NCBI GenBank assembly: GCA_017516445.1
Contig: JAFXCZ010000005.1
Coordinates: 1 to 33,398 of the forward strand
DNA length: 33,398 nucleotides
Direction: 5' to 3'
Source: Clostridia bacterium
GTDB taxonomy: Bacteria; Bacillota; Clostridia; Oscillospirales; Acutalibacteraceae
Under the pieces are notes generated by a model. That model worked only from the letters and a program-made list of their open reading frames with translations, made no database searches and had not been told where the DNA came from. Below are positions 1 to 33,398 of the stretch, one piece after another (the stretch's first letter is position 1; every line of letters starts with the position of its first letter). A program made the translations under genes and the position numbers.

Positions 1-743
1 CCCTCAGGCAATCTTAAGTGGTAAAGTACAAACTCATTATCCCTCAATGTGAAATGGTCTTGGTGAAGTGAATCTTTAATATTATTTTCAAAGTATTTGT
101 TAAGGTTAATGGTTTCAGAAACACCATCCGAAAGAATAATCTCAGGACAATTATCAGAAATAAAGAACAACAAGCAGTGTTCAATAAGTTTCTTCGCAAT
201 AACATCTAATTCAACAGGACAACTTTGTTTATAAGGAGAAAGGAACTCTTTTAGTGTTACTGTTGTTGACAGTTCCTGTTCTTGAGAAACTTTAATGTTT
301 TCATCTGGGATAATGCCATCGGGCGAGAATGTGAAAGTACGATTATACCAAACTCCATTTTCGGCATAATTACTTTGCAAGGATACTTCTTTAAAAGCTT
401 TCAACCATAAAAATCGACCAATTCCTTTACAACCTTTTTTCGCTTTAAGTGTTGAATATGCGGTATTAAAAGACTTATAGTTTTGTTCGTCAAGCCCCAC
501 TCCATTATCTGTTATAGAAAAAGATTCAAACTTTTCGAGAATATCTTTATTTGCATCAAGTTTCTCATTATATGATATTTCTCGTTGTGCAGAAATATGG
601 ATTCTTCCGTTATTTTTATTTGGAGAATCCTCTATCGCTTGTATTGAATTTACCACCGCTTCAAATAATGGCCAAAGTGCCTTAGATTCTGCCAAACGAA
701 TATTATTTAATTGACCACGAATATCTAGAACAAATGAACTCAT
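1..743 (-). CDS. GHKL (HSP90-like) ATPase, 3' part beyond the left edge
   Basis: The first 247 codons of a longer protein are visible; the frame is still open at base 1. It has the GHKL nucleotide-binding signatures in order: an N box with EAVVNSIQA near residues 27-35, a G1 box DNGVGL near residue 80, and a G2 box KGIGRF about 25 residues later. These are the ATP and magnesium contacts of HSP90/MutL/histidine-kinase folds. No sensor or dimerisation domain lies before the ATPase, which begins almost at residue 1, so a sensor kinase is unlikely. A MutL/MORC-like or HSP90-like ATPase of unknown target fits better. The ATG is preceded by GAAAGGAG at good spacing. It lies 37 nt downstream of the Fic gene on the same strand, so the two are probably one transcript. 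The function is not known, and the C-terminal domains that would define it are outside the window. Confidence 0.8.
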   Translation of the reverse strand, partial: MSSFVLDIRGQLNNIRLAESKALWPLFEAVVNSIQAIEDSPNKNNGRIHISAQREISYNEKLDANKDILEKFESFSITDNGVGLDEQNYKSFNTAYSTLKAKKGCKGIGRFLWLKAFKEVSLQSNYAENGVWYNRTFTFSPDGIIPDENIKVSQEQELSTTVTLKEFLSPYKQSCPVELDVIAKKLIEHCLLFFISDNCPEIILSDGVSETINLNKYFENNIKDSLHQDHFTLRDNEFVLYHLRLPE

Positions 744-780
744 TTTTTAACTCCTTTCAAACATATCTCATTTTTTGAAG

Positions 781-1827
781 TTATTTTAATCTGATGTAAC
801 AGGTTGACTTCCCTTTACCCTCGCGTTTCAGTTCGCCTGACGCTACCATTTTACGTAGAGCACCTTCTACAGAACTAAGGCTAAGCGTCGGGCACAGTTC
901 ACGTATATCTTGCTTATTAAAGCGGCCAATCTTATTCATAGTAGCTTTGCGAACCATCTCAACGGCAGGAAGTTTCTCTTCAACAATAGCAAACCGATCT
1001 CCAAAGTCTTTGTATGCTGCGAGAACGGTGCCAAGCAAATATTTAATAAACGGAACAGTATCCTCAGTGCCCTCGTGCCAACCATGCTGAGAACGTCCAA
1101 GTGCATCGTAATACAAGTCCTTATTCTTAGCAATCTTTGCTTCTAGGGAAATGTATTTACCCACATAAAATCCGCTTCGGTACAGAAGCAACGTGGTGAG
1201 CAAACGGCTCATTCTCCCGTTGCCGTCGTTAAAAGGATGAATACAAAGAAAGTCGTGAACAAAAATCGGAATTGCGATTAACGGCTCCAATTCCATATTG
1301 CCAATAACACGGTTGTATTCATCACAAATTTTATCCAACGCCTCTGGTGTTTCAAACGGAGCAAGAGGAGTAAACAAAATCTCTGTATGTCCGTCAGGGT
1401 AAGTTGCACTAATATAATTCTGAACATTCTTTGTCTGACCGGCCATAGGGTTATTCATATGGCTGTACATAATTTTATGGAGTTGAAGAATATAATTGCG
1501 GGACAAAGATATCGCATCGAAACTTTCGTGAATAATAGAAAGAACGTCGCGGTAACCGGCAATTTCCTGTTCATCACGATTCTTAGGTGTCGTTTTCTCT
1601 TCCACCAACTGCTTGATACGGGTATTGGTGGTAACTATACCTTCGATCGCATTGGATGCTTCTGTACTCTGAATTTTTGCGATTTCGACCAACTTTTCCA
1701 ATTCTTCCGGACGTTGTTTAAGATACAATTCTTGCTTTCCTGCTTCTTTATATATTGCAGCTATAAGTCCTAAAATTTCAGAATCCCATTTTTGATTTTT
1801 AATAACAGAGTAATTAAAAGGTCTCAT
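781..1827 (-). CDS. Fic family protein (class II, with its own inhibitory helix)
   Basis: A 348-residue Fic protein, of the family that transfers AMP (or related groups) from a nucleotide to protein hydroxyls. The catalytic motif HPFNDGNGR is complete at residues 197-205, with His197 as the expected base. An inhibitory-helix motif of the S/TxxxEG type, S58-N-A-I-E62-G63, lies N-terminal to the Fic core. By family rules this makes it a class II, self-inhibited enzyme whose Glu62 would block ATP gamma-phosphate binding. The last ~70 residues look like a winged helix-turn-helix, as in many 'Fic plus wHTH' proteins. The start is supported by GGGAGGA just upstream. It is first in an apparent operon with the GHKL ATPase and has a strong promoter embedded in repeats. 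Targets cannot be deduced; the ATPase next door is one candidate. Confidence 0.9.
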   Translation of the reverse strand: MRPFNYSVIKNQKWDSEILGLIAAIYKEAGKQELYLKQRPEELEKLVEIAKIQSTEASNAIEGIVTTNTRIKQLVEEKTTPKNRDEQEIAGYRDVLSIIHESFDAISLSRNYILQLHKIMYSHMNNPMAGQTKNVQNYISATYPDGHTEILFTPLAPFETPEALDKICDEYNRVIGNMELEPLIAIPIFVHDFLCIHPFNDGNGRMSRLLTTLLLYRSGFYVGKYISLEAKIAKNKDLYYDALGRSQHGWHEGTEDTVPFIKYLLGTVLAAYKDFGDRFAIVEEKLPAVEMVRKATMNKIGRFNKQDIRELCPTLSLSSVEGALRKMVASGELKREGKGKSTCYIRLK

Positions 1828-1846
1828 TCTCTTATCCTCCCTCTCT

Positions 1847-1962
1847 TTCCCTTATATTATAGTAATTTATAAGGGAATAGTCAACTATTTGTTTAAAATA
1901 TTCCCTTAAATATTTTATGTTTTTAAGGGAACCATAATGCAATTAAGGGATATTATCTCCCT
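1847..1962. repeat. Cluster of AAGGGAA inverted repeats over the fic promoter
   Basis: The motif AAGGGAA occurs in alternating orientation at 1847-1853 (reverse), 1871-1877 (forward), 1901-1907 (reverse), 1925-1931 (forward) and, as AAGGGAT, 1945-1951 (forward), with a degraded reverse copy near 1957-1962. The first two flank the -10 box as a long inverted repeat, and the third and fourth form a second one upstream; both pairs have centres 24 nt apart. This is the layout of a multi-site operator. Which protein binds is not shown; the wHTH tail of the Fic protein is a possible candidate. Confidence 0.6.
1856..1884 (-). promoter_or_regulatory. Promoter of the fic-ATPase operon
   Basis: On the minus strand a TTGACT -35 box (1879-1884) and a perfect TATAAT -10 box (1856-1861) are separated by exactly 17 nt. 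The predicted start of transcription is about 20 nt before the fic start codon. Repeated AAGGGAA motifs overlap the spacer and the bases just after the -10. Confidence 0.85.
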
Positions 1963-1985
1963 GATCTTATATTTTATTATAACAA

Positions 1986-2015
1986 AGCCGGATGAACATC
2001 TGTGTCCATCCGGCT
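1986..2015 (-). terminator. Hairpin, probable terminator
   Basis: Nine-base perfect arms AGCCGGATG / CATCCGGCT with a 12-nt loop. Read leftwards, the hairpin is followed by TTTGTTATAATAAAAT, a T-rich but interrupted tail. It would stop transcripts coming from araC or the remnant element before they reach the fic promoter region. Confidence 0.55.
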
Positions 2016-2099
2016 GAGTGCTATGTATTTCAACACCTCGTTTTCAAGAAACTAAAAAGCCTAAAGCCGCCTGTTTTCTCGAAAAATTTCGGGCAAAAT

Positions 2100-2236
2100 C
2101 AGCGGAAAACCCAGTGTTTCTGCGGCTTTCAAGGCTTTTGTGTTATTATACCGCGAGCATCTATGCGTCTAACAATTCCTGTTGCTTTCATATATAAATC
2201 TCCTTTAATTTCAAATCGTGATACTATTATCTGTCA
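2100..2236 (-). repeat. SpoVT-leader repeat element, copy 1
   Basis: First of three same-orientation copies. On the minus strand it runs: an upstream block GTATCACGATTTGAAATT, an AAAGGAG ribosome site, the truncated ORF, a TATAATAACAC segment, then the conserved block GCCGCAGAAACACTGGGTTTT. Beyond the block, AAAAGCCT and AAAGCCGC in the 5' arm can pair with GCGGCTTT and AGGCTTTT near 2060-2080, a long stem ending in a T run. The outer limits of the element are uncertain; only the part shared with copies 2 and 3 is given. Confidence 0.7.
2129..2191 (-). pseudogene. Truncated SpoVT/AbrB-type 5' end (20 codons), copy 1
   Basis: The strong ribosome site AAAGGAG precedes ATG and the codons for MKATGIVRRID, the canonical start of the SpoVT branch of AbrB-family regulators. 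The frame then leaves the family sequence (ARGIITQKP) and stops at codon 21. The normal continuation (DLGRVVIPKEIRR) is absent. It is either a relic of a full gene or a short peptide kept for its own sake. Confidence 0.7.
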
Positions 2237-2271
2237 ATCGAGGAGATTTATACTGATTTACTTCTCTAAAC

Positions 2272-3063
2272 TTAAATTTGCCCTCTTTTGCGATATTGTA
2301 ACGGTGAGCAGTTTTCCTCCTCTTTGAAAACTCTACAAAAATAAGAAGTACTGCTAAATCCATATTTCCCGCTTATTTCGGTGATGGATAAATTTGTTTT
2401 TTTTAATTCATTTTTAGCAAGGACTATACGCGTTTTTAAAATATAGTTCATAACCGTCATTCCTGTATGCTTCTTGAATTGTCTGCAAAAATAGTATTTG
2501 CTTATATTTATAGCAGAGCAAATTTTATCAATATTTATATCCAGCGAAATATTTTCATTAATATACTTTATAGCCTTACTCATAAAACCTATGGTGGCAG
2601 GTGTGCTTTCTATGGTATATTTATCAAAAAAACAAAGCAATCGCAAAAGACAAGAGAATAAAGTCAATTCTTCGTTGAAACTCTTGCAACCATTCATTTC
2701 TTTAAAAATACCATCGACCTCATCTCTGTCGTTTTCATCTATTTCGGCATAAACGATCGCTTTATCAAAAAAACTTTTGAATATGTTGCTTTTGCTTAAT
2801 AGATCTGATATTTTGTCCAGTTCATAAGGTAATACCGCAAGTTTGCTTCGGTCATAGATTGCAGGTTCATCCGGCATCGTATAATGATATGTATTTGCGG
2901 CAATCAAAACAAGAGTTCCTTTTTTAATAGGAAAAACCTGTTCATTACTCACTATACTTCCGCCGTCCGAATAAAAGAATATAAATAGATGCTCTTTAGA
3001 AGCATGCCAGGTTTTATATAAGGGATCTTTACCCCGTTGATGATATACGATCCTTTTTTCCAT
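2272..3063 (-). CDS. AraC family transcriptional regulator
   Basis: A 263-residue regulator. Residues ~20-75 look like the cupin-type ligand-binding N-terminus of AraC proteins (FPIKKGTLVLIAANTYHYT resembles the usual pocket strand). Residues ~163-263 hold the two helix-turn-helix units, with ISKYYFCRQFKKHTG in the first and ITEISGKYGFSSTSYFCRVFK in the second, close to the family signature. It is divergent from the N-acetylneuraminate lyase gene, with 135 bp between starts, so it probably controls that gene in response to a sugar acid. The cupin fold and the neighbour support sialic acid or a related ligand, but this is inference. A direct repeat of AAGCAATA sits between the two genes. Its 3' end runs toward repeat copy 1. 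Confidence 0.9.
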   Translation of the reverse strand: MEKRIVYHQRGKDPLYKTWHASKEHLFIFFYSDGGSIVSNEQVFPIKKGTLVLIAANTYHYTMPDEPAIYDRSKLAVLPYELDKISDLLSKSNIFKSFFDKAIVYAEIDENDRDEVDGIFKEMNGCKSFNEELTLFSCLLRLLCFFDKYTIESTPATIGFMSKAIKYINENISLDINIDKICSAINISKYYFCRQFKKHTGMTVMNYILKTRIVLAKNELKKTNLSITEISGKYGFSSTSYFCRVFKEEENCSPLQYRKRGQI

Positions 3064-3102
3064 ATTCTCACCCCAAGTAAGATTAACATATTATCACCAA
3101 AA

Positions 3103-3131
3103 AAGCAATATTAGTAAAATTTTAAGCAATA
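3103..3131. promoter_or_regulatory. Candidate AraC-type operator
   Basis: AAGCAATA occurs as a direct repeat at 3103-3110 and 3124-3131. The 21-bp spacing equals two helical turns, which suits a dimeric AraC regulator binding half-sites on one face. It lies between the divergent araC and lyase starts. No convincing -35/-10 pair was seen for the lyase, as is common for activator-dependent promoters. Confidence 0.4.
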
Positions 3132-3198
3132 AACATCTATATTTCGGCGAATTTTTACGATATTCTAAAAGCACAAGTTTTATTCAGGAGGTAATGAA

Positions 3199-4068
3199 AT
3201 GGAAAAATATAAAGGAATTTTTACAGCTCTCTTAACCCCCTTTGACAAAAACAACAGGGTGAACGAAAAAGAACTTGAAAAACTGGTGAAATTTAATTTA
3301 GAGAAAGGCGTCAGGGGCTTCTACGTAGGCGGCAGTACCGCCGAGGCATTTCTGCTTTCTACTAACGAGCGTAAACAAATTATGGATGTAGTAAAGAGTA
3401 CCGCACCAAACGCTACCCTTATTGCTCACATTGGCTCTATAAATGAACGTGAAGCAACTGAACTTGCAATTCACGCGAAAAAAATAGGATATGATGTTAT
3501 TTCATCTGTAGCACCTTTTTATTATAAATTCACTTTTGAAGAAATTAAAAACTATTATTTCCGATTGGCAGATACCGCGGAACTTCCAATGCTTGTTTAC
3601 CATTTCCCCGCTTTTTCGGGTGTGAATATGGGCGTAAATGAAATGGGTCAGTTCCTTAATGATGATAGATTTTTAGGAATTAAATATACGTCAAATGATT
3701 TCTTCACAATGGAACAATGCAAGTCAAACTTCCCGGATAAGATTGTATACAACGGTTTTGATGAAATGTTTTTAGCGGGTCTTTCTATGGGGGCAGACGG
3801 CGGTATCGGCAGCACCTACAATTTTATGGCAGATAAATTTGTTAAAATCAAAGCTTTGTTTGAATCCGGTGAAATTGAAAAAGCACAAGAAATTCAAAAG
3901 CAGGCAAATAAAATTATTACTATTCTTTGCAAAATTGGCGTAATGCAGTCAGAAAAAGAAGTGTTAAATCAACTCGGCTTCGATTTTGGCATTTGCCGCC
4001 ATCCTTTTGGTGAGCCAAACACTGAGCAAAAACAACTAATCGCCAAAGAAATTATTCCGTTTATATGA
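3199..4068 (+). CDS. nanA: N-acetylneuraminate lyase (DHDPS/NAL family aldolase)
   Basis: A 289-residue class I aldolase of the dihydrodipicolinate synthase/N-acetylneuraminate lyase family, which cleaves sialic acid to N-acetylmannosamine and pyruvate. The GGST motif at 44-47 places it with NAL rather than DapA, whose equivalent is GTTGE. Tyr134 (in LVYHFP) and Lys162 (in GIKYTS) are the expected proton-relay tyrosine and Schiff-base lysine. The segment YNGFDEMFLAGLSMGADGGI also matches NanA closely. One difference is Ala48 in GGSTAE, where Gly is usual. The start has AGGAGG seven bases upstream. It is divergent from an AraC regulator; no sialic acid transporter or nanE/nanK neighbour is present, so the exact substrate could be another 2-keto acid. 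It ends at a strong palindromic terminator. Confidence 0.85.
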   Translation: MEKYKGIFTALLTPFDKNNRVNEKELEKLVKFNLEKGVRGFYVGGSTAEAFLLSTNERKQIMDVVKSTAPNATLIAHIGSINEREATELAIHAKKIGYDVISSVAPFYYKFTFEEIKNYYFRLADTAELPMLVYHFPAFSGVNMGVNEMGQFLNDDRFLGIKYTSNDFFTMEQCKSNFPDKIVYNGFDEMFLAGLSMGADGGIGSTYNFMADKFVKIKALFESGEIEKAQEIQKQANKIITILCKIGVMQSEKEVLNQLGFDFGICRHPFGEPNTEQKQLIAKEIIPFI

Positions 4069-4110
4069 TTAGAACAAACAGGGACGATATAGTTCTGTTG
4101 TTTTGACACA

Positions 4111-4136
4111 AAAGCGAGGTGAATTCACCTCGCTTT
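4111..4136. terminator. Palindromic terminator after nanA
   Basis: A perfect 26-nt palindrome with 13-base arms starting AAAGCGAGGTGAA, ending in a TTTT run. It is almost the same as the hairpin after the FAD oxidoreductase at 11805-11830. It could act in both directions. Confidence 0.85.
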
Positions 4137-4191
4137 TGCTATGTATCGGTCAAAATATGCTGCTTTTTGTCAAAAATTTTTCTTTAAAAAT

Positions 4192-4334
4192 CGCCTAAAA
4201 AGTCAGTGTTTATGCGGTCTTTTTAGCTCTTGGTGTTATTATATCTCATTCTTCTATACGACGTACAATACCTGTTGCTTTCATATATAAATTCTCCTCT
4301 TTTTATAATTTTAGTGTGATATTAGTATCACACT
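4192..4334 (-). repeat. SpoVT-leader repeat element, copy 2
   Basis: On the minus strand: ATAGTATCAC-like block, GAGGAG ribosome site, 12-codon ORF, GATATAATAACAC, then the shared block ACCGCATAAACACTGACTTTTT. Here CTAAAAAG and CTTTTTAG enclose the core as an 8-bp stem. A second upstream block resembling those of copies 1 and 3 (AATTTCAAATTGTGAT) lies displaced at about 4376-4391. It sits between the nanA terminator and the terminator of the secreted protein gene, with no other gene in this ~400-nt stretch. Confidence 0.7.
4246..4284 (-). pseudogene. Truncated SpoVT/AbrB-type 5' end (12 codons), copy 2
   Basis: GAGGAG, then ATG and codons for MKATGIVRRIEE, then TGA. The first ten residues equal those of copies 1 and 3, but with different synonymous codons. 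There is no downstream continuation of an AbrB-fold gene. Confidence 0.7.
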
Positions 4335-4338
4335 TTTT
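4313..4338. other. Perfect 9-bp hairpin in repeat copy 2
   Basis: AGTGTGATA (4313-4321) and TATCACACT (4326-4334) form a stem with a TTAG loop, followed on the plus strand by TTTT. It replaces the GTGATACTATTATC block of the other two copies. It could be an operator or a weak terminator for plus-strand transcripts. Confidence 0.45.
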
Positions 4339-4394
4339 GTAGAAATTATGAGCAGAATTTCCAATTGTTTTTAAAATTTCAAATTGTGATGTGA

Positions 4395-4427
4395 AAAGGG
4401 CGATGACATAATCAGTCATCGCCCTTT
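4395..4427 (-). terminator. Terminator of the secreted repeat-protein gene(s)
   Basis: Thirteen-base perfect arms beginning AAAGGGCGATGAC with a 7-nt loop, followed leftwards by TTTTCAC. It lies about 40 nt after the stop codon of the leftward 534-residue protein. Confidence 0.8.
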
Positions 4428-4465
4428 AGGGTTTAATGTCTATTTATCTCTTTACAAAGCTTTAA

Positions 4466-6070
4466 TTATTCGGCTTTTTTCTTTTTAATAACAATAAATG
4501 TAACGGCTCCGCCTGCTGCAAGTACAATTACTGCGCCGAGAACTATCCAAATCAGTCCACCGTTAGTCTTATTGTTGTCGGTCTTATCTATTTTATTTCC
4601 CTCGTTTTCAACTGTCGTATCACTTTCTTCAGTTTCGCCGTCTGTTGCTTGAATTTCATCATCGGTTGGATCTGTGACAGACGAATCGTTGGAACCTGAA
4701 TTTGTGGGCTCACTTGTTATGGGCTTTTCTGTAGAAGTGGTATTCTCATTAGAAATAGCATAAGCGCATATATCACACTTGTTATCCTTGTTTTGATCCT
4801 TGTGCGTCTCTTTTGCTACTGTGATAGATCCGCAAGAGGTATCCGTACATACCTTCCAGTGATTATCCTTATCGGTTTTCCAAACAGAATTTGTGTGCTT
4901 ATGTTCTTTACTGAGAGTGGTAAGTTTTACTGAAACATTGATGCTACCATCGTCAAAGGTTTCAACTGTTGCAGTTTTGCAATTTATTTTAGCCGTTAAT
5001 GATTTGCTAAACTTATATCCATCCTTGGCGGTGAGTGAGATTTTTACGGTATATCCGGTTCCGCCCTTAAATGTTTCGGTAGTGCCGGGGCTAATGTAGG
5101 ATGACGCCGATTTATACCAAGCGACTCCGTTTTTATAAATTTTTGTAGAAGTTCCGTTTAAGCCATTGTCACTGTAATAACCTGTACCGTCAATTTTGGT
5201 ATATGTGGGTTTTTCGCCGACTTTAGGCGCAGTAACCGAAAGGTCAATACTTGTAATTTCCTTTTTACCATCGCCGGGGACAAGGTCACCGAGGGATACC
5301 TTGGCATGGGTTGCATCAGTTACCGAAATGTTTGCGGCAGAACCGTTAATTGTACAGGCGGTAGCGGTGGTAAACTTATATCCTTCCTTTGCGGTGAGAT
5401 AATAGGTTACCTTGTACTTTGCGCCTTCTTTAAAAGGATTACTTACAGTTATGTTTATGTTATTGCTCTGATTTGTCCAGGTAACGCCGTTTGAACAGTT
5501 TGAAACTGAGCCATACTTTTCACTGAAATACTGCGTTGTATCAACCTTTGCGAAGGTTGGAGTTTTTCCAATAATAGGTTTAACAACATTAAGGTCAACC
5601 TTTTTTATGGCAGTTTTGGTATCGGCGGTAGAAGTAAGAACCGCCGATACGACAACACTTCCGTCCACATCGCTGTATTCAACCGTTGCAGTCTTTCCGT
5701 TTACTGTTGCAGTAACATTATTAGCAAACTTAAAATTTCCCTTTGCAAGCAGATTTATTTTAACTACGTAGTCCTTGTTTCCCTCAAAGGTAGCAGTTGT
5801 ACCCGGACTAAAATAAGACGAAGCGGATTTGTACCAAGCAATTCCGTTTTTGTAAATTCGGGTAGAAACTCCATTTAATCCATTGTCGCTATAATAACCT
5901 CTTCCATCTATTTTATCGTAGGCCGGCTTTGCCCCTTCTTGCGGAGAAGTTACCGTTAGGGTAAGATTTGTAAGGCTTTCTTCCTTCGCCGCAAAAACAG
6001 AGGTGGTTGGTATTAAGCATAACATCATAATTAATGCTAGCATCATAGCTAAACAATTTTTCATAAACAA
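4466..6070 (-). CDS. Secreted, membrane-anchored repeat protein
   Basis: A 534-residue surface protein of unknown function. A signal peptide occupies residues ~1-28 (hydrophobic core, then SVFAA). Three related units of ~110 residues follow (about 33-150, 156-267 and 272-385). Units 1 and 3 are nearly identical and share DGRGYYSDNGLNG/DGTGYYSDNGLNG, YKNG-AWYKSASSY and YKF or FKF strands; unit 2 is diverged. Then comes a Cys/His segment with paired CxxxxC and CDIC motifs, a Ser/Thr/Glu/Asp-rich stalk, and a C-terminal membrane segment at about 506-528 closed by KKKKAE. There is no LPxTG motif, so anchoring is by the helix rather than sortase. The layout suggests beta-sandwich adhesin or binding modules held off the membrane. 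An AAAGGAG lies 9 nt before the chosen ATG. It lies 88 nt after the larger secreted protein gene and is probably co-transcribed with it. Confidence 0.75.
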   Translation of the reverse strand: MFMKNCLAMMLALIMMLCLIPTTSVFAAKEESLTNLTLTVTSPQEGAKPAYDKIDGRGYYSDNGLNGVSTRIYKNGIAWYKSASSYFSPGTTATFEGNKDYVVKINLLAKGNFKFANNVTATVNGKTATVEYSDVDGSVVVSAVLTSTADTKTAIKKVDLNVVKPIIGKTPTFAKVDTTQYFSEKYGSVSNCSNGVTWTNQSNNINITVSNPFKEGAKYKVTYYLTAKEGYKFTTATACTINGSAANISVTDATHAKVSLGDLVPGDGKKEITSIDLSVTAPKVGEKPTYTKIDGTGYYSDNGLNGTSTKIYKNGVAWYKSASSYISPGTTETFKGGTGYTVKISLTAKDGYKFSKSLTAKINCKTATVETFDDGSINVSVKLTTLSKEHKHTNSVWKTDKDNHWKVCTDTSCGSITVAKETHKDQNKDNKCDICAYAISNENTTSTEKPITSEPTNSGSNDSSVTDPTDDEIQATDGETEESDTTVENEGNKIDKTDNNKTNGGLIWIVLGAVIVLAAGGAVTFIVIKKKKAE

Positions 6071-6158
6071 TTTCTCCTTTGTACTTTTGATTTATTGATT
6101 ATCACATCGAAAATTTTACCGTTCCCGATGGTACCAAACTAATAAATAATGCCCGCTA

Positions 6159-8534
6159 TCAGTTAGTTTTTTTAAACTTATAAGAAGACCATCCGGAATA
6201 ATACTTTTTACCGTTTATGGTCTTATAGGTGCGAACTCTTACATAGTAAGTTTTCTTGGCTTTCAAGTTCTTAAGAGTTGTAGAAGTTGTCTTATAGCTC
6301 TTAACAGTCTTTGTCTTTGTATATTTAGACTTAAAGCTCTTGCTGGTAGAATACTCAATCTGATAACCCGTAACTTGTGACGACTTTTTCTTAATGGTTA
6401 CTTTAAGGCTCTTTTTAGCGGCACTAAGCTTACTTACGCTTGTCTTTGGTGGATTAATCGTTAAGTATAAGGTCTTTGTTCCGCTATAATTACCTTTCAT
6501 GGTAACAATAACTTTATATTTTCCTACGTTCTTTCTTCCGGATGCATACTTCACTGTATAATGTGTGTTTTTCGTCAGTTTCGTTCCCTTTGCATTCTTT
6601 ACAGTTACGTAAGGTGTTTTTACCTTGCCATTGTATGTATACGTGGTGGTAGAAAGTTTAAAACTACACTTTGATGCACTAATTGGATTAATCTTAAAGC
6701 TTACCGTTTTTGTACCACTGTAGTTTCCTTTCAGGGTAACAGTCACTTTATATGTACCTGCATCCTTTCTGCCGGATGCATAGGTTACTGTGTAATCCGT
6801 GTCTTTTTTAAGCTCTGTTCCCTTGGAATCTTTTACTTTTACGGAAGGTGTTTTTACCTTGCCATCGTATGTATAGGACGTGCCGGAAAGTTCAACTGAT
6901 GAAACCTTACGAATTATAACAGTTGTTCTTGAAACTTCCTCTTTACAACTTTCACATTTCACAACTTCTTCATACTGTCCATCAGCGCTCATTGTAGCCT
7001 GTGTGAAATTCTCTATATCCTTTGATGTATCACTATGATTACATTTGATTTCAATCGGAATATAAAGATCGATTACTTTCCAATACTCGTTATAATAACC
7101 ATCTGCAATACCGGTCATTTCATGTCCATTAACAACGGTGGTTAATGACGTAGTATCAAAACTTGTTCCATCATGTTTAAAATCAAAGCCGTTATTAGCA
7201 CTTATTTCAAAATTGACGTAATAATAGAGATCGGGGTCAAGCAAATCTGTGTCCTCAGATTCGATTTGTTTAGCTGTTCCTCCCCTGTTCGGTTCGGTAT
7301 AAGACCGCAAATAAACATTCATGCAATATGCAACATCTTCTGTTCCGTTGCTTATGTTTTTGCCATCGAGTTGTCTGAGTTCTTTTGTCAGTTCATAGGC
7401 AGTAACTCCTACCACTGCTTTTTCTGTGGTGTAATTAATTAAAACTCTATCAATGATAGTCAATTGTTTAACCGTAATACTTGCAGTTGCCGATTTTGTT
7501 GGATCCTTAACTGAAGTTACCTCAATTGTAAGAACTTCTGCAGTTTCGTCTTTGCCCACTGCTAAAGTACATGTTTGATCATTGGGTGTAATCGTTGTGT
7601 TTGCACTGCTGTTTCCTGTAAGTTGCCATTCAACCTCGTGCGTGTCAGTTCCTATAACTGTTGCGGTAAACACTTTGCTGTCTCCTGCAAAAAGTGTTGT
7701 GCTCTGCGGGTCTACCTCCACGCTGTCTATTTCAAGCTTATCCAATACATTCAGCGTTACGGCATCATATTTCTCTGCATCTTTTTCGGAGCAGACTTTA
7801 ACCGTAATACTATCGGCTGTTTCATCAGCGGCTACCGTAAGTAAGCCCGAGCTACTAATAGTTGTACCGGCTTTTTGGGCGCCCTCCAAGCTCCATGTAA
7901 CTGCATCATATCCATCGCCATAAGATACGGTCTTGCTTTGGAATTGAATGGTATCGCCCTTTTCCACATTCACATCACTATTCGTAATTTCCACCGAATA
8001 CACTTTGCTTGAAGTGTCGATTTCAATCGGAATATAAAGCTTAATCAGTTTCCAATACTCGTTATAATAACCATCTGCAATGCCTGACATTTCCTCTCCA
8101 TTGATAAAGGTTGTCAAAGACGATGTATCAAATTCTGTTCCTGTATGCTTGAAATCAAATCCATTATTAGCTCTTATATGAAAACTAGCATAATAATAAA
8201 GATTTGGATCAAGAAAATCTATGTCTTCAGATTCAATTTGATTAGCTGTTCCTTTTCTTCCCTCTTCTGTATAAGACCACAAGTAAACATTCATGCAATA
8301 TCCAACATCTTCTGTTCCGTTGCTTATGTTCTTTCCATCAAGTTTTCTGAGTTCCTTTGTCAATTCATAAGCCTCTGCAGCGGGATGAGCATTTTCCGTG
8401 GTAAAGTCAATGCAAAGTTTATCGATGATTATAGGATCTGACCCTTCAGCAAACACCGTTAGCGGTGTAAATACCGACACTAAAAATGTTAGTGTTAACA
8501 CTAAACTAATGATTTTTTTCTTCAAAGCTTTCAC
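6159..8534 (-). CDS. Large secreted multi-domain protein (Ig-like and fibronectin III)
   Basis: A 791-residue exported protein. It has a signal peptide at 1-29 (ends VFA), then a ~140-residue module of unknown family (about 33-178), two Ig-like/BIG_2-type domains (about 180-355), and a second copy of the unknown module (about 356-495) nearly identical to the first. Two tandem ~75-residue beta repeats sharing YTY(D/N)GKVKTP and KGNYSGTKT lie at ~544-617 and 618-694. A fibronectin type III domain (~695-791) ends YYSGWSSYKFKKTN. No anchor is visible, though the very basic C-terminal third could bind the wall. The start is GTG, fixed by AGGAGG 7 nt upstream. The gene is divergent from the LuxR-type regulator, which may control it. 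It is likely an adhesin or matrix protein; no enzyme domain was recognised. Confidence 0.8.
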   Translation of the reverse strand: MKALKKKIISLVLTLTFLVSVFTPLTVFAEGSDPIIIDKLCIDFTTENAHPAAEAYELTKELRKLDGKNISNGTEDVGYCMNVYLWSYTEEGRKGTANQIESEDIDFLDPNLYYYASFHIRANNGFDFKHTGTEFDTSSLTTFINGEEMSGIADGYYNEYWKLIKLYIPIEIDTSSKVYSVEITNSDVNVEKGDTIQFQSKTVSYGDGYDAVTWSLEGAQKAGTTISSSGLLTVAADETADSITVKVCSEKDAEKYDAVTLNVLDKLEIDSVEVDPQSTTLFAGDSKVFTATVIGTDTHEVEWQLTGNSSANTTITPNDQTCTLAVGKDETAEVLTIEVTSVKDPTKSATASITVKQLTIIDRVLINYTTEKAVVGVTAYELTKELRQLDGKNISNGTEDVAYCMNVYLRSYTEPNRGGTAKQIESEDTDLLDPDLYYYVNFEISANNGFDFKHDGTSFDTTSLTTVVNGHEMTGIADGYYNEYWKVIDLYIPIEIKCNHSDTSKDIENFTQATMSADGQYEEVVKCESCKEEVSRTTVIIRKVSSVELSGTSYTYDGKVKTPSVKVKDSKGTELKKDTDYTVTYASGRKDAGTYKVTVTLKGNYSGTKTVSFKINPISASKCSFKLSTTTYTYNGKVKTPYVTVKNAKGTKLTKNTHYTVKYASGRKNVGKYKVIVTMKGNYSGTKTLYLTINPPKTSVSKLSAAKKSLKVTIKKKSSQVTGYQIEYSTSKSFKSKYTKTKTVKSYKTTSTTLKNLKAKKTYYVRVRTYKTINGKKYYSGWSSYKFKKTN

Positions 8535-8585
8535 TTTAAGACCTCCTTTTAAATTTTATGATTCAACGCGATAAAAACTAACGCC

Positions 8586-8614
8586 TTGTTTCATTTTGTA
8601 ATCTATGATATAAT
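8586..8614 (+). promoter_or_regulatory. Promoter of the luxR-xre pair
   Basis: TTGTTT (8586-8591) and a perfect TATAAT (8609-8614) with a 17-nt spacer, directed at the LuxR-type gene. It leaves a leader of about 115 nt before the ATG. Confidence 0.75.
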
Positions 8615-8639
8615 TATAATGGTTTCTATACCATTTGTC

Positions 8640-8724
8640 CCCATACTAAAAGTATGGGAAAAAGTGTTTTTTTAAAAAAGTATAGGAATTTTTGAGTTAG
8701 ACCGCCTATTAAAAAAACACGGTC
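8640..8724 (+). promoter_or_regulatory. Hairpin-bearing leader of the LuxR-type gene
   Basis: Within the leader, CCCATACT (8640-8647) pairs perfectly with AGTATGGG (8651-8658) around an AAA loop, with a run of seven T's at 8670-8676. Further on, GACCG (8700-8704) can pair with CGGTC (8720-8724), directly before the GGAGGA ribosome site. The second hairpin could influence translation start. No known riboswitch class was recognised. Confidence 0.4.
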
Positions 8725-8737
8725 GGAGGAGATCAGA

Positions 8738-9859
8738 ATGAAGAAGTTATTTGCAAGTACACCTATCTTGCTGTTTTTAATACTTTGTTTGTCGGGATGT
8801 AACGCTGTCGGAGCAAAAAGCGCAAGCCTAACAATCATCTACGGAGCTGCCGCCATGCTTTCTTTATTGCTTCTGATTGGTTGTTGCCGGTTGGTGCGAA
8901 AAAATAAGGTGTGGTTTGTTTTGCTGTTTTCATCGGTACTTGTGGTGAACATTGGATATGCCTTTTTGGCAATGTCCACAAGTCTCACGATGGCACTATG
9001 GGCAAACCGTGTGGCATATCTTGGCTCGGTATTTTTGCCTCTTGCAATGCTGATGATCATTCTGAATGTCACCAACACAAAGCATCCAAAATGGTTGCAC
9101 GGTGTTTTGGGAGCGTTATCTATTCTTGTGTTTCTCATTGCCGCAAGTCCCGGAATACTCACGATTTATTACAAAGAAGTTTCGTTTGCGATAGTAGACG
9201 GCGCATCCACACTTGAAAAAGTTTATGGACCGTTGCATCCGTTATATCTTGTTTATCTGCTTGGCTATTTTTTCGCTATGGTTGCAGTCATTATTCGTGC
9301 ACAGGTTAAGAAAACAATTGACACCATGGCTCACGCTGTTATTCTTGCAATTGCGGTATTTGTTAATATTGGAGTGTGGTTTATCGAGCAGATGACAAGC
9401 ATTGAATATGAAACGTTATCCATTTCATATATCATCAGCGAACTGTTTTTGCTTGGCATCCACCTTGTAATGAACGAGTACCAACGCATGAAAAAGATTA
9501 TCAAGCAGGTCGAATCGGTGCGGAGCTATTCCGATGCCGAATCTTCCACACCGGATGTGATGCTTGAAAAGCCGGTAGAGGATGAGGCTGCCTCCCCTGA
9601 GCGTATTGAAGTCTTTATGATGGGACTGAAAACGCTGACACCGACAGAACGGGAAATCTATGATGCATATATTGCCAGGGTTACCACCAAGGAGATTATG
9701 GCGAATATGAACATCAAGGAAACCACCTTGAAATATCACAACCGAAATCTTTACGGGAAGTTGGGAGTAGCATCCCGTAAGGAACTGCTTGAAATACATA
9801 AGCATATTAAATCCGTACAAGCCGCGTTCGAGGATGCAAACAATGTCACTGGCAAATAG
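8738..9859 (+). CDS. Membrane-bound LuxR-type regulator
   Basis: A 373-residue protein. The N-terminus has a hydrophobic segment ending in a lipobox-like LSGC at 18-21, then about seven more membrane helices to residue ~240, resembling the 7TM sensor region found on some histidine kinases. A short charged linker leads to a C-terminal LuxR/GerE helix-turn-helix (about 300-353) with LTPTEREIYDAY, the recognition-helix region KETTLKYHNRNLY and KLGVASRKELLE. There is no kinase or receiver domain, so it would be a one-component membrane regulator sensing directly through its helices. The start is supported by GGAGGA 7 nt upstream. It overlaps the next gene by 17 nt and is divergent from the secreted repeat proteins, which are plausible targets. 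Whether the LSGC cysteine is lipidated is doubtful, since it could be just the first membrane helix. Confidence 0.85.
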   Translation: MKKLFASTPILLFLILCLSGCNAVGAKSASLTIIYGAAAMLSLLLLIGCCRLVRKNKVWFVLLFSSVLVVNIGYAFLAMSTSLTMALWANRVAYLGSVFLPLAMLMIILNVTNTKHPKWLHGVLGALSILVFLIAASPGILTIYYKEVSFAIVDGASTLEKVYGPLHPLYLVYLLGYFFAMVAVIIRAQVKKTIDTMAHAVILAIAVFVNIGVWFIEQMTSIEYETLSISYIISELFLLGIHLVMNEYQRMKKIIKQVESVRSYSDAESSTPDVMLEKPVEDEAASPERIEVFMMGLKTLTPTEREIYDAYIARVTTKEIMANMNIKETTLKYHNRNLYGKLGVASRKELLEIHKHIKSVQAAFEDANNVTGK

Positions 9860-10058
9860 GTTAAATCAAATTATTGACGAACAGAAGATCTCCAAGCGTA
9901 AGTTTGCAAAACGGGTTGGGGTTTCCGAAAACTATGTATACACACTGAGCGGTGAGAGCAATAAAATCACCACGCTCTCACCAATGCTCGCAAAGGTAAT
10001 TGCAATGGAGTTCGGCTATGATGCCGAGTGGATATTGCATGGCGACAAAAAGGTATGA
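9843..10058 (+). CDS. Small XRE-type helix-turn-helix regulator
   Basis: A 71-residue single-domain DNA-binding protein: SKRKFAKRVGVSENYVYTLS is a clear XRE/Cro helix-turn-helix, followed by a phage-repressor-like tail EFGYDAEWILHGDKKV. I chose the ATG at 9843 because GAGG lies 9 nt before it. The longer in-frame starts at 9789 and 9834 lie inside the preceding gene and lack a ribosome site. The 17-nt overlap with the LuxR-type gene implies translational coupling, so the pair probably works as one regulatory unit. Confidence 0.8.
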   Translation: MSLANRLNQIIDEQKISKRKFAKRVGVSENYVYTLSGESNKITTLSPMLAKVIAMEFGYDAEWILHGDKKV

Positions 10059-10060
10059 CA

Positions 10061-10096
10061 AAAGCCGAATGAGTTTTAATGCTCATTCGGCTTTTT
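10061..10096 (+). terminator. Terminator after the luxR-xre pair
   Basis: Thirteen-base perfect arms (AAAGCCGAATGAG / its complement) around an 8-nt loop, ending in TTTTT. Confidence 0.9.
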
Positions 10097-10230
10097 CTGT
10101 GACAGTTTGAATATTTAGTTTTTGCTACTCAGATCAATGGATTTCTGACTCATATTTAGAATGTTATTCTGCTCCTTTCTAAAACCGCCCAAAAACCCGT
10201 TTTTGACACCAATGCGTCGGGTGGGGCAAA

Positions 10231-10368
10231 CCAGCGAAAACCCTAGTGTTTATGCGGGTTTGGGGCGGTTTGCCCTATTATAACGCATTACTCTATTCTA
10301 CGAACTATTCCAGTGGCTTTCATATACAAAATCTCCTTAAATTTCAAATCGTGATACTATTATTTGTG
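10231..10368 (-). repeat. SpoVT-leader repeat element, copy 3
   Basis: On the minus strand: AATAGTATCACGATTTGAAAT, AAGGAG, an 11-codon ORF, GTTATAATAGGGC, then CCCGCATAAACACTAGGGTTTT. GGGCAAACC before and GGTTTGCCC after the core form a perfect 9-bp outer stem, and AAACCC/GGGTTT an inner one, so the core lies in a hairpin loop. The flank at 10190-10210 includes TTTTTGACACC. No gene lies between the luxR-xre terminator and the promoter at 10394. Confidence 0.7.
10288..10323 (-). pseudogene. Truncated SpoVT/AbrB-type 5' end (11 codons), copy 3
   Basis: AAGGAG, then ATG and codons for MKATGIVRRIE, then TAA. It is the shortest of the three copies and uses the most different synonymous codons (GCC, ACT, ATA, AGA). 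Confidence 0.7.
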
Positions 10369-10393
10369 ATTGAAGGGAATTTATACTTTCAAC

Positions 10394-10422
10394 TTTACTT
10401 TTTAGAGCAACTATGGTATAAT
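10394..10422 (+). promoter_or_regulatory. Promoter of the small membrane peptide/FAD oxidoreductase unit
   Basis: TTTACT (10394-10399), a 17-nt spacer and a perfect TATAAT (10417-10422). It starts about 25 bp beyond the upstream edge of repeat copy 3 and points away from it. Confidence 0.75.
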
Positions 10423-10450
10423 TATCAAAAATTATTCGAGGAGCATAAAT

Positions 10451-10588
10451 ATGAATAAATTTTCTGCATTTTTGACTAATTTCTTTCTAACTGCATTTCG
10501 TCATATAAGCTCTATTGCAATTTCTATAGTTTTAATTATATTCGGTGCAATATGGTCTAATGTTTATTTTTACATACATCAAAAATAA
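10451..10588 (+). CDS. Small single-helix membrane protein
   Basis: A 45-codon ORF with a good ribosome site (GAGGAG, 7 nt) directly behind a strong promoter. The peptide has a short polar start (MNKFSAFLTNFF), a basic patch around FRH, one hydrophobic helix of about 20 residues (SSIAISIVLIIFGAIW) and a short YIHQK tail. It lies 40 nt before the FAD oxidoreductase and is probably co-transcribed with it. It may be a small membrane partner or a type I toxin-like peptide; no family was recognised. Confidence 0.55.
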   Translation: MNKFSAFLTNFFLTAFRHISSIAISIVLIIFGAIWSNVYFYIHQK

Positions 10589-10628
10589 TATAAACGAGTT
10601 TTAACATAAAAAGAGGAGAGATTATAAT

Positions 10629-11792
10629 ATGAAAAACTATGATATCGCGGTTTGCGGCGGTGGATTTGCGGGAATTTCGGCAGCTCTTGCCGCGGCGCGC
10701 GAAGGAAAAAAGGTTATACTTTTTGAAAAACAATATATTCTTGGCGGGCTGGGAACGGCGGGCCTCGTTACAATATATTTACCGCTTTGTGATGGTTTTG
10801 GGCATCAAGTTTCTTTCGGCATTGCCGAAGAGTTATTTAAGCTTTCTATTACTTACGGTGCGGAAGACCGCTACCCTGAAAACTGGCTTGATAATATTGG
10901 CACAAAAACAGAAGCAGACAAACGCTATGAGGTGCAATACAATGCACAGGTATTTGCCATTTTAGCGGAAAAATTGCTGTTAGAAAATGGTGTAGATATC
11001 CTTTACGGAAGTTATGTTGTTGATATTTCCACTGAAAACAACCGCATAACTAAGCTTTTTGTCGAGAATAAGTCAGGTAGAAACACCTTTTCTGTCGGTG
11101 CGGTTGTAGACGCTACCGGCGATTGCGACATTGCCCATTTTGCAGACGCACCTACTGCCCTGTTTGAGCAGGGGAATGCTCTTGCTGCATGGTATTATTA
11201 TACCAATCCGGACGGATATCATTTACAAATGGTCGGTGTGTTGGAAATCCCCGAAGAACGCAGTGGCAATAAAGAAAAGCTGCTTACCAACCGTCGTTTT
11301 ACCGGTATTGACGGTAAAGAGCTTTCCGAGCAGGTCTGCCTATCACATCAATCAACGCTGGAGCATTGGTTGAAAAAAAGAGAAACCGATAAAAATGCAG
11401 TTATTTCTACCATTGCAACCATTCCGCAAAATCGTATGACTAGAAAAATAGTCGGCGAATATGAGCTTTCGGACACTGAAATGCACACCTATTTTGAGGA
11501 CTCTATCGGAATGGTGGCCAACTGGAAAAAGCGTGGTCCTGTATATGAAGTGCCATTCAGAACACTTTATAATAAAGAAATTAAAAATTTAATCGTTGCA
11601 GGGCGTTGTACATCCGTAAATGAAGCCTTATGGGATGTAATGCGTGTTATTCCTTGTTGCGCTGTAACCGGTCAGGCAGCAGGCACTGCTGCGGCGATGA
11701 CAGATGATTTCTCGACTCTTGATGTTTCAAAACTGCAAGAAAAACTAAGAAATAACGGTGTAGTCATTCACGAAAAGGATATTCTCAAATAA
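10629..11792 (+). CDS. FAD-dependent oxidoreductase
   Basis: A 387-residue flavoprotein. The N-terminal Rossmann dinucleotide motif GGGFAGISAALAAAREGKKV (about 10-29) is followed by the FAD-contacting ATGDCD at ~165-170 and a C-terminal NLIVAGRCTSVNEALWDVMR segment, as in the FAD_oxidored (PF12831-like) family. Members often lie in carbohydrate or organic-acid degradation clusters, but the substrate is not predictable here. The ribosome site is AGAGGAGAG, about 8 nt before ATG. It follows the 45-residue membrane peptide and ends in a terminator almost the same as that of nanA. This suggests the two genes have a shared history or context. Confidence 0.85.
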   Translation: MKNYDIAVCGGGFAGISAALAAAREGKKVILFEKQYILGGLGTAGLVTIYLPLCDGFGHQVSFGIAEELFKLSITYGAEDRYPENWLDNIGTKTEADKRYEVQYNAQVFAILAEKLLLENGVDILYGSYVVDISTENNRITKLFVENKSGRNTFSVGAVVDATGDCDIAHFADAPTALFEQGNALAAWYYYTNPDGYHLQMVGVLEIPEERSGNKEKLLTNRRFTGIDGKELSEQVCLSHQSTLEHWLKKRETDKNAVISTIATIPQNRMTRKIVGEYELSDTEMHTYFEDSIGMVANWKKRGPVYEVPFRTLYNKEIKNLIVAGRCTSVNEALWDVMRVIPCCAVTGQAAGTAAAMTDDFSTLDVSKLQEKLRNNGVVIHEKDILK

Positions 11793-11804
11793 TTACCGTT
11801 TCAA

Positions 11805-11830
11805 AAAGCGAGGTGTAATCACCTCGCTTT
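11805..11830. terminator. Bidirectional terminator between FAD oxidoreductase and nitroreductase
   Basis: Arms AAAGCGAGGTG / CACCTCGCTTT, loop TAAT, with A and T runs on both sides, between convergent genes. Its arms match the nanA terminator. Confidence 0.85.
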
Positions 11831-11840
11831 TACTATACGT

Positions 11841-12362
11841 CTATTTAAAGCTATCATAAACCACAACCTCGTTTAGAGGACGGTTTTTATAATGCATCTC
11901 AAGCGGTTTAGCTTCTTTTGAAGGATAACCCATTACAAGAAGCGCTACCGGCTCAATTTCTTCAGGGATATTAAAAGTCGTGCGCATTGCCAAAGGGTCA
12001 AAATGCATTACCCAACAAGTGCCTACGCCCAAATTTTGTGCGGCAAGCATCATATAGGTTGTGACAATAACCGCGTCTACCTGTGAAGACAATGCCCCGT
12101 CATACACCCTTTGCCAGCTTTCATTTTTATTATGACACACAAGCATAGCGCAAGGCGCACCAAAATGACACTTGGTGCAATCGCGCAATTTTTTAATGGA
12201 ATCATCCGTATTAAGCACCAGAATTCTTTGCGGCTGATAATTACAACCTGTAGGAGCCTTATGCGCCGCCTCAAGTATTTTATCTACCACCTCTTGCGGT
12301 AGAGGCTCACCTTTAAAATTCCTGACAGAATATCTATCAACAATCAATTGCTCAAAATCCAT
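11841..12362 (-). CDS. Nitroreductase family protein
   Basis: A 173-residue FMN-dependent oxidoreductase of the nitroreductase fold. The N-terminal DRYSVRNF gives the Arg/Ser residues that usually hold the FMN phosphate. EAAHKAPTGCNYQP is the second flavin-binding stretch, and the Gly-rich LGVGTCWV and VMGYPSKEA complete the pattern. The length is typical for the short, single-domain branch. Substrates vary widely (quinones, nitro compounds, dehalogenation), so no specific reaction is claimed. It has several extra cysteines (DCTKCHFGAPC), which may be redox active. The preceding ribosome site is AAGGGGA. Confidence 0.85.
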   Translation of the reverse strand: MDFEQLIVDRYSVRNFKGEPLPQEVVDKILEAAHKAPTGCNYQPQRILVLNTDDSIKKLRDCTKCHFGAPCAMLVCHNKNESWQRVYDGALSSQVDAVIVTTYMMLAAQNLGVGTCWVMHFDPLAMRTTFNIPEEIEPVALLVMGYPSKEAKPLEMHYKNRPLNEVVVYDSFK

Positions 12363-12420
12363 AATATCCCCTTACTTTTTTATACACGAATCTCAAAATC
12401 AGACTTGCTATTGATATTAA

Positions 12421-12456
12421 AAAATCCTGATGGGAAAATTTTTCCATCAGGATTTT
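12421..12456 (-). terminator. Terminator of the rpsB-tsf operon
   Basis: Thirteen-base arms AAAATCCTGATGG / CCATCAGGATTTT with a 10-nt loop, followed leftwards by T's. It lies 13 nt after the tsf stop codon. Confidence 0.9.
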
Positions 12457-12469
12457 TACATAATATTAA

Positions 12470-13381
12470 TTATTTTGCCATTGCAGCAACTTCAGCAGCG
12501 AAATCATCTACACGCTTTTCAATGCCTTCGCCCTTTTCAAAGCGAACAAAGCTTGCAAGTTTAATTTCTGCGCCAAGCTCTTTAGCAACATTTTCGATAT
12601 ACTTACCAACAGTAACATCACCGTCGATAACGAACTGCTGCTCAACAAGGCAGTTTTCTTTGTAGTATTTGCCGATTTTACCTTCAACAATCTTACCAAG
12701 AACAGCGTCAGGCTTGTTAGCCATTTTGGGATCTTCCTTCATCTGAGCAATAAGGATTTCCTTTTCCTTATCGATAACAGAAGCGGGAACTGCTGCTCTG
12801 TCAAGATAGCTGGGGTTCATAGCTGCAATCTGCATTGCGATATTTTTACCTGCAGTAATAAGCTCAGCATTATCAGCTGCGATATCGGTATCAAAGTTAA
12901 CAAGAACACCGATTTTACCGCCTGCGTGAACGTAAGAAACTACCTTACCCTCAAAACGAGCAAAACGGCGAACTTTAATATTTTCGCGGATAGCAAGGAA
13001 CAATTCCTGAACCTTTGCTTCAACTGTAGCGCCGTCCTTTTCGCAAGCGAGAAGAGCGTCAACATCAGCAGGGTTCTGTTCAGCTACTATCTGAGCGATT
13101 TCTGCTGCAAGAGCCTTAAAGCCGTCACCGTTAGCAACGAAGTCAGTCTCACTGTTCATTTCTACAACTGCACCTACACCGTCAGCTGTGTAAACAGCTA
13201 CAGTACCCTCAGCAGCGATACGGCCAGCCTTCTTAGCTTGAGAAGCAAGACCTTTTTCACGCAAATAATCTACAGCTGCATCCATATTGCCATCGCATTC
13301 AACGAGGGCTTTTTTACAGTCCATCATACCGCAACCGGTTTTTTCTCTTAAAGCCTGAACGTCTTTAGCAGTAAAAGCCAT
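12470..13381 (-). CDS. tsf: Translation elongation factor Ts
   Basis: A 303-residue EF-Ts, the guanine-nucleotide exchange factor that recycles EF-Tu. The N-terminal signature KTGCGMMDCKKAL (about 14-26) and the core MNSETDFVA are both intact, and the two-lobed core domain is full length. I set the start at the ATG of MAFTAK, seven bases after GGAGGT; a TTG five codons upstream is inside that ribosome site. It lies 24 nt after rpsB, the usual arrangement, and shares its promoter. Confidence 0.97.
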   Translation of the reverse strand: MAFTAKDVQALREKTGCGMMDCKKALVECDGNMDAAVDYLREKGLASQAKKAGRIAAEGTVAVYTADGVGAVVEMNSETDFVANGDGFKALAAEIAQIVAEQNPADVDALLACEKDGATVEAKVQELFLAIRENIKVRRFARFEGKVVSYVHAGGKIGVLVNFDTDIAADNAELITAGKNIAMQIAAMNPSYLDRAAVPASVIDKEKEILIAQMKEDPKMANKPDAVLGKIVEGKIGKYYKENCLVEQQFVIDGDVTVGKYIENVAKELGAEIKLASFVRFEKGEGIEKRVDDFAAEVAAMAK

Positions 13382-13405
13382 TTTAGTTACCTCCAAAAGT
13401 AATAA

Positions 13406-14164
13406 TTATTCAGCGTCTGCAGTTTCTTCTGCAACTTCTTCTGCAACTTCTGCTTCTTCAGTAGCAGCGGTGCCCATTTCGGTACCCTGTCTGCCTTCGA
13501 TTACAGCAGCAGCGATAGTTTCAGAAATAAGTTTAACTGCGCGGATAGCATCGTCGTTACCGGGGATAACGGCGTCAATTTCATCAGGGTCACAGTTGGT
13601 GTCAACAATAGCGATAATCGGAAGACCGAGCTTCTTTGCTTCAGCAACTGCAATTCTTTCCTTGCGGGGGTCAACAATGAAGAGAGCTGCGGGGATTTTC
13701 TTCATTTCCTGAATACCGCCGAGGAATTTTTCCAATTTTTCAATTTCAAGGTTAAGCTTTACAACTTCCTTTTTAGGTAAAAGCTCAAAAGTACCGTCAT
13801 CACGCATAGTGCGTAACTGATTAAGTCTAGCAATTCTGGTACGGATGGTTGTGAAGTTTGTGAGCATACCGCCGAGCCAACGAGCGTTGACATAAGGCAT
13901 ACCGCAATGTTCAGCCTCTTCCTTAACAGAATCCTGAGCCTGCTTTTTGGTACCTACGAAAAGAATGTCGCCGCCTTCAGCTGCAATGTCACGAACGAAC
14001 ATATAAGCCTCGTTAAGCTTCTTAACGGTCTTCTGAAGGTCGATGATATAAATTCCGTTTCTTTCTGTGAAAATGTACTCAGCCATTTTCGGGTTCCAGC
14101 GTCTTGTCTGATGTCCGAAGTGAACACCTGCTTCAAGCAACTGTTTCATTGATACTACTGCCAT
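13406..14164 (-). CDS. rpsB: 30S ribosomal protein S2
   Basis: A 252-residue S2 protein. [13 protein letters not shown] (15-27) is the family signature, followed by the coiled-coil segment around [15 protein letters not shown] and the RNA-binding [20 protein letters not shown] region. The acidic tail ([17 protein letters not shown]) is longer than in Escherichia coli but usual in Clostridia. AGGAGG lies before the ATG. It is the first gene of rpsB-tsf and has a long leader with its own promoter. Confidence 0.97.
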
Positions 14165-14296
14165 TTGTTTTTCCTCCTAAGAATTTTCCTCCACTCCGCC
14201 GATTAGAAATCACCCGACAGTATTGGATGACACCTGCGGTAAAACCGCCGTTATTAAACGAAGTGTGTGTTATATTTTCGCTACTTTCCCAGTAGC
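14165..14296 (-). promoter_or_regulatory. rpsB leader RNA
   Basis: About 130 nt lie between the predicted transcription start and rpsB. The leader has GGCTAC/GTAGC (loop TGGGAAA) at its 5' end and GCGGT/ACCGC around TTT in the middle, with two CGGCGG stretches. This is long enough for S2 autoregulation, known in other bacteria, but I could not match it to a described leader family. Confidence 0.4.
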
Positions 14297-14302
14297 CGAT
14301 AA

Positions 14303-14331
14303 ATTATATCACAACCAACTTAAAAAATCAA
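14303..14331 (-). promoter_or_regulatory. Promoter of rpsB-tsf
   Basis: On the minus strand TTGATT (14326-14331), a 17-nt spacer and a perfect TATAAT (14303-14308). It starts just after the stop codon of the SLOG-like gene. Confidence 0.88.
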
Positions 14332-14341
14332 GTGTTTTTTG

Positions 14342-14782
14342 CTATTTTTTAACATGTTCCTTTAAGTTTATAATTTCCGCGCCCCTACGCTTAGCAAATT
14401 TCAGAAATTCCCCTGCATTAGTCATATTTTGCGTAACATAGCAGACAACAAAATCCGCTCTTTCAAGCATCCACCTGTTTCTTTTTATTATTGCAAATTT
14501 CGGCGGTGTGCTTTCAAGCCCGTCGGGATAAATACTATCGGAATAATCTGTGTAATCATCTCTATTTTTGGGAATATACGCCAACACACGCTTGTAAACA
14601 ATCTGCGGATATGTTCCCGAAAGCCTTTTTAAAGCTCTTAAGACCATATAATCAAAATTGCCGTGTGTGCCAACATAAAAATTCTTTACACCCTTTTCCT
14701 CTATTAGTTCTATTAAAACCTTTTCTAATACTGCCTCTACACCACTCGGCGTATCTCTGTGACCTATAAATGTGCAAATCAT
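14342..14782 (-). CDS. SLOG/DUF1273-like protein
   Basis: A 146-residue protein opening with MICTFIGHRDTP, the typical strand-loop of the SLOG nucleotide-binding superfamily (DUF1273/YspA-like, related to DprA and LOG). A middle segment has FYVGTHGNFDYMV and a C-terminal strand ADFVVCYV is followed by a Gly-free turn. The family is thought to bind nucleotides or nucleotide-derived ligands; no reaction is assigned. I chose the ATG at 14782 because AGGAG lies 8 nt before it, and the upstream in-frame ATG at 14803 precedes that site. It is divergent from a small XRE regulator over a shared inverted repeat. Confidence 0.75.
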   Translation of the reverse strand: MICTFIGHRDTPSGVEAVLEKVLIELIEEKGVKNFYVGTHGNFDYMVLRALKRLSGTYPQIVYKRVLAYIPKNRDDYTDYSDSIYPDGLESTPPKFAIIKRNRWMLERADFVVCYVTQNMTNAGEFLKFAKRRGAEIINLKEHVKK

Positions 14783-14820
14783 AAAATCAACTCCTGAAAA
14801 CAAATGTACATACGCTCAAT

Positions 14821-14862
14821 TGTAGACTATTGAATTATATAATGTATTAGTCTATATGTAAA
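14821..14862. promoter_or_regulatory. Divergent promoter region with inverted repeat
   Basis: For the minus strand, TTTACA (14857-14862), 17 nt and a perfect TATAAT (14834-14839) drive the SLOG-like gene. For the plus strand, TTGAAT (14830-14835), 17 nt and TATATG (14853-14858) is a weaker candidate for the XRE gene. The arms TAGACTA (14823-14829) and TAGTCTA (14848-14854) bracket both, as expected for an operator. Confidence 0.65.
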
Positions 14863-14915
14863 GAGGAAAAATAAGATACTATCTAATAAAAAAATGAGTT
14901 ACGGAGGGGTATCTT

Positions 14916-15119
14916 ATGATTAAATTGCAAGTTTTAGAATTATTAGAGAAAAAAGGCTACACTAAATATTGGTTATATAAACAGTTAGGTATGAGCTATC
15001 AAAATTTCAATAAAATGGTTAACAATGAAACAAAATCTATACGCTACGAAAATATAGAAACTATTTGTTTATTGCTCGAATGCACACCTAACGAACTTTT
15101 TAAAATTACAATTGAATAA
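14916..15119 (+). CDS. Small XRE-type regulator
   Basis: A 67-residue Cro/C1-type DNA-binding protein consisting almost wholly of the helix-turn-helix domain (TKYWLYKQLGMSYQNFNKMV as the two helices), ending in the common LLECTPNELFKIT. GGAGGGG precedes the start. It is monocistronic, closed by a terminator. Its divergent position with the SLOG-like gene and the inverted repeat between them suggest it represses that promoter and its own. Confidence 0.85.
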   Translation: MIKLQVLELLEKKGYTKYWLYKQLGMSYQNFNKMVNNETKSIRYENIETICLLLECTPNELFKITIE

Positions 15120-15127
15120 ATGTGGCA

Positions 15128-15153
15128 AAACCCGACTGACTACAGTCGGGTTT
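15128..15153 (+). terminator. Terminator of the XRE gene
   Basis: Arms AAACCCGACTG / CAGTCGGGTTT around ACTA. A second, weaker AT-rich stem with a T run (about 15157-15212, containing GCTAAA-AGC-TTTAGC) follows. Confidence 0.85.
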
Positions 15154-15228
15154 ATCAATTGTGTAAAAAAAGATATAAGCTAAAAGCTTTAGCCCCCTTT
15201 TGCAATTTTTTCCACGCAATAAAATCTC

Positions 15229-15257
15229 TTGACTTTTAGTGTAATATATTATATAGT
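15229..15257 (+). promoter_or_regulatory. Promoter of potABCD and its leader
   Basis: TTGACT (15229-15234), a 17-nt spacer and TATAGT (15252-15257). The predicted start is near 15264, giving a leader of about 257 nt before potA. Confidence 0.85.
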
Positions 15258-15263
15258 TGTAAT

Positions 15264-15461
15264 GTTATCTATAACAACAAAATATGTCGGTATTAGTCGA
15301 CAAAGCATCTTGTGTAGAGTGCTGTTTCAGATTTTATGCCGTAGTTTCGGGCTCCGCTCAGAAAACTATGAAAAACCCTTTGTTCAGGGCATATTACGAG
15401 GAAACGGCGGGTATCGAGCAAGATAGGCCGTGTAAAAAATGTAGCTCTATCATTTTTTTAC
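15264..15461 (+). ncRNA. Structured leader or small RNA before potA, class unknown
   Basis: This GC-richer stretch has nested pairings: TATGCC (15335-15340) with GGCATA (15388-15393), enclosing CGTAGTTT/AAACTATG (15340-15347 and 15363-15370) and CCCT/AGGG (15376-15379 and 15386-15389). Then ACGGC (15404-15408) pairs with GCCGT (15427-15431), capped by TATC/GATA. It ends in GTAAAAAATG / CATTTTTTTAC (15432-15441 and 15451-15461), a weak terminator-like stem with a T run. An open frame runs through it in phase with potA but has no ribosome site. It may be a riboswitch or attenuator for polyamine import, or an independent small RNA. I could not assign it to TPP, cobalamin, lysine, FMN, SAM, c-di-GMP or guanidine classes. 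Confidence 0.5.
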
Positions 15462-15520
15462 TGCCAAATTTTTTATTCTTGTTTCGACACTTATGTGTTG
15501 AACAAAGGGGGATGCTTTTT

Positions 15521-16642
15521 ATGCAAAAAGAAAATATTGTTGAGCTTAAAGACATTTCGGTGGCATTTGACGGTGAAACGGTGCTTGACTCCTTAAGTCT
15601 TGATATTAAGGACAAGGAATTTATCACCCTTTTAGGTCCGTCAGGTTGCGGTAAAACCACCACTCTTCGTTTAATAGCGGGATTTTTGGAACCCGACGAG
15701 GGCGATGTTGTCTTTGAGGGTAAAAAAATTAATGGTGTTCCTGCTTATAAACGACAGGTTAACACCATTTTTCAGCGTTATGCCCTTTTTCCGCACCTTA
15801 ATGTGTATGAAAATGTGGCTTTCGGGCTTAGAATTAAAAAAACACCCGAAAAGCAGATAAAAGAAAAGGTTAATGAAATGCTAAAGCTTGTTAACCTTTC
15901 GGGCTTTGAAAAGCGCAGTATTGGCACCCTTTCGGGCGGTCAACAGCAGCGTGTTGCCATTGCGCGCGCTATTGCAAATCACCCTAAGGTTTTGCTTCTT
16001 GATGAGCCGCTTGCCGCTCTCGATTTAAAGCTTCGTAAGGATATGCAAAAAGAGCTTAAGAAAATTCAAGAGCAATTGGGAATAACCTTTATTTTTGTAA
16101 CGCACGACCAAGAGGAAGCGCTTACTATGTCTGACCGCGTTGTAGTTATGGACGGCGGTAAAATTCAGCAAGTGGGCACTCCGCAGGATATTTATAACGA
16201 GCCGGAAAACGCCTTTGTTGCCGACTTTATCGGCGAATCCAACATAGTAGACGGAATAATGCTTAAAGACTACTTTGTTGAGTTTTCGGGTGCGAAATTT
16301 GACTGCCTTGACAAAGGCTTTGCACCTAACGAGGCAGTAGACGTTGTAGTTCGTCCTGAGGACGTTGACATTGTTCCCGAAAACACCGGTATGCTTACCG
16401 GCGTTGTTACCTCGGTTTCTTTCCTTGGTGTTCACTATGAAATCATTGTAGATATAGGTGGCTTTAAGTGGATGATACAAACCACCGACGAGCATTTTGT
16501 AGACGATAAGGTAGGATTATACATAGAGCCTGATGCAATCCACATTATGAAAAAGTCAAAATACTCCGGTCTTTATGGTGACTATTCCTCATACAGTGAA
16601 GAGCTTGACCTTCTGAGCGAGCCACAGGAGGTAGAAGAGTGA
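15521..16642 (+). CDS. potA: Spermidine/putrescine ABC transporter, ATPase
   Basis: A 373-residue ABC ATPase that powers polyamine import. It has Walker [10 protein letters not shown] at 39-47, signature LSGGQQQR at 137-144 and Walker B LLLDEP at 158-163. A C-terminal TOBE-type regulatory domain includes [11 protein letters not shown] start it at ATG 15521, since AAAGGGGG ends about 10 nt before it. The open frame extends 79 codons further upstream, but that part is the structured leader. It overlaps potB by 4 nt. Confidence 0.93.
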
Positions 16643-17466
16643 ACAAAAAATCCTTTGGTAACAAGCTTATAGCCTGCCCCTACATTGTATGGGCGGCAAT
16701 CTTCATTATTGTGCCGCTAATCATAATGGTTTACTTTGCGCTTACCGATGCAAACGGTGTATTTACGCTAGCAAATATTGCATCGCTTGGCAGATACAAA
16801 AAAGCCTTTGCTATATCGATTGTGTATGCTATTATCGCTACCGCAATCACCCTGCTTTTAGCCTACCCTATGGCTTATTTTATGACCAAGCTTAAAGTAA
16901 GCAGTCAAAAAATGATAATGATGATTGTAATGCTTCCTATGTGGATGAACTTCCTTATCCGTACATATTCATGGATAACGATTTTAGCCAACACAGGCAT
17001 TATAAACACCGTTTTGGGTAAATTTGGAATTGGCCCCTTAAAGCTTATAAACACCCCCGGCGCTGTAATTTTGGGTATGGTGTACGACTTTATACCCTAT
17101 ATGATTTTGCCGATTTACTCTGTTATGAGCAAGATTGACAATTCTCTTTTAGAAGCTTCGGATGACCTTGGCGCTAACGCCTTTAACAAATTCAAACGGG
17201 TAATATTCCCGCTTAGCCGTCCGGGTGTTATTTCGGGCATTACAATGGTTTTCGTGCCGAGTGTAAGTACCTTTTACATTTCCCAAAAGCTAGGCGGCAA
17301 CAAAACCATGCTTGTAGGCGACACTATTGAATATTTCTTCAATTTAGGCCCCGATTATTACAATATAGCCTCGGCAATTTCGCTTATTCTTATGGTACTT
17401 ATTATGATAAGCCTCTTTGTTATGAACAGATTCTCAGATGATGACAGCGGAGGTGTGGTAATATGA
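16639..17466 (+). CDS. potB: Spermidine/putrescine ABC transporter, permease PotB
   Basis: A 275-residue membrane permease with about six helices and the binding-protein-dependent transport EAA loop [20 protein letters not shown], which docks on PotA. It uses a GTG start that overlaps the potA stop (GTGA), with AGGAGG 7 nt upstream, so translation is coupled. With PotC it forms the translocation channel. Confidence 0.93.
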
Positions 17467-18269
17467 AAATTTTATCGCGCCTTTATATAGGGCTTATTCT
17501 GTTTTTCCTCTACGCACCCGTGCTTGTTATGATTGTTTTTTCCTTTAACTCGTCGAGTAGCGTATGGGTGTTTGAGGGCTTTTCGCCCCAATGGTATTTA
17601 GGTCTTATATCCGACAGTGTAATGCTTACCGCCCTTAAGCACACACTTATTATCGCGGTGCTATCGGCTTTAATTTCCACCGTGCTTGGCACAGCCGCCG
17701 CAGTAGGAATTATGGCTATTCGCAATAAGCTTGCAAACAAGCTTATTATGAGTGCTACCAATATTCCGATGATGAATGCCGATATTGTGACAGGTATTTC
17801 TTTAATGCTCTTGTTTATCTTTGTGGGCAAGCTTTTGGGTCTTACTGAGTCATTAGGCTTTGTAACCGTACTTATAGCACACATAACCTTTAACCTACCC
17901 TATGTTATACTTTCGGTAATGCCAAAGCTAAAGCAGACCGACGCCAATTTGCACGAAGCAGCGCTTGACCTTGGCTGTACCCCTGTAAAAGCATTTTTTA
18001 AGGTTATACTCCCCTCAATTTCAACGGGTATTGCCACAGGTATGATAATGGCTTTCACCCTATCATTAGACGATTTTGTGATAAGCTATTTTACTTGCGG
18101 ACATTATCAGACCTTGCCGATTATTATTTACAATATGACCAAAAAATCGGTAACACCTGATACCTATGCCCTTTCAACCCTTATTTTTATTGTTATTTTC
18201 GTGTTGCTTATTTTCTATAATATGCTAAGCAGTAAGGCTGAAAATAAAGCGGTCAAGAGGAGGGTTTAA
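17463..18269 (+). CDS. potC: Spermidine/putrescine ABC transporter, permease PotC
   Basis: A 268-residue permease, partner of PotB, with about six helices. The EAA loop EAALDLGCTPVKAFFKVILP is intact, and the PotC-typical SLDDFVISYFTCG precedes the last helix region. The start ATG overlaps the potB stop (ATGA), again indicating coupling. Confidence 0.93.
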   Translation: MKILSRLYIGLILFFLYAPVLVMIVFSFNSSSSVWVFEGFSPQWYLGLISDSVMLTALKHTLIIAVLSALISTVLGTAAAVGIMAIRNKLANKLIMSATNIPMMNADIVTGISLMLLFIFVGKLLGLTESLGFVTVLIAHITFNLPYVILSVMPKLKQTDANLHEAALDLGCTPVKAFFKVILPSISTGIATGMIMAFTLSLDDFVISYFTCGHYQTLPIIIYNMTKKSVTPDTYALSTLIFIVIFVLLIFYNMLSSKAENKAVKRRV

Positions 18270-18270
18270 T

Positions 18271-19377
18271 ATGAAGAAAATTGTAGCTTTATTATTAACT
18301 CTCTTGCTTTGCTTTTCACTATGCGGCTGTGAATATGCCTATAAATACTTTGACCTTGATTTAAAAAGTGAGTTTACAAAGGATTTAGCAGGCACTTCGC
18401 TTACAGTTTACAACTGGGGTGAATATATCTCAGACGGAAGCGATGATATGCTTGATGTTAATGCCGAATTTGAACGTCTTACTGGCATAAAGGTGAATTA
18501 CCTTACCTTTGAAAGCAACGAAACTATGTATTCCCAAATCAAAAGCGGCGGCGTTACCTATGATATTATAATTCCGTCGGATTATATGATTGAACGCCTT
18601 ATAAAAGAAAACGAGCTTTTGGAGATTGATACTAAAAAGCTTTCAAACTATTCACTTATTGATGAGCAATATAAAAACGTGTATTTTGACCCGCAAAATA
18701 AATACAGCGTACCCTTTAGCGTGGGTATGGTGGGTATAATTTATAACACCGCGCTTGTAGGCACAGATATTGAGCCATCTTGGAACGTGCTGTGGGATAA
18801 AAAATACAAGGATATGACGCTTAACTTCAATAATCCGCGTGATGCCTTTATGACCGCACAGATGCTTTTAGGTCAGGACTTAAACTCGACAAATAAGGCG
18901 GATTGGGAAAAAGCCGCCGAGCTTCTTAAAAAAGGTAAAGCAAATCTTCAGTCCTACGTTATGGACGAGGTTTACGGCAAAATGGAAACAGGCGAGGCAG
19001 CAATTGCCCCCTACTACGCAGGCGACTATCTTACAATGTATGACACCAATGAAGATTTAGCCTTTTTCTACCCAAAGGAAGGCACAAATATCTTTATAGA
19101 TTCTATTTGTATTCCTAAGTCCTGCAAAAATTATGACGCGGCGCTTATGTATATAAACTTTTTGTTAGAGCCGCAGATTGCCACTGCTAATGCCGAGTAT
19201 ATCGGCTATGCTTCACCCAATACCGCGGTAATAAATAATCCCGATTATTATTACTATCAGAATAAAATCCTCTATCCCGATAAAAAGGATATGCCAAAGG
19301 TACAGTATTACCACGATATTGAGGATGAAATACGTATGCATTATGAAATGCTATGGTGCGATGTAAAGCTTTACTAA
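18271..19377 (+). CDS. potD: Spermidine/putrescine-binding lipoprotein
   Basis: A 368-residue extracellular binding protein that delivers polyamine to PotBC. A lipoprotein signal ends in LCGC with Cys20 as the lipid-anchored residue. The mature part has the PotD opening LTVYNWGEYI, then GVTYDIIIPSDYMIERL and YSVPFSVGMVGIIYN, matching the family. AGGAGG precedes the start, and the gene begins one base after potC. PotF-like alternatives (putrescine-only) cannot be excluded. A hairpin terminator follows. Confidence 0.92.
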   Translation: MKKIVALLLTLLLCFSLCGCEYAYKYFDLDLKSEFTKDLAGTSLTVYNWGEYISDGSDDMLDVNAEFERLTGIKVNYLTFESNETMYSQIKSGGVTYDIIIPSDYMIERLIKENELLEIDTKKLSNYSLIDEQYKNVYFDPQNKYSVPFSVGMVGIIYNTALVGTDIEPSWNVLWDKKYKDMTLNFNNPRDAFMTAQMLLGQDLNSTNKADWEKAAELLKKGKANLQSYVMDEVYGKMETGEAAIAPYYAGDYLTMYDTNEDLAFFYPKEGTNIFIDSICIPKSCKNYDAALMYINFLLEPQIATANAEYIGYASPNTAVINNPDYYYYQNKILYPDKKDMPKVQYYHDIEDEIRMHYEMLWCDVKLY

Positions 19378-19381
19378 TAGT

Positions 19382-19409
19382 AAAAGCCAACTTTTACAAG
19401 TTGGCTTTT
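19382..19409. terminator. Shared terminator of potD and pnuC
   Basis: Arms AAAAGCCAACTT / AAGTTGGCTTTT around a TTAC loop. It ends the potABCD transcript with five T's. On the other strand it overlaps the last codons of the pnuC-like gene, whose stop codon lies in the loop. Confidence 0.85.
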
Positions 19410-20083
19410 TGTTTTTTCTGCATTCTTCTCCAATTTATAAAGCTGTAGCTATCATTTACAAGGAACATTGCAAAGCAAATCACTACCGAAAGATAATATA
19501 TATCCGAGAAAGTTGCCATAATCCACATTACTATAAGCACAATATCATTAACCGCATAAGCCAATGCGAAATACGGACTTCTGCGCATGGTAAAATATGC
19601 CGCTATAAAGCTTGTTGTGACCGAAAAGGTACTGATTAAAAGGTTATTAGTATTAAAATATTTAAGCAAGAAATACAGTAACACCGTCGCAACCGCCGCG
19701 CCTATAAACACAAAGAAAATTTCAATTTTTCCGATATTATTTATAGTTACCTGACTTTTCTTTCCTTTATAAGGGTTTTTAAGCCAGGATAAAACCGACA
19801 GCACCGCCATAGGCCAGCTCATACCGAGATAGGTTATCATTTCACCGTAATAGGAAAAGGTATATGAGATATATCCGTAAATCACGCAAAATACCATCAT
19901 AAGTGCAGGGCCTATCGGGTTGCCTTTTGCATTAAAAATAAGCGAGGTTGCGCCTATAATTGAAGCAAAAAAAGCAAGGTCAATACTCCGCCCGAAGCCG
20001 ACATAAGAAATAACAACCATTGCAATTGAGCTTAGCCACAGTATAAGCTCAAACTTGGTAAAATAATTAAGCAATCTTTTCAT
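19394..20083 (-). CDS. pnuC: PnuC-family nicotinamide riboside/vitamin transporter
   Basis: A 229-residue membrane protein with about seven or eight helices. PnuC hallmarks are seen: the early GNPIGPALM segment, the WLKNPYKGK loop, AVNDIVLIVMWIMA, and a final NDSYSFINWRRMQKKQ. PnuC proteins carry nicotinamide riboside by facilitated diffusion; relatives carry riboflavin or thiamine, so the substrate is provisional. GAGGAG lies 5 nt before the ATG. A strong terminator sits directly before this ribosome site, so expression probably depends on read-through. Confidence 0.85.
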   Translation of the reverse strand: MKRLLNYFTKFELILWLSSIAMVVISYVGFGRSIDLAFFASIIGATSLIFNAKGNPIGPALMMVFCVIYGYISYTFSYYGEMITYLGMSWPMAVLSVLSWLKNPYKGKKSQVTINNIGKIEIFFVFIGAAVATVLLYFLLKYFNTNNLLISTFSVTTSFIAAYFTMRRSPYFALAYAVNDIVLIVMWIMATFSDIYYLSVVICFAMFLVNDSYSFINWRRMQKKQKANL

Positions 20084-20094
20084 AAAAACTCCTC

Positions 20095-20177
20095 AAAAAA
20101 GCATCCGTTCAACACCTCTTCAAAGACCTAACGAAGTGTCAACGAATGCTTTGCATTCACTACCCGGTGGCAGTTTA
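20095..20177 (-). promoter_or_regulatory. Terminator and competing hairpins upstream of pnuC
   Basis: On the minus strand, GCATTCGTT (20141-20149) pairs with AACGGATGC (20101-20109) around an inner stem (ACACTTC with GAGGTGT), followed at once by six T's (20095-20100). This terminator ends where the pnuC ribosome site begins. GAATGC-AAA-GCATTC (20144-20158) uses the same bases and would exclude it. A further stem ACTGCC/GGTAGT lies just before. Such exclusive folds are typical of attenuators and riboswitches. The ligand is unknown; it may also just end the arg-pro operon. Confidence 0.6.
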
Positions 20178-20183
20178 ATCCTT

Positions 20184-20561
20184 TTATATTTTATTACCGT
20201 TTTCATCAAAATTTCTTTTTAATAAAGTTTCAACAATTATAATCGACACAAATATAACTGCTATTTGAAAAAAACAGATTATCGCACCAACAGTACCGAT
20301 TGCATCTTCGCTCCTGCCTATAACAAAAATCAAAGGCAAAACCGAAATTGGCAACAACGCTATGGAGAATCTCTCCCATATTTTACCTAATTGCCTGTGA
20401 GCGAACTCCCAAGTTTGCTCATTCTTCATAGAACGGGACGTTCTATATCCGAAGATATAATTAATTTTTTTAGGTGCGGTTTTTGAAAACAGCTTGCCGA
20501 AAATAAGCATAATTACAGGAATTAATAGACAGCTGATAACCATAAACGCCCAAAACCCCAT
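20184..20561 (-). CDS. SdpI-family small membrane protein
   Basis: A 125-residue membrane protein with three hydrophobic segments. NYIFGYRTSRSMKNEQTWEF followed by AHRQLGKIW is the conserved cytoplasmic loop of the SdpI (PF13630-like) family, named for the Bacillus immunity protein SdpI. Orphan members are common and of unknown role. I chose the ATG at 20561, two bases after the proC stop, with AGGTGG upstream. A GTG three codons earlier would overlap proC. It appears to be the last gene of the arg-pro transcript. Confidence 0.8.
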   Translation of the reverse strand: MGFWAFMVISCLLIPVIMLIFGKLFSKTAPKKINYIFGYRTSRSMKNEQTWEFAHRQLGKIWERFSIALLPISVLPLIFVIGRSEDAIGTVGAIICFFQIAVIFVSIIIVETLLKRNFDENGNKI

Positions 20562-20562
20562 A

Positions 20563-21369
20563 TTAACCACCTAATTCCTTTGTTCTCTTAAACGAAGCCT
20601 TTAATGCATCATTTACAGCTTTATCGAAAGCTGAATTTTGCAATACCTCTACACCCTCTATTGTGGAGCCGTTAGGACTGCAAACCGCCGTTCTTAACTC
20701 TTCAGGTGTTTTGCCGCTTGTAAGCAGCAATCTTGCCGCACCCAAAAGGGTTTGGGCGGCATACTCTACCGCCTTATCGCTATCAAGCCCTAATTCCACA
20801 CCCGCTTTTGCCATACTTTCACAGAACATATAAACAAATGCGGGACCGCAGCCCGAAATAGAACAGCCTGCATCAATAAGCTCTTCGGGGAGCTTGTCGA
20901 GTCTGCCTGAGAATTCTAAAATCTTTTTAAACTCGGCTTCCTCGTCCTCTGTAATAGCCTTACAGGGTGCGTATAAAATCATACCCTCACCCACAGCTAC
21001 AGGTGTGTTGGGCATAATTCTGATAATCGGCAGTTTGGCGCCAAGCATATCATTAAAGCTTGAAATTTTAATACCCGCCGCCATAGTTACCAATATAAAT
21101 CTATCAGTTCTATTTTTGAGTGTCGGCGCAATTTTCTCTATTAGACTTTCCATCATTTGCGGTTTTACACCTAAAAAGATATATTTGGCAGTTTTAACTA
21201 AGCTTTCGGTATCAGTAATAGTACCGTTAGTTTTCTCAGCTAAAGCTTGTGCCTTTTCTTCGTTAGTATCACTAAGCAAAATTTCACAAATGCCCGACTT
21301 TGCAACCGCTAAAGCCAGTGCACCGCCCATATTACCGCAGCCGATAAATCCAACCTTTATTTTTTCCAT
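20563..21369 (-). CDS. proC: Pyrroline-5-carboxylate reductase
   Basis: A 268-residue enzyme for the last step of proline synthesis, reducing pyrroline-5-carboxylate with NAD(P)H. The Rossmann motif GFIGCGNMGGA is at 7-17, VKPQ at ~73, and the C-terminal signature with GCGPAFVYMFCESM and LLTSGKTPEELRTAVCSPNGST is intact. Its ATG shares one base with the proA stop (TAATG). Confidence 0.95.
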   Translation of the reverse strand: MEKIKVGFIGCGNMGGALALAVAKSGICEILLSDTNEEKAQALAEKTNGTITDTESLVKTAKYIFLGVKPQMMESLIEKIAPTLKNRTDRFILVTMAAGIKISSFNDMLGAKLPIIRIMPNTPVAVGEGMILYAPCKAITEDEEAEFKKILEFSGRLDKLPEELIDAGCSISGCGPAFVYMFCESMAKAGVELGLDSDKAVEYAAQTLLGAARLLLTSGKTPEELRTAVCSPNGSTIEGVEVLQNSAFDKAVNDALKASFKRTKELGG

Positions 21370-22598
21370 TATCTCACCTGTCCGTTACCCTTAATAATGT
21401 ATTTATAGGTATTAAGCTCCATAAGTCCCATAGGACCGCGTGCGTGTAGCTTTTGGGTGGAAATACCCATCTCGCACCCAAGTCCGAACTCGCCGCCATC
21501 GGTAAAACGGGTTGAAGCATTAACATAAACCGCTGCCGAATCCACCATAGCGGTAAATAAGTCTGCCGCAGAATCATCACTCGTAATTATGCTTTCGCTG
21601 TGGTGGGTAGAATGGCTTGCTATATGCTCTATAGCACCCTTAACGCCGTCCACCACCTTAACCGCCATAATGTAATCCAAAAATTCGGTATCAAAATCAG
21701 TCTCAGTAGCGGGTTTTATATCAATAATTTTTACTGCTTTCTCGCAACCGCGAAGCTCTACCCTACCCTTAAACATTTCATAAAGCTTGGGTAAAAATTC
21801 AGTAGCGATTTCCTTTTCCACAAGACAAACCTCTGCCGCGTTACAAACTGATGGACGGCTTGTCTTGGCATTATTTATAATACTAAGTGCCATTTCCATA
21901 TCTGCGGTTTTTTCCACAAAAATATGACATATTCCCGTACCCGTTTCAATACAAGGTACAGTGGCATTTTCGGTACAAGCCTTTATAAGCCCCTTACCGC
22001 CGCGTGGGATAAGCAAATCAACATACCCTACCGCTGTCATAAGCTCGTTTGCGCTTTGTCTTGTAGTGTCTTCTATTAAATTTACGTAATCTTCTTGAAG
22101 ACCGCACTTTTTAAGCCCTTGCTTTAAGGCATCTACTATCGCTTTAGAGGAATTATAGGCTTCCTTGCCGCCGCGAAGCACACAAACGTTACCGCTTTTA
22201 AAGCTAAGAGCCGCCGCGTCCGAAGTGACGTTTGGACGGCTTTCATAAATTATAGCCACAACGCCAAAAGGCACCGAAACCTTATTAACACAAAGTCCGT
22301 TTTCAAGTGTTACGGTAGATAAAACCTTGCCGACGCTATCGGGTAAAGCCGCAACATCGGTAATACCCTTTGCCATACCCTCAATACGCGCAGGCGTAAG
22401 GGTAAGGCGGTCAAGCATTACATCACTTATTTTACCCTTGGCATTTTCGATATCAATTTTATTAGCCGCCAGAATATTATCCGTATTACAAAGCAAAGCC
22501 TTTGCCATTTCTGACAAGGCTTTATTTTTTTGCTCGGTTGTGAGAATACTTTCTGTTGAAAGCTTTTTAGCTTTACTTAAAATTTCAAAGGTGGTCAT
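21369..22598 (-). CDS. proA: Gamma-glutamyl phosphate reductase
   Basis: A 409-residue aldehyde-dehydrogenase-fold enzyme that reduces gamma-glutamyl phosphate to glutamate semialdehyde. [20 protein letters not shown] (118-137) and the catalytic Cys252 in [10 protein letters not shown] are present, and the C-terminal [20 protein letters not shown] is the family signature. It follows proB by one base and overlaps proC by one. Confidence 0.95.
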
Positions 22599-22599
22599 T

Positions 22600-23370
22600 T
22601 TAATTTACCTTTCCCAAAAAACGTGTGCCTACATCCTTATGAGCTACAATATCATATAGCGTATGCGGATTTTCACCGTTAGCTATAACCATATCAATAC
22701 CCTTATTCGTTACAATTTTAGCGGCTTTAAGCTTTGTTACCATACCGCCCGTGCCTAAAGCACTGCCTGCACCGCCAACCATATTTTCAATCTCAGGCGT
22801 GATGCTTTCAATAGTATGTAAAAGCTTGGCGTCCTTATTCTCGCGCGGGTCAGCAGTGTAAAGACCATCAATATCCGATAAAATTATAAGCAAATCTGCA
22901 TCAACCGCAGTAGCCACAATAGCGCCTAAGGTATCGTTATCGCCAATCTCAATCTCGTTGGTAGAAATCGAGTCATTTTCGTTGATAATCGGTATAGCAG
23001 AAAGCTCTAAAAGGCGCGCCATTGTGTTTATAAAATTAGCCTTGCGGTCGGCATGCTCAATATCGTCACCGGTTATAAGTATCTGTGCTACTGTATGATT
23101 ATATTCCGAAAACAAGCGGTCATAGGTGTACATAAGCTCACACTGACCGACGGCCGCTGCCGCCTGCTTTGTGGGTATATCAGAGGGCTTATTATTAAGT
23201 CCAAGCTTGCCCACACCCATACCGATAGCGCCTGAGGACACAAGAATAACCTCATTGCCGGCATTTTTAAGGTCACTCATAACCTTGCAAAGCTCTTCAA
23301 CACGCAAAATGTTGAGAAGCCCTGTTTTATGTGCTAAGGTTGAAGTTCCGATTTTTATTACTACTCGCAT
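22600..23370 (-). CDS. proB: Glutamate 5-kinase (short form)
   Basis: A 256-residue amino-acid kinase that phosphorylates glutamate for proline synthesis. SSGAIGMG (45-52) and NENDSIS (130-136) are the kinase motifs, with [12 protein letters not shown] near 205. The C-terminal PUA domain of the Escherichia coli and Bacillus enzymes (about 365 residues) is absent; the short form is known in some Firmicutes. Feedback inhibition by proline may therefore differ. It lies 11 nt after argF, with no terminator or promoter seen between, so it looks like part of the arg operon. Confidence 0.93.
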
Positions 23371-23381
23371 TTTTTACATCC

Positions 23382-24368
23382 TTATACTAATGTTGCCGCC
23401 ATAACCGCCTTTATTGTATGCATACGGTTTTCAGCTTCTTGGAAAACAATCGACTGACTGCTTTCAAAGACTTCATTTGTAACTTCCATCTCGGTTATGC
23501 CGAATTTTTCACCGATTTGCTTGCCAAGTGTTGTATTAAGGTCATGGAAAGAGGGTAAGCAGTGCATAAATACCGCCTTTTCACCCGCATTATCCATAAT
23601 TTTTTTATTAACCTGATAGGGCATTAAATCCTTTATGCGCTCTTCCCAAATGCTATCGGGCTCACCCATAGAAACCCATACGTCCGTTGCAATAACTTGG
23701 GCGTTTTTAGTAGCTATCATTGGGTCGGTTTCAAAAGTGATAGTGCCGCCGTTTTGCTTGGCTATTGCTTGACACTCTTCAATAAGCGCTTTATCGGGGA
23801 AGTATTTTTCAGGTGCGCAAACGGTGAAATTAAGCCCCATTTTAGCACAACCCACCATATAAGAGTTACCCATATTGTAGCGCGCGTCACCCATATAAAC
23901 AAAATTTATGCCTTCAAGCTTTCCAAAATGCTCTTTGATAGTTAAAAAGTCAGCTAAAATCTGGGTGGGATGAAATTCATTTGTAAGGCCGTTCCACACA
24001 GGCACACCTGCGTATTTTGAAAGCTCTTCTACAATTTCCTGCCCGAAGCCGCGGTATTCAATACCGTCATACATTCTGCCGAGCACCCGTGCAGTATCGG
24101 CAATGCTTTCCTTTTTGCCGATTTGTGAACCCTGTGGGTCTAAATATGTAACACCCATACCCAAATCATACCCCGCAACCTCAAAGCTACAGCGTGTACG
24201 GGTGCTTGTCTTTTCAAAAATAAGGGCAATATTCTTACCCTCACAAAGACGGTGCGGAACACCCGATTTTTTCTTATATTTAAGCTCGCTTGCCAAATCT
24301 ATAAGACATTCAATCTCCGCCTTGGAAAAATCAAGCAGCTTTAAGAAGCTTTTTCCTTTAAAATCCAT
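23382..24368 (-). CDS. argF: Ornithine carbamoyltransferase
   Basis: A 328-residue enzyme making citrulline from ornithine and carbamoyl phosphate. STRTR (55-59) binds carbamoyl phosphate, FHPTQ lies mid-protein, and HCLP in [10 protein letters not shown] carries the catalytic cysteine. The start is the ATG overlapping the argD stop (TAATG); a TTG four codons upstream is unlikely. A catabolic ArcB is possible by sequence, but its place among biosynthetic genes supports ArgF. Confidence 0.94.
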
Positions 24369-25531
24369 TATAAAGCGCAACCTTTCTTGATAACCTCTAC
24401 AGCTTTTTCCAAAAGCTCAAACGGGATATTGAGTGCAGGCAAAAGCCTTACCTTATTTTTAGCTTTAATAACCAAAACACCGTTATCCATACAGTATTTT
24501 ATAACCTCACCTGCGTCCTTTTCGGTTTCAATACCGAGCATAAGTCCCATACCGCTGACCGATTTGATACCCTGTGCATCTTCAAGAGAATCAACAATAA
24601 ATTCCGATTTTTTATTGACTTCTTTTAATAAATCCTCATCAATGCGGTTTATAACGCTTATTGCACCCGCGCAAGCAACAGGGTTGCCGCCAAAGGTGGA
24701 GCCGTGAGAGGAAGGAGTCAGCACATCCTTTACCTTTTCACCCAACATTGTAGCGCCTAAGGGAAGTCCGTTACCGAGTCCCTTTGCGGTTGAAACAATA
24801 TCGGGTAAAACACCATACTTCATAAAGCCGTAAAGTGCACCTGTTCTGCCGTTGCCTGTCTGTACTTCGTCGCAGATGGTTAAAATATCATTTTTTTCGG
24901 CAATTTCAAAAATAGCATCAACAAATTCTTGGCTGAGCGGTAAAACACCACCCTCACCCTGTACTAATTCAAACATAATAGCGCAAACCTTGTTGCTTGA
25001 AACAAGACTTTCAAGCTGCGCGATATTGCCTGCCTCACAGTAAACAAAGCCTTCGGTAAGGGGTAAAAAGTCATTATGAAAAACATCCTGTCCCGTAGCC
25101 GCAAGGGTGGTTATTGTTCTACCGTGAAAGCTGTTTTTAAGGGTGATAATTACATTGTAATCCTTTCCCTTTTTCTCAGCGGCATATTTACGCGCAACCT
25201 TTATTGCGCACTCGTTCGCTTCCGCGCCCGAATTACCGAAAAACACCTTTTTAAGCCCTGTTCTCTGGCACAAAAGCTCAGCCAAGGTAACACAAGGCTC
25301 AGTATAATAAAGGTTAGACGCGTGTTGAATTTTAGTCAACTGCTCGGTTACAGCATTTATCCACTGGCTGTCAGCAATACCAAAGGTATTAACCGCAATA
25401 CCTGTAGACAAATCAATGTACTCTTTACCGTTTCGGTCTTTTACAAGTGAGCCTTTACCCGAAACCAATTCCACAGGAAAACGCGCATAAGTGCCTGCTA
25501 TAAAAGCGCTGTCCTTTTCAAAAATATTCAT
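24368..25531 (-). CDS. argD: Acetylornithine aminotransferase
   Basis: A 387-residue class III PLP aminotransferase that converts acetylglutamate semialdehyde to acetylornithine. NSGAEANE (100-107) binds the cofactor phosphate, [11 protein letters not shown] (221-231) holds the PLP ring, and Lys250 in STAKGLGNG forms the Schiff base. The ATG at 25531 is one base after the argB stop, with GGTG upstream. A GTG three codons earlier overlaps argB. Confidence 0.94.
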
Positions 25532-25532
25532 C

Positions 25533-26396
25533 CTAATCACCTACAACCATTGTACCTGCGCCCTCATCAGTAAGGGTTTCTATAAGAAGTGAATGCGGCA
25601 CTCTGCCGTCCATTATAAATACCTTTTTAACGCCTTTTTCTATAGCTTCAAGGCAGCATTCAATTTTGGGTATCATGCCGCCCGAAATTGTACCGTCCTC
25701 AAAAAGCTTCTGGGCTTCACTTACAGTGATTTTCGGTATAAGGGTTTCGGGGTTGTCCTTATCTGCCAGTAAACCTGCAATATCGGTCATAGAGATAAGG
25801 CACTCAGCCTCCAATTCACCCGCAATATAAGCCGCCGCAGTATCGGCGTTAATATTATAAACATTGCCCTCACCGTCACAACCAACGGTTGATACAACAG
25901 GGATATAATGATGCTTTAATAAATCAGTAATCGGCTCTACATTAACGGAAGTAATCTTACCAACAAAGCCCAAACGCTCATCCTTAGCCTCGGCAGTAAT
26001 AAGATGACCGTCAAGGCCAGAAATACCCATAGCCTTACCGCCGCGGATTTCAAGCATATTAACCAAGGTTTTATTAATTTTGCCCGCTAAAACCATCTGC
26101 ACTACTTCAGCCGTTTCCTTATCGGTAACGCGAAGACCGTCAACAAAAACCGATTCCTTACCGATTTTTTTAAGCATATCGGTAATTTCAGGTCCGCCGC
26201 CGTGAACAAGCACAACCTTTACGCCTATAAGATGTAAAAGCACGGTGTCCTGCATAACCTGTTGCTTTAATTCTTCATTAATCATAGCGTTGCCGCCATA
26301 TTTAATAACCACGGTCTTGCCGTAATATTTTTGTATGTAAGGAAGTGCTTGGGTTAGCACCTCTGCCCTTTGAGCGTTAGTAATATTTAAAGACAT
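25533..26396 (-). CDS. argB: Acetylglutamate kinase
   Basis: A 287-residue amino-acid kinase phosphorylating N-acetylglutamate. KYGGNAM (32-38) and VLVHGGGPEI are the ATP and substrate loops; TVGCDGEGNVYNINADTAAA is the C-lobe signature. GAAAGG lies 9 nt before the ATG I chose. A TTG 19 codons upstream adjoins the argJ stop but lacks a ribosome site. The N-terminal helix ahead of KYGG (ITNAQRAEVLTQALPYIQKY) is of the type that makes hexameric, arginine-inhibited enzymes, so feedback control is likely. Confidence 0.94.
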   Translation of the reverse strand: MSLNITNAQRAEVLTQALPYIQKYYGKTVVIKYGGNAMINEELKQQVMQDTVLLHLIGVKVVLVHGGGPEITDMLKKIGKESVFVDGLRVTDKETAEVVQMVLAGKINKTLVNMLEIRGGKAMGISGLDGHLITAEAKDERLGFVGKITSVNVEPITDLLKHHYIPVVSTVGCDGEGNVYNINADTAAAYIAGELEAECLISMTDIAGLLADKDNPETLIPKITVSEAQKLFEDGTISGGMIPKIECCLEAIEKGVKKVFIMDGRVPHSLLIETLTDEGAGTMVVGD

Positions 26397-26454
26397 AAGC
26401 TTAAGCCTTTCATTGTGATTTATTGTTATCGTGCTGTGAGCGATTTTATCCAAA

Positions 26455-27669
26455 CTATGTTCTGTAATCTCCGTTAATTTTTACATAATCGTAGGTCAAA
26501 TCGCAACCCCAAGCGGTTGAAGAATACTCACCGTCATTCAGGTTTACAAGAATTTCAATCTCGCTTTCAAGCAGAATTTCCTTTGCCTTTTCCTCAGAAA
26601 AATCCACCCCTGCGCCATCCTTACAAACAAGGATTTCGCCCTTTTGAGATTTAAACCAAACATCGATTTTTTCTATATCTACTTTAGCACCCGAATAACC
26701 GATAGCGCAAAGCACTCTGCCCCAGTTAGCATCGGCACCGAACATAGCTGCCTTTGTAAGAGAAGAGCAGATAACCGATTTTGCAACCGTTTTTGCAACC
26801 TCTAATGTTTCAGCACCCGAGGTCTTACATTCGAGAAGCTTTGTTGCACCCTCACCGTCTGCCGCAATTTTTCTGCAAAGGTTTACACAAACGGTATTAA
26901 GTGCCTTCATAAAGGTGTTAAAATCTTTACCCTCGGCGGTGATTTCATCATTTTCAGCCATACCGTTAGCCAGTACTACCACCATATCATTAGTAGAGGT
27001 ATCACCATCAACGCTTACCATATTAAAGGTGGTCTGAATATCGGTAGAAAGCGCTATTTTCAGCATCTCACTTGAAATAGCGCAATCGGTAGTGATAAAC
27101 ACAAGCATTGTTGCCATATTGGGATGAATCATACCAGAGCCCTTAGCAATACCGCCGATTTTACATTCTTTACCGCCGATTTTAAAGCTTACGGCAACCT
27201 CCTTTAGCTTTGTATCGGTAGTCATAATACCCTCTGCTGCTTCTACGCTTTTGCCATAGCCTAAGCCGCTTACCAATTCGGGAATACCGTCTTTAATAGG
27301 TGTTATATCAAGAGGCAAGCCTATAACGCCTGTAGAAGCAACCACAACGTCGGTTTTATCAATATTAAGCTCGTGGCTTAAACATTCACAGGTAGCAGTA
27401 GCAATTTCTACACCGTTAGCATTGCAGGTGTTGGCGTTACCGCTATTGCATATTATAGCCTGAGCCTTACCGTTTTTAATATTATCCTTAGTAACCAAAA
27501 GAGGTGCACCTTTTACAAGGTTAGTAGTATAAACAGCCGCTACATTAGCCGTTTTTTCACTGTAGATAAGGCTTAAATCCCTTTTGGTTTTATTCTTGCG
27601 GATGCCGCAATGTATTCCGTTTGCTTTAAAGCCTTTTGCGGCACAAACACCGCCAGAAATGATTTCCAT
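26455..27669 (-). CDS. argJ: Glutamate N-acetyltransferase / amino-acid acetyltransferase
   Basis: A 404-residue ArgJ that recycles the acetyl group from acetylornithine to glutamate and may also use acetyl-CoA. The self-cleavage site is clear: GSGMIHPNMATMLVF, with Thr187 as the new N-terminal nucleophile of the beta chain. The C-terminal NLNDGEYSSTAWGCDLTYDY is typical. There is no argA or argE in the cluster, in line with the cyclic pathway. Confidence 0.95.
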   Translation of the reverse strand: MEIISGGVCAAKGFKANGIHCGIRKNKTKRDLSLIYSEKTANVAAVYTTNLVKGAPLLVTKDNIKNGKAQAIICNSGNANTCNANGVEIATATCECLSHELNIDKTDVVVASTGVIGLPLDITPIKDGIPELVSGLGYGKSVEAAEGIMTTDTKLKEVAVSFKIGGKECKIGGIAKGSGMIHPNMATMLVFITTDCAISSEMLKIALSTDIQTTFNMVSVDGDTSTNDMVVVLANGMAENDEITAEGKDFNTFMKALNTVCVNLCRKIAADGEGATKLLECKTSGAETLEVAKTVAKSVICSSLTKAAMFGADANWGRVLCAIGYSGAKVDIEKIDVWFKSQKGEILVCKDGAGVDFSEEKAKEILLESEIEILVNLNDGEYSSTAWGCDLTYDYVKINGDYRT

Positions 27670-27678
27670 AAAATTCTC

Positions 27679-28605
27679 CTATATATCTAATCCTTCGGTT
27701 TCGTTGGCGCCCAGCACCAAATTCATACACTGTATTGCCGCTCCCGAAGCTCCTTTTCCAAGGTTATCGTAACGGGCGATAAGTAAAATTCTCTCTTCAT
27801 TACCCGAAACCGAAATTTCCATACCGTCATTAAAAGAAAGCTTGTTTGCAGAGACAAAGCTGCTCTCTGCAAAATCTTCTTTATACTTTACAACAGCGCC
27901 TTGGTATTTTTCTTTATAAATATTCTTAATATCCTCAACACTGCCGTTTATTTGTGAGGCAAACAGCGGAATTGTAACCTCCATACCGCTGTAAAAATCA
28001 CTTACAACGGGTATAAAAGCAGGTGCATTTTCAATATCGCATAGCTTCATCATTTCGGGTAAGTGCTTATGTGACTGCGCTATGCCGTACTGACGTGGTG
28101 CGTCTAAAAGTTTGTCTCTGTTTTCTTGCTCATACTCGGCAATCATCCCCTTACCGCCACCGCTGTAGCCTGTAAGACTAAAAGCCGAAAGCAATACATC
28201 CTTCGGCAAAATTCCCTTTTCAACCAATGGGTAAATAAGCGCAATAAATCCGCTTGCGTGACAGCCGGGAACAGCTATACGCTTAGAATTTATAATCTTT
28301 TGCTTTTGTGCTTCGCACAATTCGGGGAAACCGTATGCCCAACCGTCATTTGTTCTGTGAGCGGTCGAAGTATCAAGCAGTACGGTATCGCTGTTTTCAC
28401 ACAAAGCTACCGCTTCTATTGAAGCCTTGTCGGGCAAGCATAAAAAGGCAATATCCGCCTCATTTAAAGCCTTACGTCTGGCCTCAATATCCTTACGATT
28501 TTCCTCACTCAATTTTATGAGCGTTATATCTTTTCTGTTTGCAAGTCTTTCGGCTATGCGAAGTCCCGTAGTACCTGCACTGCCGTCAATGAATACCTTT
28601 TTCAT
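27679..28605 (-). CDS. argC: N-acetyl-gamma-glutamyl-phosphate reductase (type 2)
   Basis: A 308-residue NAD(P)-dependent reductase. The GSAGTTG loop at 8-14 binds the cofactor, and Cys115 in VPGCHASGF is the catalytic thiol. The length of ~310 and the DTSTAHRT motif mark the short type 2 ArgC, rather than the ~345-residue type 1. Its first 20 bases overlap the end of argH, whose last codons contain the CGGAG ribosome site. Confidence 0.93.
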   Translation of the reverse strand: MKKVFIDGSAGTTGLRIAERLANRKDITLIKLSEENRKDIEARRKALNEADIAFLCLPDKASIEAVALCENSDTVLLDTSTAHRTNDGWAYGFPELCEAQKQKIINSKRIAVPGCHASGFIALIYPLVEKGILPKDVLLSAFSLTGYSGGGKGMIAEYEQENRDKLLDAPRQYGIAQSHKHLPEMMKLCDIENAPAFIPVVSDFYSGMEVTIPLFASQINGSVEDIKNIYKEKYQGAVVKYKEDFAESSFVSANKLSFNDGMEISVSGNEERILLIARYDNLGKGASGAAIQCMNLVLGANETEGLDI

Positions 28606-29977
28606 TTAAAAACTCCGTTAAATAATCAATCTGTGCTTTTACCGACTCGGGCCCTGTGGAGCCTTTTGAAATACGCTTATTAACACAGGTTTCAAGCGAA
28701 ATTTCATTATACAAATCCTCAGAGAATGCGCTGTCAAATTCTTTATACTTTTCAATAGGCAAGGTTTCAAGCACCAAATTTTCTTTAATGCAGTATGCTA
28801 CAATTTCACCCACGTGCTTATAGGCAGTTCTGAACGGCATTCCCTTTTTAACGAGATAGTCAGCCAAATCAGTAGCATTTATAAAGCCCTGCCCAGCCGC
28901 TTTATACATATTGTCTTTAAGTACAGTCATTGTAGCTATCATAGGTGTGAAAACCGAAAGGCACATTTTTACAGTATCTACCGCGTCGAAAATTGCTTCC
29001 TTATCTTCTTGCATATCTTTATTGTATGCCAAAGGCAGTCCCTTAAGGGTAGTAAGCAGTGCCATAAGGTCACCGTATACTCTGCCTGTTTTTCCGCGTA
29101 CAAGCTCTGCCATATCAGGATTTTTCTTTTGCGGCATTATGCTTGAGCCTGTAGTGTAGCTGTCATCAAGCTCAATAAACTTAAACTCCCAGCTTGACCA
29201 AAGAATAATCTCCTCAGAAAAGCGTGACAAATGCATCATCATAATAGAAAATGCCGACATAATCTCTAGACAAAAATCTCTATCAGAAACACCGTCAATA
29301 CTGTTAAGCGAAATACCGCTAAAGCCCAAGCGTTCAGCCTCAAAAACGCGGTCGGTGTTGTATGTAGTACCTGCCAAAGCGCAAGAGCCTATCGGACACT
29401 GTGAGAGCATTCTATCTATCGCATCGCCAATTCTCTCAAAATCGCGCTTTAGCATAAAAGCATAGCTTAAAATATGGTGGGCAAAGGTTATCGGTTGAGC
29501 CCTTTGTAAGTGGGTATAACCCGACATAATAGCAGCCTTATTTTCTTCCGCCTTATCCTTGATAACACCTATAAGCTCAAGTAGCAGTTTGCCGATTTCC
29601 TCACACTCGTTAACCAGATAAAGCCTTATATCAAGCGCTACCTGGTCATTACGGCTTCTTGCTGTGTGAAGCTTTTTACCGGTATTACCTATACGCTTTG
29701 TAAGCTCACTCTCGACAAACATATGAATATCTTCAGCATCCATATCAATAGAAAGCTTTCCGCTCTCAATATCAGCCAAAATACCGCTAAGACCGTTTAA
29801 AATCTCTGCATACTCAGCCTTAGTGATGATGCCTTGATTTGAAAGCATCATAGCGTGTACCATAGAGCCTGTTATATCCTGCTTGTACATTCGACAGTCG
29901 AAATGAATTGATGAATTGAAATCGTCCGCCTGTTTATCAAGGGCTTTTTGGAATCTTCCTGCCCACATTTTTTCCAT
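28586..29977 (-). CDS. argH: Argininosuccinate lyase
   Basis: A 463-residue enzyme that splits argininosuccinate into arginine and fumarate. The fumarase/aspartase superfamily signature GSSIMPQKKNPD is at 277-288, with TARSRNDQVA (105-114) and the catalytic-His region GYTHLQRAQPITFAHH (153-168). It begins 13 nt after argG and is read in the same direction. Confidence 0.96.
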   Translation of the reverse strand: MEKMWAGRFQKALDKQADDFNSSIHFDCRMYKQDITGSMVHAMMLSNQGIITKAEYAEILNGLSGILADIESGKLSIDMDAEDIHMFVESELTKRIGNTGKKLHTARSRNDQVALDIRLYLVNECEEIGKLLLELIGVIKDKAEENKAAIMSGYTHLQRAQPITFAHHILSYAFMLKRDFERIGDAIDRMLSQCPIGSCALAGTTYNTDRVFEAERLGFSGISLNSIDGVSDRDFCLEIMSAFSIMMMHLSRFSEEIILWSSWEFKFIELDDSYTTGSSIMPQKKNPDMAELVRGKTGRVYGDLMALLTTLKGLPLAYNKDMQEDKEAIFDAVDTVKMCLSVFTPMIATMTVLKDNMYKAAGQGFINATDLADYLVKKGMPFRTAYKHVGEIVAYCIKENLVLETLPIEKYKEFDSAFSEDLYNEISLETCVNKRISKGSTGPESVKAQIDYLTEFLNEKGIH

Positions 29978-29990
29978 TTTAAATCCCTAC

Positions 29991-31220
29991 TTATTTAAGA
30001 TTATTCTTTGCTTTCATCTTTGCATTAACCTTAGTAGAAAGTCCGTAAAGGTTAATGAAACCTGTGGCATCGCTCTGGTCGTAAACATCGTCCTCGTCAA
30101 AGGTTGCAATCTCAGGGTCGTAGAGTGAATAAGGTGAAGTAACGCCTGCATTAATCATATTACCCTTGTAAAGCTTTAAGGTAACGTCGCCTGTAACGGT
30201 CTTCTGAGTTTCCTTAACGAAAGCTAAAATTGCCTGAGTTAAAGGTGTAAACCAAAGTGCGTTATAAACGTTTTCAGCAAGCTTTTGAGCTACCAATGCC
30301 TTATAGTGTGCAGTATCCTTATCAAGACAGATAGTTTCAAGAACATTGTGTGCTTTGTAGAGAATTGCACCGCCTGGAGTTTCATAAACGCCGCGGCACT
30401 TCATACCAACAAGACGGTTTTCTACAATGTCAAGAAGACCGATACCGTTCTCCCCGCCAAGCTTGTTAAGAGTGGTAACAATACCTACAGAATCCATTTC
30501 CTTACCGTCTACAGCGGTGGGTATACCCTTTTCAAAGTGAATTGTTACGTAGGTTGGCTTATCGGGTGCCATCTCAGGCGAAACGCCCATTTCCAAAAAT
30601 CCGGGTTTATTATACAAAGGCTCGTTTTTGGGGTCTTCCAAATCAAGACCCTCATGTGATAAGTGCCAAATATTCTTATCCTTAGAATAGTTTGTTTCGC
30701 GGTTAATCTTAAGCGGAACATTGTGAGCTTCGGCATAGTCGATTTCTTCTTCTCTCGATTTAATATCCCACTCACGCCAAGGTGCGATAATGGGCATATC
30801 GGGAGCAAAGGCTTTAATAGCAAGCTCAAAACGAACTTGGTCGTTACCCTTACCTGTACAGCCGTGGCAGATAGCATCTGCACCCTCTGCCAAAGCAATC
30901 TCAGCAATTCTCTTAGCAATGGGAGGACGCGCAAAAGCAGTACCTAAAAGATAGTCTTCATACAAAGCGCCTGCCTGCACGCAAGGGAAAACATAATCGT
31001 CTAAAAATTCTTTTGTAAGGTCTTCTATGTAAAGCTTAGAAGCACCTGTCTTAATTGCCTTTTCTTCAAGACCCTCAAGCTCGTCTGCCTGACCTACGTT
31101 ACCCGATACCGCAATGATTTCGGGATTGTTGTAATTTTCTTTCAGCCACGGGATAATGATTGAAGTATCAAGACCGCCCGAATATGCTAAAACAACCTTT
31201 TTAATATCTTTCTTATTCAT
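29991..31220 (-). CDS. argG: Argininosuccinate synthase
   Basis: A 409-residue enzyme joining citrulline and aspartate with ATP. The PP-loop AYSGGLDTS is at 12-20, and [20 protein letters not shown] and [13 protein letters not shown] are the family blocks. GGAGG lies 8 nt before the ATG chosen. The frame stays open 17 codons further upstream, into the operator region, but lacks a ribosome site there. It is the first gene of the arg-pro operon. Confidence 0.96.
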
Positions 31221-31236
31221 AAAAATAACCTCCGTA

Positions 31237-31365
31237 TGCAGAATATGCATTGATTTTTGAATTTTATGCATAAATTATACTATATTTTGAATATTTATGC
31301 AAGCAAATTTATTATTTTCTTGTTTTTTCACATATCTATATGGAATATTTATGCATTTTTATGCA
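31237..31365. promoter_or_regulatory. ArgR/AhrC-type operator cluster
   Basis: ARG-box-like sites resembling TGAATaattATTCA occur at 31288-31301 (TGAATATTTATGCA), 31258-31270 (TGAATTTTATGCA), 31342-31355 (GGAATATTTATGCA), 31352-31365 (TGCATTTTTATGCA) and weakly at 31237-31249. Two overlap or flank the argG promoter and two form a tandem pair ~50 bp upstream, as in hexameric ArgR regulation. The TGCA half is a departure from the usual TTCA. No argR gene is in the window. Confidence 0.75.
31274..31302 (-). promoter_or_regulatory. Promoter of the arg-pro operon
   Basis: On the minus strand TTGCAT (31297-31302), a 17-nt spacer and a perfect TATAAT (31274-31279). The best ARG box (31288-31301) covers the -35 and part of the spacer, so bound repressor would block polymerase. 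The predicted untranslated leader is about 45 nt. Confidence 0.85.
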
Positions 31366-31382
31366 AGTTTAACAATGATAGC

Positions 31383-32915
31383 TTAATCTTCTGAGGAAGA
31401 GTCACCGTTATTCTTCTTTTTTCTTGCAAAAAGCGGAATAATAAACCCACTTAACATACAAAGCGCAAACACAGCCCAGCCTGCTAAAACATTAGAAGTA
31501 ATGTTGTATCCATCAGCCGCACCGTAGATACCGCCCTTGTTTTTGAATAAATCCCAGATATTCCAAATAAAGAGTATGCTGAGTGATATAGGTGCCACAA
31601 TTTTTACTGCTATATCAAACCAAAGTTTCGGCATTTTAATTTTCTTGGTATTGCGGTTAATCTCACCGATAATCTTATTGGTATTATAAAACCAACCTAT
31701 TGCAACCGTTTCGATTACACCCACGAGAATGAGTGTAAAGCTATTACACCAGTTATCAACAATATCAAGCACAGCAAGACCGCCGCCCGTGGCATAAATC
31801 AAGGAAATTACACCCGCAATAGCGCAGATAGTGATTGTGGTTTTCTTTTTGCTAGTACCAAATTTATCCGAAAAAGCGGTAGAAATACCCTCTACCAACG
31901 AGAAAGCGGAGTCTATAGCCAAGGTGCAAAGGCAGAAATAGAAAACAAAAGCAAATATTGCATTAAATACACCGCTATTTGACAGGTTTACAATAGCCGT
32001 AGGATAAACACCAAACGCAAGACCCGGACCCGACTTTTGCGCAAGCATTTCCTCAAGATTAGTGCCGTACATTGTGGTAAACATAACAATACCCGACAAA
32101 AGACTTACTGCCAAATCACTGAAAGCAATAATCATACCGTCACGCGCGATGTTACTTTCATCACTTAAGAAGGAGCCGTAGGCTATCATAATAGCCATCA
32201 TAACCGACATAGAGTAGAACACCTGTCCTACTGCATCAACCCACAGCATAGGATTACTGAGTGCAGAAAAATCGGGAATGAAGAACGCCGCAAGACCTTG
32301 CATTGCACCGGGCATTGTAGCGCCTTTAATAGCCATAAAGCCAAGACAAACTACCGGCAAGAAAATGAGATACTTTATTATCTTATCCACGCTTTTTGTG
32401 CCGTTGCGGATGCAGTAGTAAATAAGCCCCCACGCCACCAAAAGACAGATTAAAACGGGGATAGAGATTGTATCAAAGCCTTTGATTGTGCCTGTAGTTT
32501 TAATAATTGTTGACCAAAGACTGCTTGCCGCTTGGTTATCGCCTGTCATATTAATAAACTTAAAGCTGAAAGCCGCCATCATAATAACCCAAGCAAAAAC
32601 AACCGCGTAATATGTAACAATTACAAAAGCGTTAGAGGTTGCCGCCCAGCCGATTGGCTCAAACTTTTTATTAAGTCCGCGAAGCGCACCTGGAGCACCT
32701 GCACGCATTTTTCTACCAATTGAAATTTCCATCATCAAAAGCGGGATACCGATTATAAGCATAGCCAAAAGATACACCATTAAAAATGCACCGCCGCCGT
32801 GCTTTGCCGCAAGATTTGGGAAACGCCAAGCATTACCAAGACCTACTGCTGAGCCTATTGCCGCCAAAATAAAGGTTGCATTAGAGCCCCATGTTGAGCG
32901 TTTACTTTCTGACAT
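31383..32915 (-). CDS. NSS-family sodium-dependent amino-acid symporter
   Basis: A 510-residue membrane protein with about 11-12 helices of the LeuT fold. GSAVGLGNAWRFPNLA (21-36) then GGGAFLMVYLL is the helix 1-2 signature that forms the sodium and substrate site. Bacterial members import amino acids such as tryptophan, tyrosine or leucine; the substrate cannot be read from sequence. It is read toward the arg operon, but no terminator is evident before the argG promoter. It starts two bases after the exonuclease gene stop, so these two are probably coupled. Confidence 0.9.
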   Translation of the reverse strand: MSESKRSTWGSNATFILAAIGSAVGLGNAWRFPNLAAKHGGGAFLMVYLLAMLIIGIPLLMMEISIGRKMRAGAPGALRGLNKKFEPIGWAATSNAFVIVTYYAVVFAWVIMMAAFSFKFINMTGDNQAASSLWSTIIKTTGTIKGFDTISIPVLICLLVAWGLIYYCIRNGTKSVDKIIKYLIFLPVVCLGFMAIKGATMPGAMQGLAAFFIPDFSALSNPMLWVDAVGQVFYSMSVMMAIMIAYGSFLSDESNIARDGMIIAFSDLAVSLLSGIVMFTTMYGTNLEEMLAQKSGPGLAFGVYPTAIVNLSNSGVFNAIFAFVFYFCLCTLAIDSAFSLVEGISTAFSDKFGTSKKKTTITICAIAGVISLIYATGGGLAVLDIVDNWCNSFTLILVGVIETVAIGWFYNTNKIIGEINRNTKKIKMPKLWFDIAVKIVAPISLSILFIWNIWDLFKNKGGIYGAADGYNITSNVLAGWAVFALCMLSGFIIPLFARKKKNNGDSSSED

Positions 32916-32917
32916 AA

Positions 32918-33398
32918 TTACACCGTCACTTCCGTAGTATTTTGTGGTTTTTTCTTTTCTTTAAATTCGCAGATTTTCTGCCTTACAATTAAATCATCAT
33001 AGGTTTTCTTAAAAGTAACCCTGCCGTTGAATTTATGACCGCAGTCACAAATAAAGTTAGCCGAAAACCAACGGTTAGAATACTTCCATTTGGAAACCTT
33101 TTTTGCTTTTTTCTGACACATAGGACAAACAAACTCAAGATATTTCTTATCAATGTTCTCGTCCTTCAAATTAGAAATAGCATAACTTTTAAACCGTAAT
33201 CGTTTAAAAAACTCAGGGTTAGAGGTGTCCTTTATAAGCGGAATAAAGCGTTCCTCGTTATAGCATTTCTTTAAAAGATATGCCGATACAAGACTGTCAT
33301 CCTTAGCGTTATGGAAATCAATATCCTCGGTTTCGACCTTTAAAAACTCTGCTGCTAACGACAGCGAAACCTGATTTTTATCCTCATAACCCTTTAAA
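32918..33398 (-). CDS. DEDDh-type 3'-5' exonuclease, C-terminal part
   Basis: The open frame runs from the right edge to a stop at 32918; 160 codons are visible and the start lies beyond base 33398. FHNAKDDSLVSAYLLKK near the beginning matches the last exonuclease motif (H-x4-D) of the DnaQ/PolC-epsilon fold. After it comes a zinc-ribbon-like tail with FVCPMCQKK and ICDCGHKF, then a basic end. Such proteins are usual in Clostridia; the zinc ribbon may help bind nucleic acid. The apparent short ORF starting at 33169 is only the tail of this gene, since the frame is open upstream of it. Confidence 0.7.
   Translation of the reverse strand, partial: LKGYEDKNQVSLSLAAEFLKVETEDIDFHNAKDDSLVSAYLLKKCYNEERFIPLIKDTSNPEFFKRLRFKSYAISNLKDENIDKKYLEFVCPMCQKKAKKVSKWKYSNRWFSANFICDCGHKFNGRVTFKKTYDDLIVRQKICEFKEKKKPQNTTEVTV

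Follow-up and report, generated by a model that had tools for sequence, protein, structure and literature searches.

Relationship to described mobile elements

The closest described kinds of element are SCC/ECC, the ssrA islands of Dehalococcoides and CIMEs with their accretion. SCC/ECC are islands with variable cargo that occupy a specific site at the end of one gene, with direct repeats at their boundaries and large serine recombinases, and composite SCC arrays are mentioned (PMC6222049). SCC/ECC carry ccrAB and target the 3′ region of rlmH, whereas the arrays reported here lie at the 5′ coding end of spoVT. The spoVT cassettes also differ in being small (0.7–8 kb), in bringing a promoter and start codons, and in having no recombinase in the loci searched. 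No ccr-type large serine recombinase was found in the cassettes searched; large ones occur at the end of the big elements that share this insertion site.

The ssrA islands of Dehalococcoides are tandem, have a partial core-gene copy at their boundaries and use the serine recombinase DsiB; some islands without integration genes are suggested to be cis-mobilizable and to have moved by accretion (PMC3146451). They occupy the tmRNA 3′ end with a 20-bp repeat, and 16 islands have an integration module (PMC3146451). In the spoVT arrays, by contrast, the repeat is a promoter plus a protein start, and no cassette was seen with a recombinase. The apparent likeness to CIMEs lies in att-like ends, the lack of an integration gene and a tandem position at the target of a recombinase-bearing element (in part PMC3146451). 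Repeats stand at both ends of 73 complete spoVT cassettes, with no recombinase in the array loci searched, and no array was seen adjoining a recombinase-bearing element at this site. Unlike CIMEs, these cassettes are small and re-start their target gene.

Integrons and CALIN are one-orientation arrays of small cassettes with one or few genes each, diverse in cargo and drawn from a pool across species. The spoVT arrays have in common with them small cassettes of one or a few genes, diverse cargo, putative recombination sites in one orientation and a pool that crosses species. Integron attC sites cross over between the G and the first T of GTTRRRY and recombine as a folded strand; spoVT cassettes have their boundaries at the GA of codon 11, inside spoVT, and their cargo runs in both directions (56 genes with the array and 73 against it in the 73 complete cassettes). 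No tyrosine integrase was found beside an array with four tyrosine recombinase queries in 138 array loci.

According to the original prediction, no known family describes these elements. Our literature search likewise found no description of spoVT cassette arrays and no family with this target, but the logic of the arrays resembles that of known serine-recombinase island arrays.

Three spoVT starts in the window

The window, the whole stretch of 33,398 nucleotides analysed here, carries on its minus strand three copies of a ribosome-binding site and an ATG (at 2191, 4284 and 10323) followed by codons for MKATGIVRRI (Table 1). Three truncated SpoVT starts on one strand, with only synonymous differences at seven of the ten codons, had been predicted, and alignment of the copies bears this out: codons 3–9 vary and every change is synonymous. 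The repeat extends beyond the peptide and exceeds chance. In a search of the window's own genome, copy 1 with its flanks matched copy 3 (E = 5.1e-27), copy 2 (E = 4.0e-16) and a fourth copy (C1:91-246, E = 4.2e-23). That genome, which is 57% complete, contains one intact spoVT (C13:47758-48288, 211 bp from a contig end) with an AbrB-type DNA-binding domain and a SpoVT_C domain (Pfam); the truncated copies each keep the ten residues only, without the full SpoVT domain set.

The three peptides are very probably junctions of an integron-like tandem cassette array at codon 10/11 of spoVT. In this reading the elements are not the 140-bp units with a truncated gene that had been proposed; at each of them the right end of one cassette (promoter, RBS, codons 1–10) meets the left end of its neighbour.

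Table 1. Features of the window. Promoter, half-site and terminator assignments are predictions; the right-end profile was built with element 1, and the left-end profile with the Fic cassette left end, among other copies.
Feature	Position	Strand	Basis
Cargo: Fic-family protein	781..1827	−	Pfam PF02661
Fic cassette left end (P′ head): putative recombination half-site with TATAATA (2144–2150), terminator-like hairpin	1971..2158	−	Left-end profile E 9.4e-29; fold z −1.95
20-codon ORF probably left by insertion (MKATGIVRRI, then next cassette)	2129..2191	−	
Element 1, right end of AraC/DHDPS cassette	2160..2263	−	Right-end profile E 3.8e-27; copy alignment
Element 1, sigma-G-like promoter	−35 2249–2253; −10 2225–2231	−	Site coordinates
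Element 1, RBS, ATG, spoVT codons 1–10, core GA	RBS 2199–2203; ATG 2189–2191; GA 2160–2161	−	
Cargo of 2,093-bp AraC/DHDPS cassette: AraC-family regulator	2272..3063	−	Pfam PF00165/PF12833
Cargo of same cassette: dihydrodipicolinate synthase family enzyme	3199..4068	+	Pfam PF00701
AraC/DHDPS cassette left end (P′ head)	4082..4251	−	Left-end profile E 8.6e-34
Palindromic terminator-like stretch in this left end	~4111–4140	−	Sequence
12-codon ORF probably left by insertion	4246..4284	−	
Element 2, right end of surface-protein/LuxR cassette	4253..4399	−	Right-end profile E 1.1e-17
Element 2, −10-like GATACTA, RBS, ATG, codons 1–10, core GA	GATACTA 4323–4329; RBS 4293–4297; GA 4253–4254	−	
Cargo of 6,039-bp surface-protein/LuxR cassette: two secreted/surface proteins	4466..8534	−	4466–6070 without Pfam match; 6159–8534 with fn3 and I-set matches
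Cargo of same cassette: 7TM histidine-kinase-type N-terminus and LuxR-type HTH	8738..9859	+	Pfam PF16927, PF00196
Small HTH gene after LuxR-type gene, same cassette	9789–10058		Pfam PF12844
Surface-protein/LuxR cassette left end (P′ head)	10045..10289	−	Left-end profile E 4e-30; 10175–10290 fold z −2.25
11-codon ORF probably left by insertion	10288..10323	−	
Element 3, right end of FAD-oxidoreductase cassette	10292..10425	−	Right-end profile E 2.2e-25
Element 3, −35, −10, RBS, ATG, codons 1–10, core GA	−35 10382–10386; −10 10358–10364; RBS 10332–10336; GA 10292–10293	−	
Probable cargo: FAD-dependent oxidoreductase	10629..11792	+	Pfam PF12831
Probable remnant of fourth cassette left end (terminator part only)	11758..11837	−	Profile E 4.2e-6, model positions 112–198

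Neither the core nor the spoVT start remains in the probable remnant of a fourth cassette. The Fic module recurs in five arrays (L040, L055, L143, L171 and L172), and pieces of the surface-protein/LuxR cassette are found at 81–86% similarity in L041.

Cassette arrays in related genomes

In relatives, the repeats stand 0.7–7.9 kb apart in one orientation. A total of 203 non-redundant elements was obtained, the junction pattern scan giving at least 117 stretches. Two or more elements occurred in 57 loci, and in none of these did they lie on both strands. A stub and a full-type start were found together in 41 loci. Of these, 31 finish with a complete spoVT (ORF of at least 165 aa) and three run off the locus end; in the other seven the full-type start is itself cut after 33–61 residues, most often at a second site around codon 33, and two of these cut starts are last copies and five precede a stub. 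Where a stub and a complete spoVT occur together, the latter is the last copy (31 of 31 loci) and is never followed by a stub. Contigs of these gut clostridial genomes often end at spoVT-like repeats, and cassette arrays may explain these ends.

The 73 complete non-redundant cassettes span 659–7879 bp (median 2014), delimited by intact starts, so that some may be composites with a decayed junction inside. They hold 129 called genes, with a single gene in 41 cassettes. Cargo includes restriction-modification genes, Fic proteins, regulators and carbohydrate enzymes. The scan of 107 of 121 cargo proteins returned 104 Pfam families, and no transfer genes were among the 25 commonest. Gain or loss of a cassette within a species was not seen, which is counted against the cassette model.

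Outside the relatives, a draw across the phylum gave matches at 1e-6 in 5 of 118 other genomes, each over 33–60 bp of the conserved start region. The junction pattern had no matches in viral contigs and the repeat none in phage records, offering nothing for a phage origin. A plasmid origin was rejected, the one repeat match in plasmids being 49 bp long and lying under an annotated spoVT.

On sequence comparison, we regard as demonstrated the architecture of the arrays, their single orientation, the position of spoVT at the 3′ end, the boundary at GA and movement between distant genomes. A cassette has a conserved left end (GA and GGAATGTGTTATAATA..., followed by a hairpin and terminator), carries one or a few unrelated cargo genes in its middle, and at its right end supplies spoVT codons 1–10 together with a ribosome site and a sigma-G-like promoter ahead of them. 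In the proposed scheme, an incoming cassette would sever the old spoVT start, leaving it as a stub, and provide a new one; with a new start arriving each time, spoVT would stay intact and remain a target, and repeated insertion would build an array.

Promoter and hairpin

The motif GHATR-N16-18-VATNNTA lies upstream of 100 of 154 stubs (3.3 in shuffles) and of 32 of 44 full-type starts (1.05 in shuffles). The putative right-end promoter is described as sigma-G-like; Bacillus SpoVT is under sigma-G (PMC5061766). Right ends often have an inverted repeat around the promoter, although by eye several copies lack one. A structured RNA was considered for the window and rejected, as no Rfam family matched and only a terminator-like hairpin was left. 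Single-strand folds of the downstream part were mildly better than shuffles in two of the three window copies (z = −1.95, 0.12 and −2.25).

Insertion boundary and exchange of spoVT starts

The insertion point is spoVT codon 10/11, at GA. In L051, L109 and L178, near-identity begins at the GA of codon 11, while several of codons 4–10 differ synonymously. Across 30 pairs with a common left end, identity was above background from the base after GA; some positions before GA were also above it (third base of codon 10, 0.67 versus 0.41), which is counted against the cassette model, as is the lack of a clear link between a cassette and codons 5, 6 and 8 of its right end. This linkage test used only pairs of 85–99.8% identity (28 right, 30 left), which are not independent. 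Gene conversion is not claimed for the unlinked codons, ordinary synonymous drift being sufficient.

Cassettes have moved between distant genomes. One is 97–99.4% identical in L041, L159, L166 and L175, where the neighbouring sequence compared is alike only over stretches of at most 138 bp. The spoVT bodies of two genomes with a 99.4% identical cassette match at just 64%, the value obtained for L041 versus L166. Among 56 spoVT genes (1540 pairs), taken from 69 full-type starts, similarity of the 70 bp upstream did not follow that of the body (r = 0.04), and in the 40 top pairs the upstream 70 bp were 90–99% identical with bodies only 57–70% identical. Judged from these comparisons, the spoVT start is exchanged independently of its body.

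In a different account, homologous recombination between the ~100-bp repeats would have assembled and rearranged the arrays, following old and rare site-specific insertions, with no recombinase acting on cassettes now. It draws on repeats about 72–88% alike over 100–200 bp, on the weak linkage of codons 5, 6 and 8, and on the recombinase results below (none in the array loci; 4 of 10 array genomes without a serine recombinase over cut-off). We consider it unlikely: left-end identity rises at the base after GA, not at scattered points, and near-identical cassettes have different neighbours in genomes with spoVT bodies as distant as 64%.

Candidate recombinases

Exchange by a large serine recombinase acting in trans is the reading that we narrowly favour. 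Elements like the Flavonifractor/Pseudoflavonifractor island would provide the enzyme, and cassettes would pass through a circle. With four serine and four tyrosine recombinase queries, no match at 1e-3 was found in 138 array loci (4050 ORFs of at least 70 codons; one at 0.017), which counts against the model. Large Flavonifractor/Pseudoflavonifractor elements sit in the same GA of spoVT and have three large serine recombinases at their far end. The island and the cassettes have the first ~24 bp of the left end in common, a stretch that includes search-pattern positions; past it, the island left end had no significant match to cassettes (E = 0.11), which is counted against the model. Arms ACACATT/AATGTGT (consensus cassette arm versus island arm) are centred on GA; of 20,000 shuffles, 96 gave the 7-base run and 637 an equal number of matches. 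The dyad is weaker when the island's own arm is used (10 of 25 matches), again counted against. At the second spoVT site, a serine recombinase ORF lies at the junction in four genomes, with an 11-bp inverted repeat about a GA.

Several results weigh against this model. The broken-site pattern of the Flavonifractor element was found in 1 of 60 relatives, with two mismatches. In a 13-genome check, 4 of 10 array-bearing genomes (G010, G031, G054 and G059) had no PF00239 match over cut-off, three of the four being less than 90% complete. Serine integrases normally recombine attP with attB, whereas a circular cassette would carry an attL-like site.

Two candidate enzymes were rejected. A serine-recombinase gene in G033 and in the window's own genome lies beside a weak repeat match that proved to be an RBS-like stretch, and its element belongs to another site. 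One recombinase of the Flavonifractor element fails as a universal enzyme, since several array genomes have no match; it matched at 1e-20 in 33 of 60 relatives (best 40% identity), and the only contig with both this match and a repeat match (G023:C3) is a second-site element.

Action in trans by a tyrosine recombinase, of integron type or a host Xer-type enzyme, would suit the integron-like logic of the arrays, and a Phage_integrase-domain protein over cut-off is present in all 13 genomes checked and in 59 of 60 relatives. Its presence, however, does not follow that of arrays, and the enzymes at the end of the island that occupies this site are serine recombinases. Tyrosine recombinases have an overlap region of 6–8 bp, for which the common core is short, as it consists of GA alone and the wobble base preceding it varies. 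We hold this enzyme class to be improbable.

Selection on the ten codons

Using a profile of the downstream part only, 168 non-redundant junctions were kept of 239 matches (starts beyond model position 12, duplicates and short flanks were dropped), and 148 of the 168 had exact MKATGIVRRI. Most loci had been picked by a pattern demanding this peptide, and in each of these a single pattern match was set aside; this removed 97 junctions, and 5 of the remaining 71, with more than three residue mismatches, were excluded. The 66 compared stubs showed 193 synonymous versus 19 non-synonymous departures (pN/pS 0.075), and 53 were perfect over the ten residues, as were 36 of 40 compared from loci found by DNA similarity alone. 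Non-synonymous change is thus not random over many copies, and the earlier inferences that the copies stem from translated, selected genes and are not randomly decayed were right: they are the first ten codons of spoVT. Under the cassette model, residues are kept while synonymous sites drift because selection on spoVT holds each right end.

The alternative that the short peptides are themselves selected is not needed. Functional peptides of 11–20 residues, such as leader peptides, would account for the strong ribosome-binding site, the perfect copies and a TATAATA conserved shortly after codon 13, but stubs are mostly 12–26 codons long with extremes of 10 and 40 or more, what follows codon 11 differs between copies in both length and content, and dead copies exist, some with insertions, stops or a lost start and some further decayed. 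Full spoVT starts have the same ten residues and codon choices, which is explanation enough and leaves peptide function very improbable. Independent decay of complete AbrB/SpoVT paralogues cut short by chance would fit the SpoVT N-terminus and the further-decayed copies, but is scarcely credible, as in aligned copies spoVT similarity stops at codon 10/11, where a different conserved sequence starts, and of the 49 relatives that match SpoVT at 1e-15, 47 do so once and two twice.

Implications

Tentatively, and with somewhat less than even confidence, the spoVT arrays could show that the integron idea arose a second time, independently: a recombinase-free cassette pool across gut Oscillospirales families, served by large serine recombinases in trans, with the spoVT start as docking site. 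Because a cassette replaces the promoter and first ten codons, the array would be held under selection for sporulation and spoVT expression could be reset at every insertion.

The arrays suggest that gut clostridia, mostly uncultured, exchange genes by a route that was not found in the literature searched. The ends of these mobile elements are a clean record of selection on a host gene, more than a hundred copies showing synonymous drift and mostly fixed residues. Tool developers may take an interest in a serine-recombinase target that lies within a widespread gene, and the independent exchange of a conserved sporulation gene's start bears on promoter evolution and tree building.

A repeated spoVT start and its order in arrays

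The original prediction described three copies of a ribosome-binding site (RBS), an ATG and codons for MKATGIVRRI that end early, and this stands as written; the same coordinates and lengths were recovered (see table). All codon differences among the three window copies, which fall in codons 3–9, are indeed synonymous. The repeat is larger than the peptide: a promoter-like box pair and the RBS lie upstream of the ATG, and from codon 11 a second conserved block begins with GAGGAATGTGTTATAATA, continues with CCGCATAAACACTGGG and is followed by a terminator-like palindrome. Searched against 60 genomes including the window's own (cut-off E 1e-3), the repeat gave matches in 40, of which single short ones may be merely the spoVT start. 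At least two matches were present in 20 of 36 same-genus genomes and in 5 of 23 genomes of other families. They were grouped on one strand, approximately 1–6 kb apart, and in many cases contig ends lay close to them.

In the arrays examined, the final copy in the reading direction was a complete spoVT wherever one was seen. Order was assessed in 41 loci carrying, on one strand, both a stub (a short ORF with spoVT codons 1–10) and a full-type start, which continues into spoVT beyond this point; a gene of at least 165 residues was counted as complete. A complete spoVT terminated the array in 31 of these loci. Of the others, three ran off the locus end; in two, the last copy was a start interrupted after 33 or 60 residues; and in five, a full-type start interrupted after 33–61 residues preceded a stub. 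No stub followed a complete spoVT in any of the 41 loci. Most of the interrupted starts reflect insertion at a second spoVT site, located near codon 33. None of 57 loci with at least two copies had copies on both strands. The terminal position of spoVT and the single orientation therefore argue that stubs are leftovers of spoVT starts after insertion at codon 10/11. The inserted piece ends in a fresh spoVT start, the stub being the remnant of the old one.

In the window's genome, the one intact spoVT lies 211 bp from the end of contig C13, and contig C1 carries a fourth stub at its end; the window's own contig terminates within a cassette encoding Fic. We infer the junctions between contigs by which these three would form one array.

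Coordinates of spoVT-associated features
Feature	Location	Strand	Length	Remarks
Stub ATG	2191	minus	20 residues	RBS upstream, MKATGIVRRI after ATG
Stub ATG	4284	minus	12 residues	RBS upstream, MKATGIVRRI after ATG
Stub ATG	10323	minus	11 residues	RBS upstream, MKATGIVRRI after ATG
Complete window cassette			6,039 bp	surface proteins, 7TM-LuxR regulator
Complete window cassette			2,093 bp	AraC, DHDPS
Fic cassette of window				open at contig end
FAD-oxidoreductase cassette	11758–11837 (terminator part)			left end apparently lost except terminator part, by profile of cassette left ends
Repeat-bearing part of the window's surface-protein gene	6450–8318			internal repeats
Second-site right ends	L332, L334, L338, L218		483–725 aa	open frames
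Second-site left ends	L053, L128, L136, L146, L168, L175, L198, L333, L341
Small-repeat insertion junctions	~5010 (L164), ~6251 (L197), ~3378 (L188)			oriented positions
Serine recombinase and ATPase-like gene	L300:6045–9208 (G000:C3, window's genome); L299:5981–9155			near-identical

Cassettes and cargo

The non-redundant set comprised 73 complete cassettes of 659–7879 bp, with a median of 2014 bp; as intact starts were used to mark their limits, a few may be composites. They contained 129 called genes, 56 in the direction of spoVT and 73 opposite, and 41 cassettes had a single gene. In a Pfam scan covering 107 of 121 proteins, the commonest families were AraC-type and other HTH regulators, DNA methylases, Fic, FAD oxidoreductases, type I specificity subunits and Schlafen-AlbA domains, each family with at most four proteins. 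Methyltransferase, Fic and similar models topped the PADLOC list.

In the window, the terminator part assigned to the FAD-oxidoreductase cassette is an orphan between the nitroreductase and FAD-oxidoreductase genes and is probably a decayed fourth junction. Internal repeats of the surface-protein gene (300 nt at 81% and 212 nt at 77%) resemble modular adhesins.

Cassette movement and boundaries

One cassette, whose genes we take by eye to be metH and a neighbour, was 97–99.4% identical across loci L041, L159, L166 and L175. Its flanks, compared on the right side for L041, L159 and L166 and on the left for L041 and L175, were alike only over stretches of up to 138 bp, mainly repeat. Between L041 and L166, the spoVT bodies were 64% identical; the shared cassette is therefore much younger than the divergence of its hosts. 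Loci L051, L109 and L178 carry a common cassette after different neighbours; near-identity sets in at the codon 11 GA, with synonymous differences in several of the preceding codons. For the 30 pairs with a common left end, mean identity rose above background from the first base past GA; most earlier positions were near background, the third base of codon 10 being an exception (0.67 vs. 0.41). The 28 pairs with a common right end were above background in the RBS region and at codons 3, 4, 7 and 9, and less so or not at all at codons 5, 6 and 8; pairs in both sets are not independent. Cassette architecture and mobility are well supported.

Exchange and selection of the spoVT start

We compared 56 complete spoVT genes, taken from array-bearing and array-free genomes. 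Over their 1540 pairs, similarity of the upstream 70 bp did not correlate with similarity of the body past codon 11 (r = 0.04); in the 40 pairs whose upstream regions were most alike (90–99%), body identity was 57–70%. The spoVT start thus moves independently of the gene body. A pair of sigma-G-like consensus boxes was found upstream of 100 of 154 stubs (shuffles, 3.3) and 32 of 44 full-type starts (shuffles, 1.05), the 44 including copies cut at the second site. Bacillus SpoVT is described as forespore-made and sigma-G-controlled (PMC5061766).

Across 66 stub copies, 19 non-synonymous and 193 synonymous departures were counted (pN/pS 0.075), and codon use resembled that of full spoVT starts. 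Decay was also seen, as lost starts, one stop and small insertions inside codons. The right end is selected while serving as the working spoVT start and released once the next cassette covers it; stubs would keep the record of selection if turnover outpaces decay.

Dead copies in L164, L197 and L188 carry a similar small repeat within the MKATG codons, and the array repeats therefore appear to be targeted themselves by another small element.

Candidate recombinases

When the 4050 ORFs of 138 array loci were searched with four serine and four tyrosine recombinase queries, nothing reached 1e-3, the single weak match being at 0.017. Large elements inserted at the same GA were found in Flavonifractor sp. 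An112 (~67 kb) and Pseudoflavonifractor Marseille-P3106 (~153 kb). Their left end has the same junction as the cassettes, with ParA/ParB-like genes (by motif) first; at the right end, TTGACACATTAG abuts GACGA in spoVT, and the spoVT start is not restored. Three large serine recombinases, Pfam-tested in An112, adjoin the spoVT-side end, and the Pseudoflavonifractor set matches them one to one. Arms ACACATT/AATGTGT flank GA at equal distance; equidistant inverted arms are expected of a serine-integrase attP. Large elements and cassettes have in common a left half-site of ~24 bp, partly demanded by the search pattern, past which similarity is not significant.

In four genomes, the second site carries an ORF for a serine recombinase that continues in frame into the remainder of spoVT; an inverted repeat AATGTTATCAG/CTGATAACATT surrounds a GA at this site. 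Cassettes there that lack a recombinase and re-start spoVT occur in L146 and L341. Together with the large elements, these ORFs therefore mark spoVT as a hotspot for serine-recombinase elements. Downstream of the serine recombinase and ATPase-like gene in L300 and L299 lies what we take, by eye, to be a sigma-G gene minus its first part; another sporulation gene has perhaps been hit by such an element.

Against a serine recombinase resident in array-bearing genomes, four of ten array genomes checked had none above the Pfam cut-off. A tyrosine recombinase may act instead. We infer the enzyme and the route of cassette exchange from these comparisons. The XerD-like ~295-aa tyrosine recombinase of this group (L064, L065, L072, L078, L086, L088 and others) reads ATGIKVSEL where the family presumably has GLRVSEL with the catalytic arginine.

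Relation to known systems

The spoVT arrays work like SCC/ECC and the Dehalococcoides ssrA islands, but by the features tested fall outside the SCC family; nor, by the features tested, are they integrons. On the features tested, the cassettes would be compatible with the known properties of cis-mobilizable elements. A search of the open-access literature for spoVT with recombinases or cassettes, the peptide and related terms, with subscription papers and preprints mostly outside its scope, found no description among the titles listed. The original prediction, which held the copies to derive from selected genes before truncation or the peptide itself to be selected, rests on a real finding, but one that points better to a cassette array docked at the spoVT start. 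An array using the start of spoVT as its docking site goes beyond what had been proposed.
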